From an uncultured Campylobacterales bacterium (GTDB lineage Bacteria > Campylobacterota > Campylobacteria > Campylobacterales > Arcobacteraceae), in NCBI GenBank assembly GCA_947494995.1, contig CANLWY010000004.1, forward strand, positions 186,001 to 250,000: a stretch of 64,000 nt of DNA, written 5' to 3'. The notes beneath the pieces are model-generated. The model did not search any database and had not been told where the DNA came from. It saw nothing but the letters and a program-made list of their open reading frames with translations. Positions within the stretch are counted from its first letter, which is position 1. Every line of letters starts with the position of its first letter. The position numbers and the translations under genes are program-made. This document shows positions 1-64,000 of this stretch, piece by piece.

Positions 1-1
1 T

Positions 2-67
2 ATGCTCTTTAATAAAGAGTTAAAAAGGTATATGGCAAATGCAAGTTTTAAAGTCAATAGAAGATAA
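2..67 (+). CDS. possible C-terminal end of an upstream gene (partial)
   Basis: An open frame enters from the left edge and stops at TAA 65-67. It encodes a basic tail ending in FKVNRR and overlaps the start of the next gene by 29 bases. The following genes also overlap one another, so this may be the end of another secretion or pilus gene. Only about 21 codons are visible, no family can be assigned, and the frame could be open by chance. Confidence 0.25.
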   Translation: MLFNKELKRYMANASFKVNRR

Positions 68-689
68 GTTTGATTTCTTTCCTTTTGGAGTGAAGCTTGC
101 ATTCTTTTTATTTCCAATATTAGCTTTCACATTTTTAACATATTTTATTTATGAAGGAGAGCATAATAAACTCTATATTCCTAAAAAAATTATAAGTGTA
201 AAAAGTATTAAAATGAAAGAATCAGTTGTTGAAATCTTAAAAGAGATTGAAAAGTATACTTTTGAACATGAAATTGAAGTACATTTACTAAAAAAAGATA
301 AGAGTTATATAAAGTTTGAAGTTTTTTCATCTTTGAGAAAAAGAATTCTTTTTTTAAATTATTTAGAAGGTTTTAACTCTTTTTCAAAGATACATGAGTT
401 TAAATTTTTTAAAGATAGTTTGATTGTAGAAGTAGAGTTTAAAAAGTTTTATAAAAAAGAGAAGTTTATATTAACAAATGAACTCTCTTTTATTGAAAAC
501 AAGAAAATAGAAAAGAAATTAGTTCTTCAAGCAATTGTTGGGAAAAGTGTTTTAGTCAATGGTTACTGGTTTAAAATTGATGATAAAATTGATTCCTTTA
601 TATTGAAAAAGATAGAGAAGAACAGTATTTTACTTGAAAATAGATTTAAAAAATTAGTGTTAAAGTTACATAAAAATGAAGATATATGA
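39..689 (+). CDS. single-pass membrane protein of a type II secretion/pilus operon
   Basis: A 216-residue protein with one hydrophobic segment at about residues 19-37 and a lysine-rich remainder probably on the periplasmic side. The last 50 residues (LQAIVGKSVLVNGYWFKIDD onward) resemble the small beta domain of GspB/MshK/PilP proteins, in which a 'ring with no gap, process-able value' pattern of the form V-x-G-x-W-x-x-x-x-D recurs. That resemblance is weak and judged by eye. Its 3' end overlaps the secretion ATPase by 14 bases, so translational coupling and a role in assembling the same machine are likely. No enzymatic motif is visible. Confidence 0.6.
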   Translation: MQVLKSIEDKFDFFPFGVKLAFFLFPILAFTFLTYFIYEGEHNKLYIPKKIISVKSIKMKESVVEILKEIEKYTFEHEIEVHLLKKDKSYIKFEVFSSLRKRILFLNYLEGFNSFSKIHEFKFFKDSLIVEVEFKKFYKKEKFILTNELSFIENKKIEKKLVLQAIVGKSVLVNGYWFKIDDKIDSFILKKIEKNSILLENRFKKLVLKLHKNEDI

Positions 690-2022
690 TGTTGTCATTG
701 ATTATGAACTTGTATCAAGTTTTGATATAAATGAGTTAATTAAAAATTTAATTTTACCTATAAAAAAAGAGGGAGTTTACTTAGATTGTTTTACTTCATT
801 AAATTCTAATATAGAAGAATTAAAAAATAATAGTTTAATTAAAGAGTTTTCTTTAGAAGAGATAGAAGTTCTTTTTTTCTTAAATGATATTGATATTAGA
901 ACAACTCTTTATAAACTATCAAAAAATGCAACTTTGAGTGAGGAAGTAAATTCAAATTTTATTTCTGAGTTTTTTTCAATATTAATTAAAAAGTCAATTG
1001 AGTCAAGGTCTAGTGACATACATATAGAAAGTTTTGAAAAGAGTTTAGTAATAAGATTTAGAGTAGATGGAAACTTGAAGATTTTTTATATATTTGAAAA
1101 ATCTTTTTCTAGTATTATAAGTTCATATATTAAAATGCTTTCAAAGTTAGATATAACAAATATTAGAACTCCAATGGATGGAAGGTTTTCAATGAAGTAT
1201 GAAAACAAAAACTATGATTTTAGAGTTTCAACAATGCCAACAATCTATGGAGAGTCTATTGTAATTAGAGTTTTAGATAATGAAGATATTACTAAAGACA
1301 TAAATAATCTAGGGTTCTCTAAAAATATTTTGAAATCTTTTTATTCTATAACTAAACTAACCCAAGGTTTAGTATTAGTTTCAGGACCGACAGGAAGTGG
1401 AAAAAGTACAACTTTATACTCTATTTTAAAAAAGTTTAATAAACAGAATAAAAAAATTGTAACTATAGAAGATCCTATAGAGTATAAGTTAGATAAGGTT
1501 CAACAAATTGAAGTTGATGAGTCAATAGGATTAGGTTTTGATACTATATTAAGAAATATATTAAGACAAGATCCAGATGTGATTTTAATAGGTGAAATTA
1601 GAGATGTAATCTCTTTAAAAGTTGCCCTACAAGCAGCTCTTACAGGACACTTGGTTTTAGCATCAATTCATGCAAACAATTCTATAGAAACACTTTCAAG
1701 ACTTGTTGATCTTGATGCAAACAGATATCTATTATCTACTACTTTAAAGTATATTATATCTCAAAGATTAGTTTTGAAAATTTGTAGAACTTGTAAAAAA
1801 GAAGGGTGCACAAAATGTAATTTTACAGGCTATTATGGAAGAAGTAACTTATGTGAGGTTTTAAAAGTTGATGATGAATTATCCACAAAAATTTTAAAAG
1901 ATGATGATATAAAAAAATATTTAGAAAGTATAAGTTATCAAACTATGTTAGATGATGGAAAGAAAAAAGTAGAGGAAGGAATTACTACATTAAGAGAGCT
2001 TTATAAAGTAATTGAGAATTAA
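676..2022 (+). CDS. type II secretion/type IV pilus assembly ATPase (GspE/PilB family)
   Basis: A 448-residue hexameric-type ATPase expected to power pseudopilus or pilus extension on the cytoplasmic face of the inner membrane. Visible motifs are Walker A GPTGSGKST at 237-245, the Asp/Walker B stretch DPDVILIGEIRD from about 299, and a tetracysteine zinc site C370, C373, C378, C381 typical of GspE. It is shorter than GspE/PilB (about 500-570 residues), mainly because the N-terminal domain is reduced. It overlaps the previous gene by 14 bases and the next by 11, so the three form one operon. Whether it serves secretion, competence or a pilus cannot be decided here. Confidence 0.93.
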   Translation: MKIYDVVIDYELVSSFDINELIKNLILPIKKEGVYLDCFTSLNSNIEELKNNSLIKEFSLEEIEVLFFLNDIDIRTTLYKLSKNATLSEEVNSNFISEFFSILIKKSIESRSSDIHIESFEKSLVIRFRVDGNLKIFYIFEKSFSSIISSYIKMLSKLDITNIRTPMDGRFSMKYENKNYDFRVSTMPTIYGESIVIRVLDNEDITKDINNLGFSKNILKSFYSITKLTQGLVLVSGPTGSGKSTTLYSILKKFNKQNKKIVTIEDPIEYKLDKVQQIEVDESIGLGFDTILRNILRQDPDVILIGEIRDVISLKVALQAALTGHLVLASIHANNSIETLSRLVDLDANRYLLSTTLKYIISQRLVLKICRTCKKEGCTKCNFTGYYGRSNLCEVLKVDDELSTKILKDDDIKKYLESISYQTMLDDGKKKVEEGITTLRELYKVIEN

Positions 2023-3202
2023 AAAATATAAAATCGTACATCAAGAAAAAAGAGAAATAAAAATTAAGTACATTGAAACTTTAGATATTGAAACTGAGGT
2101 ACTACCTAAAAATATTATTGAGATAAAAAGAGTAGGTCTAAATTTAACTTTAAACAGTTTTGAAACAATAAAAGAGAAGGATCTAATATCTAGATTTTAT
2201 GAGTTAAGTTTGATGTTGAATTCAAATTTATTATTTGATGATGCCTTAAGTATATTAATTAAAAATGAAAAAAATACAAAAATGAAAGAGTTTCTAGAAA
2301 GTTTAAAGAATTCTTTTATAAATTCAAAAGATATTAATAAAACACTTGAAAACTATAAAATTAATCCTTTGATAAAATCATTTTTAAAAATAACACAAGA
2401 TAGTGGAAATATATCTTCAAATATTGAGGCTTTGAGTAAAATAATAAGTGAGAATCATAAAATAAAAAAAGAGTTTAAAAAAGCAATGACATATCCTATT
2501 ATACTAGTCGTAACTTTTTTTCTAGCTTTGATTGGCATTTTTAAATTAGTAGTGCCAAATTTTGAATCAATATTTTCAAATAGTAAGATGGTTTTGCCTT
2601 TTGCAACAAAGGCTCTGCTTTTTACAAAGGATATTTTTGATAACTATCTTTTAACATCTTTTTCAATAATCTTTTTATTACTCTTTTTTTTAGTGTTTTT
2701 ATATAAAAAAAACCATTCTTTTAGATTCTTCCTTGATAAAGTTCTTGTAAATCACGCTTTTTTTATAAGTGATTTATATAAATTAAAAACATTGTATAAC
2801 TACCTTGTAGTTGTAGATATCTTACTTCAAAATAAGTACGAATTTTTAGAAAGTATAAGTAAATCAAAGGTTTTATTAAATAACAAATTCCTTTTAGCTA
2901 GAATTACGCAAATAGAAAAGCTACTTAAGAATGGAAAGAGTATTCGATTTGCTTTTGAATCTACAGAACTTTTTGATGATGTGACTTTAAGCTTGATAAA
3001 TACAGGAGAAGTTACAAACTCTTTAGATACTGTAATTTATGAGATTAAGAAAATATATAAAATAAGATTTGACGATAAGTTAAAGCTTTTTACTATTCTT
3101 ATCGAGCCACTATTTTTTATAATCATTATGGCTTTAATCATATGGATTATTTTAGCCATATTTGTTCCCTTGTGGAGTATGAATGATATGTTAAAGTTTT
3201 AA
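2012..3202 (+). CDS. type II secretion inner-membrane platform protein (GspF/PilC family)
   Basis: A 396-residue polytopic protein with two GspF-type helical cytoplasmic domains and three membrane segments, around residues 160-185, 213-232 and 350-385. It would anchor the ATPase to the inner membrane and guide pseudopilin assembly. The start is TTG at 2012, inside the ATPase gene; no better start lies nearby. It is the last secretion gene visible, and folE follows 13 bases later on the same strand, so folE may be read through from this operon. Confidence 0.9.
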
Positions 3203-3215
3203 GAGGAATAGATTT

Positions 3216-3788
3216 ATGAGTAAAGAATTAGAGTTTGAAAATTCTGTTAAAAATATATTAGAGTATATTGGTGAAGATGTAAATAGAGAGGGTTTAGAAA
3301 AGACTCCAAGTCGTGTTAGAAAAGCTTTTGAGTTTATGTGTGGTGGATATAAACAAGACCCAAAAAAGATTATAAATCAAGCATTATTTACAAGCTCAAA
3401 TGATGAAATGGTGGTTATAAAAGATATTGAATTTTATTCTATGTGTGAACACCATATGTTACCAATTATAGGAAAAGCCCATATCGCATATATCCCAAAT
3501 GGAAAAGTTGTAGGCCTTTCTAAAATACCAAGAATAGTAGATGTTTTTGCAAGAAGATTACAAATCCAAGAGCAAATGACAGAGCAAATCTGTGATGCAC
3601 TGCATGAAACACTAAATCCAAAAGGTGTTGCAGTCATGATTGATGCAAGACATATGTGTATGGAGATGAGAGGAGTAGAGAAAATCTGTTCTACTACTGT
3701 AACATCTGCATTAAGAGGACTTTTTAAAAGAGAGAAAAAAACAAAAGATGAGTTCCTTTCAATAGTTGCTCAATCTTTACATAAGTAG
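3216..3788 (+). CDS. folE: GTP cyclohydrolase I
   Basis: A 190-residue enzyme converting GTP to 7,8-dihydroneopterin triphosphate, the first step of folate (and queuosine-type deazaguanine) synthesis. The zinc ligands C77, H80 and C148 are present (CEHHMLP and HMCMEMRG), as is the conserved C-terminal [12 protein letters not shown] segment. Length is normal for the bacterial family. A ribosome-binding site AAGAGGAA precedes the ATG. The gene ends four bases before the convergent kinase gene. Confidence 0.97.
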
Positions 3789-3792
3789 GTTA

Positions 3793-5097
3793 CTAAATAG
3801 TATGCGGTAGAGTTATTGTAAACATAGCTCCTGTATACTTTTTATCTTTGTAAATAAACTTTTTATTTTTTACTTTAATCTTACCTTGCATATGTTTTGA
3901 AATGATTTCTTCACACATATAAAGTCCAATTCCTGTCCCATGACTTTGATGTTTTGTTGTAAAGTAAGGCTCAAAGATTTTTGTTATAATCTTACTTGAA
4001 ATTCCACCTGCGGTATCTTTTATTTGAATTATTAAATTGTATTCATCATTATAAACGTCTATAAATATAAACTTGTCTTTTATACCATTCTCATCAAATG
4101 CATCTTTTGAATTGTTAAATAGGTTTAATAAAACTTGTACTAATGCATTATCATAGTTAAGGATTTGAAAATCTTCAATATCTTTTATAAAAGTGATACC
4201 TTCACTTTTAAATTTTTTTCCTGTAATCATCATGGTTTTTTCAAAAGTGTGTGTTATTTTAAAAAACTCTTTTTTTTGATCGGGTTTGAAAAAACCTCTA
4301 AAGTCATCAATAGTTTTTGATAGATGTTGAGCTGAGTTGTTTATTAAATCCATAGATTCAGTAAGAAATTCATTGTTTAAGGTTCCTAAATCATATTGTA
4401 ATTTTACTCCTGTTGATGCGGTTGATATTGCTGATAAAGGTTGTCTCCATTGGTGTGCAATATTTTCTAAAATTTCTCCCATTGCAGCCATTTTAGATTG
4501 TTGCATCATTATTTTCTCTTTCTCTTTTAGCTCAGTAATATCTAAGGCTGCTGAAATAATTGTTTTCTTCCCATCAATTTTCATAAAAGGAGCAATATTA
4601 AATTGCCATATTATCTCTTTTTCTTCTTTTGTATGGATTGTATATGTAGAATTATTATCTTTAATTTCTTTTAGAGTAAATAGAGACATAATCTCTTCTT
4701 TTCTTTTTGAAGCATTCTCTCTATAGGCTTTTTTTACCCATTTATCTACTGTATTTATCTCTGAATATGAATAACCTGTTTTCTCTTTAAATGTTTTGTT
4801 TACCATTAATATTTTTCCATCTTCATCTAAGATAATGACAGGTGATGCAAGAGAGTTAAATGTATCTTTTAGTTTATATTTTGAGTCTTCAACTTTTGAA
4901 AATGATTTTTTAATAATAATATATAAAAAAATTGAAGTTATAGTTATGAAAAATAAATTTATTGATGTTTCTAAAAATAAAGTTAAATCGTTATTTTTTA
5001 TAAAAAGATATATAAGTTTATCAGAAAATAAAAACCATAAAAAGTAAATTGTAAAGTACAAGATTACAATTTTGAAAGCTTCTCTAGAGCTTTTCAT
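3793..5097 (-). CDS. PAS-domain membrane histidine kinase
   Basis: A 434-residue sensor kinase with two N-terminal membrane segments (about 9-27 and 44-62), a very short periplasmic loop, a PAS domain (about 78-190) and a kinase core. The phosphoacceptor H215 lies in AHQWRQPL, a variant common in Campylobacterota. N-box NNSKDAF, G1 DTAGGI and G2 GTGIGLYM are intact, so it should be active. No response regulator lies beside it, so its partner is unknown. The small loop suggests an intracellular or membrane signal sensed by the PAS domain. Confidence 0.9.
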   Translation of the reverse strand: MKSSREAFKIVILYFTIYFLWFLFSDKLIYLFIKNNDLTLFLETSINLFFITITSIFLYIIIKKSFSKVEDSKYKLKDTFNSLASPVIILDEDGKILMVNKTFKEKTGYSYSEINTVDKWVKKAYRENASKRKEEIMSLFTLKEIKDNNSTYTIHTKEEKEIIWQFNIAPFMKIDGKKTIISAALDITELKEKEKIMMQQSKMAAMGEILENIAHQWRQPLSAISTASTGVKLQYDLGTLNNEFLTESMDLINNSAQHLSKTIDDFRGFFKPDQKKEFFKITHTFEKTMMITGKKFKSEGITFIKDIEDFQILNYDNALVQVLLNLFNNSKDAFDENGIKDKFIFIDVYNDEYNLIIQIKDTAGGISSKIITKIFEPYFTTKHQSHGTGIGLYMCEEIISKHMQGKIKVKNKKFIYKDKKYTGAMFTITLPHTI

Positions 5098-5180
5098 TTA
5101 TTTCCTTTCTCTTTTAAAGGTAGATATATTATAGTATCAAAAAATTATTTAATATCTAATATATCTTATAAAAATTCTTT

Positions 5181-6533
5181 CTAAAGAAGAATTATCTTTG
5201 CTAGCATTAAAAAACTAAAGAAACCTACTATATCTGTAACAGTTGTTAATAGTACAGTACTTCCAATAGCTGGGTCAATATCCATTTTTTTAAGAAGTAA
5301 GGGGATTGAAGCTCCAAAGAATCCTGCACTAAAGAGATTTATAATCATAGACATAGCAATTACAAGTCCAAGCATTGCCGTATTAAACCATAACCAAGCT
5401 ACTACACCAATTATTACTGCAAAAATAAAACCATTTACTATGGAGATAAATACCTCTTTTTTTATGGCATCTTTACTATTATCAAAGTCAATATCTCCTA
5501 AAGCTAACTGTCTTACCATAACGGCTAAAGTTTGAGTTCCTGCATTTCCTCCCATTGAAGCAACAATTGGCATTAGAATAGCTAAGGCAACATATGATTG
5601 AATAGTTTCATCAAAAATACCAATAACAAGAGAAGCTAAAATAGCAGTACCTAGATTTAGAAATAACCATAAGGCTCTTTTTTTAGCTGTGATATAAAGA
5701 TTGTCTTCTTGCTCAAAGTCATCATCAACACCAGCTAGTTGGTACATTTGTTCTGTTGCGTTCTCTTCAATTACATCGATAATATCATCAGATGTAATTC
5801 TTCCCATTAACATATCTTGATAACCTACAACGGCAACAACAGAAAGGTCATATTTTTCAACTTGTTTTGCTACTTCATCAATATGTTCTTTATCTTGAAC
5901 TATAAAAGGTTTGAATTTATTCTCTTCATAAGCATTAATAATGTCATTATAAGTTTTTTCAAAATCTAAAAGAATTAAATCTTCAAGTAGAATTGCTGCA
6001 ATAAGTTTTTTGTCATTATTTACAACAAAAACTTGATGAATATTTTCTAGTTCATCTTCTGCTTTTCCTTGTTTTAGCCTATTTAGCGAGTCTTGAACTG
6101 TTTCATTTATATTTGCAGAAAAAAGCTCAGTTTGCATATATGCACCAGCTTCATCTTCATCATATCTCTTAAGCCAGTCAATCTCTTGTTGATCTTCTTC
6201 TTCAAGTCCTTCAAAAATCTCTTTTGCTTTTTTCTCATCTAATTCTTCAATTTCTTGAATAATATCAGTTGCATCATCAGATTCTAGTTCATCAACAGCT
6301 TCTGTAAGTTTTTCAATTGAGAGTTCTTCATATGCATCTTCTCTTAGGTTGTCAGGTAATTCAAGGATAACATCCCCTAAAATATCATCAGGGAGCTGTT
6401 TTAAAACGTAGAAAAAATCTTCTTCAGATTCTTTTTCAATTTTTTTTAGAGAGTATGCTATATCACTTGGGTGAAGATCATTTAACTTTTCTAAAAGTTC
6501 ATGGGGATTTTTTATAGCATTCTCTGTAGGCAT
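5181..6533 (-). CDS. mgtE: magnesium transporter MgtE
   Basis: A 450-residue Mg2+ channel/transporter of usual family length. It has an acidic N-terminal MgtE_N superhelical domain (about 1-130), a tandem CBS pair (about 130-265) and five C-terminal membrane helices including the conserved MPIVASMGGNAGTQ pore segment. The N-domain and CBS pair form the Mg2+-sensing gate in characterised homologues. A good ribosome-binding site (AAGGAGA) precedes the ATG, which overlaps the stop codon of csd3 by one base, so it is translated from the same message. Confidence 0.95.
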   Translation of the reverse strand: MPTENAIKNPHELLEKLNDLHPSDIAYSLKKIEKESEEDFFYVLKQLPDDILGDVILELPDNLREDAYEELSIEKLTEAVDELESDDATDIIQEIEELDEKKAKEIFEGLEEEDQQEIDWLKRYDEDEAGAYMQTELFSANINETVQDSLNRLKQGKAEDELENIHQVFVVNNDKKLIAAILLEDLILLDFEKTYNDIINAYEENKFKPFIVQDKEHIDEVAKQVEKYDLSVVAVVGYQDMLMGRITSDDIIDVIEENATEQMYQLAGVDDDFEQEDNLYITAKKRALWLFLNLGTAILASLVIGIFDETIQSYVALAILMPIVASMGGNAGTQTLAVMVRQLALGDIDFDNSKDAIKKEVFISIVNGFIFAVIIGVVAWLWFNTAMLGLVIAMSMIINLFSAGFFGASIPLLLKKMDIDPAIGSTVLLTTVTDIVGFFSFLMLAKIILL

Positions 6534-7726
6534 TACATCTCCTTAGAAGTATTTAACTGACTTGTTGAGACCATTCTATCTAGTCTAGTTCCTTTTTCTC
6601 TGTTTTCATTTTTTATAATATCTTCAAATTTGTTTATTTGTACTTTCGCATTTGCAATAAATGTTTTTTTCTTTTTACCTTTTAATCCAACTGTTTCAGG
6701 TTTTCTAATTACTTTAAGTGGATTTACTGCTCTACCGTTTTTATATAAGCCTAAGTGTAGATGTGGACCTGAACTCAAACCTGTACTTCCAACATAACCA
6801 ATATGTTGACCTCTTTTTACTTTTCTTCCTCTTTTAAGTCCTGATTTGAACTTATTTTGGTGAGCATATAATGTTTTATATCCATTTGGATGTCTAATAA
6901 TAATTGTCTTTCCATATCCTCCACGTCTTCCAATGAATTCAATTTTTCCATCACCAGCTGCATAAATTTTTCTTCCTCTTGGAGCTGCAAAATCTGTACC
7001 TAAATGAGCTCTATATCTTTTTAAAACAGGGTGAAATCTTCTTTTCGTAAAGTGACTAGAAATTCTTTTATATGTTAATGGTATTTTAAAAAAGTAAAAT
7101 TTTGTAAAAGCCTTTCCTGTTTGGTCATAATATTTGTCATCTCTTTCATTTTTAAATCTGTAGTATTTTCTATTTCCAACTTCTACCATTGCTGCTTTAA
7201 TATCTGGTTGCCCCAAAGGTTTTCCAAGAAGTTCTTTTTGTGTATATTTGATTACAACAAAATCGCCTTTTTGCATTGTTCTAAAAGAAACACCTGAAAA
7301 AATTGATTTTAAATGTGCTGTTAATGCTGCACTTCCTGTAGCTTTTTGAAGTTCAGTTGAAATTGAAGTTTGAATAGGTATAGCAATTGTTTCAGTAAAT
7401 TCTCTATAAGAAATAGGTAGTGCTTGAAATTTATAATTACCATCATCAGTTTCATATAAATGAAGTTGTATATCTTCTGATACAGGTATTAAAACTTGAT
7501 TTAAAGTTCCATCTTCGTTCTCTTTTAAATAGTAGTATCTATCTGCTGTTATTTCTGAACATAATTCTTTATCTTCTTTCTCTAAATCAAAATAGAGCTT
7601 TTGAGGAATTGAGTATTTCTCTAAAAAGGTTAAAAAGGTTTCTCCTGATGGCCACTTCTCTTCTTTTACTACATTTGCAAAAATTGTAGTAGTTATAAAT
7701 ACAAAAAATAAAATGATTTTCTTCAC
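6533..7726 (-). CDS. csd3: M23 peptidoglycan endopeptidase/carboxypeptidase (Csd3/HdpA-like)
   Basis: A 397-residue exported peptidase with an N-terminal signal peptide (1-17). The C-terminal LytM/M23 domain carries the zinc ligands H241 and D245 (HLGTD) and H322, H324 (GPHLHLG). Length and domain order match Helicobacter Csd3/HdpA, a periplasmic D,D-endopeptidase and D,D-carboxypeptidase that sets helical cell shape. The gene symbol is assigned by this resemblance. It lies divergently from a csd6-like gene, and mgtE is downstream in the same operon. Confidence 0.85.
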   Translation of the reverse strand: MKKIILFFVFITTTIFANVVKEEKWPSGETFLTFLEKYSIPQKLYFDLEKEDKELCSEITADRYYYLKENEDGTLNQVLIPVSEDIQLHLYETDDGNYKFQALPISYREFTETIAIPIQTSISTELQKATGSAALTAHLKSIFSGVSFRTMQKGDFVVIKYTQKELLGKPLGQPDIKAAMVEVGNRKYYRFKNERDDKYYDQTGKAFTKFYFFKIPLTYKRISSHFTKRRFHPVLKRYRAHLGTDFAAPRGRKIYAAGDGKIEFIGRRGGYGKTIIIRHPNGYKTLYAHQNKFKSGLKRGRKVKRGQHIGYVGSTGLSSGPHLHLGLYKNGRAVNPLKVIRKPETVGLKGKKKKTFIANAKVQINKFEDIIKNENREKGTRLDRMVSTSQLNTSKEM

Positions 7727-7806
7727 GTTTCTTCTTTATCAAAAAATTAGAGGATTTATTATACAATTGCGCAACTAAAGAGAATATAAATTTTCAGGGG
7801 TTTTGA

Positions 7807-8766
7807 GTGAAAAAAACGTTATTATTTTTAACAATAATTATTAACATTATGTTTGCAGATTTAGTTGATATTTATAGAAGTCAAGGTCTTGATGCTGTAA
7901 AAAATCAACTTGAAAAAGAGTTAACAAAGGAAACATATTGGCAGGAGTATCTATCTGATAAAAATGTAGATTATGGTTACTATGAGTCAAAGAAGTATGT
8001 AATATTAGCTCAAAAAGATGCAAAAGAGATTGCTCTTTATAAAGTTGATAGAGGAAATTACGATTTAGTATTAAGAGATAGTGTAATTGTTGGAGAAAAA
8101 GAGGGTGACAAGCAAATAGAAGGAGACTTAAAGACTCCAACAGGAGCTTATGAGCTTACTAATAAATTAACAAAATTAGATCAGTTTTATGGCCCTTTAG
8201 CACTTGTTACAAATTATCCAAATACTTTTGATAAAACTTTAAATAAAAAAGGGCATGGAATCTGGATTCATGGAATGCCTTTAAATGAAGATAGAGAAGA
8301 GTATACAAAAGGTTGTATTGCTTTGGATAACCCAAGATTAAAAGAGCTTGATAAAAATATTGAATTTAATAAATCAATATTATTGATTTCAGAGGATACT
8401 ATAAAAAAGGCTTCAAAAGAGGATATAAGTCTGATATTAGCTTCTATTTTCAAGTGGAGAGAAGCTTGGAAAAAATCTGATATAAATGAATATTTAAAAT
8501 TTTATTCTGAATCTTTTAAAAGACATGATGGAATGTCAATAAATCAGTTTAAAAAATACAAAAAAAGAATTTTTTCTAAAAAAGAGAAAAAGAAAATTGA
8601 GTTTTCTAATATAAATATTTTCCCTTATCCAAACTCTCTAAACAAACAGATGTTTAAGGTTCTTATGCATGAAGATTATAGAACAAAATATTATACATTT
8701 GTAGGTAAAAAAGAGTTATATATAGAGTTAAAAGATAACAAAATTGAAATCCTTGCTGAAGGATAA
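7807..8766 (+). CDS. csd6: YkuD-type L,D-carboxypeptidase with NTF2-like tail (Csd6/Pgp2-like)
   Basis: A 319-residue exported protein starting at GTG 7807 (preceded by AGGGG), with a signal peptide (1-17). The YkuD catalytic motif has H155 and C170 in HGMPLN and TKGCIALDN. Residues about 200-319 match the NTF2-like C-terminal domain that distinguishes Csd6/Pgp2 from ordinary L,D-transpeptidases. Homologues in Helicobacter and Campylobacter trim tetrapeptides to tripeptides in the periplasm and are needed for helical shape. It is divergent from csd3, sharing an 80-base promoter region. Confidence 0.85.
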   Translation: MKKTLLFLTIIINIMFADLVDIYRSQGLDAVKNQLEKELTKETYWQEYLSDKNVDYGYYESKKYVILAQKDAKEIALYKVDRGNYDLVLRDSVIVGEKEGDKQIEGDLKTPTGAYELTNKLTKLDQFYGPLALVTNYPNTFDKTLNKKGHGIWIHGMPLNEDREEYTKGCIALDNPRLKELDKNIEFNKSILLISEDTIKKASKEDISLILASIFKWREAWKKSDINEYLKFYSESFKRHDGMSINQFKKYKKRIFSKKEKKKIEFSNINIFPYPNSLNKQMFKVLMHEDYRTKYYTFVGKKELYIELKDNKIEILAEG

Positions 8767-8791
8767 AACTAAAAATTAAGAGCTTTTTGGA

Positions 8792-8797
8792 TATAAT
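8792..8797 (+). promoter_or_regulatory. probable -10 box of purL
   Basis: TATAAT followed by CGC lies 35 bases upstream of the purL ATG. No clear -35 is visible, as is common for sigma-70 promoters in Campylobacterota. Similar boxes followed by CGC or ACGCG precede purH and rpmH. Confidence 0.55.
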
Positions 8798-8832
8798 CGC
8801 ATTTACTTAAACAACCATATGTAAGGCGTAAT

Positions 8833-11046
8833 ATGCAAAAAGAAGAGATGAATTTAGAAGAGATAGCACTTGCTCACTCTTTAACACTTGAAGAATTAGA
8901 TCACATTAAAGAGATTTTAGGAAGAGATCCTAATTATGTAGAGATTGGTATTTTCTCTGCTATGTGGTCTGAACACTGTTCATATAAATCTAGTAAAAAA
9001 TATTTAAATGGTTTCCCAACAAAAGCTCCATGGGTAATCCAAGGTCCAGGTGAAAATGCTGGTGTAATTGACATTGGTGATGGATACGCAGCTGTATTTA
9101 AAATGGAATCACATAATCACCCATCATTTATTGAACCATATCAAGGTGCTGCAACTGGTGTTGGTGGTATTATGAGAGACGTATTTACAATGGGTGCTAG
9201 ACCTGTTGCATCTATGAACTTAATTCAGTTTGCTGGTATTGAGGGTGACTCAGAAGTTGCTCAAAAACATAGATACCTTTTAAGAGGTGTTGTTGCTGGT
9301 ATTGGTGGATATGGTAACTGTATGGGAGTTCCAACAATTGGTGGACAAACTAACTTTGAAGAGTGTTATGCTGGAAATAACCTTGTAAATGCATTTAACT
9401 TAGGTATTGCAAAAGCTGATGAAATTTTCTATGGAAAAGCTGAAGGTATTGGAAACCCAGTTATGTATGTTGGTTCAAAAACTGGTAGAGATGGACTTGG
9501 TGGAGCTGTAATGTCTTCAGCTTCATTTGATGAAGATTCAGAGTCTAAAAGACCAACTGTACAAGTTGGTGACCCATTTACTGAGAAGTTACTACTAGAA
9601 GCTTGTTTAGAACTATTTAAAGAAGATTTAATTATTGGTATCCAAGATATGGGTGCAGCTGGACTTACATCATCATCATTTGAAATGGCAGGAAGATCTG
9701 GTTCTGGTATGATTATGCATTTAGACAAAGTTCCAGCAAGAGAAGAGGGGATGACACCTTATGATTTCATGCTTTCAGAGTCTCAAGAGAGAATGTTAAT
9801 TTGTGCAAAAGCTGGTTGTGAACAAGCAATTATTGATATTTTTGAAAAATGGGAATTAGATGTTGCTGTTATTGGTGAAGTTACAGCTACAGGAAACATG
9901 GAACTATTCTGGCATGGTGAAAAATGTGCAGATATTCCAGTTCAACCAGTTTCTGAAGAAGCACCTGTTTTAGATAGACCAGTTGCAAAACCTGAGTATT
10001 TAGAGGGTATTGAAGATGTTGATATTAGCAAAGAGTTCTCAAATCAAATTGCTTTTAATAAACTATTATCAGATATGGAAGTTGTTGATAAATCATGGGT
10101 TTATGACCAATATGATTCAATGGTACAAACAAATACAGTAAAAGGACCTGGAAAACTTGATGGTTCTGTTGTTAGAATCAAAGAGACAGGAAAAGCCTTA
10201 GCTATGTCTGCTGATTGTAATACAAGACAGTGTTATATTAATCCTGAGCTTGGAGCAGCAGCAGCTGTAATGGAATCAGGAAGAAACGTTGCTATGACAG
10301 GAGCTACTCCAAAAGCAATCACGGATTGTCTTAACTTTGGTAACCCACAAAACCCAGAAGTAATGTGGCAATTTGCTCAAGCTTGTGAAGGTATTAAAAA
10401 AGCTTGTGCTGAACTTAATACACCTGTAATTGGTGGAAATGTTTCACTTTATAATGAAACTAATGGTGTTGGTGTATTCCCAACTCCTGCAATTGCAATG
10501 GTTGGTGTAAATGATGACCAAAATAAAGTATTACCATCAGCTTTCCAAGAAGATGGAAACTATGTTTATCTTTTAGGTGAAACTAAATCAGAGTTTGGTG
10601 GATCTTTATATATGAAAAAAATGTATGACCAAGTTGCAGGAACTCACCCTGAAGTTGATTTTGCAAAAGAGCTTAAACTTTGGGATACTGTAATTGATGC
10701 AAATAAAAAAGACCTTTTAAAAGCAGCAAAAGATGTAAATGTTGGTGGTGTTGCAATAGCACTAGCAAAGATGGCTGTTGTTGGAAACAGAGGTATTGAA
10801 GCTGGAATCTCTTTTGAAGAGGACAGAGATATGTTCTCTGAGTCTTTATCAAGAGCTTTAGTAGAAGTTGCTCCTGAAAATATGGAAACATTTGAAAAAC
10901 TTTGTGAAGCTAAGCAGATGCCATATACTATGGTAGGTTTAGTTGGTGGAGGAAAAATCTCTATCAATGATGTATATGTTGAGCTAGACCAAGCACAAGA
11001 TGTATATTTCAATAAATTTAAGCAAGTAATCGAACAAGATTTATAA
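8833..11046 (+). CDS. purL: phosphoribosylformylglycinamidine synthase subunit II
   Basis: A 737-residue small-type PurL, the ATP-dependent synthetase that makes FGAM from FGAR in purine synthesis together with PurQ and PurS (not in this window). It shows the AIR-synthase-like duplicated fold with the conserved SEHCSYKSS segment near residue 44, KMESHNHPS near 93 and GNPVMYVG near 210. It stands alone between its own promoter and a strong hairpin terminator. It is slightly richer in GC than its neighbours, consistent with high expression. Confidence 0.97.
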
Positions 11047-11050
11047 TATG

Positions 11051-11078
11051 ATAAAAAGAGGTTAAATCCTCTTTTTAT
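11051..11078. terminator. bidirectional hairpin terminator after purL
   Basis: A perfect 11-bp stem, ATAAAAAGAGG and CCTCTTTTTAT, with a 6-base loop. It is flanked by A and T tracts, so it could end purL on the plus strand and the converging membrane-protein gene on the minus strand. Confidence 0.85.
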
Positions 11079-11085
11079 TTTTTCT

Positions 11086-11505
11086 TTAAACAGTTAGCAT
11101 AAGCTGTGATAGTAAAATAATAGTTACAACTAAAATAAATGGTAACTTATGACTTTTAAATACAAATGGTTGAATTCCAAAAAATACCTGCATAATTCCT
11201 CTAAGACCTAACCAGCATCCTAGAATTGCTTTTATCCCTAAAACTATTTGATAGTTTGATAATCCATCTTCAGATATTGAACCAAAGCTTGTATGAATTA
11301 GAAATAGACCTGAAACAACTGCTACAACTAGTGCTTTTGGAACTAAAGCTCTTGTAAAGTGAGCAAAGTGTGTTCTAATTTCATTATATTTTTCTTCACT
11401 AAGTGATTTTTGCATTCTCATTAGAATTAAGTTATCAGTAAAAAGAAAACCACCATAAATAAATACTGAAAATAAATGAATTATTTTTGCAATGATAAAT
11501 GACAT
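11086..11505 (-). CDS. four-helix membrane protein, CopD/HemJ-like in outline
   Basis: A 139-residue protein with about four membrane helices and little else. The first helix has an IHLFSVFIYGG pattern with H10, recalling the haem- or copper-handling CopD/HemJ-type four-helix proteins. That similarity is by eye and uncertain. A Crp/Fnr-like palindrome lies 53-66 bases upstream of its start, linking it to the regulator inferred for the adjacent NosL module. Otherwise unrecognised. Confidence 0.6.
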   Translation of the reverse strand: MSFIIAKIIHLFSVFIYGGFLFTDNLILMRMQKSLSEEKYNEIRTHFAHFTRALVPKALVVAVVSGLFLIHTSFGSISEDGLSNYQIVLGIKAILGCWLGLRGIMQVFFGIQPFVFKSHKLPFILVVTIILLSQLMLTV

Positions 11506-11557
11506 AAAAAGCCTTTTTAAATTTTTGGAAGTTTAACTTCTTTAAAAGTCATTATCA

Positions 11558-11571
11558 TTGATATATGTCAA
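11558..11571. promoter_or_regulatory. Crp/Fnr-like operator TTGATATATGTCAA
   Basis: A 14-bp near-palindrome matching the FNR/DNR pattern TTGAT-N4-ATCAA at nine of ten positions. It lies upstream of the minus-strand four-helix membrane protein and ends just before the stop codon of the preceding gene. The same ATAT-centred palindrome recurs at 15879 and 51747. Confidence 0.5.
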
Positions 11572-12540
11572 CTATAGGAAAACTCCATTTTTAATATAAA
11601 AAATTATTGGATATAAGCTAACAATTAAAACATAAATTAAAATTGAGATAATAGAGTATTTATAGTATTTTTTATTATCCTCATTTAGGTTTAAAAGAAG
11701 GTTCTTTATTCCAATAGTAAATCCAAAAAACGTACCTAAAAATAAAAAGAGATATAGTACATATCCAATATAGTTATACTCTTTTTGAAGCATACAGAAA
11801 GGACAATGATGTGTTGGAAGTTCATATATATATGTTCCAAAAAACATTATTAGAGAGACAAGTGATACTATCAAAAATATTAAATTAAAGACTACATACA
11901 AATAATCATTTTTGATAAAATAAGCAATAACAAGAAGTAAAAATGTAAGATAAAAGCTTCCTACTATATATATATTATCAATTGCAAAAAATGAAGATAG
12001 ATATGAACCACTACTATTTGAATAGAGTGTTCCACAACATGAAACTAATTTATCAACATCAATTGAACTAAACATTGTAAGTTCTATTAGGATTTCTACT
12101 AAAAAAAGAAGATAGATAAATATATAAAAACCAAACTTTAGTTTTGTAAACTTCAGCTCTTTTGTATTTATATCAAATTTATGTATTACTAACCAAAAGC
12201 CAAAAAAATAGATGTTTATTAGTTTAAATAGAAGTAGATATATTCCATAACTTGTAGCATCAATAACTCCTGCTGCACACATAGCACCTGTTAAAACATT
12301 TGATATTTTATCAAGTGAAAAAATAAAAAAAATAAATAGTAGAATTTTAATAAAAAGTATATATTTTATAATAGTTGCAGATAGAAAACTTTGTTTTTCA
12401 AGAGTGTATTGAAGCTTTGAAGTAGAGTTCATATCCCATTTTAAAAATATTCTAATACCTAAGATAAAAGCTATGGTTCCAAAAACAAGAAATATTAGGT
12501 TAATAATTTGTATAGTTAAGACTTCAGGAGATAGTAACAT
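11572..12540 (-). CDS. polytopic membrane protein with Cys/His motifs, last gene of NosL-ABC operon
   Basis: A 322-residue protein of about eight membrane helices that I cannot place in a named family. Potential metal or thiol sites stand out: M87-C88, the vicinal pair C168-C169, and HHCPFCM at 244-250 just before a membrane helix. The last resembles DsbB/VKOR-type or copper-ligand motifs. It overlaps the ATPase gene by one base, so it is made with the transporter. A role in redox or metal transfer across the inner membrane is inference. Confidence 0.65.
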   Translation of the reverse strand: MLLSPEVLTIQIINLIFLVFGTIAFILGIRIFLKWDMNSTSKLQYTLEKQSFLSATIIKYILFIKILLFIFFIFSLDKISNVLTGAMCAAGVIDATSYGIYLLLFKLINIYFFGFWLVIHKFDINTKELKFTKLKFGFYIFIYLLFLVEILIELTMFSSIDVDKLVSCCGTLYSNSSGSYLSSFFAIDNIYIVGSFYLTFLLLVIAYFIKNDYLYVVFNLIFLIVSLVSLIMFFGTYIYELPTHHCPFCMLQKEYNYIGYVLYLFLFLGTFFGFTIGIKNLLLNLNEDNKKYYKYSIISILIYVLIVSLYPIIFYIKNGVFL

Positions 12541-13208
12541 TAGATTAATTCTCCATTAGATACTTCAATAACTTTATCTACAAAATCAAGTTCAAAAAAT
12601 AGTGGATCATGGGTTGCTGCTATGATAGTTTTCCCTTCATTCTTTAACTCTTGTAAAATATCTATGAAATGTAAAGAGAGTGCTTTATCTAAGTTTGCAG
12701 TTGGCTCATCTGCTATTATAATATTTGGATTGTTTACTTGGCTTCTTGCTATTGCAACTCTTTGTTGTTCTCCACCTGATAGATTTTTAACAATATCATT
12801 TTTTTTATGTTCAATTTTGAATTTTTTCATAACTAAATTTAGAATATCTTCTGCTTCTTTTGATGATAGATTTTGAGGAATCAAAGGAACAAGAATATTA
12901 TCTTTTACACTTAGAGTTGGAATTAGATTATACTTTTGAAAAATAAAACCAATTTTTTCTCTTCTAAATAGAGAGGAAAAATTATCTGGAAGTTTTGAAA
13001 TACGAGTATCTTCAATTATTACTTCTCCTGTTGTTGGTTTTGAAAGACCAGCAAGTAATGATAAAATAGTACTTTTCCCACTACCACTAGCACCTTTTAA
13101 TACAATCAATTCACCTTTTTTTATATTAAGGTTTATATCTTTAATTGCAGTTGTTTTATTGTTTTTATTTACTTCAAAAACTTTTGTTAAATTTTTTAAT
13201 TCTATCAT
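12540..13208 (-). CDS. ABC transporter ATP-binding protein (LolD/MacB type)
   Basis: A 222-residue ATPase with Walker A GASGSGKST, signature LSGGEQQRVAIARS and Walker B IIIADEPTANLD. The set is typical of the LolD/MacB/FtsE group, which drives mechanotransmission transporters rather than ordinary importers. It overlaps the FtsX-type permease by four bases and the downstream membrane protein by one base. The cluster has no periplasmic adaptor of the MacA type. Confidence 0.93.
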   Translation of the reverse strand: MIELKNLTKVFEVNKNNKTTAIKDINLNIKKGELIVLKGASGSGKSTILSLLAGLSKPTTGEVIIEDTRISKLPDNFSSLFRREKIGFIFQKYNLIPTLSVKDNILVPLIPQNLSSKEAEDILNLVMKKFKIEHKKNDIVKNLSGGEQQRVAIARSQVNNPNIIIADEPTANLDKALSLHFIDILQELKNEGKTIIAATHDPLFFELDFVDKVIEVSNGELI

Positions 13209-14392
13209 CTTAAAACCTTATCTGTCTCGATTGTTGCACTTCTCCATGCTGGAACAATAGTTGAGGCTATATAGATTGGAACACTTAAGAAAAATATTAA
13301 AAATAGAGTGTTTATATCCAATACAAAAGGAAGTTCAAAAGAGGTTTTAAGTTCTGAATATCCTGTAAAAATATTGCTTAATAGAGGTGCTTGAAGAATA
13401 TATACAAAAGTTAGTGCTATTAAAACTCCAAAAATATATCCTAGAAATGAGATAATAAAACTCTCATAAAACTTCTCTTTTAAGACATCTTCAACTTTCC
13501 AACCTAAAGCTTTTAATACTCCAATCTCTTTTTTCTCTTCGGAGCTAAGGCCACTTGCTTTATCATATACAATGATAAAAAAAGTAAAAATAGATATGAT
13601 AAAAAGAGCTAAAAAAATACCACCTTTATAGTCAAAGATATTTTGATAACTTATTTCTAACTCTTTATTTGTAATAACTCTTGTATCTGGATACATTAGT
13701 TTTATTTTTGAAGCAATTGTGAGTATCTCTTCAGGGTTTGCAACTTTTACAACAATATCTGTTGCCTTGTTTTCTTCCATGCCAAATATCTCTAAAGCTA
13801 ACTCTTTTGGGAGTAAAATTGTATCATTTGATTCTAGTTGAAGTGAAGATTTAAATACTCCACCTATATTTACTTTTACAAATGTTCCATCTGGTTTGAT
13901 AAAATTAAAATACTCTTTATAGTAATTCTCTTCTAAGGCCTTTTGTACACCCTCTCCAATTATCATTGAATTGTTTTCTAAAGCTTTTGAAAAATCATTC
14001 TCTTCTATGATTTTATTTAGAGAGTCTTTGTACTGGTTTTCATATTCATCTATTCCAATTATAGAGAAGTTTACCCCCATATTTACAAAATAGTAATAAC
14101 CCCAAACTCTTGGAATAGCATCTTGGACACCTGCAATATTAACAATCTCATCAATTACATCTATATCTATATCATAATGTCTTCCAGCCTTTAGTTTTTG
14201 TATAGTTATTGCAGGAAGAGTTTTTAATGTTGTGTCTAATTCATGTTTTATAGAGTTTGATATAAAAAATATTGATGCTAAAAGAGAGGTTAAAAGTGTA
14301 AAAATTATTAAAATAAAAATATTTTTGAATTTTTGCCTAAGAAGGGAGTTTATTGCATACTCCATTAAATATAAATTTATTTTATTTTTCAT
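13205..14392 (-). CDS. FtsX/MacB-type ABC permease
   Basis: A 395-residue permease with one N-terminal membrane helix (about 22-45), a large periplasmic domain (about 46-265) and three C-terminal helices (about 275-300, 325-350, 360-385). This is the MacB_PCD plus FtsX layout of mechanotransmission transporters such as LolC/E and MacB. The cytoplasmic loop EKKEIGVLKALGW is characteristic. Overlaps on both sides show coupling to the ATPase and to the small anchored protein. The substrate is unknown; delivery or extraction of an envelope metalloprotein is one possibility. Confidence 0.9.
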   Translation of the reverse strand: MKNKINLYLMEYAINSLLRQKFKNIFILIIFTLLTSLLASIFFISNSIKHELDTTLKTLPAITIQKLKAGRHYDIDIDVIDEIVNIAGVQDAIPRVWGYYYFVNMGVNFSIIGIDEYENQYKDSLNKIIEENDFSKALENNSMIIGEGVQKALEENYYKEYFNFIKPDGTFVKVNIGGVFKSSLQLESNDTILLPKELALEIFGMEENKATDIVVKVANPEEILTIASKIKLMYPDTRVITNKELEISYQNIFDYKGGIFLALFIISIFTFFIIVYDKASGLSSEEKKEIGVLKALGWKVEDVLKEKFYESFIISFLGYIFGVLIALTFVYILQAPLLSNIFTGYSELKTSFELPFVLDINTLFLIFFLSVPIYIASTIVPAWRSATIETDKVLR

Positions 14393-14702
14393 TTATGACC
14401 TTTGAAGGTGTATTATTTAAAATGTGTGAATGTGAGTAGACAAAAGTTGTTGGAAAGTATTCTCTTAACTCAGGGCTTTCTTTAAATATTGAGAAGGTAT
14501 CACTTAAAGTTCTATGTCTACTATACATAGCTTCTGTAGAAATAGCTAAATCAGGAAGACCTGTAATTGTTGTCAAACTTCTTTTCTCTTCTATATCTTT
14601 TTCTTTTAGAGTTTTTGTTTTTTGTAAATAAAAAGCTTCTATTGTTATAGTAAATATAGTTATTAAGATGATAGATATTAGATATTTACTTTTTTTATTC
14701 AT
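14382..14702 (-). CDS. small membrane-anchored periplasmic protein of NosL-ABC operon
   Basis: A 106-residue protein with an N-terminal membrane anchor (about 7-26) and a short periplasmic domain. The domain contains GLPDLAISTEAMYSRH and FPTTFVYSHSHIL, which look conserved because they are rich in aromatic, His and Met residues. It overlaps the two-domain NosL gene by 8 bases and the permease by 11. I recognise no named family. A metal-binding or transporter-accessory role is a guess from context. Confidence 0.65.
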   Translation of the reverse strand: MNKKSKYLISIILITIFTITIEAFYLQKTKTLKEKDIEEKRSLTTITGLPDLAISTEAMYSRHRTLSDTFSIFKESPELREYFPTTFVYSHSHILNNTPSKVINEK

Positions 14703-15822
14703 CTAGTTTGTAGACCTCATTCTCTTTTATATCTTTAAAGTGAAGAATCTTTTTCCCTACATGGTCTTTTTTAAAAGTTTTTGCATCTTCTTCTTTTTCA
14801 AAAGGAATTAGTTCATTTCCCATAGGTCCATAAACATCAGAACCAATTACGTAAAAGGCTTTTGTTCCATCAATCCCTTCTTGTGAATAGTAATCAGTAA
14901 CTAAAATCTTTTTAATCATACTTTTATTCACTGGATAATCTCCCCACTTTTGAGGGTTGAAGTAAAACTTCATTAGATCTTTTACTCCATCAAATGAAAA
15001 CTTATGTTCATGATCATCATGTTTATAAAATATTTGTGCAGCCCATCTTGGATACTTTGCAACAAACATTCCACATACTGGGCATTTCTCACCTTCTTCT
15101 ACTATAACTCTATTTTTTATAGAGTCTAAAGAACCAAATCTTTTTACTTCCCAAAGATATAAAGCTACTGCTTGAAGTTTTTTCTCATCTAATTTTTTAC
15201 ATAAATTATTGTTTTTTATATCAGCTTTAAGTTCGTTAATTTCTAAATAGTTTGTAGGGTCAATATCTTGATTACATAGTTTTTCAAAGATTTTCTTTCC
15301 CTTTGGATAGACTTTTTTTATTTTTTTATTTTTAAATTTTTTAGTATCTGTTTTTAAATCTTCTTGTGCTTTTTTTAATGCTTCTTGGAAAGAGACTATT
15401 TCCCCTTTATATTTCTTTTTAAACTCTTTTGCATCTTCTTCTTTTTCAAAGGCAATTTTACTTTTTATTGCCATTGTTCCTTTTACTTTACTTCCTACAA
15501 CATAGAAAGCTTCTTTAGCATTTATTAGTTTTTGTGTTTTTGCATCTACTACTTGAATATGATTATTGTCTATTCCATACTCTTCTTTATCTTTTGCTAA
15601 ACATCTTATTGAACAGTATTGTCTATTTGTACCATTTTCAAGTTTTGCTGCATGTGATGTTTTATAAAAACTTTCAATATGCATTCCACAAACGGGGCAC
15701 CAGTGTTTCTCTTCGCCTTTTTGTGTAAGTTCTGGTTCAACTGTAGCTTTTTTAGAAAAAGAAGTTGCATTTAGGTTAATAAACAGTGCTGAAAATAGGA
15801 ATAAAAATAAAAGTTTTTTCAT
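14695..15822 (-). CDS. exported protein with two NosL domains
   Basis: A 375-residue periplasmic protein with a signal peptide (1-19) and no lipobox. The first NosL domain has C42/C45 (CPVCGM) and C70/C74; the second has C247/C250 (CPVCGM) and a His-rich HDDHEH. NosL is a copper-binding accessory of nitrous oxide reductase maturation. Between the two domains lies a helical stretch with C183 and C208 and KKLQAVALYLW, shared with the divergent NosL protein. First gene of the five-gene operon. Confidence 0.85.
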   Translation of the reverse strand: MKKLLFLFLFSALFINLNATSFSKKATVEPELTQKGEEKHWCPVCGMHIESFYKTSHAAKLENGTNRQYCSIRCLAKDKEEYGIDNNHIQVVDAKTQKLINAKEAFYVVGSKVKGTMAIKSKIAFEKEEDAKEFKKKYKGEIVSFQEALKKAQEDLKTDTKKFKNKKIKKVYPKGKKIFEKLCNQDIDPTNYLEINELKADIKNNNLCKKLDEKKLQAVALYLWEVKRFGSLDSIKNRVIVEEGEKCPVCGMFVAKYPRWAAQIFYKHDDHEHKFSFDGVKDLMKFYFNPQKWGDYPVNKSMIKKILVTDYYSQEGIDGTKAFYVIGSDVYGPMGNELIPFEKEEDAKTFKKDHVGKKILHFKDIKENEVYKLDE

Positions 15823-15866
15823 AAGTTGTGTCCTTCAAGATATGAAAAGTATGATAACTAAAAATT

Positions 15867-15912
15867 GTTAAGTATGAGTTAACATATGTCAATAATTTAA
15901 CATATACTTAAC
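15867..15912. promoter_or_regulatory. nested operator region between divergent nosL genes
   Basis: Two overlapping symmetries occur here. The outer inverted repeat is GTTAAGTAT (15867-15875) and ATACTTAAC (15904-15912). Inside it is TTAACATATGTCAA (15879-15892), close to the Crp/Fnr-type pattern TTAAC-N4-GTTAA known for Campylobacter NssR. A second box-like run, TTAACATATACTTAA, begins at 15897. The position, about 44-89 bases from both starts, suits joint control of the two divergent nosL genes. Confidence 0.55.
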
Positions 15913-15955
15913 TTTTTGATTATAAGATATAGTAATTTTAAAATGAAGGAAGAAG

Positions 15956-16654
15956 ATGAAAAAGTTGATTGTTTCAATTATAACTTTGGCTTTATTTGTT
16001 TCTGTGTCTAGTGCTCAAGAAAAAATGGAAAAAAAACCAAAGATGAGGTATACGGCTGTACCTATGAAAGATGCAACCTTAGTACAAAAAGGTGACTCAA
16101 AAAACTATTGTCCAATTTGTGGAATGACCTTACCAATGTTTTATAAAACATCACATGCAGCAAAGCATAAGGGTGTAGATAAACAATATTGTTCAATTCA
16201 CTGTATGGTTGAGGATAAAGAAGTTAATGGTTCTGATTTATCAGAGTATAAAGTTGTAGATAATACTTCTTTAGATCTAATTGATGCTAAGAATGCTTTC
16301 TATGTAGTAGGAAGTAATAAACCAGCAACTATGGCAATGGTAAGCAAGTACGCATTTGCAAAAAAAGAAGATGCTCAAGCTTTTGCTAAAGCAAATGGAG
16401 GAGAGCTTAAAAACTTTGATGAAGTTTATTCAATGGTTGCAAGTGATCTTAAAAAAGAGAGTGAAATGATTGCTAAAAGACAAAAGAAAATGCAAATGAT
16501 GGGAGGAAAAGTTTATAATAAAATGTGTAAAAAAACTGATGAAAAATTCTCTTCTACAGCAGATGCAAAAACTTTTGTAACAAAGAATAAATTGTGCGGA
16601 AATCTTAAAGGAAAGAAACTTCAAGCAGTAGGTATTTATCTTTCAAGAAGATAG
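15956..16654 (+). CDS. exported single-domain NosL protein
   Basis: A 232-residue periplasmic protein with a signal peptide (1-20). Its NosL domain has C52/C55 (CPICGM) and C79/C83. The C-terminal helical tail with C191, C214 and KKLQAVGIYL matches the inter-domain stretch of the divergent two-domain protein. The tail outwardly resembles a small cytochrome c fold without CxxCH. It likely carries copper for the same module. No nosZ is present in this window, so a role in nitrous oxide reduction is unproven. The start follows GAAGGAAGAAG. Confidence 0.85.
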   Translation: MKKLIVSIITLALFVSVSSAQEKMEKKPKMRYTAVPMKDATLVQKGDSKNYCPICGMTLPMFYKTSHAAKHKGVDKQYCSIHCMVEDKEVNGSDLSEYKVVDNTSLDLIDAKNAFYVVGSNKPATMAMVSKYAFAKKEDAQAFAKANGGELKNFDEVYSMVASDLKKESEMIAKRQKKMQMMGGKVYNKMCKKTDEKFSSTADAKTFVTKNKLCGNLKGKKLQAVGIYLSRR

Positions 16655-16662
16655 TTTAGAAT

Positions 16663-16702
16663 ATTAAAGAAGAGGTAGTAAAAGGCTAATCTCTTCTTTA
16701 AT
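16663..16702 (+). terminator. hairpin terminator after nosL
   Basis: A 12-bp perfect stem, ATTAAAGAAGAG and CTCTTCTTTAAT, with a 16-base loop, eight bases after the stop codon. The following T-tract is short, so it may also be a processing site. Confidence 0.65.
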
Positions 16703-16744
16703 TTATTGAAAACTTACAAAAGCCTTTTATAAACAAAACTTAAG

Positions 16745-16750
16745 TATAAT
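16745..16750 (+). promoter_or_regulatory. probable -10 box of purH
   Basis: TATAAT followed directly by CGCGCC, 47 bases before the purH ATG. The GC-rich discriminator resembles those of growth-rate-controlled promoters; no clear -35 is seen. Confidence 0.55.
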
Positions 16751-16797
16751 CGCGCCATAAATCTTACAATAAAAACAAATCAAAAGGTAAAACTTAA

Positions 16798-18330
16798 ATG
16801 AGAGCATTAATTAGCGTTAGTGATAAAAGTGGTGTTGAAAACTTTGCAAAAGAGTTAGTGGCATTAGGGTATGAGATTATCTCAACTGGTGGAACATACA
16901 ATAAATTAAAAGATGCAGGAATCGCAGTAATTGAAGCAAATGAAGTTACTAAATTTCCTGAGTGTTTTGAAGGAAGAGTAAAAACTCTTAACCCATATAT
17001 TCATGGTGGAATCTTACATAGAAGAGATAAGCAATCTCACTTAGATGAAGCAAAAGAATTAGGTGTTGAAGGTATTGACTTAGTATGTGTAAACCTTTAT
17101 CCATTTAAAAATGCTATTGAAACAACTGATGATTACGAAGTAATTATTGAGAACATTGATATTGGTGGTCCAGCTATGGTTAGATCTGCTGCTAAAAACC
17201 ATGATTCTGTAATCATTGTTACTGATGTTGCTGACTATGATTTAGTATTAAACAACTTAAAGAACGACACAAATACTTTTGAATTCAGAAGAGATATGAT
17301 GATTAAAGCATATGAGCACACTGCTGCATATGATTCTATGATCGCTAACTACATGAACAAAAGATTTAACAACGGTATGGGTGATAAGCAATTCATCGTT
17401 GGTGAAAAAGTATTTGATACTAGATATGGAGAAAACCCACATCAAAAAGGTGCATTATACGAGTTTGATAAGCACTTATCTGAAAAATTTATCCCTGTAA
17501 AAGGTGAAGCTTCATTTAACAATATGGGAGATATCTCTGGTGCTGCTAAAATCGCTGCTAACTTTGGTGATGATAATGCTGTATGTATTGTAAAACATGG
17601 TAACCCTTGTGGATTTGCTATTAAAGATACTTTATTCGAATCTTATACTGAAGCTCTAAAATGTGACCCTGTATCTGCATTTGGTGGTGTTGTAGCTGTT
17701 AATGGTGTTGTTGATGGACAGTTAGCTGCTAAGATGAATGAAATCTTCTTAGAAGTTGTATTTGCTGCTGATTTCACAGATGAAGCAATTGAAGAGTTCA
17801 ACAAGAAGAAAAGATTAAAATTATTCAAGCAAGGTACTGCAAAACTGGACTTAGCAAACGATGCATTTAACTTCAAAATTGTTGATGGTGGATTTGTTTA
17901 CCAAGACTCTGATGTTGTAGGTGAAGATGAAGTTAAAAATGCTGAACTAAAAACTGAGAGAACTGCTACAGAGCAAGAGAAAAAAGATATGGAAATCGCT
18001 GTAAAAGTTGCAGCAGGAACTAAATCTAATTGTGTTGTTTATGTAAAAGATTCAGCAGTAGTTGCTATTGGTATGGGTATGACTTCTAGAGTTGATGCTG
18101 CAAAAGCTGCATTAAGAAAAGCAGAAGACATGGGTATTGATGTAAGTGGTTCAGTACTTGCTTCTGAAGCATTCTTCCCATTTAGAGATTCTATTGATGC
18201 AGCTGCAGAAGCTGGTGTTAAGTGTGTTATTGAGCCAGGTGGTTCAGTAAGAGATGATGAAGTTATCGAAGCTGCTAATGAGCACGGAATGGCGCTTTAC
18301 TTTACAGGTGTTAGACACTTCTTACACTAA
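16798..18330 (+). CDS. purH: bifunctional AICAR transformylase/IMP cyclohydrolase
   Basis: A 510-residue enzyme for the last two steps of IMP synthesis. The N-terminal MGS-like cyclohydrolase domain begins [16 protein letters not shown] and contains STGGTYNKL. The C-terminal AICARFT domain has the conserved [10 protein letters not shown] segment and ends [18 protein letters not shown] and TGVRHF. Length and ends are normal. It is a single-gene unit between its own promoter and a strong hairpin. Confidence 0.97.
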
Positions 18331-18355
18331 AAAGATGATTTAAATAATCATCTTT
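18331..18355 (+). terminator. hairpin terminator after purH
   Basis: A perfect 10-bp stem, AAAGATGATT and AATCATCTTT, with a 5-base loop, starting directly after the stop codon and ending in a short T run. Confidence 0.75.
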
Positions 18356-18372
18356 CTGCATAACTCTGCGTT

Positions 18373-18432
18373 AGAAAAACTACTTCTCTTCTCACTTACT
18401 TCAAGTAAGCTCCTACGAGAAGTAGTTTTTCT
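18373..18432. repeat. large palindromic intergenic element
   Basis: A perfect 16-bp inverted repeat, AGAAAAACTACTTCTC and GAGAAGTAGTTTTTCT, encloses a second palindrome, CTTACTT-C-AAGTAAG (18395-18409). It could fold as a two-tier hairpin of 60 nt. It follows an ordinary terminator, so it is not needed for that job. It looks like a REP or MITE-type dispersed element at the edge of the accessory pocket. Only one copy is present in this window. Confidence 0.6.
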
Positions 18433-18499
18433 GCCTTGATTTATTTTGAAATCTAATCATTTAAATCACTTTTTTAATAAAAATATTATAAAATTTCCT

Positions 18500-19129
18500 A
18501 TGTCAAAAATAACAAAATCAGAAATTTTATTTGTAGAAATATTAGACTCTTTAGATATTTATTGTGAAAAAATACCAGAAACTAATAAATCTAAAACATC
18601 AGATTTTAAAGTTGGAAAAAAGAATACTAGTTATTGGGAACTAAAAGGTCTTAATGAAAATGATAATGAAAAATCTATTATTAAAAATGTAGAAAATGGA
18701 GTTCTTAAATCTTATAGTATTGATTCAAAAAGAGTAGTAAATTCTATCAAAAACTCTAAAGGACAATTGAAAAAATATTCTAATTTAGGAAATCCCTGTA
18801 TTTTAGTATTAAGTGATGATAGAGACTTTATTACAAAAGATTTATTTTTTACTGATAAAATAAAAAGTTTATTGTTAGGTAATAGACACTATCAAGAAAA
18901 TGAAAAAGGGGAATTAGTTGAAATATATAAGGAATTAAGTATGTTTACTAATAGAAAAAAGTATATTAGTGCGATTGCTATAATGTATCATGATTCTAAA
19001 GAAATTATAATTTATCATAACCCTTATACTGATATTTCTTTAGTTGGTAGTAGTATATTAGAGAAGTTTCCTAATCAGTATAAAGTTGAAAAAAATGAAA
19101 TAGGTCACTATTGGGAAAAGGTTACTTAA
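18500..19129 (+). CDS. hypothetical protein with PD-(D/E)XK nuclease-like motif
   Basis: A 209-residue accessory protein of no recognised family. Residues D35 and E47-L-K49 (SDF, then WELKG) have the spacing and setting of a PD-(D/E)XK restriction-type catalytic core, preceded by a helix with a conserved-looking Glu. I chose ATG 18500; an in-frame TTG lies at 18446 right after the palindromic element, and neither has a clear ribosome-binding site. No methyltransferase is next to it. It meets a gene remnant tail to tail. Nuclease activity is an inference. Confidence 0.5.
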   Translation: MSKITKSEILFVEILDSLDIYCEKIPETNKSKTSDFKVGKKNTSYWELKGLNENDNEKSIIKNVENGVLKSYSIDSKRVVNSIKNSKGQLKKYSNLGNPCILVLSDDRDFITKDLFFTDKIKSLLLGNRHYQENEKGELVEIYKELSMFTNRKKYISAIAIMYHDSKEIIIYHNPYTDISLVGSSILEKFPNQYKVEKNEIGHYWEKVT

Positions 19130-19277
19130 AACCTCTTCTCTAATCTATTAAATAATCCCTCCCAAGTTTTATCTTCTAAACGTTTGATAACATCATCTAT
19201 TTTTGAAGCTATATCTTTTTTTCATATGGAGTATTGATATCTTTAAGTCCTTTAAAAGAAGAGAAAAGTGTTTTAGG
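19126..19277 (-). pseudogene. frameshifted C-terminal remnant of an unknown gene
   Basis: Reading leftwards, about 18 codons (from KTLFSSF to NTPYEK) run into a homopolymer of seven T on the plus strand. One base of frame change there opens about 30 further codons (KDIASKIDDVIKRLE to NRLEKRF) and a TAA at 19126-19128. The joined peptide reads like a normal helical C terminus, and a stop codon lies at the upstream end. The 5' part of the gene is missing. Family unknown. Confidence 0.4.
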
Positions 19278-19362
19278 CTATATTATGAATCTTTCGAAAC
19301 ATTATAAATAATATAAAACTTTATCTAGCTATAATGTCTTTAGTTAAATATATGGAATACTG

Positions 19363-20175
19363 ATGCAAAAAGAACAAATTCAAAGATTAGCTTTAAAATT
19401 AACAAAAGCACAAAAAGAGAATTATCAAATAGAACCTATTTCAAGCCTTTATGAAGACTTCACTATGGAAAATGCTTATAAGGTATTGGCTGAAACCCAT
19501 AGATTAAAAGAGCGAGAAGGTCATAAAGCAGTAGGAAGGAAAATAGGTTTTACAAATCCTGCAATGTGGAAAAAGTTTGGAGTAGTAGAACCAATATGGT
19601 CGAATATGTATGATTCTACTGTTGAATATTTTGAAGATGAATCTATTTGTAATATTTCAAATATGAGTGAAGCTCGAATAGAACCTGAGATAATAATTTG
19701 TTTTGCACAAACTCCTAAAATAGATTCTTCATTAGAAGAGTTGATTACTTGTATTGATTGGATAGCTTTAGGATACGAAATAGTTCAATGTCATTACAAA
19801 GGTTGGAACTTTAAAGCAGTTGATGCAATTGCAGATTTTGCACTTCATGCAAAACTTTTAGTAGGAAAAAAGATAAAGATTGATGAAATCTTAAATCCTA
19901 TAGAAAAGTTAAAAAAGTTTGAGTTAGAGTTATATTGCAATGACAAATTACTAGAAAAAGGTTATGGATATAATGTTTTAAATTCACCTCTTGAAGCAAT
20001 AAGGCACTTACAAAAAGTTTTAAAAAGTCAAGAATTTGCTAAAGCTATTGAAAAAGGTGAGATAATTACTACAGGCACTATAACAGACGCTTTTTTGTTA
20101 AAAGAGGGTGACACATACAAATCAAAAATTTCAGGAATAAGGTTAAATGATTTAACTATTAAAGTTCTAAAATGA
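19363..20175 (+). CDS. 2-keto-4-pentenoate hydratase-like protein (FAH superfamily)
   Basis: A 270-residue member of the MhpD/HpaH branch of the fumarylacetoacetate hydrolase superfamily. Members add water to 2-hydroxy-dienoates in aromatic breakdown or act as decarboxylases, using a Mg2+ site. Conserved-looking pieces are GRKIGFTN near residue 58, the acidic metal-site run EARIEPEI near 104 and LGYEIV near 134. No catabolic partners lie beside it, so the substrate is unknown. A TATAAT box at 19330-19335 is a likely promoter. Confidence 0.8.
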   Translation: MQKEQIQRLALKLTKAQKENYQIEPISSLYEDFTMENAYKVLAETHRLKEREGHKAVGRKIGFTNPAMWKKFGVVEPIWSNMYDSTVEYFEDESICNISNMSEARIEPEIIICFAQTPKIDSSLEELITCIDWIALGYEIVQCHYKGWNFKAVDAIADFALHAKLLVGKKIKIDEILNPIEKLKKFELELYCNDKLLEKGYGYNVLNSPLEAIRHLQKVLKSQEFAKAIEKGEIITTGTITDAFLLKEGDTYKSKISGIRLNDLTIKVLK

Positions 20176-20176
20176 G

Positions 20177-20297
20177 ATGATTCTAGAATATTTATTACAA
20201 ATATTAGAAGATCGAGATATGATGAGTTTTTAGATGTATTGGATATATCGCAAAAGCAAAGGTTTTTAATCTTTAGCTTAAAATTTTTATTGGTGTA
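20177..20297 (+). pseudogene. possible small frameshifted gene
   Basis: An ATG two bases after the hydratase stop opens 18 codons (MILEYLLQILEDRDMMSF) and ends at TAG. Adding one T to the TTTTT run at that point would extend it to about 40 codons of plausible coding sequence, ending at TAG 20295-20297 just before the next gene. It may be a broken small gene, a programmed shift, or a sequencing error in a homopolymer. Confidence 0.25.
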
Positions 20298-20305
20298 GGT
20301 GAATT

Positions 20306-20917
20306 GTGAAAACAAAAGAAGTAATATTAAAATTGTTGTATGTAATATCAAGTGATAAAATTCATGTTCCTATTGATGATGCTTTATTTGCAATAATCTC
20401 TTTAAAGGGATTAAATAAGAAAATAAAGTTTATTTTAGAAGATATTAGAAAATGTGTTCTTTTAGGAAAAAATCCTATTCCTCTCTTTTACTCTTGTTTA
20501 TTATCAAAAGAAGAGTATGAAAAAGTTGTAGATACCTCTAATCTTATTGAACTAATACAAATTATTGAAAAGAAGAAGTACTTTTTCGATTCTTTTAAAT
20601 TAAAGAGAAATGAAAATGGTAAGTCTTATAAAAATGCTTATTTATTTTACTCTTCATTGAGTGAGCATATAAATAAAGGTTCCTCTATTTTTTGCATTTG
20701 TGAAAATCTAACTATCTTAAATAAAAAAGAAAAAGATGCATTAAAAAAAGATATTCAATATGGTTATAGTCTTGCAGATTCTTTATATCAAACTAGAATT
20801 AGTTTTATAACACCTTTAGATTTGATGATTATCAAATTAGCTGAACAAAATGGCAATTTATCAAAAGCACTTGCTGAATTATCAAATATATATAAAGATA
20901 TTGAATCTCAAAAATAG
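20306..20917 (+). CDS. soluble protein resembling a GspF cytoplasmic domain
   Basis: A 203-residue protein starting at GTG 20306. Residues about 115-200 have the hydrophobic pattern of the type II secretion F domain: SLSEHINKGSSIFCICENL, then SLADSLYQ, then LMIIKLAEQNGNLSKALAEL. The last resembles the usual GE-x-G-x-L-x-x-A-L helix. Unlike GspF it has no membrane segments. It may be a decayed or repurposed platform protein. The resemblance is by eye, and an unrelated helical protein is possible. Confidence 0.5.
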   Translation: MKTKEVILKLLYVISSDKIHVPIDDALFAIISLKGLNKKIKFILEDIRKCVLLGKNPIPLFYSCLLSKEEYEKVVDTSNLIELIQIIEKKKYFFDSFKLKRNENGKSYKNAYLFYSSLSEHINKGSSIFCICENLTILNKKEKDALKKDIQYGYSLADSLYQTRISFITPLDLMIIKLAEQNGNLSKALAELSNIYKDIESQK

Positions 20918-20918
20918 A

Positions 20919-21275
20919 TTAATGGTTATAAATAAGTTCATTTAATAATATACATTCTTTATCTATATTAAACTCTTTTGATTTCCTTCTTTCTTCACAT
21001 TTTTCAAAGGCAATAAAGTCTGCACGTTCTTGGGTTTTATGTCCATATGAAAAACCATAAACATATACATTTTTATCATCAATAACAGCAGCAAATGCTT
21101 TGTGAGCATCTAGTGAAGTCTTAAGAGTATTTAATCTATCTATTACAGCAGGTTCTTTTAATAGATTTATTATATCTTGTTCTATGCCATTAACTTTATT
21201 GGGCTTTGAATATATTAAAAAAATAGTAAAAATATTTGCCATAATAAATGCAAAGACAAGGAGTATTTTGGACAT
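20919..21275 (-). CDS. hypothetical exported or membrane-anchored protein
   Basis: A 118-residue protein with an N-terminal membrane segment (about 4-23) and a small periplasmic domain. The domain has AFAAVIDDKNVYVYGFSYG, then ADFIAFEKCEERRK and a second Cys in KECILL. The Cys pair and the helix after it are reminiscent of DUF4189-type domains. That is weak. It ends one base from the convergent gene. No function can be assigned. Confidence 0.6.
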   Translation of the reverse strand: MSKILLVFAFIMANIFTIFLIYSKPNKVNGIEQDIINLLKEPAVIDRLNTLKTSLDAHKAFAAVIDDKNVYVYGFSYGHKTQERADFIAFEKCEERRKSKEFNIDKECILLNELIYNH

Positions 21276-21376
21276 TAAAAACCTTTTGATTTAAGTAAAA
21301 AGAATTATATAGTTAAATTAATAAATATTTATTTAGATTATAAAATAAGATGCTTTTGAGTACAAACTCTGGAAAC

Positions 21377-21485
21377 TATTTAAAGCCGTGGAGCGAATAC
21401 GGCTTTAAATATAAAAAAGGGACGATTAGTTAAATAAACTGCAAAAAAACTAATCATCGACATATAAGTCCAATCGTTGAATGGG
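21377..21485. other. structured intergenic region, possible non-coding RNA
   Basis: This lies in a 339-base gap. A 13-bp perfect stem, TATTTAAAGCCGT and ACGGCTTTAAATA (21377-21389/21399-21411), with a 9-base loop is followed by GATTAGTT/AACTAATC (21424-21431/21448-21455) and GGAC/GTCC (21420-21423/21468-21471). ACGATT at 21422 can alternatively pair with AATCGT at 21472. No T-tract follows the first hairpin on either strand, so it is not an ordinary terminator. The rest of the gap is AT-rich and carries the probable promoter of the Nudix gene. Confidence 0.4.
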
Positions 21486-21614
21486 AAACTTAATTATAAT
21501 ATGAGCATATGACAAATAGATGATATTTTAAAAAAAAGTTAAAATTTTTTTAAAAGAATTTTTGATAGATTTTTTAGTTATAATATTGAAGATATAAAAA
21601 AATGAAAAGAAAAT

Positions 21615-22268
21615 ATGAATAGAAAAAACTTTAAAAAATTTATAAAAAATCTACCCTTAGATGTTGATGTTATGGGAAGAGATAGATATTTTAATTCTGC
21701 TGTATTGATTCCTTTAGTTAAGATAAACAAAGAATATTATTTATTGTTTCAAAAAAGAGCTGCACATATAAGACAAGGGGGAGATATTTGTTTCCCTGGA
21801 GGTGGATATGAAGAAGAGGATACCTCTTTTGAAGAAACAGCATTAAGAGAGACAAAAGAAGAGTTAGGAATAAAAAAGAAACATATCAAAGTTTTAGGAC
21901 AACTTGATACATATGTAGCACCTATTGGAGCAGTTATTGAACCTTTTGTTGCACGTGTAAAGAAAAAAGCTGTAGATAATATGAAGATAGATAAAAATGA
22001 GGTAGAAAAGACTATTCTTATTCCAATGAAATTTTTTAAAGAGAATCCTCCTACTGAATACACTTTAAAATATGAAGTTCATCCTTTTTCAATAAATGAA
22101 AAAGGGGAAAAAGAGGTACATTTTCCTGTTGAAGAGCTTGGACTTCCTGAGGGATATAGAAAACCATGGGGACATAAACGTCATAAAGTTTGGGTTTATA
22201 AGTATGAAAATGAGGTTATTTGGGGACTTACTGCTGTTATTATAAATGACTTATTAAAGAAGTATTAG
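21615..22268 (+). CDS. Nudix hydrolase, CoA pyrophosphatase type (NudL-like)
   Basis: A 217-residue Nudix protein. The UPF0035-type signature LLFQKRAAHIRQGGDICFPG at about 43-62 leads into the Nudix box with REx2EExG at 78-85. This combination marks the CoA/acyl-CoA pyrophosphatase group, which cleaves CoA to phosphopantetheine and 3',5'-ADP. The acidic metal-binding helix is intact. A TATAAT lies about 30 bases upstream. It stands alone; the substrate is inferred only from the signature. Confidence 0.85.
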   Translation: MNRKNFKKFIKNLPLDVDVMGRDRYFNSAVLIPLVKINKEYYLLFQKRAAHIRQGGDICFPGGGYEEEDTSFEETALRETKEELGIKKKHIKVLGQLDTYVAPIGAVIEPFVARVKKKAVDNMKIDKNEVEKTILIPMKFFKENPPTEYTLKYEVHPFSINEKGEKEVHFPVEELGLPEGYRKPWGHKRHKVWVYKYENEVIWGLTAVIINDLLKKY

Positions 22269-22298
22269 AATAAAGTAGGAAAGTTTAAAGGAAAGTAA

Positions 22299-22640
22299 TT
22301 AAATAGTCATTACTGACCATTTATTACTTTTAAGTGCTTTTGTTAACAGTTCTCCTGTATGCTCAATTTTTATATTTAGTTTTTCAAGTTTTTTTACTGC
22401 TTTATACTCTTCAACACAAACGATACAAGCACTCATTTTAACTCCAGTTTCTTGAATTTCTAAAAGCTTCTGCTGAATCTTTTTATTCTTTTTTGCAAGT
22501 TTTATTGACGGTCCCCAAAGCATAAGATGGGCTTTACTCCAATATTCTCTTTCTAAAATAACAGAAGAATAAAGAAGAGGAAATTTATTTGCAACTTCTA
22601 TATCACCATTTGACCAAACTATAAGTAAATTTTTTTTCAT
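22299..22640 (-). CDS. DsrE-family protein
   Basis: A 113-residue cytoplasmic protein with a DsrE/YchN-like alpha/beta pattern: LLIVWSNGDIEVANKF at the N terminus, LMLWGPS near residue 39 and a segment with two cysteines in SACIVCVEE near 71-79. Family members bind or relay sulfur or act in oligomeric complexes. Which type this is cannot be told. It faces the divergent DoxX gene across 68 bases. Confidence 0.7.
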   Translation of the reverse strand: MKKNLLIVWSNGDIEVANKFPLLYSSVILEREYWSKAHLMLWGPSIKLAKKNKKIQQKLLEIQETGVKMSACIVCVEEYKAVKKLEKLNIKIEHTGELLTKALKSNKWSVMTI

Positions 22641-22708
22641 ATGAAATCCTTAACAAAGAGTAAATATTAGCTTAATATAATATCACAATAAGTTTAAAGG
22701 ATTTTATT

Positions 22709-23140
22709 ATGACAACAAAGATTTACAATGAAGTATGCGGTTTGTTTGATAATACTAAATCATTTTTTTTACTTCTTTCAAGATTAGTTTTATCCTATGG
22801 CTTTTATGAACCTGCAATGATGAAATGGAATAATATAGGAAATGTTTCCACTTGGTTTAGTTCAATTGGAATTCCTTTTCCAACTTTAAATGCCTATCTT
22901 GCTGCCACAACAGAACTTTTAGGGGTGGCTCTTATAGCAATTGGATTTTTAACAAGACTGATTTCTATACCTTTAATGGTTATTATGATAGTTGCAATTT
23001 TTACTGTTCATATTGGAAATGGTTTTAGTGCAGGAGATAATGGTTTTGAGATACCTTTATATTATCTTCTTTTTTTAGGATTGTTTATGTCTCATGGAGC
23101 TGGAAAGTTTTCTGTGGATAATTTAGTATTTAAAAAATAG
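22709..23140 (+). CDS. DoxX-family membrane protein
   Basis: A 143-residue protein with four membrane helices and the DoxX layout: LLSRLVLSYGFYEPAMMKW, then AATTELLGVALIAIGFLTR, then a third and fourth helix around a glycine-rich loop. DoxX proteins associate with thiol or sulfur oxidation and redox stress in several bacteria. It is followed after nine bases by an FMN oxidoreductase, suggesting a joint redox role. A TATAAT at 22676-22681 and AAAGGA before the ATG mark a likely promoter and ribosome-binding site. Confidence 0.85.
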   Translation: MTTKIYNEVCGLFDNTKSFFLLLSRLVLSYGFYEPAMMKWNNIGNVSTWFSSIGIPFPTLNAYLAATTELLGVALIAIGFLTRLISIPLMVIMIVAIFTVHIGNGFSAGDNGFEIPLYYLLFLGLFMSHGAGKFSVDNLVFKK

Positions 23141-23149
23141 GAATTAATC

Positions 23150-24835
23150 ATGAATGAACTAGCTAATTTTGGTTCATCACTTTTTTTATATGATTGGAGC
23201 CTTGTATTTAAAGGCTTCTTTATTTTTTTTGTGATTCTTTCCTTTATGATATTTGTATATGATAGGTTTATACAAAGAAAGAACCAATTACTAAAAAACT
23301 ATCCACTAATAGGACGCCTTAGATACTTTTTTTATATGTTGAGAGACCCTATGCGACAATATTTTGGAGATGAAGATTATTTTGATTCATACGAAAAAAT
23401 AGATTGGATAAACAGGGCAAGTAAGCTAAAGAAAACTTTTTATAGTTTTTCTCCTTCAAAACCTTATGATAAAAATAGGGTATTGTTTAAGCACTCTAAT
23501 CATGTTTTAAATGAGTATGAAGTTGAAGAGGAGTTTGTTCTAAGCTTTGGAGAAAATAGAAAAATACCTTTTACTACAAAGAGTTTAATAGGAAGAAGTG
23601 CTATGAGTGATGGAGCTATATCTCCAGAAGGTACACAAGCTTTTTCCAAAGCCTCTTTTCATGCAGGTTTCCCTATAAATACTGGTGAAGGATCATTAAC
23701 ATCAAATTATCTTACAACTCACAAGTATAGTAAAGAAAGAGAGTATTTCGAAGTACTAGAGGGGACTTTCTTTGCAAAAACAGTTTTTAAAATATTTAAT
23801 TTTTTATTTAATAAAAGAGTTGCGAAACAGCTTTATTCAGATATGGTTTTGCAAAGAGATGATTTTGAATCATTTAATTTTGATAAAAAGAACATACTTT
23901 TTTATAGGGTTAATTGGAAAACACCTTTTGAAAAATTTCCTAAAATAATACCTGAAGATCTTCCTGATATAGTTTTTCAAATAGGAAGTGGTCTTTATGG
24001 AGTAAAACATAAAGATGGTACTTTTGACGAGCAAAGATACCAAAAAGTTATGAGTTTTTGTAAAATGACAGAAATAAAGATATCTCAAGGTGCAAAACAA
24101 ACAGGAGGAAAACTTCCAGGTCATAAGGTAACACCATCAGTAGCTTACTATAGGGGAGTTGAAGCATACAAGGATTTGATCTCTCCAAATAGATTTCCTT
24201 ATGCTGATACAATTAGAGAACTTTTTGATTTTGTAGGAAAGTTACAGGAATTATCTGATAAACCAGTTGGAATAAAGATTGTAATTTCCTCAAAACAAAG
24301 ATTTGAAGAGTATTCTCAAGAGTTATTAAATTCAATTGAAAACTCTTTGCCTTATCCAGATTTTCTAACAATTGATGGTGGAGATGGAGGAAGTGGAGCT
24401 GCTCCCTTGGAGATGATGAGAAGAATAGGACTTCCTATTCGTGATTCCCTTGATATAGTTATAAAAGATTTAGAAGAAAAAGGTATTAGAAACAAAGTAA
24501 AAATAGTTGCAAGTGAGAAGGTTTTAACTCCTGATGATGTGGTAGAACTATTTATTTATGGAGCAGATTTTATTAATATTGCACGAGGTTTTATGATAAG
24601 TGCAGGGTGTATTAGAGCAAGACATTGTTCTGGAACACAAGGATTTGATTGTCCTGTTGGTCTTGCAACAATGAATTTAGAAAAAAGAAGTAAATATTTA
24701 GTTGAGCAAAAAGCAAGGACAATTGCAAACTATCACAATCAGCTTATATCTGGTATAATAGGGCTTCTTGCCGTTATGGGTAAAAAATCGATTATCGAAC
24801 TCGGCAAAGATGATTTAGAAGATAGGAATAAATGA
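23150..24835 (+). CDS. FMN-binding glutamate-synthase-family oxidoreductase, membrane-anchored
   Basis: A 561-residue protein with an N-terminal membrane helix (about 20-40) and a GltB-type FMN/Fe-S domain. Visible landmarks are the GDGGSGAAPLEM phosphate-binding stretch, and the cysteine cluster CIRARHC...CPVGLAT that would hold a 3Fe-4S centre in glutamate synthases. It lacks the amidotransferase domain of true GltB, so it does not make glutamate alone. The membrane anchor and the DoxX neighbour hint at electron transfer at the membrane. Substrate unknown. Confidence 0.85.
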   Translation: MNELANFGSSLFLYDWSLVFKGFFIFFVILSFMIFVYDRFIQRKNQLLKNYPLIGRLRYFFYMLRDPMRQYFGDEDYFDSYEKIDWINRASKLKKTFYSFSPSKPYDKNRVLFKHSNHVLNEYEVEEEFVLSFGENRKIPFTTKSLIGRSAMSDGAISPEGTQAFSKASFHAGFPINTGEGSLTSNYLTTHKYSKEREYFEVLEGTFFAKTVFKIFNFLFNKRVAKQLYSDMVLQRDDFESFNFDKKNILFYRVNWKTPFEKFPKIIPEDLPDIVFQIGSGLYGVKHKDGTFDEQRYQKVMSFCKMTEIKISQGAKQTGGKLPGHKVTPSVAYYRGVEAYKDLISPNRFPYADTIRELFDFVGKLQELSDKPVGIKIVISSKQRFEEYSQELLNSIENSLPYPDFLTIDGGDGGSGAAPLEMMRRIGLPIRDSLDIVIKDLEEKGIRNKVKIVASEKVLTPDDVVELFIYGADFINIARGFMISAGCIRARHCSGTQGFDCPVGLATMNLEKRSKYLVEQKARTIANYHNQLISGIIGLLAVMGKKSIIELGKDDLEDRNK

Positions 24836-25446
24836 ATAGTATATTATTAGATGAGCAAGAGATATTCCCTTCAAAAGTAGTATGCATTGGAAGGAATTAT
24901 TCAGAACATATAGCAGAGCTTAATAATGAGACTCCTGATGAACCAGTTTTCTTTTTTAAACCAAACTCTTCAATTAGTGATATTTTAACTTTTCCAAAAG
25001 GAAATAGTTCTTGTCATTATGAAGCTGAAATATCTTTTATTATAGAAGAGAATAAAATCTCTGCTGTTGGCTTCGGGCTTGACTTAACATTAAGAGAAGT
25101 TCAAAGTAAGTTAAAAGAAAAGGGCTTACCTTGGGAAAGAGCAAAATGCTTTAATGGTTCAGCAGTCTTTTCAAAGTTTGTAAGTTTTAGTGATGATATA
25201 TCAAAGTTAGAAGTTGAACTTTTAATCAACGGAGAATTAAAACAAAAAGGTGGAGTTGAACTTATGATTAACAAGCCAAAAGAGATTATTGATAACTTAT
25301 TAGGTTTTTCTTCTTTTGAAGATGGAGATATTCTTATGACAGGGACACCTAAAGGTGTTGGCGAATTTAAAACAGGTGATACTTTTATTGGTAAGATACT
25401 ATATAACAACAATCTATTATTAGAAAAAAGGTTTGAAGTACACTAG
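24832..25446 (+). CDS. fumarylacetoacetate hydrolase family protein
   Basis: A 204-residue member of the compact FAHD1-like branch: VVCIGRNYSEHIAELNNE near the N terminus, a metal-site Glu pair in HYEAEISFII, GSAVFSKFV, and GDILMTGTPKGVGE near the C terminus. Members are oxaloacetate decarboxylases, acylpyruvate hydrolases or isomerases. It overlaps the FMN oxidoreductase by four bases, so the three-gene DoxX, oxidoreductase and FAH unit is an operon. It is the second FAH-superfamily gene in the window, from a different branch. Confidence 0.85.
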   Translation: MNSILLDEQEIFPSKVVCIGRNYSEHIAELNNETPDEPVFFFKPNSSISDILTFPKGNSSCHYEAEISFIIEENKISAVGFGLDLTLREVQSKLKEKGLPWERAKCFNGSAVFSKFVSFSDDISKLEVELLINGELKQKGGVELMINKPKEIIDNLLGFSSFEDGDILMTGTPKGVGEFKTGDTFIGKILYNNNLLLEKRFEVH

Positions 25447-25454
25447 CTTTTAAG

Positions 25455-25500
25455 ATACTCTTGGATAATATATATATATTTATATTATCTTAGAGAGTAT
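25455..25500 (+). promoter_or_regulatory. hairpin covering the ribosome-binding site of the hybrid kinase
   Basis: Two stacked stems: ATACTCT/AGAGTAT (25455-25461/25494-25500) and GATAATATA/TATATTATC (25464-25472/25481-25489) with a small internal loop. The only Shine-Dalgarno-like sequence before the kinase ATG (GAGAG, 25493-25497) lies in the outer stem. It may terminate the upstream operon, reduce translation of the kinase, or both. No T-tract follows. Confidence 0.5.
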
Positions 25501-25503
25501 TAA

Positions 25504-28500
25504 ATGTCTTATATAAAACTACTTTTTTTAGTTTCTCTTTTTTTTATAAACCTAAATGCCCTCACTTTAACTCAAAATGAAAAAGAGTGGATACTTAAAA
25601 ATCCAGTTGTAAAAGTTGGCGCAGATCAGAACTGGCCACCTTTCGATTTTATTGATGAACATAAAAAACACCAAGGAATATCTTCCGAATATTTAAAACT
25701 TATATCACAAGCTACAGGACTTGAATTTGAGATTCATGCAGATAAATGGTCTGAGGTAATGAATAAGATAAAGACCCAAGAACTTGATATTTTAGCTTGT
25801 GCTGCAAATACTTCTCAAAGGGAAGAATATTTAGATTTTACACAAAGTTATTTAGAAGCTGATATTGTAGTAGTCTCACAAAAAAGTTTAAATATACATA
25901 ATTTTGAAGATATTAAAAACTATATAGTTGCACTTCCTGAAGGAACTTTTGTACATGAACAGTTGAAAAGTGAATTTCCTAATATAAAGTTTTTATTTGT
26001 GAAATCAAATGAGGAAGCTATAAAACAAGTCTCTTATGGAAAAGCAGATATTTATATTGGAAATTTGCCTGTTGCAACTTATTATATTGATAAACATCTT
26101 CTTACAAACCTAGAAGTAAAGTTTAAATCTGAATTTAATAGTGCAAAACTATCAATTGCAGTTTTAAAAGAGAAAAAGATTTTACATAGTATTTTACAAA
26201 AAGCACTTCTACAGATTTCAGAAAAAGAGAAAAAAGAGATAACAAAAAAGTGGGTTTTTAACTTTGCAGAAGATACTGAATTTTTAGAAAAAGGAGTGTC
26301 CCTTTCAGTAAAAGAGCATAAATGGTTACAGAAGAATAAAAAAATAAAGATATTAGGGAATGGTAATTGGCATCCTTTTTCATATGTAAATAAAAAAGGC
26401 AAATATATAGGAATCGTTCCAGAAATAGTAGAATTAGTTAGTAAAAAAAGTGGAATAACTTTTGAATATGTTATTGAAAAAGATATGAATAACTTTTTAG
26501 AGTTAATTAAAGAGAATAAAATTAGTTTAATTGATGCTTCATCTTATACTAAAAAAGCTTCAGGGTATTTAGATTTCTCATCTTCTTATGTAGGAGTTGA
26601 TAACGTAATAATTGGGAATGAAGATAATGAAAGATATATAAATTCACTTGAAAAGATAATAAATACAAAAAGAGTAGGAGTTATTTCAGGAACAACTGTA
26701 TCTGAACTAATAAAGAGTGATTATCCAGGAATAGAAAAACTAAGAGAATATGAAGGACCACAAGAGACTTTACAAGCTCTTTCAAGTGGTCAAATTGATT
26801 ATTGTATTATGGATATCCCTTCTTTTGATTCTTATTCCAAAAAACTTGGGCTTAGCAATCTTAAGATTGTGGGAGCTTCAGGATATAGTTTAGAGTTTGG
26901 TTTTGGTGTAAAAAAGGGAGAAGATACTCTCCTTTCAATTTTAAATAAATCTTTGAATACTATATCAGAAGAAGAAATAGATAAAATTTATAGAAAATGG
27001 ATAAAGTTAGAAATAGAAGAGAGAATAGACTATGACTTAGTCTTAAAAGTTGTCTTAGGATCGCTAGTTATTCTTTTTGGATTTTTCTTTTGGAATAGAA
27101 GACTTAAAAGTGAAGTTGATGAGAGAAAAGCTGCACAGGAAAAACTAGCTAAGAGTAGGGATTTTATAAACTCTATTATGAACTCTCAACTTGATATTAT
27201 TGTTGTGACTGATGGAGTAGAGTTAAAACAAGTAAACAAAGCTTTTTTTGATGTTTTAAAATTTAAAGATTTAGATGAGTTTAAAAAAGATTATAAATGT
27301 ATTTGTGATCTTTTTGATTTTAGTACTGAAGAGTTTTTAAAACCTATTAAAGATGATATAAGATGGATTGATGAAGTTTTAGCTAATCATACAAAACAAC
27401 ATAGAGCAAAAATATTTGTTGAAGGAAAAGAGTATATTTTTAAAGTAGCTGCTTCTTATATAAAAAATGAAGAGTTGAAAATGGCAGTTTTTCATGATAT
27501 AACAGAAATTGAAACTCTTCATAAAGATTTAGTTATTGCAAAAGAGAAAGCAGAAACAGCAGCAAGACATAAAAGTGAATTTTTAGCAAATATGTCCCAT
27601 GAAATTAGAACACCAATGAACTCTGTAATAGGATTTACAGAGCTTTTAGATAAAGAGATTACTAATCCCGTACAAAAAGATTATCTAAATTCGATAAAAA
27701 AAGGGGGGAGTGCCCTTCTTGAGATTATTAATGATATTTTAGATTTATCTAAAATAGAAGCAGGAAAATTAGAGATTAAAAATGAATCAATAAATCCTAA
27801 AAACTTAATTATGGAGATGGAATCAATTTTCCACTCAAAAATTATTAGTAAAAACATAAATTTTATAGTTGAAATTGATGAATCAATACCACCTTTTATT
27901 TTAATAGATGGTATTAGAGTAAGACAGGTTCTTTTTAATTTAATAGGAAATGCAATTAAATTTACAGAGCAAGGAAGTGTAAAGTTAAAAGTTAAAAATT
28001 GCTATAAAGATGATATTAGAAGTAAAATTGATTTAATTATATCAGTTGAAGATACTGGAATAGGTATAGATAAAGAGAGTTTAGACTCAATTTTTAATGC
28101 TTTTGAACAAACAAATAGTGTATCAAAATATGGAGGTACAGGATTAGGTTTAGCAATTTGTTCAAAACTTGTTCATATGATGAATGGAAAAATTGAAGTA
28201 GAGAGTAAAAAGGGTTATGGATCTATTTTTAGAGTAGTTATTACTAATATAGCAGTAAGTTCAATTGGTGAAAAAATTGAAGTTCAAAGATTAGATTATT
28301 CTAATATAAAATTTAAAAAAGCAACAATTCTTGTTGTTGATGATATTTTAGAAAATAGAAAATTAGTTCAAGCTAGCTTGAAAGATTTTGACTTTAAGAT
28401 TATCATGGCAGAGAATGGACAAGAGGCAATAGAGAGATTAAAAGATATAAAAATTGATTTAATTCTTATGGATTTAAGAATGCCTATAATGGATGGATAT

Positions 28501-29007
28501 AAAGCTACTGCAATTATCAAAAGTGACAAAAAGTTTAAAAAAACGCCAGTTATTGCTCTTACTGCATCTGTGATGGGGAAGGATTTAGAAAAAGTTGAAG
28601 AGTTCGGTTTTGATGGCTATTTAAGAAAACCTGTTATATTAGATGATTTAATAGAGAAAATAAGTCTTTATTTAGAGTATGAGTTTATAAATAATGAAGA
28701 AAATAAAGAACATAAAACTTTTGAGAAAATAGATATTAAAGATTTAGATAAAGTAATAAATAGATTAGAAAGTGATTTGAAATCTGAATATGATGAAGTT
28801 AAAGATAGAGGAGACTTTTTACTCATTGAAGAGTTTTCAAATAAATTAGATGAATTAGGTACTACTTATAAATCAGATATTCTTAAAGAGTATGCTATAA
28901 GTTTAAAGAATAATATAGAAGCGTTTGATATTGAAAAGGTAGATTTTTTAATGAACAGCTATGAAGATATAGTAAAAAAGTTAAAAGATGTAAAGGAAAG
29001 AATTTGA
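25504..29007 (+). CDS. BvgS-like hybrid sensor kinase with two periplasmic binding domains
   Basis: An 1167-residue sensor: signal peptide, two SBP_bac_3 Venus-flytrap domains (about 22-255 and 265-495), membrane helix (about 513-534), PAS (about 550-665), HisKA with H699 (SHEIRTP), HATPase with N-box NLIGNAIKF and G boxes DTGIGI and GGTGLGLAI, and a receiver domain with D990. The C-terminal 100 residues look like a phosphotransfer domain but have no His in the expected helix. It likely senses a small solute such as an amino acid. It heads an operon with two receiver proteins. Confidence 0.93.
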   Translation: MSYIKLLFLVSLFFINLNALTLTQNEKEWILKNPVVKVGADQNWPPFDFIDEHKKHQGISSEYLKLISQATGLEFEIHADKWSEVMNKIKTQELDILACAANTSQREEYLDFTQSYLEADIVVVSQKSLNIHNFEDIKNYIVALPEGTFVHEQLKSEFPNIKFLFVKSNEEAIKQVSYGKADIYIGNLPVATYYIDKHLLTNLEVKFKSEFNSAKLSIAVLKEKKILHSILQKALLQISEKEKKEITKKWVFNFAEDTEFLEKGVSLSVKEHKWLQKNKKIKILGNGNWHPFSYVNKKGKYIGIVPEIVELVSKKSGITFEYVIEKDMNNFLELIKENKISLIDASSYTKKASGYLDFSSSYVGVDNVIIGNEDNERYINSLEKIINTKRVGVISGTTVSELIKSDYPGIEKLREYEGPQETLQALSSGQIDYCIMDIPSFDSYSKKLGLSNLKIVGASGYSLEFGFGVKKGEDTLLSILNKSLNTISEEEIDKIYRKWIKLEIEERIDYDLVLKVVLGSLVILFGFFFWNRRLKSEVDERKAAQEKLAKSRDFINSIMNSQLDIIVVTDGVELKQVNKAFFDVLKFKDLDEFKKDYKCICDLFDFSTEEFLKPIKDDIRWIDEVLANHTKQHRAKIFVEGKEYIFKVAASYIKNEELKMAVFHDITEIETLHKDLVIAKEKAETAARHKSEFLANMSHEIRTPMNSVIGFTELLDKEITNPVQKDYLNSIKKGGSALLEIINDILDLSKIEAGKLEIKNESINPKNLIMEMESIFHSKIISKNINFIVEIDESIPPFILIDGIRVRQVLFNLIGNAIKFTEQGSVKLKVKNCYKDDIRSKIDLIISVEDTGIGIDKESLDSIFNAFEQTNSVSKYGGTGLGLAICSKLVHMMNGKIEVESKKGYGSIFRVVITNIAVSSIGEKIEVQRLDYSNIKFKKATILVVDDILENRKLVQASLKDFDFKIIMAENGQEAIERLKDIKIDLILMDLRMPIMDGYKATAIIKSDKKFKKTPVIALTASVMGKDLEKVEEFGFDGYLRKPVILDDLIEKISLYLEYEFINNEENKEHKTFEKIDIKDLDKVINRLESDLKSEYDEVKDRGDFLLIEEFSNKLDELGTTYKSDILKEYAISLKNNIEAFDIEKVDFLMNSYEDIVKKLKDVKERI

Positions 29008-29402
29008 GTAAAGGTAAAATTTTAATTGTTGATGATGTACCTAAAAATATTCAAATGGCAATGAATATACTCAAAAATGAGGGGCATCATATGTTTTATG
29101 CTCAAAGTGGTCAAAGGGCTTTAGAGTTAGTTTCTCAGAATGATTTTGATTTAATTTTATTGGATATCATGATGCCTGGTATGAATGGGTATGAAGTTTG
29201 TAAAGTTTTAAAATCAAATGAAAATACAAATAATATACCAGTAATTTTTTTATCAGGAAAAGATGCAACTACTGATATAGAAGAAGCATATGAAAGTGGT
29301 GGAGTTGATTATGTTATAAAACCTTTCATTTCAATTGAACTGATTACTAAAGCAAATACATATGTTAAGTTAAAAAAGTTAGAAGATAAAATAGGAGAAT
29401 AG
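29004..29402 (+). CDS. stand-alone response-regulator receiver protein
   Basis: A 132-residue CheY-like receiver with phospho-acceptor D54 (LILLDIMMP), acidic pair D10-D11 and lysine in VIKPF. There is no output domain. It starts at TTG 29004, overlapping the hybrid kinase by four bases, and ends one base before the next gene. It could take phosphate from the hybrid kinase and act by protein contact. Its sequence is close to the receiver of the next gene, suggesting a duplication. Confidence 0.93.
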   Translation: MSKGKILIVDDVPKNIQMAMNILKNEGHHMFYAQSGQRALELVSQNDFDLILLDIMMPGMNGYEVCKVLKSNENTNNIPVIFLSGKDATTDIEEAYESGGVDYVIKPFISIELITKANTYVKLKKLEDKIGE

Positions 29403-30560
29403 ATGAAAAATAAATTTAATCAAAAAATATTAATAGTTGATGATAATCCTAAGAACCTTCAAGTAGCAATGAATATTTTAAAAAATTATAATGTAATTTA
29501 TGCTCAAAGTGGTCAAAAAGCAATAGAACATACAGAAGGAAATGATTTTGATTTAATTCTTTTAGATATTGTTATGCCAAATATGGATGGTTATGAAGTA
29601 TGTAAACAATTAAAGAAAAATGAAAAAACAAAGTCTATTCCTGTGATTTTCTTAACTGTAAAGGATGATGAGAAAGATATTGTAGAAGGTTTTAACTTGG
29701 GAGCTGTTGACTATCTTACAAAGCCATTTCAAGCTGAGGTTTTATTAAAAAGAGTAGAACTTCATCTAAAACTTTCAAGTACTATAAATGAACTTACATT
29801 ATTAAACAATAATTTAAATAGTATTGTAGACAAACAAATTGAGGATATTAGACAAAAAGATGAGATACTTTTTAATCAAAGAAAAGCACTTGCTATATCA
29901 GAGATGATTGAAATGATGTCAAATCAACTTTCTAAGCCTATTGAGTTTATAAAAATGATAAATCAATCTTTAGAATTTAAATTAAATACAGATTTTGCAA
30001 GAGATGATATTTTAGAGTCTATTTTAAGTACAAATGAACAGTTAAACTATCTTGATATGACAATTGAGGATTTTAAAAGTTTTTTCAAACAAGATATAAA
30101 TGCGGATTCTGTAAACTTAAATGTGATGGTCAATTCTGTATTATTATATTTTAAAGAATCATTAATAAAAGAGAAAATAGATGTAGATGTAGATGGAGAT
30201 ATAAATATTGAAGTCCCTTTTGTACGAAGTGAATTAAAGCATATCCTTTTAAAACTTTTATTTAATACAATTTTTCTTTTAAAAGAGAGTGATATTGAGA
30301 ACAAAGAGTTAAAAATATTTTTTAATGAAAATGAAAAAAATATTGACCTTTGTGTTGAATCAAATATAGAAAATACAAGTGATGAGTTTATATATATGAC
30401 CCTAGCTGATGAAAAACTTGATATTAAAAATGAACAAACACTTCAGTTAGGATTACATTTAGTAAAGACGTTAATTGAGAAAAACCATGCAATATTTAGC
30501 GTTGATAATAGAAATAAAAAGTTTAGTTATTGTATTGAATTTTCAAAAAATAACTTTTAA
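29403..30560 (+). CDS. receiver domain fused to a degenerate histidine kinase
   Basis: A 385-residue protein: receiver (1-125) with D55 in LILLDIVMP and K107 in TKPF, a coiled-coil linker (about 125-160), and a kinase-like C-terminal half. Where related kinases in this window read AHQWRQPL, this one reads SNQLSKPI, so the phosphoacceptor His is Asn174. The ATP-binding boxes are also eroded: no Asp after the N-box Asn, and no DxxGG or GTGxGL motif. It is probably a receiver-controlled scaffold or pseudokinase. It sits in the operon of the hybrid kinase. Confidence 0.85.
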   Translation: MKNKFNQKILIVDDNPKNLQVAMNILKNYNVIYAQSGQKAIEHTEGNDFDLILLDIVMPNMDGYEVCKQLKKNEKTKSIPVIFLTVKDDEKDIVEGFNLGAVDYLTKPFQAEVLLKRVELHLKLSSTINELTLLNNNLNSIVDKQIEDIRQKDEILFNQRKALAISEMIEMMSNQLSKPIEFIKMINQSLEFKLNTDFARDDILESILSTNEQLNYLDMTIEDFKSFFKQDINADSVNLNVMVNSVLLYFKESLIKEKIDVDVDGDINIEVPFVRSELKHILLKLLFNTIFLLKESDIENKELKIFFNENEKNIDLCVESNIENTSDEFIYMTLADEKLDIKNEQTLQLGLHLVKTLIEKNHAIFSVDNRNKKFSYCIEFSKNNF

Positions 30561-30652
30561 TTTAAATTAAACTTGCAAATTATATTTTATTTTAATCCTT
30601 AACTTTTTTTCTTTGGATACAATTGATTAAAAATTTAGTATTTGAGGAAACT

Positions 30653-31510
30653 ATGAGCTACAATGAATTAAGTCCTGAAGAGTCTTCTGTTATAGAAAAA
30701 AAAGGAACAGAACGTCCTTTTTCAGGTAAATATAACGACTTTTATGAAGAAGGTATTTTTAAATGTAAGAAGTGTGATGCTCCTTTATATAAGTCAGAAG
30801 ATAAATTTAGTTCTGGATGTGGCTGGCCAAGTTTTGATGATGAAATAGAAGGTAGTATAAAAAGAGTTCCTGATGCTGATGGAAGAAGAGTTGAAATTGT
30901 ATGTGCTAATTGTGGTGGACATTTAGGGCATGTTTTTGAAGGAGAAGGCTTTACTCCTAAAAATATTAGACATTGTGTAAACTCTTTGTCGTTACAGTTT
31001 AAAAGTAATGAAAATTGTTGTGAACGTCATGCTTTTGCTTATTTTGCAGGAGGTTGTTTTTGGGGAGTTGAACATCACTTTGAAAATTTAAAAGGTGTAC
31101 AGTCAGCTGTTTCTGGTTATATGGGGGGACATACATTAAATCCTGATTATAATTCAATTTGTACAGGAACAACAGGACATCTGGAAGTTGTAAGAGTAGA
31201 GTACGATGAATGTCAGATATCTTTTAAAGAGTTAGTAAAACAGTTTTTTGAGATACATGATTTTACTCAAACTAATGGACAAGGTCCAGATATAGGAAGT
31301 CAATACTTATCAGGGATTTTTTATTTAAATGAGATGCAAAAAAGAGTCTCTTTAGAATTAATTGATGAACTTGAAGATATGGATTATACTGTTGCTACTT
31401 CATTATATGAGGCTTCAACATTTTATGAAGCAGAGGATTATCATCAAGACTACTATAAGAAAACAGGAAAAACTCCTTATTGTCACTCTTATAGAAAGAT
31501 TTTTAAATAG
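30653..31510 (+). CDS. msrBA: fused methionine sulfoxide reductase B/A
   Basis: A 285-residue repair enzyme. The N-terminal MsrB domain has zinc-type CxxC pairs (CKKC and CANCGGH) and the catalytic RHCVNSLSL. The C-terminal MsrA domain has the catalytic FAGGCFWGVEHHF. Together they reduce both stereoisomers of methionine sulfoxide. I chose ATG 30653 because GAGGAA sits just before it; an in-frame TTG 30 bases upstream has none. No signal peptide is visible, so it is cytoplasmic. Confidence 0.95.
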   Translation: MSYNELSPEESSVIEKKGTERPFSGKYNDFYEEGIFKCKKCDAPLYKSEDKFSSGCGWPSFDDEIEGSIKRVPDADGRRVEIVCANCGGHLGHVFEGEGFTPKNIRHCVNSLSLQFKSNENCCERHAFAYFAGGCFWGVEHHFENLKGVQSAVSGYMGGHTLNPDYNSICTGTTGHLEVVRVEYDECQISFKELVKQFFEIHDFTQTNGQGPDIGSQYLSGIFYLNEMQKRVSLELIDELEDMDYTVATSLYEASTFYEAEDYHQDYYKKTGKTPYCHSYRKIFK

Positions 31511-31540
31511 AATAAAGATATCTAAAAAGATATCTTTATT
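31511..31540. terminator. bidirectional hairpin between msrBA and the convergent gene
   Basis: A perfect 12-bp stem, AATAAAGATATC and GATATCTTTATT, with a 6-base loop, filling the gap between two stop codons. Confidence 0.8.
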
Positions 31541-31542
31541 AA

Positions 31543-31881
31543 TTACACTGTACCTAAAATATAGTATACGTGCTTATTATCAAGTTTTTGTAGATTTACG
31601 TTATATTTATTAGCCCAATGAGAAACTTCCTCATGGAACTCTTCTAAAATTTCTGCCGCATCATTTTCATCACATTTAATTTTTAAATAGTCTGAAGAGT
31701 TTGATAAAGCAACATAAGCATTCATCTTTTTAAGATGGTCATTTAAACTAATTATATGTTTAGAAAATTTACTGAAGTCTTTTGTTTGATTTAAAACCTG
31801 TTGTGCTTGTTTTAATGAAGTATCACTTTTTGCATAACCAAGCTGTGATAATAAAACTTCTGGTGATATATCTAAATGCAT
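31543..31881 (-). CDS. hypothetical cytoplasmic protein
   Basis: A 112-residue mostly helical protein with no membrane segment, signal peptide or known motif. It starts MHLDISPEVLLSQLGYAK after an AAAAGGAG ribosome-binding site, which supports it as a real gene. It is monocistronic between the msrBA terminator and the ankyrin gene. I cannot assign a family or function. Confidence 0.65.
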   Translation of the reverse strand: MHLDISPEVLLSQLGYAKSDTSLKQAQQVLNQTKDFSKFSKHIISLNDHLKKMNAYVALSNSSDYLKIKCDENDAAEILEEFHEEVSHWANKYNVNLQKLDNKHVYYILGTV

Positions 31882-31989
31882 ATCGCTCCTTTTTAATTAT
31901 GTAAAGTTTTAAATAATAACAAAAAATTTGTAAATATGACTTTAAAAAATAGTATTAACTATAGCTTTTATAAACAATTATTTTAAAAG

Positions 31990-33906
31990 TTATTTTATAC
32001 TAAATTCTTGTTTCATACTATTTGATAAAAGTTTAAGGTTTTGCTCTTCTATTTTATTATCTGCTTGTTTTTCAAGGTTTCTAATATTGTCATGAAATTT
32101 ACAAAAGAAATCTACCATTTTTGGAGAAATGTCATTTGTATTATTTACATGGGCTCCTGATTCAAGCATTAGTTTAACTAAATCATATTTCCCCATAAAT
32201 GCAGCATAGTTAATTGGCAAAACACCAAATTTATCAGCTTCATTTATGATGTTTTCATCATGAGCATGAATAAGTTTGAAGAATCTTAAATCATCTTTCC
32301 ATATGGCATTATGAATAGCTGTTCGACCATTACTATCTTTTGCATAAGCATCAGGTTTAGAATTCAGAAGAACTTTTAGTGTATATTCACATTTTTCATT
32401 AATTGCTTTATGTAAAAGTGAGTTTCCTTTTAAATCTTTAGTATCTATTTCTACTCCAATATTTATTAGGTTTTGCAAAGTTTCTAAGTATATCTTTTGA
32501 TTGAAAGTTGGTGAACTTTCAGCATACTCCATCAGGTAAAAAATGATATTGTGTCCATCTTTATCTTTCATATTTATATTTATTCCATAAGCTCTTAGAA
32601 TTTTAAATAATTCATAGTTAAAGAATATAATTGGGTCAAAAAATAAAGGATGACCTTTAGAATTTAGTTTAGATAGATTTACTTTACTGTTTTCTATTAC
32701 AAGTCTTAGCATATCAATATAATCAGCAGAGTTACTTATTCTTTCAAGAAGAGATTGATCAATTTGTTTTTTATTGTAAAAATGAAGAATCACGTCAATA
32801 AGTTTTTCAATAACGGTTGAACCTTTAGTATCTGCCAAATTTACATCAGCTCCTGCTTTAAGAAGTGACTTTATATATTTTGAAGCTTTCATTCCTTTTA
32901 GAGCGCAATCTGTTAATATAGTTTCTCCATCAATATTCTGATCGTTTATATGCAAAGAGTCATGTTTAATAAATATGTCAATAAGGTTTTCGTCTAAACT
33001 TCTCATGACAGTAAAGAATACAGTCTCTTTTCTATTATCAATTGCATCAACTTGAATACCCTCTTTAATAAGTTTTTTTATCATTTTAAGGTGAGACTCT
33101 TTCATATCTTTGTCTTCATCTTCTAGCTCTAAATAGTTAGTTACTGATTGCATTAAAATTGTTCTGTTATTAGAGTCTTTACTATTTAAATCACATCCAA
33201 GTTCAATAGCTTTATCTAAAACAGCTTCATTTTCAATACCTTTGGAAATTGCATAAAAAAGAAAGTTTTTACCATTTTTATCTAAAATTGTTGGGTCTGC
33301 TCCTTCTTCCATTAGGTTCATTGCAAGTTCATTGTTTTTTAAAACTGCTTCTTTATGAAGTATACTATTCCCTTCATTGTTTACTTTGTTTATATCAATT
33401 TCTTTATTTTTGATTACTTTATCAATGAATTCTTTACTTCCATTTGCTATTGCATCAAAAATTAGATTATTTCCATGAGAATCAGAATTGTTGAGACTTT
33501 GAGTATGTTCAAAAAGTGTATGTATTGTTTTTTTCCCAGATATTACAACTTCTTGAAGAGCTGTTCTATTGTGTTTATTTACATGTTCAGTATTTGCACC
33601 TTCTGAGATTAAAAATCTAGTTACTTCATTGTTATTTGATAATGCTGCGTAAAAAAGAGCAGTTTCATTATCTTCATTTTGAGCTTCCATATCAACACCT
33701 TGTTCTAGGAGCCATTTTGCAGACTCAAGGCAACCTTTTTTTACGCAAAGATGAAGATATGTTTCTCCCTTATCATTTTTTTTATTTAAATCAATTTTAT
33801 TACTGAATTTTTCTTCAATATTGTCTGATATAAAGATAGGGTTAAGTAGTTCTTTTAAAAAGTCTTCTTCTGTAAATTTCTTTTTTTTCAAAAATTTTTT
33901 AATCAT
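31990..33906 (-). CDS. ankyrin-repeat protein
   Basis: A 638-residue protein made almost wholly of ankyrin repeats, recognisable by recurring G-x-T-x-LH and G-A-D/N patterns: GETYLHLCVKKGCLESAKWL at the N terminus, then NETALFYAA, GNSILHKEA, GRTAIHNAI and INYAAFMGKYDLVKLMLESG at the C end. Roughly fourteen or more repeats are present. The lysine-rich start (MIKKFLKKKKF) shows no signal peptide, so it is probably a cytoplasmic binding scaffold. No partner is evident from the neighbours. Confidence 0.9.
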   Translation of the reverse strand: MIKKFLKKKKFTEEDFLKELLNPIFISDNIEEKFSNKIDLNKKNDKGETYLHLCVKKGCLESAKWLLEQGVDMEAQNEDNETALFYAALSNNNEVTRFLISEGANTEHVNKHNRTALQEVVISGKKTIHTLFEHTQSLNNSDSHGNNLIFDAIANGSKEFIDKVIKNKEIDINKVNNEGNSILHKEAVLKNNELAMNLMEEGADPTILDKNGKNFLFYAISKGIENEAVLDKAIELGCDLNSKDSNNRTILMQSVTNYLELEDEDKDMKESHLKMIKKLIKEGIQVDAIDNRKETVFFTVMRSLDENLIDIFIKHDSLHINDQNIDGETILTDCALKGMKASKYIKSLLKAGADVNLADTKGSTVIEKLIDVILHFYNKKQIDQSLLERISNSADYIDMLRLVIENSKVNLSKLNSKGHPLFFDPIIFFNYELFKILRAYGININMKDKDGHNIIFYLMEYAESSPTFNQKIYLETLQNLINIGVEIDTKDLKGNSLLHKAINEKCEYTLKVLLNSKPDAYAKDSNGRTAIHNAIWKDDLRFFKLIHAHDENIINEADKFGVLPINYAAFMGKYDLVKLMLESGAHVNNTNDISPKMVDFFCKFHDNIRNLEKQADNKIEEQNLKLLSNSMKQEFSIK

Positions 33907-34043
33907 GCATTTCTTCTTTTATATAAAAATAATAAGTAATGTATTTTATAATTAAATCACTTAAATCCTTTTTTTTATGTTATGAATCTTGGATATTTAT
34001 ATTTTCTTAGATAAAATTTTAAAAATGTAAAAAAGGAAAGTCT

Positions 34044-34358
34044 ATGAGTGTATTATTACAAATGGCTATGTTTCCTACAGATAAAAGTGGAAGCAAAAGT
34101 AAGCAGGTTTCAGAACTTGTTAAAATAATTAGAAATAGTGGATACCCATATAAACTTACTGCAATGGCAACTGTAATTGAAACACAAAAAATGTCAGAAG
34201 CTTTAGATGTAGTTCAAAATTGTTATGAAAAACTTGAAGAATTAGGATGTGAAAGAGTTTATTCTACTTTAACATTTGATATTAGAAAAGGTCATGACAA
34301 TAGGTTAGAAGGAAAAGTTAAATCTGTAGAGGATAAAATAGGGAAGGTTTCAAAATAG
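34044..34358 (+). CDS. MTH1187-family thiamine-binding-type protein
   Basis: A 104-residue protein of the UPF0045/MTH1187/YkoF-like group. It has the ferredoxin-like core beginning LLQMAMFPTD, the central YPYKLTAMATVIET and the acidic C-terminal VKSVEDKIGKV typical of the family. Some members bind thiamine pyrimidine moieties. It is a single gene with an AAAGGAAAG ribosome-binding site. The biochemical role in this organism is not known. Confidence 0.85.
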   Translation: MSVLLQMAMFPTDKSGSKSKQVSELVKIIRNSGYPYKLTAMATVIETQKMSEALDVVQNCYEKLEELGCERVYSTLTFDIRKGHDNRLEGKVKSVEDKIGKVSK

Positions 34359-34359
34359 T

Positions 34360-34932
34360 CTAAAATAGACTTTTTTGAACTCCTACATTCTCTTCTCCTA
34401 GAGCTTTAAGCTTAAAAGAAAAACGATGTTCATCACTTCGTCCAAACTCTTTTATTTTTTCTACATGGGCTTTTGTTCCATAGCCTTTATGTTTTTCAAA
34501 ATCATAATTTGGATATTTCGAAGAGATTTCAATCATATATCTATCACGACTCACTTTTGCTATAATTGAAGCTGCACTAACTTCCACTACACTTGCATCT
34601 GCTTTTATTTTATGTTGTAAAGTCTCTATTCCAAATGAGGTATTTCCATCCATTAAAAAACTATCTGCTTTATCTTTTAATTTTTCCATTATCTCTTTAA
34701 TTGAGTTTTTTAAACAAGTAGAAATTCCCTTTTCATCAATCTCTTTTGCACTTGTAAAAACTATATGATAATCACACTTTTCTTTTATTTCATAAAATAA
34801 GGCTTCTCTTTTTTTTTCACTTAATACCTTTGAGTCATTTAAGCCTTTAATCTCTTCTTTTATAATCGCTCCTGCTACAGTAAGAGGACCCGCAATTGGT
34901 CCTCTACCTGCTTCATCTATTCCACATAACAT
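34360..34932 (-). CDS. rnhB: ribonuclease HII
   Basis: A 190-residue RNase HII removing RNA from DNA duplexes and misincorporated ribonucleotides. The catalytic DEAGRG (D6, E7) opens the protein. FLMDGN gives the third acidic residue, and VSAASIIAKVSRDR is the characteristic signature. Length is normal. A short hairpin (AGTCTA/TAGACT plus six T, 34357-34376) spans its stop and that of the convergent gene. RNase HI is encoded elsewhere in the window. Confidence 0.96.
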   Translation of the reverse strand: MLCGIDEAGRGPIAGPLTVAGAIIKEEIKGLNDSKVLSEKKREALFYEIKEKCDYHIVFTSAKEIDEKGISTCLKNSIKEIMEKLKDKADSFLMDGNTSFGIETLQHKIKADASVVEVSAASIIAKVSRDRYMIEISSKYPNYDFEKHKGYGTKAHVEKIKEFGRSDEHRFSFKLKALGEENVGVQKSLF

Positions 34933-35032
34933 AACTTTCTATAATCCTATTTATTCTATATCTTAAACTAGATATAATTTTACTGTAAAAATATAGTATA
35001 ATAGATTTACTAAAACAAAAAAGGCATATGTT

Positions 35033-36145
35033 TTGAGTGCAAATAAAAAAATTAGTATAGGATTAGTTGGATTTTTTTTTATTACTATACTTATTTTTTT
35101 ATATAGTAAATCCTTAGAAAAAGAGATTAAAATTGGTTTTATTGGGGCATTGACTGGAAAATACTCTGTTTTAGGGAATGCAATGATGAATGGAGTTTTA
35201 TTAGCTTTTGATGAAGTGAATTATGAAATCAATGGCAGAAAAATAAAATTAGTGTTTAAAGATGATAAGCAAAATGCTACATTAAATGAAGAAATAGTAA
35301 ATGAGTTTATTAATAAGGGTATGAAAGTAATAATAGGAAATGTAACTAGTACAATGAGTAAGATTTCCATCTCTATTATAAACAATCATAAAGATATGTT
35401 TATGATTTCGGCAGCATCAGCAAGTAATGAGTTTTCAGGAAAAGATGATCAGTTTTTTAGAGTGCATGTTGCCAATAATAGTAAAAGATTTGAATCTTTT
35501 ACAAAGTTTGTATTGAAAAATGGATATAAGAAAGTATATGGAATATATGATCCTTTTAATGCAACCTATGCAAAAGATTATATAGTAAATTTTGAAAAAA
35601 GTTTTATCTCAAATGGTGGAGAGAGTTTTCTAGCGTATGAAAAAACAAATACAAATCTTGATATCTTAGTATCTGATGTAAAAAAGAAAAAACCTGATAT
35701 TATTTTAATATGTGCAAACTCAGTTGACTCTGCAAGGGTTTTACAATATTTTAGACTAAAAGGGATCAAGACTCAGTTTGCAATGGCAGAGTGGGCAAGA
35801 ACACCTTCTTTTTTAGAAAACAGTGGAAAAACTTCAGAAGGTGTTATTTTTAATATTGACTATGATGAGAAATCAACAAATCCAAGATATTTAAAATTTT
35901 TAGAGAATTATAAAAAGAAATATAATAGTAAACCTTCAATGTATGCTGCAAAAGCATATGAACTTAGTAGAATAATTATAGAGAGTTTAGAATCTGTTGA
36001 TGAGACAAAAGTCAAGCAATATATATTAGAAAAAAGAAGTTTTGATGGTTTACAGGATATTATTGTTTTTGATGAGTATGGTGATGTTATAAGAGAATTT
36101 TACAATTTCAAAGTTAAAAATGCAGAGTATGTAAGAATAAAATGA
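35033..36145 (+). CDS. periplasmic substrate-binding protein (Leu/Ile/Val-type) coupled to a sensor kinase
   Basis: A 370-residue type I periplasmic binding protein. The N terminus has a hydrophobic segment (about 8-24) without a lipobox, so it may stay anchored. IGFIGALTGKYSVLGNAMMNG starts the first lobe as in LivJ-like proteins. It starts at TTG. There are no ABC permease or ATPase genes nearby; instead the gene overlaps a sensor kinase by four bases. It probably presents a ligand to that kinase rather than feeding a transporter. Confidence 0.85.
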   Translation: MSANKKISIGLVGFFFITILIFLYSKSLEKEIKIGFIGALTGKYSVLGNAMMNGVLLAFDEVNYEINGRKIKLVFKDDKQNATLNEEIVNEFINKGMKVIIGNVTSTMSKISISIINNHKDMFMISAASASNEFSGKDDQFFRVHVANNSKRFESFTKFVLKNGYKKVYGIYDPFNATYAKDYIVNFEKSFISNGGESFLAYEKTNTNLDILVSDVKKKKPDIILICANSVDSARVLQYFRLKGIKTQFAMAEWARTPSFLENSGKTSEGVIFNIDYDEKSTNPRYLKFLENYKKKYNSKPSMYAAKAYELSRIIIESLESVDETKVKQYILEKRSFDGLQDIIVFDEYGDVIREFYNFKVKNAEYVRIK

Positions 36146-38292
36146 CACAAAAAAAAAGTTTAAAAAAAGAGATACTTCAACTCTTAATCTTATTTTCAAT
36201 TGTAACTATAAGTATTATTGGTTTTTTATCAATTTATAGTCAATATAGTTCAAAGATTGAGATTATAAAACATAATCAAAATCTTGTTTTAAAGCAGGTT
36301 GAGAAAGAGGTTCAAAAATTAATTTTAGAGATTGAATCAATTGAAAACTATTTAACACGAAATGATCCTTTTGAAAAAAGTTTATTGAAAAATATTGTAG
36401 AGACAAATAACAATATATCTTCCATATTAATTTTAGATAAAGAAGGAATTATAGAAGAGTTTTATGCTATGTCAAATTTAAATTTATTTAAAGGGTTTGA
36501 TTATTCAAATAAAGCTTATTTTAAAAATTTAAAAAATAACTCCTCTTATTGGTCAAGTGTCTTTTTATCGACACTTGATGAAACACCTTCTATCTCTTAT
36601 AGTTTTAGAATGAATGGGAAGATTTGTGTTTTTATGATTAATTTATCAGAATTATCAGATTTTATGCTTCGATTTAAAAATAGTGACAATACACATATGA
36701 TTAGAATGATTGATAATTCAGGAGTTTTAATCATAAATCCTGATGCAAAACAGTTAGTTGTACAAAGATTTAATGCAAGTAGAGCAGATGTATTTAAAAA
36801 ACTTATCAATAGTGGTAAACCTTACACACAAGTGGTTTTTAAATCAATTAAAGAGTATGGAAATCAATTTGGAGCATTTACAAAAATAGATAAAACAGGT
36901 TGGTATATAATAGTTAGGGAGAGTCATGATTTGATTCTAAAATCTTTGAATAATATAATATTTTCTTTTGTATTCTCAATAGTTCTTCTAATTATCTGCT
37001 CAATATACTTTTCTTTTAAAATTTCAAAAAAAATTTTTAAATCTTTTGATGATATGCAGATGATTACTTCTAAGATAGCAGATGGAAATTATAATATAGA
37101 ATTAAAAGATCTGCATTATGATGAGTTTAATAAACTTCTTAATAGTTTTAATAGAATGCAAATAGAGATTGATAAAAGAGAAGATTATCTAGAGAATTCT
37201 TTATCTAGTTTTAAATCTTTGTTTAATTCAACAATGGAGTCTGTAATTCTAAGTGAAAATGGTATTATTGTTGATGTAAACGATGTATCTCTTGATCTTT
37301 TGGAAGCAAAAAAGAAAGAAGAACTTGTTGGTAAAAAACTTATTGACTTTGTTGCTACAGAATATATTAGTTTAGTTAAAGACTCCCTATCAAAAGATAT
37401 ACAACCATATGAAGTTGAGTTTATAAAGTTAGATGGAACAAAGATACATGCTTTAGTTCAAGGGAAAAATTTGAAACTACGGGGCAAAAATATTAGACTT
37501 TCTGCAATCATTGATATAACAGAGCTTAAAAATAAAAACCAGTTACTTTCTCAACAGTCTAAGATGGCATCTATGGGAGAGATGATTGGAAATATTGCTC
37601 ATCAATGGAGACAGCCTTTAAGTATAATTAGTACTTGTGCAAGTGGTATTAAATTAGAAAAAGAGTTTGGAAATTTAAATGATGAAAAGTTAGAAAAGTC
37701 AATGGATTTAATAGTTCAAAACTCTCAATATTTATCATGTACGATTGATGATTTTAGAAATTTTTTTAAGTCAGATAAAAATCAAGAGAGATTTGTTGTA
37801 AATAATATTGTAGAGAAGTCCTTGCAACTTTTAAAATCTACTTTAAAGAATAATGAGATAGAAATTATAACAAATTTTAGTGATAAAAAGTTTGAGCATG
37901 AAGGATATCCTAATGAACTAATTCAAGTTTTAATTAATATTATAAATAATTCAAGGGATGCTTTTAATAGTAAGGATATTTACCCACGATTTATAGAGAT
38001 TAAAGAGGTCCATAACTTAAATTCATATGAATTACAAATAAAAGATAATGCAGGAGGAATACCTGATACTATTATAAATAGAATTTTTGATCCTTATTTT
38101 ACAACTAAACATAAATCACAAGGAACAGGTATTGGTTTATATATGTCTCACCAAATAATAGTTGACCATATGAATGGAGAATTAAAGTGTAAAAACATTA
38201 AGTTTAAACATGAAAATGATATTTATGATGGTTGTTGTTTTTATATAACTTTATATGATAATACTGAACATAATTACACTTATATAATATGA
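36142..38292 (+). CDS. dCache-type sensor histidine kinase
   Basis: A 716-residue kinase: membrane helix (about 11-29), large periplasmic sensor of Cache type (about 35-270), second helix (about 275-297), HAMP (about 298-350), PAS (about 360-470) and kinase core with H487 in AHQWRQPL. N-box NNSRDAF, DNAGGI and GTGIGLYM are intact. The gene overlaps the binding-protein gene by four bases and has no receiver gene beside it. The pair resembles binding-protein-dependent two-component sensing. Confidence 0.9.
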   Translation: MTQKKSLKKEILQLLILFSIVTISIIGFLSIYSQYSSKIEIIKHNQNLVLKQVEKEVQKLILEIESIENYLTRNDPFEKSLLKNIVETNNNISSILILDKEGIIEEFYAMSNLNLFKGFDYSNKAYFKNLKNNSSYWSSVFLSTLDETPSISYSFRMNGKICVFMINLSELSDFMLRFKNSDNTHMIRMIDNSGVLIINPDAKQLVVQRFNASRADVFKKLINSGKPYTQVVFKSIKEYGNQFGAFTKIDKTGWYIIVRESHDLILKSLNNIIFSFVFSIVLLIICSIYFSFKISKKIFKSFDDMQMITSKIADGNYNIELKDLHYDEFNKLLNSFNRMQIEIDKREDYLENSLSSFKSLFNSTMESVILSENGIIVDVNDVSLDLLEAKKKEELVGKKLIDFVATEYISLVKDSLSKDIQPYEVEFIKLDGTKIHALVQGKNLKLRGKNIRLSAIIDITELKNKNQLLSQQSKMASMGEMIGNIAHQWRQPLSIISTCASGIKLEKEFGNLNDEKLEKSMDLIVQNSQYLSCTIDDFRNFFKSDKNQERFVVNNIVEKSLQLLKSTLKNNEIEIITNFSDKKFEHEGYPNELIQVLINIINNSRDAFNSKDIYPRFIEIKEVHNLNSYELQIKDNAGGIPDTIINRIFDPYFTTKHKSQGTGIGLYMSHQIIVDHMNGELKCKNIKFKHENDIYDGCCFYITLYDNTEHNYTYII

Positions 38293-38323
38293 CTTGACAA
38301 ATATGCACTCAAGTTGCTATAAT
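38293..38323 (+). promoter_or_regulatory. clpB promoter overlapped by a HAIR-like HspR operator
   Basis: TTGACA (38294-38299) and TATAAT (38318-38323) form a -35/-10 pair with an 18-base spacer. CTTGACA-N7-ACTCAAG (38293-38313) matches the HspR HAIR consensus CTTGAGT-N7-ACTCAAG at 12 of 14 positions with exact spacing. A bound repressor would cover the -35 and most of the spacer. HspR control of clpB is established in Campylobacter jejuni; hspR is not in this window. Confidence 0.75.
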
Positions 38324-38356
38324 AAAATTAGCAATTAATACAAAGGAGTGCTAAAA

Positions 38357-40933
38357 ATGAATAAACTATTTGAAAAATTAACAAACCAACTAGCTGAAAC
38401 AATCGATTCTTCGGTTGCATTATCTTTACATAATAAAAATCAAGAGGTCGAAATAATACATTTATTATGGGCTTTATTAACTAATACAAACTCAGTATTA
38501 AATCAATTATTAAATAAAATGAATGTTGATAAAGCAGCAATAGAGCTTGAAGCTAAATCTTATGCAGTTAAACTTCCTTCTGTGTCATCAGTTACAAAAG
38601 AGAATATAAAATTATCTAGAAGTTTAGTTCAAAGTTTAGAAAAAGCAGAAGGACAAGCTGTAAAATTAGGAGATAAGTTTATAGCTATTGATTCTTGGCT
38701 TATTGCAAATTTTGATTCTAAAGAGTTAAAAGAGGTATTAGGAAAGTATATTGATTTAAGGGAAGCTATAAAAGAGCTTGAGGCTATGAGAGGTGGAAGT
38801 ACTATTGATTCTTCAAGTGCAGATGAAAATCTTGAGGCTTTAGAAAAGTATGGAATTGATTTAAATAAAAAAGCAATAGATGGTGAACTTGACCCTGTTA
38901 TTGGAAGAGATGAACAAATTCAAAGAATGATGCAAATCTTAATTAGAAAAACAAAAAATAATCCAATTTTACTTGGAGAACCAGGAACTGGTAAAACAGC
39001 AATTGCAGAAGGATTAGCACAAAGGATTGTAAATAAAGATGTTCCAACAAGTTTACAAAATAAAAAAGTTGTAACTCTAGATATGAGTGCAATGATTGCA
39101 GGAGCAAAATATAGAGGAGAGTTTGAAGATAGATTAAAATCAGTAATTGATGAGGTTAAAAAAGCTGGGAATATCATTTTATTTATTGATGAGATTCATA
39201 CAATAATTGGAGCAGGAGCTAGTGAAGGTTCTATGGATGCAGCAAATATCTTAAAGCCAAGCCTAGCAAGAGGCGAATTACATACAATAGGTGCAACAAC
39301 ATTAAAAGAGTATAGAAAGTATTTTGAAAAAGATGCAGCTATGCAAAGAAGGTTTCAACCTGTAAATGTAGATGAACCGTCAGTAAATGAAGCATTACAA
39401 ATATTAAGAGGTATAAAAGAGAAACTTGAAACACACCATAATGTAACTATAAATGATTCGGCATTAGTTAGTGCAGCAAAGCTTTCAAATAGATATATCA
39501 CAGATAGATTTTTACCAGATAAGGCTATTGACCTTATTGATGAAGCTGCAGCAGAACTTAAAATGCAAATAGAGTCAGAGCCAATTGCACTTTCTACTAT
39601 AAAAAGAGAGATTCAAACAATAAATGTAGAAAAAGAAGCTCTAAAAATGGAAAAGTCAAAAAAGAATAAAGATAGACTTGAAGAGATTGAAAAAGAGCTT
39701 GCAAATAAAAATGAGCAGATGCAAAGTCTAGAAGCTAGATTTCAAAATGAAAAAGAGACTTTTAATGCTGCAAGTTCATTAAAAGCAAAAATTGATGAAC
39801 TTAAAACAAGAGCAGAAAGAGCAAAAAGAGAGTCTAAGTTTGAAGAGGCAGCTCAAATAGAGTATGGAGAAATTCCTCAATTAGAAGAAAAAATAAAAGA
39901 AAATGAAGAGAAATGGAGAAGAATGCAAGAAGAGGGTACTCTTCTTAGAAACTCTGTAGACGAAGAGGCTATTGCAAGCATTGTAAGTAGATGGACAGGA
40001 ATACCTGTAAATAAAATGATGGATTCAGAAAAACAAAAAGTTTTAAGAGTTGAGTCAGTACTAAAAGAGGATGTAATAGGACAAGATGAAGCATTAAAGG
40101 CAATTTCAAGAGCAATTAAAAGAAATAAAGCAGGTTTGAGTGAAGATTCAAGACCAATAGGGTCATTTATGTTTTTAGGACCAACTGGTGTTGGTAAAAC
40201 AGAATCAGCAAAAACTCTTGCAAAGTTTTTATTTGATGATGAAAAGTCACTTATAAGATTTGATATGAGTGAGTATATGGAAAAACATGCAGTTTCAAGA
40301 TTAATAGGGGCAGCACCTGGGTATGTAGGATATGATGAAGGTGGACAATTAACTGAGGCTGTTAGAAGAAAACCATATTCTGTAATACTATTTGATGAGA
40401 TTGAAAAAGCGCACCCTGATGTATTTAATATCTTACTTCAAGTACTTGATGATGGAAGATTAACTGACAACAAAGGTGTGACTGTTGATTTTAAAAATAC
40501 TATTATTATATTAACATCAAATATTGGAAGTTCTAAAATTATTGAGATCTCGGATAAAGAAGCAAGACGTGCTGAGGTTTTAAATGATTTAAAACTACAC
40601 TTTAGACCCGAGTTTTTAAATAGACTTGATGATATTGTGATTTTTGAACAGTTAGGATTAGATGCTATTACAAATATTGTAGATATTATGTTTAATAGTA
40701 TTAAAGCAAAAGTTGCACAAAAAGATATAACTATCTCTTTAACGGCTAATGCAAAAGAGTTTATTGCAAATGCAGGTTTTGATCCAGTATATGGAGCAAG
40801 ACCATTAAAAAGGGCTATTTATGAAATAGTTGAAGATAGACTTGCAGACTTGATTTTAGAGGATAAAATTTTTGAAGGTTCAAAAGTAGAATTTGATGTT
40901 CAAAATAGTGAAGTTATAACAACTATAAATTAA
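38357..40933 (+). CDS. clpB: ATP-dependent disaggregase ClpB
   Basis: An 858-residue AAA+ chaperone that extracts and refolds aggregated protein with DnaK. It has an N-terminal Clp repeat domain (about 1-145), NBD1 with Walker A GEPGTGKT and Walker B LFIDEIH, the long coiled-coil middle domain (about 405-520) that separates ClpB from ClpA/C, and NBD2 with GPTGVGKT. I chose ATG 38357 because AAGGAG lies eight bases before it; a GTG nine bases upstream overlaps that site. Likely heat-shock controlled through the HAIR-like box. Confidence 0.97.
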
Positions 40934-40942
40934 TTTTTACAA

Positions 40943-40972
40943 AAACCTTAAACTAAACAAGGTTTAAGGTTT
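40943..40972 (+). terminator. hairpin terminator after clpB
   Basis: An 11-bp perfect stem, AAACCTTAAAC and GTTTAAGGTTT, with an 8-base loop, ten bases after the clpB stop. It is followed by CTTT. It isolates the heat-shock gene from the ribosomal operon, whose TATAAT follows at 40980-40985. Confidence 0.75.
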
Positions 40973-41021
40973 CTTTAAATATAATACGCGACTTAATTTG
41001 TGAATAGAGGAACTAAAGAAT

Positions 41022-41156
41022 ATGAAAAGAACATATCAACCGCATAACACGCCAAGAAAAAGAACGCACGGTTTTAGAATCAGAATGAAAACTAAGAACG
41101 GTAGAAAAGTAATTAAAGCTAGAAGAGCTAAAGGTAGAAAGAGATTAGCTATCTAA
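41022..41156 (+). CDS. rpmH: ribosomal protein bL34
   Basis: A 44-residue basic protein of the large ribosomal subunit: [19 protein letters not shown] at the start and [10 protein letters not shown] at the end. A TATAAT box followed by ACGCG lies 36-41 bases upstream, and GAGGAAC gives the ribosome-binding site. It heads the conserved rpmH-rnpA-yidD-yidC-jag-mnmE operon. Confidence 0.97.
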
Positions 41157-41482
41157 GCAAAGAACACCGTCTTAACAATTCAAAAGATTTTAATAAACTT
41201 TATAAAAGCGGCAAAAAGTGGCATACCCACTCTTTTGTCGCTTTTTTTTCGCCTTATGAAAAGTTTGAACTAGCATTTGTTGCTTCAAAAAAAGTAGGTA
41301 ATGCAGTAAAAAGAGCAAAGGCTAAAAGAAAATTAAGAGCTTTAACTTTGAAGTTTGAAAATAAAATTCAAACTGGAAAATATATCTTTGTAGCAAAAGA
41401 TAGAATCTTTGAAAAAACTCCTAAAGAGTTGGAGCAAGATTTTAAATATGCTATGAAAAAAATGCAGTTATTAGATAAATGA
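41144..41482 (+). CDS. rnpA: ribonuclease P protein component, ATT start
   Basis: A 112-residue protein partner of the RNase P RNA, needed for 5' tRNA processing. The reading [20 protein letters not shown] and the basic motif [14 protein letters not shown] identify it. The frame has no ATG, GTG or TTG before KEHRL; the stop upstream is at 41135. ATT at 41144 aligns with the Met of homologues that begin M-S-x-L-x-KEHRL, so I take it as the start, overlapping rpmH by 13 bases. Its stop overlaps the yidD ATG. Confidence 0.85.
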
Positions 41483-41814
41483 AAACTATTTTTAGATATT
41501 TAATAAGATTTTATCAACGATATCTTTCCGTAATCTCATTTGGATCATGTAGATATTATCCAACTTGTTCCAATTATGCCATCTGGCAACTAGAAAATAA
41601 TACTTTTTTTAAGGCAATTTATTTTACAATATCACGCATATTAAAATGTAACCAACTTTTTCCTGGAGGATTTGATTATCCAATAGTTAAAATTGTAAGA
41701 CATAATAATATCAACTTTAAAAAAATAAAAGTCAAATATTGGTTAGTTCCAATAAGTGACAAAAGATACCTCATAGTAAAAAACCGGGAGTGGAAAAACA
41801 ATAATGTTAAATAA
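41479..41814 (+). CDS. yidD: membrane protein insertion efficiency factor YidD
   Basis: A 111-residue YidD with the family signature: an amphipathic start (FRYLIRFYQRYLS), then the cysteine-rich SCRYYPTCSNYA, then RILKCNQLFPGGFDYP. It works at the inner face of the membrane with YidC. It overlaps rnpA by four bases (ATGA) and yidC by 11. The C-terminal 35 residues extend beyond the core of about 75. Confidence 0.95.
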   Translation: MKTIFRYLIRFYQRYLSVISFGSCRYYPTCSNYAIWQLENNTFFKAIYFTISRILKCNQLFPGGFDYPIVKIVRHNNINFKKIKVKYWLVPISDKRYLIVKNREWKNNNVK

Positions 41815-43414
41815 CAATATGAATCAAAATAATGGTATGCAAAAAAGAATGCTTATAATGACACTTGTTGTCTTTGTATTTTTTATAGCTTATGAATTTT
41901 TAGTATTAAAGCCTCAACAAGAGGAAAAACTTAAACAACAAGAAATCGCGAAACAAGAACAAGCTAACCAAGCTCCTGATGTTGTAACTGCTACTGGAAC
42001 TCCAGCTTCAAGTGGTGAAATGACAAAGTCAATCTCTGCTCTTTCTTCAAAAGCAGTAGGTAAAAAAGATATTATTACAACAATTACTACAGCAAAAAAT
42101 ATTGTACAAATCGATAAACTTGGTCGAGTAGCACAAGTAACATTACGTGAAGATGTTTATAAAGATGAAGATGGAAATGCAATTAAACTTTTTGAATCAA
42201 ATCAATTAAGACCATTAGAGGTTAGATTTGCAGATGCAGATATAAATGAGAAAGCATTTAAAGTAGGATATAGTACGAGTTCTGCAAATGTGGATGCAAG
42301 TAAAACTGCACAGAAAGTAACTTTAACTCAAAATATTGAGGGATTAATTTTAACTAAAGAGTTAACATTTTATCCAGATGGTCATTATGACATCAAAATC
42401 AAATCATCTGCAAAACAACAGTTTTTTGTAACAAATGGATTTAGACCAAATGTATTAGCTGATATGTATGCAGACCATGGTTCAATGGTTAAATTAAATG
42501 ATGGTTTATTAGAATTAAATTTAGATGGAGATTTAGATAAGGTTAAATCATATACAGGAGTTAAGTTCCTATCAAACTTTGATAGATATTATGCAACTGT
42601 AGTATATAACTTTGATAACTCTTTACAAGTATCTTTAATGCCAGATTCAGCAAATGACCCACAAGGTTTTGTTCATGCACAAAATGAAGTTTCATTCTCT
42701 GGATTTATGGGACCAAAAAACTTTAATGACTTAAAAGCTTTAAATCCTGAGTTAACAGATGTTATTGAGTATGGATGGTTTACATTTATTGCAAAACCTA
42801 TGTTTACATTCCTAGCATTTTTACAATCATATATTGGAAACTGGGGTTGGACAATTGTTGCTTTAACTATTATTATTAAACTTATTTTATATCCTTTATC
42901 ATACAAAGGTATGGTATCAATGAACAAGCTTAAAGAGCTTGCTCCTAAAATGAAAGAGATTCAAGCAAAATATAAAGATGATAAACAAAGACAATCTGCT
43001 GCAATGATGGAGCTTTATAAGAAACATGGTGCAAATCCTATGGGTGGATGTCTACCATTAATCTTACAAATTCCAGTATTCTTCGCAATCTATAGAGTTT
43101 TATTAAACTCTATTGAGCTAAAAGGTGCAGAGTGGATTTTATGGGTTCACGATTTAGCAGAGATGGATCCATATTTTGTATTACCAATTCTAATGGGTGC
43201 TTCAATGTACTTACAACAAAGAATTACACCAAATACAATGCAAGATGAGATGCAAAAGAAGATTTTCCAAATGTTACCAGTTGTATTTACATTCTTCTTC
43301 TTATGGTTCCCAGCAGGACTTACTTTATACTGGTTCGTAAATAACGTATTTACAATTGCTCAGCAATATTATATTAACAGAATGTTTGATAAACAAAGAG
43401 CAGCTAAAAAGTAG
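41804..43414 (+). CDS. yidC: membrane protein insertase YidC
   Basis: A 536-residue insertase with an N-terminal membrane helix (about 13-31), a periplasmic beta domain (about 75-320) and five C-terminal helices. These include the conserved KGMVSMNKLKELAPKMKEIQ cytoplasmic loop and NPMGGCLPLILQIPVFFAIY. This is the long Gram-negative form. Two ATG codons (41804 and 41819) are possible starts; GGGAG at 41786 is nearer the first. It inserts and folds membrane proteins with or without Sec. Confidence 0.96.
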   Translation: MLNNNMNQNNGMQKRMLIMTLVVFVFFIAYEFLVLKPQQEEKLKQQEIAKQEQANQAPDVVTATGTPASSGEMTKSISALSSKAVGKKDIITTITTAKNIVQIDKLGRVAQVTLREDVYKDEDGNAIKLFESNQLRPLEVRFADADINEKAFKVGYSTSSANVDASKTAQKVTLTQNIEGLILTKELTFYPDGHYDIKIKSSAKQQFFVTNGFRPNVLADMYADHGSMVKLNDGLLELNLDGDLDKVKSYTGVKFLSNFDRYYATVVYNFDNSLQVSLMPDSANDPQGFVHAQNEVSFSGFMGPKNFNDLKALNPELTDVIEYGWFTFIAKPMFTFLAFLQSYIGNWGWTIVALTIIIKLILYPLSYKGMVSMNKLKELAPKMKEIQAKYKDDKQRQSAAMMELYKKHGANPMGGCLPLILQIPVFFAIYRVLLNSIELKGAEWILWVHDLAEMDPYFVLPILMGASMYLQQRITPNTMQDEMQKKIFQMLPVVFTFFFLWFPAGLTLYWFVNNVFTIAQQYYINRMFDKQRAAKK

Positions 43415-43426
43415 TAGGAGACTATT

Positions 43427-44320
43427 ATGAAACAATTTGAAGCAAAAACTTTAGAAGAAGTTTATGAACTAGCAAGCAATGAATTCTCATGCTCTATTAC
43501 AGAGCTTGAGATTGATATAGTTCAACAACCAAGTAATGGTTTTCTAGGATTTGGGAAAAAGAATGCAATTATTGCAGTAGCTCCAAAGAAAAACAAAAGA
43601 AGAGAAAGAAAACCAAGAGAACATAAGTTCAAGAAAAAAGATATAAAAATAGAAGAAGTTTCAAAAAAGATTGAAGATTCAAATAGAGCAGATGAAAAAA
43701 GATCTAGACAAAAAAGAAAAAGAGAAGATAGAAAAAGAGAACCTAAAAAATTAAGAGATGTTCCAAAAGTAGAATCAAAAGAGAAAATCTTTGATAATTT
43801 TTACAATGAATCTGAGAAAAAAGAAGTTGCAAAGATTATTGTAAAAAAAGATAAACAAGAGATTTTAGATGAAGTAAATAAAGGACTGGTATCACTATTT
43901 AAAGATACTTGTTATGGTATTGATAATATTAAAGTTGAGTTCTTTGATGAAAATACTCTTTATATTGAGTTTACGGGAGAAGATTCAGCACTTCTTATTG
44001 GAAAAGAGGGTTATAGATATAAAGCACTTTCATATATCTTATTTAACTGGATTAATGAGAAATATGGTCTAATGTTAAGACTTGAGGTTGCGGAATTCTT
44101 AAAAAATCAAGAAGCTGCAATTTATACATATTTAGAGCCAGTAATTCAAACAATTCATGAAAAAGGAAGCTTCAAAACAAAACCTTTAGATGGTATTTTA
44201 GTTCATATTGCTCTTAAAAAACTAAGAGAAGAATTCCCTGAAAAATATGTTGCTGTAAAAACAAATGTTAGGGGAGACAAATACGTACTTGTAAATGAGT
44301 ACAGAAGTAAAGAACAATAA
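43427..44320 (+). CDS. jag: Jag/KhpB-type RNA-binding protein
   Basis: A 297-residue protein with an N-terminal Jag_N domain (1-50, FEAKTLEEVYELASNEF and GFLGFGKKNAII), a long lysine/arginine-rich linker (about 55-125), a KH domain with LLIGKEGYRYKALSYIL, and a C-terminal R3H-like region. Jag/KhpB binds RNA, typically with a KhpA partner, and affects cell division and envelope functions. The gene follows yidC after 12 bases, its usual place. Confidence 0.92.
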   Translation: MKQFEAKTLEEVYELASNEFSCSITELEIDIVQQPSNGFLGFGKKNAIIAVAPKKNKRRERKPREHKFKKKDIKIEEVSKKIEDSNRADEKRSRQKRKREDRKREPKKLRDVPKVESKEKIFDNFYNESEKKEVAKIIVKKDKQEILDEVNKGLVSLFKDTCYGIDNIKVEFFDENTLYIEFTGEDSALLIGKEGYRYKALSYILFNWINEKYGLMLRLEVAEFLKNQEAAIYTYLEPVIQTIHEKGSFKTKPLDGILVHIALKKLREEFPEKYVAVKTNVRGDKYVLVNEYRSKEQ

Positions 44321-44322
44321 TC

Positions 44323-45663
44323 TTGCTAAATGATGAAACAATTGTAGCTATAGCTACAGCCAATGGAATTGGTTCAATCTCAATTATTAGAGTTAGTGGT
44401 AAAGATGCTTTACCTATAGCTCTAAAACTATCAAAAAAAATAGATCTTAAACCACGACTTGCTACTTTATCTTCAATATATAATTCAAAAGATGAGATTA
44501 TAGATGAAGCACTTTTAATATATTTTAAAAATCCATTCTCTTTTACAGGTGAAGATATTGTTGAGTTTCAATGTCATGGTGGTATTGCTATTTCAAATAT
44601 CATTATGAGTGAAGTTATAAAGTGTGGTGCAAGAGTTGCTCAGCCTGGTGAGTTTTCTAAACGAGCTTTTTTAAATGGAAAAATTGACCTTTCAAAAGCT
44701 GAAGCCATTGCAAAGATTATTGAAGCTAGAAGTGAAGATGCAGTTAAACTGCTTGCAAAACAGTTAAAAGGTGAATTAACTGACTTTGTAAATGATATTA
44801 GAGAAGATTTACTTTTTATGTTAGCTTATACAGAAGTAAATATTGATTATGCAGAAGAAGATCTACCAAGTGATATTTATGAACAAATAGAGAATAAACT
44901 AAATAAGATAAAAGATAAACTTGATAATACATTAGAAGCAAGTAAAAGAAGAGATGGTCTAATAGAAGGTTTTAAAGTAGCAATAGTTGGAAAACCAAAT
45001 GTAGGAAAATCCTCATTATTAAATAAACTTCTAAATTTTGATAGAGCTATTATCTCAGATATTGCAGGAACTACAAGAGATACTATTGAAGAGTCAGTAA
45101 AGATTGGAACTCATATTATTAAAATTGTTGATACAGCAGGAATACGTGATGCCAGTGATGTAATTGAGCAAATAGGTATAGAAAAATCTATCGAAGCTAT
45201 AAATGAAGCAGATATTGTAATCTCATTATTTGATAATAGTAAAGTCCTTGATAGTGAAGATGAAAAAATATTAACTTTACTTGAAGAGAATTCAAATAAA
45301 GAGATAGTTAAAGTACTTAATAAAACAGATTTAGAAAATCAGTTTGATAAATCAAAACTTGATGACTTTATAGAACTAAGTACAAAAGAGACAATCAATC
45401 CTTTAGTATATAAAATTGAATCAATATTAGATTTAAATACTCATAGTGATGATATGACACTAATATCTAAAAGACAAGTAGATTCAGTCGAGCAAACACT
45501 ATTTCATATAAATGAAGCAACAATGCCTTTAGAAACTGGTGAACTAGAATTTTTCGCTCATCATATCAATGAGGCATTAGAAAATATTTCTAATATTACA
45601 AGACCATATGAACATGATCAAATGTTAGATGTAATGTTCGGAGAATTTTGTTTAGGCAAATAG
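44323..45663 (+). CDS. mnmE: tRNA modification GTPase MnmE
   Basis: A 446-residue GTPase that, with MnmG, makes the cmnm5U modification at wobble uridine. The N-terminal tetrahydrofolate-binding domain is followed by a helical domain with an inserted Ras-like G domain: P-loop GKPNVGKSS from about residue 223, TTRD, DTAGI and NKTD. The C terminus FCLGK retains the catalytic Cys. It starts at TTG 44323, three bases after the jag stop, with no nearby ATG in frame. Confidence 0.97.
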   Translation: MLNDETIVAIATANGIGSISIIRVSGKDALPIALKLSKKIDLKPRLATLSSIYNSKDEIIDEALLIYFKNPFSFTGEDIVEFQCHGGIAISNIIMSEVIKCGARVAQPGEFSKRAFLNGKIDLSKAEAIAKIIEARSEDAVKLLAKQLKGELTDFVNDIREDLLFMLAYTEVNIDYAEEDLPSDIYEQIENKLNKIKDKLDNTLEASKRRDGLIEGFKVAIVGKPNVGKSSLLNKLLNFDRAIISDIAGTTRDTIEESVKIGTHIIKIVDTAGIRDASDVIEQIGIEKSIEAINEADIVISLFDNSKVLDSEDEKILTLLEENSNKEIVKVLNKTDLENQFDKSKLDDFIELSTKETINPLVYKIESILDLNTHSDDMTLISKRQVDSVEQTLFHINEATMPLETGELEFFAHHINEALENISNITRPYEHDQMLDVMFGEFCLGK

Positions 45664-45678
45664 CCTAAACAATTTTTT
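45648..45678 (+). terminator. terminator embedded in the stop region of mnmE
   Basis: A 10-bp stem, TTGTTTAGGC and GCCTAAACAA, with a 5-base loop that contains the mnmE stop codon, followed by six T. The right arm also encodes the last codons of the convergent gene, so one element serves as coding sequence on both strands and as terminator. Confidence 0.8.
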
Positions 45679-46693
45679 CAGTAGCAAAGTCTACGCTAGT
45701 AACTAGACCAGCTTCCCCATTTTCTTTTAGATAAAAGCTAGACTCTTTTAGTTTCGCATACTCTTCTCTTACTCCACTTGAATAAGTAAATACAGAATCA
45801 GTAGCACTTAAATATATAGCTCCAATTCCTGCTTGGCCTAGAGTTATAAGTGAGTCTTCTCCATTTTCATTTCTTTCCCAAATAAGTAAGTCATTGAAGA
45901 TTGTGTCATTTTCGTCAATCCAAGAGTTTCCATCTTTGTCATACTCTCTTAATTCTTGAAAACCATCACCAGTATTTGCACCAAATAATTCATTTCCATT
46001 ATTAATTATCCCATCTTTACTTTTATCTAAGGCTAAAAACCCTGCGCCATCTTTTAGAGTTGGGATTAGTTCATTTGCTCCATTGCTATTTAAATCAAAT
46101 TCAAACTTCATTGAAGAGCTTATATTATCAAAAGATGTTAGATTTCCTTCGTAGTTTATAATAAGTGGATCCATCCAAATCTCTTTTCTTGATCTTATCT
46201 GTGTTTCATGTTTTTCATAAAACTCTTGTGAAAAAGAAATATCTAGAGCTATATTTATTTGACCTCTATTTGTTTTTACAAAGGCTTGAGTATTGAATTC
46301 AATGCTACTTTTTTGATGAACTTCTCTTGTTAGTTTGAAGTTTGTCTCTTCTATTTGTACAAAAAGTTCTCTTTGTTTTTGCATTTTGGAAGTCTCTTTT
46401 ATTTCACCGTCTGTAGGTTGTAGTTTGAAATCTTTGTCTTTCGTAAAGTTTTGAAGAAGTATTTCTAACATTGATTTTTTTATTTTATCTTGATGACTTA
46501 AATTTCTTTGTTCAGATAATAAAACTCTTTCAAGTTTGCTAACCTCTTGGATAACAAAGTTTTCTTTTCTTATCTCATCTTTTAAATCAAGTTTTGCATT
46601 TATTAGTTGTGAGGTAAATTCACTTGATTGTTTTTGTTCAAAAACATAGTTAGTTTCTGCTTCAATTTTCACTTCAGATGATTCAATCTTCAT
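45665..46693 (-). CDS. unknown protein with Asp-rich calcium-binding-like region
   Basis: A 342-residue protein without signal peptide or membrane helix. The middle has FDLNSNGANELIPTL, LDKSKDGIINNGNELFG, TGDGFQELREYDKDGNSWID and ENDTIFNDLLIWE. These are runs of D-x-[DN]-x-[DN]-G loops like those in RTX-associated and EF-hand-like calcium proteins. The end is GIGAIYLSATDSVF. I chose ATG 46693, which follows GGAGG; a TTG 12 bases upstream lies over that site. It is a paralogue of the next gene upstream. Function unknown; secretion without a signal peptide by a type I system is one possibility. Confidence 0.75.
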   Translation of the reverse strand: MKIESSEVKIEAETNYVFEQKQSSEFTSQLINAKLDLKDEIRKENFVIQEVSKLERVLLSEQRNLSHQDKIKKSMLEILLQNFTKDKDFKLQPTDGEIKETSKMQKQRELFVQIEETNFKLTREVHQKSSIEFNTQAFVKTNRGQINIALDISFSQEFYEKHETQIRSRKEIWMDPLIINYEGNLTSFDNISSSMKFEFDLNSNGANELIPTLKDGAGFLALDKSKDGIINNGNELFGANTGDGFQELREYDKDGNSWIDENDTIFNDLLIWERNENGEDSLITLGQAGIGAIYLSATDSVFTYSSGVREEYAKLKESSFYLKENGEAGLVTSVDFATEKIV

Positions 46694-46774
46694 AATATCC
46701 TCCAATAGAAAGTTTACTATTAAAGATTTTATAACAATTGATATGAAGATGTTTTTAAACTATAAAACTAGTTC

Positions 46775-47716
46775 TTATTCATTTATCTCTTGAGTTACAT
46801 GAGAAATTGTAGTTTTGCTAGTTGAATATCCTGCTTCAAAAGAGTAGCCATTCTCTCCTATATTTAAATTCATAAAATTTGATTCACTACTACTATTTGC
46901 AAGAAAAATTCCTATGTTATCTTTTTTTGCAGCAACAAGTGACATCTCATGATTTGAATTTTCTTGCCATATTTGGAAGTTATCTAAGATTCTTGTTGGA
47001 ATTTTTTTATCCTCACTATCATCTTTTTTAAACATCTCTAAAAATAACTCTCTTCTTTGTGCAAGGAGTTCTTTTAATTGTTCAAAAATATCTTTTTTGT
47101 CTTCTTTATTATCATTATATACATCGAAAATAAAGTGAAGGGATTTTAAATCTTTTAGATTTTCATTATCTTCATCAAGTTCTATTTCAAAGGGATTTTT
47201 TACAAAGTTTTCATTTGCATATGCTATTTGAGTCTCATTTTTTTCATAGAACTCTCTTGTGTAAGAGAAATTTATTTCTATATTATATTCACCCTTTGGA
47301 GTTTTTATTATTGCTTCAAAGCTGAATTCAAAAGATGTTTTTTCATAGTATTCACTGCTTGCTTCATATAAAAAACCTTGAGGTAAACTATTTGAATTTT
47401 GTGCATAAGGATTATTTTTTTGTTCATATGATTCTTTATTAACATCTATCTTTTCATTGGGGAAAAGAGCTTGAGGTAAGTTATTTAAAGTAAAACCTCC
47501 AAGTATATTCTCTAAAAGAAGCTTTTGAAACTTTTGAGGATCTGTTAGAGTATCAGGGTTTGTATATATTACAGGAGCATTTATGTCAATTTCATCAAAG
47601 TCATCTTTTGGTGAATTATCTTCAATACTATCTTTTTCCAAAGCAGTTAATTTCGCTTCATATTGAAGCTCAGTTTTTTGGTATATTGTATTTAATTGAT
47701 AAGATTGAAGAGTCAT
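46775..47716 (-). CDS. diverged paralogue of the neighbouring Asp-rich protein
   Basis: A 313-residue protein without signal peptide. It shares the core pattern with its neighbour: KTPKGEYNIEINFSYTREFY here and KTNRGQINIALDISFSQEFY there, each followed by EKxETQI, then an F-x-F/x-D-V/L strand and IWxEN. The calcium-loop region of the neighbour is replaced here by a lysine/glutamate-rich helical stretch. The duplicated pair is transcribed in the same direction with an 81-base gap. No known family recognised. Confidence 0.7.
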   Translation of the reverse strand: MTLQSYQLNTIYQKTELQYEAKLTALEKDSIEDNSPKDDFDEIDINAPVIYTNPDTLTDPQKFQKLLLENILGGFTLNNLPQALFPNEKIDVNKESYEQKNNPYAQNSNSLPQGFLYEASSEYYEKTSFEFSFEAIIKTPKGEYNIEINFSYTREFYEKNETQIAYANENFVKNPFEIELDEDNENLKDLKSLHFIFDVYNDNKEDKKDIFEQLKELLAQRRELFLEMFKKDDSEDKKIPTRILDNFQIWQENSNHEMSLVAAKKDNIGIFLANSSSESNFMNLNIGENGYSFEAGYSTSKTTISHVTQEINE

Positions 47717-47814
47717 AATAAGTCCTTTAATAAACTATATTTAAGAATTGTATAATAAATATATTAAATCCTATTTTAAATAGTAAAACTAATTATTAAT
47801 GCATTTTAGATATT

Positions 47815-49065
47815 ATGCTCTTTATGAAAAAAGATGAATATGATTTAATAGTAATAGGTTCAGGTGCAGCAGGTATGATCTCTGCAATAGTTGCAGCAAG
47901 AGATGGAAAAAAAGTGTTACTTTGTGAACAACAAGAGAAGTTGGGGCCAAAACTTAAAGCAACAGGTGGAGGGAAGTGTAATCTTACAAATACCCTATCA
48001 AATGAAGACTTTATGAACTCATTTGGAAGAAATGGGCGTTTTATGTCTGATGCATTAAATGAGTTTGACTATAAGTCTTTAATATCATTTTTAAATAATA
48101 TTGGAGTAGATACTCATATTCCAGATGGTTTTAGAGTATTTCCTGTTACTCATAACTCTTCAACAATAATAAAAGCTTTAGAAAAAGAATTAATAAATCA
48201 AAATGTAACTATCAAGAATCTTACAAAAATTGAAGACCTTCTTTGTAAAGATGAGACAATTTATGGTGTTAAAACCTCAAGTGATGAGTATTATTCATCA
48301 AGTGTTATTGTTGCTACTGGAGGTTTAGGCTTCTCTATGCTAGGAGCAAATGGAGATGGATACGAGTTTGCAAAATCTTTAGGTCATAAAGTAACAGAAC
48401 TTTATCCTGCAATGCTACCACTTATTACAAAAGAGAAATGGGTAGCCAACTGTAAAGCAGATACTATAGCAAAAGCAGAAGTTAGAATTGATTTAAAAAA
48501 AGCAAAAAAATTAAAAGCAGTCGGAGATTTGATTTTTACACCAAAAGGTATAAGAGGACCAGTAGTATTAGATTTTTCTAGAGAGATAACACCATTTTTA
48601 GAAAAATATGAAGAGGTTCCTTTATTGATAAATATGATTAAGGGTATGAATGAAGAAGATGTCTTTCAACATATTAAAAATTTTGCCTCAAAAAATCCTC
48701 AAGGTGATGTAGAAGAGTGTTTATCTTCTCTTTTACCAGCTTCAGTTATAAAAGAGTTATGTCTTTTAGTTGATGCAGATTTTACAAAAAGATTTAAAGA
48801 TTTAAATGGACAAGTAAGAGAAAAACTTGTGAAAACTTTAGTTTCAACTCCTTTAACTGTTGTTGACCATGTTGGTTTTCAAAAAGCAATGATTACAAGA
48901 GGTGGTGTTACATTAAAAGAGATAAATCCAAAAACAATGCAAAGCAAAATTATTGAAGGTTTATATTTTTGTGGAGAAGTAATGGATTTAGATGGACCTT
49001 GTGGAGGTTATAATTTGCAATGGTCTTTTGCAAGTGGAAATCTTGCAGGGAAATTATTGAAATAA
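47815..49065 (+). CDS. HI0933/YhiN-type flavoprotein
   Basis: A 416-residue FAD-dependent protein. The N-terminal dinucleotide fold has IGSGAAGMISAIVAARDGKK, then LKATGGGKCNLTN. The C-terminal part has YFCGEVMDLDGPCGGYNLQWSFASG, all hallmarks of the HI0933 family. Members are found widely; some act as tRNA or redox flavoenzymes but most are uncharacterised. An alternative ATG lies three codons downstream. It is a single gene. Confidence 0.9.
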   Translation: MLFMKKDEYDLIVIGSGAAGMISAIVAARDGKKVLLCEQQEKLGPKLKATGGGKCNLTNTLSNEDFMNSFGRNGRFMSDALNEFDYKSLISFLNNIGVDTHIPDGFRVFPVTHNSSTIIKALEKELINQNVTIKNLTKIEDLLCKDETIYGVKTSSDEYYSSSVIVATGGLGFSMLGANGDGYEFAKSLGHKVTELYPAMLPLITKEKWVANCKADTIAKAEVRIDLKKAKKLKAVGDLIFTPKGIRGPVVLDFSREITPFLEKYEEVPLLINMIKGMNEEDVFQHIKNFASKNPQGDVEECLSSLLPASVIKELCLLVDADFTKRFKDLNGQVREKLVKTLVSTPLTVVDHVGFQKAMITRGGVTLKEINPKTMQSKIIEGLYFCGEVMDLDGPCGGYNLQWSFASGNLAGKLLK

Positions 49066-49551
49066 TTAAATTTCAATAAGCTCCACAAATTTTGCATTTG
49101 ATTTATCAATTGCTGTCCATGAATTGCAATCAAAATCTAATCTGATGGCATTTGCCATTTTAAGTTCCTCTTTAAATCCGCCAAAACTAACAGCAAGTGC
49201 TGTAAGTGAAGGGTTATGTCCTACTATCATGAGCGTATCTACTGTATCAAATGTATAAGTAATAGATTCTACAATTTCATTTAAAAAGGCTTGGTAGATT
49301 ACTTCATTGTACATAATATTTTTATAGTAATCAATCTCATGTGCCACTATCTCTGCTGTTTGTCTAGCACGTACAGCTGGGCTTGATACTATTAAATCAG
49401 GTTTGATCTTTTTCTCTTTTAATTTTTCGCCAATTATTTTAGAGTCTTCTAACCCTTTTTGTGTTAGTTCAATATCATAATCATACTCATCTTCTGAAGC
49501 ATTTTTTTGGGCATGTCTTAAAATGTATAGTGTTTTCATATTTTTTCTCAT
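49066..49551 (-). CDS. SixA-like histidine phosphatase, copy 1
   Basis: A 161-residue member of the short histidine phosphatase family. It has LYILRHAQ near the N terminus with the nucleophilic His, SSPAVRARQTAEI in the middle and IVGHNPSL carrying the second catalytic His. SixA removes phosphate from HPt-type histidines in phosphorelays; small metabolites are another possible substrate. An internal ATG four codons in could also be used. A paralogue lies 72-78 bases upstream on the same strand. Confidence 0.85.
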   Translation of the reverse strand: MRKNMKTLYILRHAQKNASEDEYDYDIELTQKGLEDSKIIGEKLKEKKIKPDLIVSSPAVRARQTAEIVAHEIDYYKNIMYNEVIYQAFLNEIVESITYTFDTVDTLMIVGHNPSLTALAVSFGGFKEELKMANAIRLDFDCNSWTAIDKSNAKFVELIEI

Positions 49552-49629
49552 TTAAATCTTATAATAATAAAATTCTAAGAGCTTTTAACTTGAAAAAAAA
49601 TAAAATATTATAATTTTATAAGAGAAATT

Positions 49630-50118
49630 TTAATAATTTTTTTTAGGGTAGTCAAAAGAAACAAGTTTAGAGCATTTTTTATTAACTTCTTTCCATGTAG
49701 AGCAATTAAGTTCAATTTCTAAAACGCCAGAGGTTGGAATATTTTTATTAAAATCAACAAGATAAAAACCTAGCATATTAAGTGATGGGTTATGGCCTAT
49801 TAAAAAAACAGTATCATACTCATCTTCTATATAGTTTACTATTTCTAATATAGTTTTTAAACTTGCATCATATAGATGTTCATCATACATGATTTCTTCT
49901 TTATAAGCTACCTTTTTAGCAATTTTCTTTGCTGTCTCTCTTGCTCTATAAGCAGGACTTGATATAATCAAATCAGGAACAATCCCTTTTTCTCTTAGAA
50001 TCTTCCCCATAAAAGGTGCATTTTTTTTACCTCTTTTATTTAAAGGTCTATCATAATCATGCAAAGTAGGGTTTGACCAATCTGATTTTGCATGTCTAAT
50101 TATATAAAGTCTTTTCAT
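49630..50118 (-). CDS. SixA-like histidine phosphatase, copy 2
   Basis: A 162-residue paralogue of the next gene, with LYIIRHAKSDWS, the DYDRPLNKRGKKNAPFMG segment, SSPAYRARETAKKI and LIGHNPSLN. The N-terminal motif RHAKSDW is closer to typical SixA than that of copy 1. I chose ATG 50118; a GTG two codons upstream is possible. The window carries several multi-step phosphorelay components that such a phosphatase might regulate, but nothing links them directly. Confidence 0.85.
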   Translation of the reverse strand: MKRLYIIRHAKSDWSNPTLHDYDRPLNKRGKKNAPFMGKILREKGIVPDLIISSPAYRARETAKKIAKKVAYKEEIMYDEHLYDASLKTILEIVNYIEDEYDTVFLIGHNPSLNMLGFYLVDFNKNIPTSGVLEIELNCSTWKEVNKKCSKLVSFDYPKKNY

Positions 50119-50223
50119 TTTCACTTCTTGTTAATTAAGATGGAGATTATTATATCTTTTTTTATTAAATATCTATTAATAGAAAAATGTTAGAATAATG
50201 TAATTAGATATGAAAGGAAATTT

Positions 50224-51072
50224 ATGGAACAAACAAAAACAATATTTTTATTAACACTTTTAACAGTTTTATTTGTATTTATAGGATTTAGTTTTGGAGG
50301 AACAACTGGTATGTTAATTGCCTTTCTTCTTGCAGGAGGAATGAATTTTTATGCATACTATTATTCAGATAAACAGGTCTTAAAACAGTATAATGCAACT
50401 TTAATAGAAGATAGAAGACACCCTGTATATAGAATTACTGAGAAATTAGTTGATAAAGCAGGCTTACCTATGCCTAAAGTTTATTTAATCCCTGATCATA
50501 CTCCAAATGCTTTTGCAACAGGAAGAAATCATGAAAATGCAGCAGTTGCAGTTACAATGGGTCTTTATGAGATGTTAAATGAAAAAGAGTTAGAAGGTGT
50601 GATTGCTCATGAGTTATCTCATGTAAAACATTATGATATTTTAGTAGGAACTATTGCTGCTGTATTTGCAGGAGCTATTGCGATGATTGCAAATATGATG
50701 CAGTTTGGAGCTATGTTTGGAGGGAATAATAGACAAGGTGGAAATCCAATTGTAATGATAGTTATGGCACTACTTTTACCTTTAGCTGCTTCTATTATTC
50801 AAATGACAGTAAGTAGAAGTAGAGAGTACATGGCTGATGAAGGAGCTGCACGAATGACAGGAAATGCAGATGGACTTCAGAGTGCTTTAGCAAAACTTGA
50901 AAACTATGCTAGAGGTGGACATCCAATACATAATGCAACTGAACAAACAGCTCATATGTTTATAATAAATCCATTTTCTGGTATGAAATCATCTTTTGGG
51001 GGCTTGTTTAGAACTCATCCTACAACAGAGGATAGGATAGCTAGATTAGAAGAGTTAAAATCTGAACTTTAG
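50224..51072 (+). CDS. htpX: membrane zinc protease HtpX
   Basis: A 282-residue M48 metalloprotease for quality control of membrane proteins. Two N-terminal helices (about 7-40) precede the catalytic H129-E130-x-x-H133 (HELSH). Two further helices (about 143-195) follow, and the downstream Glu lies in [13 protein letters not shown]. Length is typical. GGAAATTT precedes the ATG. It often responds to envelope stress in other bacteria; no such signal is visible here. Confidence 0.95.
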
Positions 51073-51076
51073 TTTT

Positions 51077-51105
51077 AATAAAGACTAGTAAATCTAGTCT
51101 TTATT
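51077..51105. terminator. bidirectional hairpin between htpX and the DUF134 gene
   Basis: A perfect 12-bp stem, AATAAAGACTAG and CTAGTCTTTATT, with a 5-base loop. It begins four bases after the htpX stop and covers the stop codon of the converging regulator gene. Confidence 0.8.
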
Positions 51106-51691
51106 GGAAGATATCAACAAGTTTATCTTCTGTAACTTCTTCTTGTAGAATAGGGTAAATACCTTTTGCAATTAATGAAATCTTTAAATCATAATCTATA
51201 TCTTCAATTAAAAAGTAGTTTGTAGCATAATCATACATAACTTCTGGAAGAATATTACATGGAGCTTCATCTTTATTTGAGTAGACTGGATTATTTATAC
51301 AGTTAGAAGATTTTAATTTATAATCTTTGATAAAGAATATCCATATATATTTTGCTTCTGCTCCTGCATAATCAAGTTCTGTATTACTGTTTGAACATAT
51401 TGCTACATGAAATTCATTTTTAATTTCATGCACTTTTATATTACTACCTGTAATTAAAGCTAAAGATATTTTTTTTCTAGCACTCTTAATAATTCTTGCA
51501 AATGTTGCTCTTGATACATTCATTTTTTTTGCAGCATCTTCTTGATACATACAAAATGAATCCATAAGATGAATTGCTTCTAGTTCTTCATGAAGTAAAA
51601 TAACGTCCTGTTTTGCAGTTATGTCTTTTGGTCCAAAGTACTTTGATACAGGTTTTAATTCAAGTTTTCTCTGCAATTTTTCTCTTGCCAT
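51101..51691 (-). CDS. DUF134-type regulator with NifX-like C-terminal domain
   Basis: A 196-residue protein. The N-terminal half has the DUF134/UPF0251 pattern ending in a sigma-factor-like helix-turn-helix (QEDAAKKMNVSRATFARIIK). The C-terminal half (about 90-196) shows the alternating pattern of NifX/NafY-type cofactor-binding domains: FHVAICSNSNTELD at its start and LIAKGIYPILQEEVTEDKLV at its end. DUF134-NifX fusions are known in anaerobes. It probably regulates the divergent NifX-like gene and itself; the bound ligand is unknown. Confidence 0.75.
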   Translation of the reverse strand: MAREKLQRKLELKPVSKYFGPKDITAKQDVILLHEELEAIHLMDSFCMYQEDAAKKMNVSRATFARIIKSARKKISLALITGSNIKVHEIKNEFHVAICSNSNTELDYAGAEAKYIWIFFIKDYKLKSSNCINNPVYSNKDEAPCNILPEVMYDYATNYFLIEDIDYDLKISLIAKGIYPILQEEVTEDKLVDIFQ

Positions 51692-51746
51692 ATATAACCT
51701 TCTGAATAGTATATTAAAATTTTATCACACTTTACTTGAAGTATAC

Positions 51747-51791
51747 TTGACATATGTCCAGAAAATTGATACAATTCTGGCATATGTTCAA
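51747..51791. promoter_or_regulatory. paired CATATG operators upstream of the DUF134 gene
   Basis: TTGACATATGTCCAGAA (51747-51763) and TTCTGGCATATGTTCAA (51775-51791) form an imperfect 17-bp inverted repeat, each arm centred on CATATG. The two CATATG cores begin 30 bases apart, near three helical turns, which suits two dimers binding side by side. The left arm fits the 14-bp palindrome seen at 11558 and 15879. It lies 56-100 bases before the DUF134 start. Confidence 0.55.
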
Positions 51792-51832
51792 AAGCAGTAA
51801 TTAGTTTGACTTTTTAATTACTCCATATATAC

Positions 51833-51892
51833 TTGTACAATATAAAATGTGATCTTCTTGATGGTAACCTTTTGGTTTCCGTTATTGTACAA
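51833..51892. promoter_or_regulatory. paired TTGTACAA palindromes flanking a mini-hairpin
   Basis: TTGTACAA occurs at 51833-51840 and 51885-51892; the larger arms TTGTACAATA and TATTGTACAA are a perfect 10-bp inverted repeat. Each 8-mer is itself a palindrome, so this may be two operator sites 52 bases apart. Between them GGTAACC-TTTT-GGTTTCC (51863-51880) can form a short hairpin. It lies in the divergent DUF134/NifX gap. Confidence 0.4.
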
Positions 51893-51929
51893 CGTATAGA
51901 TTAAATTAGCTTTAATGGAATATATTTTC

Positions 51930-52015
51930 AAACATCAGTTGGTTAGGATTAATTATAATTGTCTTTTCCCTAGTCATTACTTTTTTTCACTCATCCTAAC
52001 TAGAGGCTGATGTTT
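51930..52015 (+). ncRNA. 86-nt stem-loop, candidate structured leader or small RNA
   Basis: Outer stem AAACATCAG/CTGATGTTT (51930-51938/52007-52015) and inner stem GTTAGGAT/ATCCTAAC (51942-51949/51993-52000) are both perfect and separated by a 3/6-base internal loop, with a 43-base loop. It ends 51 bases before the NifX-like ATG. There is no T-tract after it, and its arms are too far apart for a simple protein operator. It matches no riboswitch class I recognise. Strand is inferred from the downstream gene. Confidence 0.45.
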
Positions 52016-52066
52016 TAGACTTGCTTGAAATTAAAAACATAACACTTTAATAGAAAAGGAGCAACT

Positions 52067-52405
52067 ATGGTTCGAATAGTATTCCCTACAAATGACAAGA
52101 TGAGTTATATTTCCTCTGTTGAGACTACATTTGATGATGCCAAGTATCTTACTATTTTAAATGTAAGAGGACAAAATATAACAGCAGTTGAAACAATCGA
52201 AAATCCACATATTCATTCAAGAGATGGAATTCTAAAAGTTTGTAAAGAGAATAAATTTGGTGTTTTAATATCTCCAAATGGAAATTGTTTACCTCTTAAG
52301 AAATTACAAAAAAATGGAGTTTCTGTTTATAAAGCAGAAAATAAGAAGATGGTTTTACACACATTTAGTGATTTTGTACAGGATAAACTACACAAAGTTA
52401 GTTAA
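52067..52405 (+). CDS. NifX/NafY-like cofactor-binding-type protein
   Basis: A 112-residue single-domain protein with the NifX-like outline: IVFPTNDKMSYISSVETTFD at the start, ILNVRGQNITAVETIENPH, a helix-strand segment FGVLISPNGNC and VSVYKAENKK. Relatives carry Fe-Mo cofactors or precursors, but many stand-alone members occur without nitrogenase. No nif gene is in this window. AAAGGAGC gives a strong ribosome-binding site. The 375-base gap shared with the DUF134 gene suggests tight control. Confidence 0.65.
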   Translation: MVRIVFPTNDKMSYISSVETTFDDAKYLTILNVRGQNITAVETIENPHIHSRDGILKVCKENKFGVLISPNGNCLPLKKLQKNGVSVYKAENKKMVLHTFSDFVQDKLHKVS

Positions 52406-52431
52406 GAAAAAAGCGGAGTATAACTCCGCTT
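52405..52431 (-). terminator. terminator of the aroC operon
   Basis: A 9-bp stem, AAGCGGAGT and ACTCCGCTT, with a 3-base loop. The T-tract (six T) lies on the minus strand beyond the left arm, so it stops leftward transcription from aroC. On the plus strand the right arm is followed by GTATCC, a poor terminator. Confidence 0.75.
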
Positions 52432-52490
52432 GTATCCTTTCAACTTGACCAAAGTAAAGGACAGGTGAATCTTACAAAAAAAACCTTTAA

Positions 52491-53564
52491 TTAATTATAA
52501 ACTTTTTTAACATTTTCAATTTTACTGCTCATATTTAATAAAGCCATATCTGCAAGAACTAAAGCCATCATTGATTCTGCTACAACAGAACCTCTAATTG
52601 CTACACAAGGATCGTGTCTACCTTTTAGTTCACACTCTACTTCTTCATTATTAATATCAACTGTTTCTTGTTTTATGAAGATTGATGGTGTTGGTTTAAA
52701 GTAAATTTTTACATTTATATCTGAACCATTACTTATTCCTCCAAGCATACCACCACTATGATTTGTTTTAAAACCATTGCTTCTTATTTCATCATTATTT
52801 TCAAAACCTTTTAATGAAGAAGATTCTAATCCATCACCAATTTCAACACCTTTTACGGCATTTATACTCATCATAGCATTTGCAATTTGAGAATCTAGTT
52901 TAAAGTAAAGTGGCTCACCAAGTCCTGCTGGACAGTTTTGTACATTTACAAGGGCAACTCCACCAACAGAATTGTGCTCTTTTTTAGCTGCTAAAATTGC
53001 ATCTTTTTGAAACTCTTCTTTATCTTTATCAAGTGCAAAAATTTCAGACTCTTTTGCAAATTTAAAGTCTGCTTTACTACTTTTAATTCCATCTATTTCA
53101 CAAATTCCACTTTGAATTTCAATTCCAAGTTCATTTAACATAAGTTTTGCAATAGCTCCAGCGGCAACTCTTGCTGCTGTTTCTCTTGCACTTGATCTTC
53201 CCCCACCTCTATAGTCTCTTACCCCATATTTATGGAAATATGTATAGTCCGCATGTCCGGGTCTAAAAAGATCTTTTACATTTGTATAGTCTTTGCTTTT
53301 TTGATTTTCATTAAAAATTACCATTGAAATTGGAGTACCTGTTGAGACTCCTTCAAAAATACCACTTAAAATTTCAACTTTGTCGCCTTCTTTTCTTGGT
53401 GTGGCATACTTATTTTGTCCAGGTTTTCTTCTATTCATTTCACTTTGAATAAATTCTTCATCAATTTTTATACCTGCAGGAACACCATCAACAATACAAC
53501 CTAGCGCTTTCCCATGGCTTTCTCCAAAAGTTGTAAATCTAAATCTATGCCCAAAGCTATTCAT
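52491..53564 (-). CDS. aroC: chorismate synthase
   Basis: A 357-residue enzyme making chorismate from EPSP with reduced FMN. It begins [20 protein letters not shown] with the catalytic His region, and contains [25 protein letters not shown] split across the usual signature 2 and [18 protein letters not shown] near the end. Length is normal. It is last in the TPR-rnhA-rnc-aroC operon and overlaps rnc by one base. Confidence 0.97.
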
Positions 53565-54241
53565 TATTTTCCCTCTTGTAATTTATCAATTGCTATTTTT
53601 GCAACTGCTTGTTGTGCTAATTTTTTACTTTTTCCAATAGCTTTTCCATAAGTTTTCCCATCAATCCAAATTGATACTTCAAACTCTTTTTTGTGGTCTG
53701 GTCCATATGAACCTTCAATTTTATATTCTGGTATTGTTCCAAATTCTGCTTGTGTTATTTCTTGTAAAGCTGTTTTATAATCACTAAATAGTACGTCTAA
53801 GTTAATTTTGTCATAAGACTCTTCTAGTAGTTTTAAAATAATAGGTTTAAGTGTCTCTAATCCTGACTCTAAATAAACAGCTCCCATGATTGCTTCAAAA
53901 GCATCAGATAAAATAGAGGCTTTTGTTCTGCCTTTATTTCTTTCTTCTGCATTTGAGATAAAGATATAGTCACCAAGTTTTATCTCGTTTGCTAACTTTG
54001 TAAATCCTGTTTCATTTACTAAAGAGGCTCTAATTTTTGATAAGTCTCCTTCATTTGATTCAGGAAATTTTTTAAATAGATACTCTCCTACAATTAAGTT
54101 TAAAACAGCATCTCCTAAAAACTCTAACCTTTCATTGTTATAAGGCTTCTTATAACTTTTATGGGTAAGTGCTTCGATTATCAGATCTTTATTTTTAAAC
54201 TGATAATCCAAACACTTTTCTAATTTTGAGTAATCACTCAT
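53564..54241 (-). CDS. rnc: ribonuclease III
   Basis: A 225-residue double-strand-specific RNase for rRNA and mRNA processing. The catalytic signature [16 protein letters not shown] lies near residues 36-51, the second acidic cluster in [13 protein letters not shown], and a C-terminal double-stranded RNA-binding domain runs from about 152 ([11 protein letters not shown] to [13 protein letters not shown]). It is co-transcribed with rnhA upstream and aroC downstream. Confidence 0.97.
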
Positions 54242-54268
54242 TTTATATTCTCCTTTTATTATTTTAAG

Positions 54269-54706
54269 TTACTTTCGTAAACTCTCTGCTTGAGTTCGTG
54301 CAAGTATATCACATCTTTCATTATGTTCATGCCCTGCGTGACCTTTTACCCAAGATGCATTTATTTTGTGCATTTTTGAAACTTCTATATACTCTTGCCA
54401 AAGTTCAACATTTTTTACTGGTTTTTTTCCTGCTGTTTTCCAGCCTTTTGCAACCCAACCATTGAGCCATTCATTAATTCCTTTTACAACATAGGTAGAA
54501 TCAGAAATAATATTTACTGTACAAGGCTCTTTTAAAGCTTTAAGCCCTTCAATTACCCCTTTTAATTCCATTTGATTATTTGTTGTATTCTCTTGAGGGC
54601 CACTTAATTCTTTTTCATGTCCATTATACTCTAGAATTGTTCCCCAACCACCAGGTCCAGGGTTTCCTAAAGATGAACCATCACTGTAAAGATTGATTAC
54701 TTTCAA
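54269..54706 (-). CDS. rnhA: ribonuclease HI
   Basis: A 145-residue RNase H cutting RNA in RNA-DNA hybrids. The catalytic residues are D9 in YSDGSSLGNPGPGG, a Glu in NQMELKGVIE, an Asp in ISDSTYVV and the last Asp in NERCDILAR. The basic protrusion (GWVAKGWKTAGKKPVKN) is present. It overlaps the end of the TPR gene by 26 bases and is separated from rnc by 27 bases. Confidence 0.97.
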   Translation of the reverse strand: MKVINLYSDGSSLGNPGPGGWGTILEYNGHEKELSGPQENTTNNQMELKGVIEGLKALKEPCTVNIISDSTYVVKGINEWLNGWVAKGWKTAGKKPVKNVELWQEYIEVSKMHKINASWVKGHAGHEHNERCDILARTQAESLRK

Positions 54707-55730
54707 CTAAAGCCTTTGTTAAATTATGTTTTACTTCTAAGGTTAAAATAGAGTGACAATGAGGACATCTTTTATCAAAAATCGGATGTATATGCTTACA
54801 AGAACTACAAATAAATTCAAAATCTATAGTTGCTGGAATTTTGTGGTCATGTTTATTTAATGCAATTAGAATATCAAAAACAAAATCATCACTATGTTCT
54901 AGTGTATTTAAATATCCTTTGGCATTATATAACTCATTTAAAAATTTGTTTTGAGTAACTTTATCAAAATCAATATCATCAAAGTTTAAGTACCACATTA
55001 CATCCATAAACTTTTTAAAGTCAAATTCATTTATATTTTCCCAAAAAAGTTCTTTATTAAATTGTAAAAGAAAATCTGCCACAAGCCTTTGAATTTCAGG
55101 GTTCCTTTGAAAAAGGGTATACAGTTTTTCTGCTTTTTTTTCATATGATTCAATAGGATCACTTATAATTGCTAAGGTATTTACAAAAAGTCTATCTTTT
55201 TTTATATCTTCCCCAATTTCTTCTAATACATCTATAACTTCTGATGCACTTTGATAATCTTTTAGTTTTTCATTTATAATAAGTGTATGTTTTAAAGCTT
55301 TTATATTTCTTGGTGAAAATTTTAAAATTCTTAGGAAAATTTCACGTGATCTTTGCATAAAGCCACCTTTGAAATAAGTAGTTCCTAAAAGTTCAAGTAG
55401 TTCCTCTTTTTTTACTCTGTCTGTTACATGTTCAAGAAGGGTTAAGTATACGGATATAGCTTTATTGTAGTTACCTTTATGAACAAAAGTAGAAGCCAGA
55501 AGAATGATTGAATCAAAAGGTAAATTGTAAGTTTTATATAGATGAACATAATCTTCTTCTTTTAGTTTACCAATTTCAAATCTTCTTAAAAGCTTTTTAT
55601 AGTCTCTTCTAGCGCGTCTTTCTTTATAAATTGAAAAAGAGTATGTAAGAAAAGAGATTACAAAAATAAGAGTGAAAAATACAATAACACCAAATAGTGG
55701 GTCTCTGTACTCTAAAATCAAACTGTCCAA
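54681..55730 (-). CDS. membrane-anchored TPR protein with zinc-ribbon end (LapB-like outline)
   Basis: A 349-residue protein starting at TTG 55730, preceded by ACAAGG; upstream codons would run into dnaG and look non-coding. An N-terminal membrane helix (about 10-30) is followed by TPR-like helices (about 55-240) and a C-terminal CxxC-x8-CxxC zinc ribbon (CSSCKHIHPIFDKRCPHC). This is the layout of LapB/YciM, which controls LPS synthesis in enterobacteria. In Campylobacterota this gene sits beside rnhA and dnaG, as here. Function is not established. Confidence 0.8.
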   Translation of the reverse strand: MDSLILEYRDPLFGVIVFFTLIFVISFLTYSFSIYKERRARRDYKKLLRRFEIGKLKEEDYVHLYKTYNLPFDSIILLASTFVHKGNYNKAISVYLTLLEHVTDRVKKEELLELLGTTYFKGGFMQRSREIFLRILKFSPRNIKALKHTLIINEKLKDYQSASEVIDVLEEIGEDIKKDRLFVNTLAIISDPIESYEKKAEKLYTLFQRNPEIQRLVADFLLQFNKELFWENINEFDFKKFMDVMWYLNFDDIDFDKVTQNKFLNELYNAKGYLNTLEHSDDFVFDILIALNKHDHKIPATIDFEFICSSCKHIHPIFDKRCPHCHSILTLEVKHNLTKALVESNQSLQ

Positions 55731-55790
55731 ATAAAACCTTGTAAAGTAATTTAAGAAGATAATATAACATAATTTAGATATAATCCCCAA

Positions 55791-57428
55791 ATGATTACAA
55801 AAGAGTCTATAGAAAATCTTAAAAACCATCTGGATATTGTTGATGTTATACAACAGTATATTGAATTGAAAAAAAGTGGAGCAAATTTTAAAGCTTGTTG
55901 TCCTTTTCATGGAGAAGACACTCCTTCTTTTGTAGTTAGTCCTGCTAAACAGATTTACCATTGTTTTGGGTGTGGAGCAGGTGGAAATAATGCTATTTCA
56001 TTTGTTATGGAATATGAAAAACTTTCTTATCCTGAGGCAATTGAGAAGTTAGCTTCTATGTATAATTTTACTTTAGAATATGACAATAAAAATCAAAAGA
56101 AGCAAGATTTAAAGATTATAGAAGAAGTAAATAAATATTATCAAAAACTATTTGTAAGTAATAATACTGCAAAAGAGTATATTCACACAAGAGGTATTTC
56201 TGAGTTTTCAATTGAAAAGTTTGAAATTGGTTATGCTCCAAGAAGTGAAGATACAATTAATTTTTTAAAAAACAACTATTTTAATCTTGTAGAAGCAAAA
56301 GAACTTGGACTTATAGATACAGGTCATAATGGACTTTATTCAAGATTTATAGAAAGAATTACCTTTCCTATTTATTCTATGAGCGGCAAAATTGTAGGTT
56401 TTGGTGGAAGAACAATCACTGGACATAATGCAAAATATGTAAATTCACCACAAACAAAAATATTTAATAAATCAAAACTCTTATATGGTTATAACATTGC
56501 AAAAGAGAATATATATAAAAGAAATAGAATTATAGTTACAGAGGGTTATCTTGATGTAATTATGCTTCATCAAGCAGGTTTTAATACTGCTGTTGCAACT
56601 TTAGGAACAGCTTTAACAAAAGAGCATTTACCTCTTTTAAGACGAGGTGAACCAAAAGTTATAGTTGCTTATGATGGTGATAAAGCAGGTTTAAATGCTG
56701 CTTTTAAAGCTTCTGTTATGTTGTCACAAAGTGAATTTGAAGGCGGAGTTGTAATTTTTGGAGAAGGTAAGGATCCAGCAGATATGGTAAATGAAGGTAA
56801 AGTTGAAGAATTAAATAAAATATTTTCAAGTCCTACTTCATTTATCCCTTTTTCAATTGATTATATAATTTCAAAATATGATATAAGTGAACCTAGTTCA
56901 AAACAAAAAGCACTTTTAGAAGCAAATGATTATTTAAAATCTTTGGGAGTGATTTATCAAGATGAATATAAAAGATATATTGCACAAAAATTAAATATAC
57001 GAGAGAGTTTAGTTAAGGTTTCTAGTGATAATGTAAGAAAAAATGAAGTAAATCTCTCAAAAATAGATATAGCTGAACTTTGTATTATAAAATCAATTTT
57101 AGAGAAGCCACAAAGATTAGATACTGTTTTGGATATTGTTGATGCTTCTATGTTTGAGTATCACAGAGAGGAATTTGAACTATTATTAACGGACATAAGT
57201 AGTCATAGTTTAAATGGAATTCTTATAAATGAGAAGCTTGAAGTTTATGATGATGAACGATTAAATAGTGAGCTTATTCTTTTATTACATAAATTTTATT
57301 CTAAGAAGTTAACTTCAATTAAATATGATGACAAATTAAATTTAAAAGAAAAAGGTTTACTTCTTAGAAAAGTACAAGATAGTTTAAGACAATTAAAATT
57401 AGGAAAGTTAGTAAGTTATAATTTATAA
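55791..57428 (+). CDS. dnaG: DNA primase
   Basis: A 545-residue replicative primase. The N-terminal CHC2 zinc finger (CCPFHGEDTPSF, then CFGCGAGGN) is followed by the TOPRIM catalytic core with EGYLDVIML and AYDGDKAGLNAA, and a C-terminal helicase-binding region. It is somewhat shorter than E. coli DnaG in the C-terminal part, usual for this phylum. It is divergent from the TPR-rnhA-rnc-aroC operon with 60 bases between. Confidence 0.97.
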   Translation: MITKESIENLKNHLDIVDVIQQYIELKKSGANFKACCPFHGEDTPSFVVSPAKQIYHCFGCGAGGNNAISFVMEYEKLSYPEAIEKLASMYNFTLEYDNKNQKKQDLKIIEEVNKYYQKLFVSNNTAKEYIHTRGISEFSIEKFEIGYAPRSEDTINFLKNNYFNLVEAKELGLIDTGHNGLYSRFIERITFPIYSMSGKIVGFGGRTITGHNAKYVNSPQTKIFNKSKLLYGYNIAKENIYKRNRIIVTEGYLDVIMLHQAGFNTAVATLGTALTKEHLPLLRRGEPKVIVAYDGDKAGLNAAFKASVMLSQSEFEGGVVIFGEGKDPADMVNEGKVEELNKIFSSPTSFIPFSIDYIISKYDISEPSSKQKALLEANDYLKSLGVIYQDEYKRYIAQKLNIRESLVKVSSDNVRKNEVNLSKIDIAELCIIKSILEKPQRLDTVLDIVDASMFEYHREEFELLLTDISSHSLNGILINEKLEVYDDERLNSELILLLHKFYSKKLTSIKYDDKLNLKEKGLLLRKVQDSLRQLKLGKLVSYNL

Positions 57429-57471
57429 TTTTTTTTGTAAAATTCAAAAAATTATGAAGAGGAAATATTCA

Positions 57472-57852
57472 ATGGAATTATTAGAAAGTAAAAATTTACC
57501 TGAAGCAATTGGACCATATTCACAAGCAGTTAGAGCAAATGGATTTATTTATACATCGGCACAAATCCCTTTAACAGAGGATGGTCAAGTAGTAGAAAGA
57601 GATATAAAAAAGCAAACAAGACAAGTTTTATCAAATCTAAGAATACTTTTACAAGATGCTAAAAGTTCAATGGATGCAGTTGTTAAAGTAAATATTTATT
57701 TAGAAGATATGGATGATTTTGGTGTTGTAAATGTACTTTTTGCAGAAGCTTTTGGAGAACATAAACCTGCAAGAACTACTATAGAGGCAAGTAAATTGCC
57801 AATGGGATCTATGGTAGTTATGGACGCAGTAGCATTTCCAAAAGATTACTAA
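57472..57852 (+). CDS. ridA: RidA-family enamine/imine deaminase
   Basis: A 126-residue RidA/YjgF protein that clears reactive 2-aminoacrylate. It shows LPEAIGPYSQAVRANGFIYT at the start, the catalytic-site Arg in HKPARTTIEASKLPMG and the usual C terminus. I chose ATG 57472, which follows AGAGGAAA; an ATG 18 bases upstream lies before that site. It follows dnaG by 43 bases and is probably co-transcribed. Confidence 0.93.
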   Translation: MELLESKNLPEAIGPYSQAVRANGFIYTSAQIPLTEDGQVVERDIKKQTRQVLSNLRILLQDAKSSMDAVVKVNIYLEDMDDFGVVNVLFAEAFGEHKPARTTIEASKLPMGSMVVMDAVAFPKDY

Positions 57853-57973
57853 GAATTAAAGGTTTCTTAAAATAAATTATTCGCTTAAAGAAAGTTTAAA
57901 CTAATGTTGGATAGTATTTCGTCCCGTTAAATAAAATAGTTATAAAAAGATTGATAAATTAGAGGATTGGAAT

Positions 57974-58291
57974 ATGTACGCAATTATTAAGTGTGGTGGT
58001 AAACAGTACAAAGTATCTGAGGGTGATATCTTAGATATTGATTATACTGGTAAAGCTGCTAAAGAAACTTTAGAAATCACTGACGTTTTAGCAATCAACG
58101 ATGGTGAGTTAAAAACTGGTGATGCTGTTTCTTCTGCAAAAGTTGAAGCTGAAGTAGTATTAGATGGTACTGGTGTAAATAGAGATAAAAAAGTTATTAT
58201 TTACAAAAAAAGAAGAAGAAAAGATTCTAAGTTAAAAAGAGGTTTCAGAAGAAGCTTCACTAAAGTTAGAATTACAAAAATCGCTGCATAA
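57974..58291 (+). CDS. rplU: ribosomal protein bL21
   Basis: A 105-residue 50S protein starting [18 protein letters not shown], with the C-terminal signature [16 protein letters not shown]. It is followed after 17 bases by rpmA, its usual partner. The 121-base leader has an AGAGGA ribosome-binding site and a weak inverted repeat (TTTCTTAA and TTAAAGAAA); I see no clear regulatory fold. Confidence 0.97.
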
Positions 58292-58308
58292 GTTTAAGGA
58301 GATAAAGT

Positions 58309-58563
58309 ATGGCTCACAAGAAAGGTCAAGGATCTACTCAGAATAATAGAGATTCAGCTGGAAAAAGACTTGGTGTTAAAAAATTTGGTGGTGAAACAGT
58401 TAGAGCTGGAAATATCATCATTAGACAAAGAGGAACAAAAGTACACTGTGGAGAGAACGTAGGAATTGGAAAAGACCACACTATCTACGCACTAATTGAC
58501 GGTGTTGTTAAATTTGAAGTAAAAGATAAACAAAGAAAAAAAGTATCTGTTTACGCTTCATAA
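58309..58563 (+). CDS. rpmA: ribosomal protein bL27
   Basis: An 84-residue 50S protein with [20 protein letters not shown] at the start, directly exposing the AHKKG tail that reaches the peptidyl-transferase centre, so no N-terminal cleavage extension is present. The [18 protein letters not shown] motif follows. AAGGAGA precedes the ATG. A strong terminator separates it from obgE. Confidence 0.97.
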
Positions 58564-58586
58564 TTTTTAATTTAATTAAATATATT

Positions 58587-58617
58587 AAAGGGTGTAGTGC
58601 TTTTGCCTACACCCTTT
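58587..58617 (+). terminator. strong terminator after rpmA
   Basis: An 11-bp stem, AAAGGGTGTAG and CTACACCCTTT, with a 9-base loop and a run of six T. It ends the rplU-rpmA unit, so obgE needs its own promoter; TATAAT at 58651-58656 is the candidate. Confidence 0.9.
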
Positions 58618-58681
58618 TTTCGTATAGTTACCAATAGTGAGAAATAAGAATATAATTTTTGATTATTGATAACTTTTTTGA

Positions 58682-58799
58682 AGCTTTATTCTTAAAGCTC
58701 TTTAGGTTTTTGCTTCTTTTTAATGGAATTTATTTCCATGGTAAAAAAGAAGACATAAATGAAATAGGTCCCTTTTTAAATGGGACATTTAAAAAGGAC
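58682..58799 (+). promoter_or_regulatory. structured obgE leader with sequestered ribosome-binding site
   Basis: Three hairpins line up before obgE. The first is AGCTTTA/TAAAGCT (58682-58699). The second is CTTCTTTTT/AAAAAGAAG plus TGGAA/TTCCA (58713-58752). The third is a perfect 12-bp stem CCTTTTTAAATG/CATTTAAAAAGG (58771-58782/58786-58797) that buries the Shine-Dalgarno AAGGA. An alternative stem GTCCC/GGGAC (58768-58772/58782-58786) shares its left arm and would free that site. Together they look like a translational switch or RNA thermometer. Confidence 0.55.
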
Positions 58800-58803
58800 T
58801 TAT

Positions 58804-59898
58804 ATGTTTGTAGATAGTGTAAAATTTACTGTTACATCTGGAAAAGGTGGAGCAGGTTGCGCCTCTTTTAGAAGAGAAAAGTTTGTTGTTAAAGGTGGAC
58901 CAGATGGTGGTGATGGTGGAAAAGGTGGAGATGTTTACTTTTTAGTAGATAATAACACAGATACATTATCATGGTATAAAGGACGTGCAGTATTAAAAGC
59001 AGATAATGGAAGACCAGGTGAAGGAAGAAATAAAACTGGGAAATCAGCACAAGCTACAGTTTTAGTTGTACCTCCAGGAACACAAGTTATTGATAATCAA
59101 ACAGGTGAAGTTATATTAGACCTTTTAGAAGTAGGGCAAAAAGAGTTACTACTTGAAGGTGGAAAAGGTGGTTTAGGAAATACTCACTTTAAAAATGCGA
59201 GTAATCAAAGACCAACTTATGCACAACCAGGACTTCCTGGACAAAGCTTAGAAATTAGACTTGAACTTAAACTTATCGCAGATGTTGGGTTAGTAGGTTA
59301 TCCAAATGTAGGAAAGTCAACACTTATTTCAACAACATCAAATGCAGCTCCAGAGATTGCAAACTATGAGTTTACAACATTAACTCCAAAACTTGGAGTT
59401 GTTGAAGTTGGTGAATATAACTCTTTTGTTATGGCAGATATTCCAGGTATTATTGACGGAGCAAGTGATGGTAGAGGACTTGGATTAGACTTTTTAAGAC
59501 ATATTGAAAGAACTAAAACACTTCTATTTATGATTGATATTGCAAATTATAGAGCTACAATTGATCAATATAATGTATTAAAAGAAGAAGTTAAGAAGTT
59601 CTCTTCTGAATTAAGTGGTAGAAATTTTGCAATTGCTTTAACAAAAACAGATGCATATTATGGAGAAGATATTGAAGCTGATATCAAATCATTTATTGAA
59701 GAATTAGGACTTGAGGTTTCAGGTTCAAATGATTTTGGATTTGATAAGAAGCTTCCATATTTTGTGCAAGATTTAACATTTAATAGATTTGATGAAAATA
59801 AACCATTTTTTGTTTTACCAATTTCATCAGTAACTCATTTAAATACAAACTCTATTAGATATGCATTATATGAATTAATAGGACAAGACAAAAAATGA
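58804..59898 (+). CDS. obgE: ribosome-assembly GTPase ObgE
   Basis: A 364-residue GTPase acting on 50S assembly and stress signalling. The glycine-rich Obg fold ([15 protein letters not shown] to [11 protein letters not shown]) covers residues 1-158. The G domain has [15 protein letters not shown] and TKTD. I chose ATG 58804; an upstream in-frame ATG at 58780 lies inside the leader hairpin and precedes the real ribosome-binding site. It overlaps proB by four bases. Confidence 0.96.
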
Positions 59899-60668
59899 AA
59901 CGATTAGTTATAAAAGTTGGAAGTGCAGTATTAAGAGAAGATAATCTTTTAGCAGTTCAAAGACTTAATAATTTAGTTGATTTAATTGCAAAACTAAAAC
60001 AAGAAAAAAATCTAGAGGTTATTCTAGTGTCTTCAGGTGCTGTAGCTGCTGGAAATACGAAACTTGATTTAGATAAAAAAGAGATTCTAAATAGACAAGC
60101 TTTAGCTGCTATTGGACAACCTCTTTTAATGAAACATTATAAAAAAAGATTCAATGAGTATGGAATTACATGCGCTCAAATACTTTTAGTTGAAGAGGAT
60201 TTTGATTCAAGAAGAAGATCAGAAAATGCGAAATCAGTTATGGAAATACTATTGAAAAATGGAGTAGTTCCTATCTTAAATGAAAATGATGTTTTAGCAA
60301 ATGATGAATTACTTTTTGGAGATAATGATCAACTTGCAGCTCATGCAGCGCACTTTTTCAATGCAGAAATGTTGGCAATTTTATCAGATGTTGATGGGTT
60401 ATATGATTCAAATCCACATGAAAATGCAGATGCAAAGATGAGAAATATTGTTGATTTTATTGATGAATCAGAGCTTACAATGAAGTATAACCCAAATTCA
60501 GAGTTTGCAACTGGAGGAATTGTTACAAAACTAAAAGCCGCAAACTTTTTAATTAAAAGAAATAGAAAGATGTATCTATCTTCAGGATTTGATTTAACAA
60601 ACGCATATGATTTTTTACTTGAAGAAAATCACAATAGTGGAACACTTTTTATACCAAAAAATAAATAA
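59895..60668 (+). CDS. proB: glutamate 5-kinase, short form
   Basis: A 257-residue amino acid kinase phosphorylating glutamate in proline synthesis. It has [12 protein letters not shown] at the start, the VSSGAVAAG loop and the [21 protein letters not shown] substrate segment in which two Asp are essential in homologues. The C-terminal PUA domain of E. coli ProB is absent, as is usual in this phylum. It is translationally coupled to obgE (ATGA overlap). Confidence 0.95.
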
Positions 60669-60677
60669 GGATAACTT

Positions 60678-61598
60678 TTGTCAAAAAGAATACTATTTAT
60701 GGGAACACCTGATTATGCAACAAGAATATTTGAAGAACTAGTAGGTAGTTCTTATGAAATAGTTGGACTTTTTACTCAACCAGATAAACCTGTTGGAAGA
60801 AAACAGATAATTACCCCTCCTCATATTAAGCAGTACTGTTTAGATAAAAATTTAAATATTCCTATTTTTCAACCTGAGAAGTTAAAAGCAAATGAAGATG
60901 CAAAAAAACAAATAGAGGACTTAACTCCTGATTTTATAATTGTTGCTGCTTATGGACAAATTTTGCCAAGAGAGATTTTAGATATTGCACCATGTATTAA
61001 TCTTCATGCCTCATTACTTCCTAAATATAGAGGAGCTTCTCCTATTCAAGAATCACTTTTAAATGATGATGCTTTTACTGGTGTTACTTCAATGCTTATG
61101 GAAGAGGGATTGGACTCTGGTGATATTTTAGGGTGGCAATATTTAAAGATAACTCCTACTATGGAGGTTGCAGAAGCTTTTTCAAAGTTATCGGATATAG
61201 CTGCAAAACTTACAATTACTACATTAGATAATTTTGATAAAATTGAAGCAAAGAAACAGAATGAATCAGAAGTCTCTTATTGCAAGAAAATAAAAAAAGA
61301 GTATGGTGAAGTTAATTTTTCATCTGCAAAAAAACTACATTTAAAGTATAAAGCTTATTCATATTGGCCAGGAGTATTTTTAAATTCAGGTTTGAAATTA
61401 AAAGATATAGAACTAGTTGAAATTAACTCTTTAAATAAGGAAGCAGAAATATTAGAAATATTAGAAGATAGTATTATTATTGGATGTCTTAAAGGGAGTT
61501 TGGAAATAAAAACTTTACAAGCACCTTCAAAGAAAGCTGTAAATGTTGTAGACTATATTAGAGGTAAAAGATTAGACAAAGGTGATATTTTAAACTAA
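60678..61598 (+). CDS. fmt: methionyl-tRNA formyltransferase
   Basis: A 306-residue enzyme formylating initiator tRNA. The N-terminal formyltransferase domain has RILFMGTPDYA, the catalytic Asn-His in CINLHASLLPKYRGASPIQ and GVTSMLMEEGLDSGDIL. The C-terminal tRNA-binding domain follows from about 205. It starts at TTG 60678 after AAGGATA, nine bases behind proB. In many relatives birA follows; here a sensor kinase does. Confidence 0.95.
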   Translation: MSKRILFMGTPDYATRIFEELVGSSYEIVGLFTQPDKPVGRKQIITPPHIKQYCLDKNLNIPIFQPEKLKANEDAKKQIEDLTPDFIIVAAYGQILPREILDIAPCINLHASLLPKYRGASPIQESLLNDDAFTGVTSMLMEEGLDSGDILGWQYLKITPTMEVAEAFSKLSDIAAKLTITTLDNFDKIEAKKQNESEVSYCKKIKKEYGEVNFSSAKKLHLKYKAYSYWPGVFLNSGLKLKDIELVEINSLNKEAEILEILEDSIIIGCLKGSLEIKTLQAPSKKAVNVVDYIRGKRLDKGDILN

Positions 61599-61639
61599 TC
61601 TGGCTATAATAATTATAAATTATTATTTTAAGTGGTGTT

Positions 61640-63022
61640 ATGAAAGAAGAAGATGATATTTATCATACATACGATCCAAGTCTGTTTAACGTAAATGACT
61701 TTGATGTTTTACTTCATGAAATACTTAAACAAGCAAGATCAGTTTTAAATTCTGAAGCGGGAAGTGTTTATGTAAATGAAGGAGATTCTCTCTCTTTTAA
61801 TGTATTTCAAAATGATGCAATGTCTTATGAAAATATATATAGACAATTTTATGCTCTTAAAGATGTAAAACTACCACTTAGTGAACATGAAAAATATATA
61901 GCAGTTAAATCTTTTAATTCAAATAAAGTTATTGTAATTGATGACGTTTACGAAGCACAAGAATATAATTTTCTTGGTGTGAAAGAGTTTGATAAAAGAT
62001 TTAATTATCGAACTAAATCTATTATAACTACTCCTCTAATTCATCCAATTGAAAATATAAATTTAGGTGTCCTTCAACTTATAAATAAATCTAATAAAGA
62101 TGGTGTTTTAGTATCTTATGATGAAAAAGATAAACAAATGATTTCAATGATTGGATCTTTTGTTGCCTTATCTATTTATAAAGCGCAAGAAGATGTAGAA
62201 AAATTAAAAAAGTTAAATGAAAAACTTGAGCTTGCAAATAAAGAGTTGACCCAAAGAGTTGAAGAAGAGTTATTAAAAAGCGAGAAAAAATCTGCAATAA
62301 TTTTTCACCAATCAAAACTAGCTTCTTTAGGAGAAATGATTGGAAATATTGCTCATCAGTGGAGACAACCTCTAAGTACAATAAGTACTATAGCAAGTGG
62401 TATTAATTTTAATATGGAGTTAGATCAATTTGACCATGATGAAACTGAACGAGGTTTAAAACAGATTGTTAAAACTACAAAACATTTATCTCAAACAATT
62501 GATGATTTTAGAGATTTTTATAAAGTTGATAAAAGAGAAAGTGAGTTTAATTTAGCTAAGAATCTCTCTCAATGTATTACTATAACAGATGCTTCTTTAA
62601 CTGAAAACTATATTGAAGTTATTTCAAATCTTGATGATACAATAATACTTTTTGGTTATGAGAATGAAATGAAACAAGCTATTCTTAATATAATCCAAAA
62701 TGCAAAAGATGCAATTTTGGGGAAAATACCTGAGGATAAAGAGAAGTTTATTTTTATTGATCTTTTTCAAGATGAAAAAAGTGTAACTATTGAGATAAAA
62801 GATAATGCTTTAGGAATACCTATTAACATCTTAGATAAAATCTTTGAACAAGATTTTACAACAAAAGGTGATGATGGGGGAACAGGAATTGGACTTTATA
62901 TGACAAAAGAGATAATATTAAATCATATGGATGGTTCAATAGAAGCATCTAATGTAGAATACTTTTATAAGGATAAAAAATATAAAGGTGCAAAATTTAC
63001 AATATCTTTTCAGGCTAAATAA
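61640..63022 (+). CDS. cytoplasmic GAF-domain histidine kinase
   Basis: A 460-residue soluble kinase: GAF domain (about 21-180, ending GVLQLINKSN and a helix), a coiled coil (about 183-225) and a kinase core with H239 in AHQWRQPL. The N-box QNAKDA and GTGIGLYM are intact; the G1 motif reads DNALGI rather than the DNAGGI of its relatives. No membrane segment is present, so it should sense an internal signal. A TATAAT about 35 bases upstream suggests its own promoter. No receiver gene is adjacent. Confidence 0.9.
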   Translation: MKEEDDIYHTYDPSLFNVNDFDVLLHEILKQARSVLNSEAGSVYVNEGDSLSFNVFQNDAMSYENIYRQFYALKDVKLPLSEHEKYIAVKSFNSNKVIVIDDVYEAQEYNFLGVKEFDKRFNYRTKSIITTPLIHPIENINLGVLQLINKSNKDGVLVSYDEKDKQMISMIGSFVALSIYKAQEDVEKLKKLNEKLELANKELTQRVEEELLKSEKKSAIIFHQSKLASLGEMIGNIAHQWRQPLSTISTIASGINFNMELDQFDHDETERGLKQIVKTTKHLSQTIDDFRDFYKVDKRESEFNLAKNLSQCITITDASLTENYIEVISNLDDTIILFGYENEMKQAILNIIQNAKDAILGKIPEDKEKFIFIDLFQDEKSVTIEIKDNALGIPINILDKIFEQDFTTKGDDGGTGIGLYMTKEIILNHMDGSIEASNVEYFYKDKKYKGAKFTISFQAK

Positions 63023-63903
63023 TAATAAAATCCAGTAACACTTAATAGTGATAGTAAAACGCCAATCACTAAAGCATTAATTGCTAATCTTTCATCAAGT
63101 CCACCTTTTATAGCTAATACAACTGCCATAGTCATTGGGGGCATTGCAACTTCTAAAATAGTGGTTTTACTCCAAGTATCATCTAAAGTATAGAAAACTT
63201 GAAATAGAATCAAAACTATAATAGGCACAATAAACATTTTAAGTAATATAGCTGTTGTTGTAAGCTTTAATTTATAAAAGATATTTTTTATTTCAAGTTT
63301 CATTCCAATTGCAATCATTGCAATAGGAACAAGTGTTGCACCTAAAGCTTCAGAAGTATGAATTAAAAAAGCTGGAACTTCAAAGCCTTTAGCAAAAATA
63401 GTTATAAAGAACATAATTATTGGGGGAAAGAAAAGAACACTTTTTATGATTCCCTTAAAGTTTACATGTTGTCCACTACCCCAATTTATAATTATCATAC
63501 CTAAAGAAACAAGAAGCAAGAAAGAAGCAAATATATCATATATTAAAGCATAGACAACATAATCTTGTCCATAAAAAGTATCAATATATGATAGACCAAT
63601 AAAAGAGGTATTTCCAAAGGTCGCAACTATAACAAATGTTGCTAGAGTCTTTTTATCAAGTTTAAAGAGTCTACCTACAAAAAAAGCAAGCGCTAAGTTT
63701 GCTAAAATTATAGTATTAAACATAAATATTAGTTTTAAGGTTTCATAGTTCAAATCCATAGGATAAATTTTTGAAAAAACAATAGCTGGAAGAGAAAAAT
63801 ATATTACAAATTCAACTAGCTCTTTTGAATTATCTTTAAAAAACATTTTGAATAAATATCCTAGAGCTAAATAAATTGCTATTGGTAAAACTGGATCTAA
63901 CAA
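63010..63903 (-). CDS. AEC-family permease
   Basis: A 297-residue membrane protein with about ten helices, of the auxin efflux carrier family that includes malonate and other organic acid transporters in bacteria. Landmarks are the N-terminal VEFVIYFSLPAIVFSKIY, the central GNTSFIGLSY and the inverted-repeat second half with GATLVPIAMIAIGMKLE and AMPPMTMAVVLA. Its end overlaps the convergent kinase gene by 13 bases. Substrate unknown. Confidence 0.88.
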   Translation of the reverse strand: MLDPVLPIAIYLALGYLFKMFFKDNSKELVEFVIYFSLPAIVFSKIYPMDLNYETLKLIFMFNTIILANLALAFFVGRLFKLDKKTLATFVIVATFGNTSFIGLSYIDTFYGQDYVVYALIYDIFASFLLLVSLGMIIINWGSGQHVNFKGIIKSVLFFPPIIMFFITIFAKGFEVPAFLIHTSEALGATLVPIAMIAIGMKLEIKNIFYKLKLTTTAILLKMFIVPIIVLILFQVFYTLDDTWSKTTILEVAMPPMTMAVVLAIKGGLDERLAINALVIGVLLSLLSVTGFYYYLA

Positions 63904-63968
63904 AAAATTCCTTTTTTATAGAGATTATATTTAATTTATTCTTGTATATATATAAGATATAATCACTT

Positions 63969-64000
63969 ATGAAAATTATTATTTTAGATGAAGTTGATTC
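63969..64000 (+). CDS. start of a truncated gene at the window edge
   Basis: ATG at 63969 opens MKIIILDEVDS and runs off the window. A TATA-rich segment precedes it. The opening strand resembles that of D-2-hydroxyacid dehydrogenases and other Rossmann proteins, but eleven codons are too few to call a family. Confidence 0.4.
   Translation, partial: MKIIILDEVD

Follow-up and report, generated by a model that had tools for sequence, protein, structure and literature searches.

The window analysed here, a stretch of 64,000 nucleotides from an uncultured Campylobacterales bacterium, contains five overlapping genes on the minus strand and a sixth, divergent gene on the plus strand. The five genes encode, in this order, NosL2 (375 residues, exported; 14,695–15,822), a small protein of 106 residues with an N-terminal membrane anchor (14,382–14,702), an FtsX/MacB-type permease (395 residues; 13,205–14,392), a LolD/FtsE/MacB-like ABC ATPase (222 residues; 12,540–13,208) and MemC, a protein of 322 residues with eight predicted transmembrane helices and without a known family (11,572–12,540). 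Their successive overlaps, computed from the ORF coordinates, are 8, 11, 4 and 1 bp. The divergent gene encodes NosL1 (232 residues; 15,956–16,654, plus strand). A first-pass annotation had described this layout as five genes overlapping by 1–11 bases plus a divergent nosL, and all six ORFs are indeed present; likewise, its remark that no nosZ, nosD, nosF or nosY lies nearby holds for all ORFs of the window. A DUF2269/CopD-like gene (11,086–11,505) follows MemC here; in relatives it lies 2 kb off or was not found, and we did not retain it as a sixth member of the five-gene set.

Both NosL proteins are recognized by the Pfam NosL model (PF05573, cut-off 24 bits), NosL2 with 185 bits over two stretches and NosL1 with 61 bits over one. 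NosL2 is modelled by AF2 (pLDDT 89.6) as two NosL domains flanking a haem-less cytochrome c-like domain. The first NosL domain (residues 37–143; 15,394–15,714, minus strand), delimited by alignment, carries a cysteine set of the form CxxCGM and CSxxC; its structural matches to MerB are weak (Z 5.5–6.8). The second (residues 243–372; 14,707–15,096, minus strand), delimited by alignment and structure comparison, matches solved NosL structures, among them NosL bound to NosDFY, and its AF2 model superimposes on NosL 7og7 with a Z score of 16.8 and 2.1 Å over 123 residues. Its invariant residues comprise C247, C250, M252, a GPMG motif and D353–H354, and the CGM copper motif is invariant in the NosL alignment. 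NosL binds Cu(I) and is characterized by a CXM motif (PMC6530538), which the second domain keeps. In the model, the helical middle domain (residues 166–231; 15,130–15,327, minus strand) resembles cytochrome c6 (Z 6.5, 2.7 Å over 65 residues); many further cytochromes c were matched, with Z scores of only 4–6.5 over about 62–65 residues, and the sequence pattern agrees. C183 and C208 are conserved in this domain, while the haem motif CXXCH is absent from all 44 NosL2 and 21 NosL1 sequences. NosL1 had been called a single-domain NosL, which is true of its one Pfam-defined, domain-1-type NosL domain but overlooks a C-terminal helical domain that, by alignment, is the same as the middle domain of NosL2.

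MemC has neither a Pfam family nor a sequence match in the PDB, and no match to it was found on plasmids. Its AF2 model (pLDDT 75) had no Foldseek match at E ≤ 0.001 (best E 2.6), and the VIA comparisons yielded generic four-helix bundles for residues 1–164, with Z scores of up to 13.4, about the level usual for helical bundles; therefore, we assign no fold to it. A relationship to DsbB/VKOR-like thiol oxidoreductases was reflected neither in Pfam nor among the listed fold matches, the cysteine loops being of low confidence in the model. The invariant residues of the alignment, M87, C88, C168, C169, H244, C246 and C249, fall into three loops, GAMC (12,253–12,297), SCCG (12,004–12,054) and ELPTHHCPFC (11,773–11,835; all minus strand). 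From the alignment, the AF2 model and the distribution of lysine and arginine, in which these loops are poor and the opposite loops richer, the invariant cysteines, methionine and histidine are predicted to face the periplasm. The small protein has a conserved GLPDLA...RHR...EYFP pattern and no curated Pfam family over the cut-off.

Judged by sequence, the transporter belongs to the FtsX/MacB-type (type VII) ABC proteins: the permease scores 50 bits with the FtsX model (PF02687, cut-off 25.5) and 25.0 bits, just below the cut-off of 27, with MacB_PCD (PF12704), while the ATPase scores 124 bits with ABC_tran (PF00005) and has LolD and FtsE among its top models, both under their cut-offs (193 bits against 308 for LolD, 192 bits for FtsE). 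It was thus aptly described at first pass as being of the mechanotransmission rather than the NosFY type. Proteins of this class generally do mechanical work and do not transport small ions across the membrane. The module shares the FtsX domain and a LolD/FtsE-like ATPase with LolCDE, MacB and FtsEX, but it stays under all equivalog cut-offs and has neither MacA nor a lipoprotein-release context. LolCDE itself was rejected because of the LolD score and the 57 bits of the permease with the LolCE model, far below the cut-off of 362. The transporter is not NosDFY either, given its FtsX-type permease, an ATPase that reaches only 31% to the NosF of this genome, and a true NosDFY in a separate nos cluster.

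This gene set is widespread in Campylobacter-like bacteria and was noted earlier only as unnamed genes in one nitrous-oxide gene cluster (PMC4794192). MemC is present in 161 of 397 Campylobacterota genomes, and the gene order is kept across Arcobacteraceae, Sulfurimonadaceae, Sulfurovaceae, Sulfurospirillaceae and others. The first-pass annotation had proposed to look for this order beyond the strain, and for co-occurrence with nosZ. Dozens of Campylobacterota loci show it again, so that it is not a matter of chance, and the outcome named in that annotation as a refutation, an order confined to this strain, did not arise; the search outside the Campylobacterota was a scan of genome contigs with the permease as sole query, which finds close relatives only. 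Co-occurrence was found as well: 103 genomes have both the module and nosZ, 58 the module only, 25 nosZ only and 211 neither, and the corresponding genus-level counts, the sole correction for phylogeny in these associations, are 25, 9, 6 and 28 (p = 7e-6).

The linkage to nitrous oxide reduction is also physical. While the complete nos cluster of this genome lies on another contig, the module abuts nosY in congeners, and of the 45 type I genomes with nosZ, 21 carry it less than 17 kb from the module. The nos operon of Sulfurospirillaceae contains the module, with nosL on one side of it and nosY on the other. For Sulfurospirillum cavolei, five unnamed genes have been reported at this very position, a hypothetical, an ABC permease, an ABC ATPase and two further hypotheticals, but they were described as an insertion into one nos cluster, and the module, NosL2 and NosL1, the regulon and the distribution were not recognized (PMC4794192). 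Their order matches that of two loci in our set (L062 and L148), which read nosZBDG-C1-C2-H-F-L-[Small-Perm-ATPase-MemC-NosL3]-nosY. On the other hand, nosZ is absent from 27 of the 72 type I genomes, as it is from a third of carriers. Together with the 25 genomes that have nosZ without the module, this means that the module is not specific to nosZ and that not every species with nosZ requires it.

A further tie is a box, TTAAC-N6-TTAAC, that lies in the promoter region between the divergent NosL1 and NosL2 genes and is kept in congeners. It occurs as GTTAAGTATGAGTTAA on the NosL2 coding strand (15,867–15,882, minus strand), 44 bp before NosL2, and as TTAACATATACTTAAC (15,897–15,912, plus strand), about 44 bp before NosL1. 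In this genome, it also precedes a response-regulator/kinase pair, an operon encoding a TonB receptor, a polyferredoxin–NosL fusion and ExbBD–TonB, and a NosL-like gene (NosL3–DsbD_2), whereas the exact box is absent from the nosZ promoter; in relatives, it precedes nosZ or ExbB. It was counted upstream of NosL1 in 12 of 14 cases, NosL2 in 19 of 46, ExbB in 3 of 4 and nosZ in 2 of 5, against 3 of 642 unrelated genes. Since the box is not rare genome-wide (25 sites, compared to 20 for a reversed control), only its placement is informative. The putative regulon is also reflected in gene neighborhoods: its parts cluster around the module in one locus (L046), and the response-regulator/kinase pair adjoins it in four others (L128, L130, L145 and L146). 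The TonB receptor best matches siderophore, PqqU and YncD-like receptors; no copper-receptor model is among its matches, and an assignment to the OprC/NosA type is not supported. Taken together, the set would be part of a putative copper-acquisition regulon, whose regulator may bind the box.

These observations bear on the initial view of the set as an envelope copper-handling or metalloprotein-maturation system of its own. An envelope module of this kind, with copper as its presumed substrate and kept well beyond the strain, is supported; its separateness from N2O reductase does not, given the co-occurrence, the linkage, the embedding in the nos operon and the box shared with nosZ in relatives. 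Considering also the type I genomes without nosZ, it is neither a pure nos accessory nor nos-independent.

Two further known systems are close to the module. Like the NosDFYL machinery (PDB 7osf–7osj, 7znq), the module combines a NosL chaperone, whose counterpart is the second domain of NosL2, with an ABC complex, may deliver copper in the periplasm and can share the same operon. It differs in that an FtsX-type permease replaces NosY, NosD is missing, two NosL domains enclose a cytochrome-like domain, and MemC and the small protein are added; NosF, NosY and NosD are encoded separately in the nos cluster of this genome. The P19 iron-uptake system of Campylobacter jejuni (Cj1658–1665) likewise comprises a periplasmic metal protein, a polytopic membrane protein and FtsX-type ABC genes, and the downstream genes of its operon are needed in low-iron growth (PMC6083913). 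The ATPases are 38–39% identical, but the P19 system has two permeases, FTR1 and thioredoxins, and no NosL. We rejected it as the parent of the module, as this genome has no match to the P19 protein (PF10634). A BLAST comparison of MemC with the P19 loci L156–L158, in view of a possible relationship to the Cj1660-type membrane protein, gave no match.

Bacteria with clade II N2O reductases are an important sink for N2O, and to our knowledge, copper loading into these enzymes is only partly understood. We consider it reasonably probable that the six genes form an ATP-driven periplasmic copper relay, which serves N2O reductase and other cuproenzymes within a copper-acquisition regulon. In the periplasm, Cu(I) would be bound by the CXM motifs of NosL1 and NosL2 and carried by these proteins, while the permease and the ATPase would assemble with the small anchored protein into a mechanotransmission ABC complex. 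ATP use in the cytoplasm would cause a conformational change in the periplasm, by which copper is moved among NosL2, the Cys/Met/His loops of MemC and client apo-proteins, but not pumped across the membrane. The regulon would comprise an OmpR-family regulator and its kinase, the TonB receptor, the polyferredoxin–NosL fusion, possibly a cupric reductase, ExbB–ExbD–TonB, the NosL-like protein and the DsbD_2 membrane protein. Clade II N2O reductase is probably a main client, with the module giving copper to NosDFYL; since nosZ is missing from a third of carriers, the module likely serves another enzyme too, for example cbb3 oxidase. More tentatively, and with somewhat greater doubt than belief, we propose that MemC founds a new family of ABC-driven membrane copper or copper-thiol relays, loaded by NosL2, whose two NosL copper domains are joined by a haem-less cytochrome c domain, and that the module is a second, NosDFY-independent energised copper-loading machine in an unrecognized Campylobacterota copper regulon. 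Energised periplasmic copper delivery would then not be unique to NosDFY, but would also employ FtsX/MacB-type ABC proteins. The genes of the module are concrete targets for deletion, its promoter box can be put to the test, and MemC adds a membrane protein family with no known relatives.

Alternatively, MemC and the transporter could provide sulfide or reducing equivalents for assembly of CuZ, the sulfide-containing centre of N2O reductase, or for keeping copper ligands reduced, with the copper itself coming separately from NosL. The paired invariant cysteine motifs of MemC (CC, CPFC), a DsbD_2 protein encoded beside the set in several loci, the location of type II modules near CcsBA cytochrome c biogenesis genes and a proposed sulfur supply by NosDFY itself (PMC6530538) agree with this. 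Yet several NosL domains form the core of the set, its box recurs before the TonB uptake operon, and the third of carriers without nosZ hence have no CuZ either, which makes such a sulfur relay unlikely. We deem it more improbable still that the transporter and MemC take over Cu(I) from NosL2 and import it through the inner membrane into the cytoplasm: while the shared box of the TonB uptake operon and the ABC genes of the P19 operon would suit an import function, the mechanical role of this transporter class and the likely periplasmic location of the clients speak against it. A metal other than copper, for example iron or a metal–chelator complex, is suggested by the resemblance of the TonB receptor to siderophore and PQQ receptors and by the distantly related ABC pair of the P19 system, but is very unlikely given the CXM motif of NosL, the linkage to nosZ and a genome without P19. 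Although MacB-like exporters exist and NosL might sequester copper, we regard a role in copper efflux or in detoxifying the periplasm as the faintest prospect: the set lacks both an outer-membrane channel and a MacA-like adaptor, has its box in common with a TonB uptake operon and is tied to nosZ, which encodes a copper-requiring enzyme.

All six open reading frames that the first-pass annotation had grouped as a NosL-ABC module with a divergent nosL (window 11572-16654) are present at these coordinates. The five minus-strand genes overlap in succession, by 8 bp between NosL2 and the small anchored protein, 11 bp between the latter and the permease, 4 bp between permease and ATPase, and 1 bp between ATPase and MemC. 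In Pfam, NosL2 contains two NosL stretches, the divergently encoded NosL1 also matches NosL, the permease is assigned to FtsX and the ATPase to ABC_tran; no Pfam family was found for MemC. In NCBIfam, permease and ATPase are nearest to LolCDE, FtsE and MacB, yet fall below all equivalog cut-offs.

The module is real and widely conserved. A permease query against 85,000 genomes returned 41 loci, nearly all from Campylobacterota; almost all retain the order small protein-permease-ATPase-MemC, mostly preceded by NosL2, so that the recurrence of the gene set, which the annotation had proposed to check, is borne out. A search with the MemC profile A1 detected MemC in 161 of 397 Campylobacteria genomes, representing 34 of 68 genera. 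The MemC tree separates, with full support for each, type I, to which the window's MemC belongs (67 rows), from type II (9 rows). Four type II loci (L118, L121, L124 and L125) are paralogous modules in a second context, lying within 15 kb of CcsBA cytochrome c biogenesis genes, and the congener genome G057 holds one of these as well as a type I module.

In many carriers, not all, the module is tied to N2O respiration. Among the 397 genomes, 103 have both module and nosZ (nosZ set: 126 above cut-off plus two split genes), 58 the module only, 25 nosZ only and 211 neither; for type I, the numbers are 45, 27, 83 and 242. A genus-level count, which lessens but does not eliminate shared ancestry, gives 25, 9, 6 and 28 (p = 7e-6). 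In the 45 type I genomes with nosZ, the two lie within 17 kb in 21, far apart on one contig in 10 and on separate contigs in 14. The window's own genome carries a complete nos cluster (nosZ, B, D, G, C1, C2, H, F, L, Y and a further NosL) on contig C1. In G057, 150 bp separate the end of the module from nosY, after which come NosL, a kinase-regulator pair and nosZBDG. In loci L148 and L062, the nos operon itself encloses the module, which has nosL before it and, after it, another NosL-like gene and then nosY; the same five-gene insertion was labelled only 'ABC transporter' and 'hypothetical' in S. cavolei in 2016 (PMC4794192). Because 27 type I genomes, including a congener (L139), lack nosZ, it is not the sole client.

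NosL2 was modelled confidently (pLDDT 89.6). In this predicted structure, domain 2 is a NosL domain (Z 15-17 against five NosL chains), domain 1 aligns weakly to MerB, and the middle domain aligns to cytochromes c6 and others (Z 4-6.5). The middle sequence likewise follows a cytochrome pattern, i.e. an N-terminal helix ending in one Cys and a C-terminal LQAVxxYL helix; CXXCH occurs in none of 65 NosL2 and NosL1 sequences. The MemC model (pLDDT 75) has eight helices, with three conserved Cys loops all on one side, predicted to be periplasmic because the opposite loops are richer in K/R; structure and PDB searches found no fold relative.

The 133-bp divergent NosL2/NosL1 promoter contains two TTAAC-N6-TTAAC boxes (window 15867-15912), one per gene and conserved in congeners. 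Such 11-bp repeat spacing is typical for OmpR-family regulators. The own genome has 25 box sites against 20 for a control, i.e. no excess, but some of the intergenic ones fall in promoter regions, namely those of an OmpR-type regulator-kinase pair, a TonB-dependent receptor operon and a NosL-like/DsbD_2 pair; no box was found at its nosZ. Across all fetched loci, the box precedes NosL1 in 12 of 14 cases, NosL2 in 19 of 46, ExbB in 3 of 4, nosZ in 2 of 5, regulator genes in 2 of 13 and unlabelled genes in 3 of 642. The two boxes define a putative regulon that the module shares with the regulator-kinase pair and the TonB operon, and that extends to nosZ and ExbB in relatives. Orthologues of regulator and kinase adjoin the module in L128, L130, L145 and L146, and L046 unites polyferredoxin-NosL, regulator, kinase, DsbD_2 and module; therefore, the parts dispersed in the own genome are neighbours elsewhere. 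A separate regulator-kinase pair, distinct from the TonB-operon regulator, adjoins nosZ in L116 (17019-19375).

In the TonB operon (L117, 797-6253, own-genome contig C2), the gene for a YncD/PqqU-like receptor is accompanied by genes for a polyferredoxin that ends in a NosL domain and for ExbB, ExbD and TonB; together they may serve TonB-dependent uptake and the reduction of a metal. Genomes G055, G051, G072, G100 and G102 also contain NosL, there within open frames some 900 aa long.

It is established that NosL proteins act as Cu(I) chaperones and carry a CXM motif (PMC6530538). The module is a putative variant of the NosL/ABC copper-delivery systems, without a name until now. The simplest reading of its FtsX-type ABC pair is that of a machine that would perform mechanical work on a periplasmic partner, NosL2 and/or MemC. 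We infer that copper is the cargo, which way it moves and what MemC does; the presence of the TonB operon in this putative regulon tends to favour acquisition over efflux.

Two genes beside the module are probably chance neighbours, namely one 66 bp downstream of MemC (window 11086-11505, minus strand), whose small membrane protein product is DUF2269/CopD-like, and, in Sulfurimonas, one for a DUF4149 protein upstream of the module. In several species (L044, L047, L055, L072 and L143), foreign genes sit between the permease and ATPase genes, neither of which is broken.
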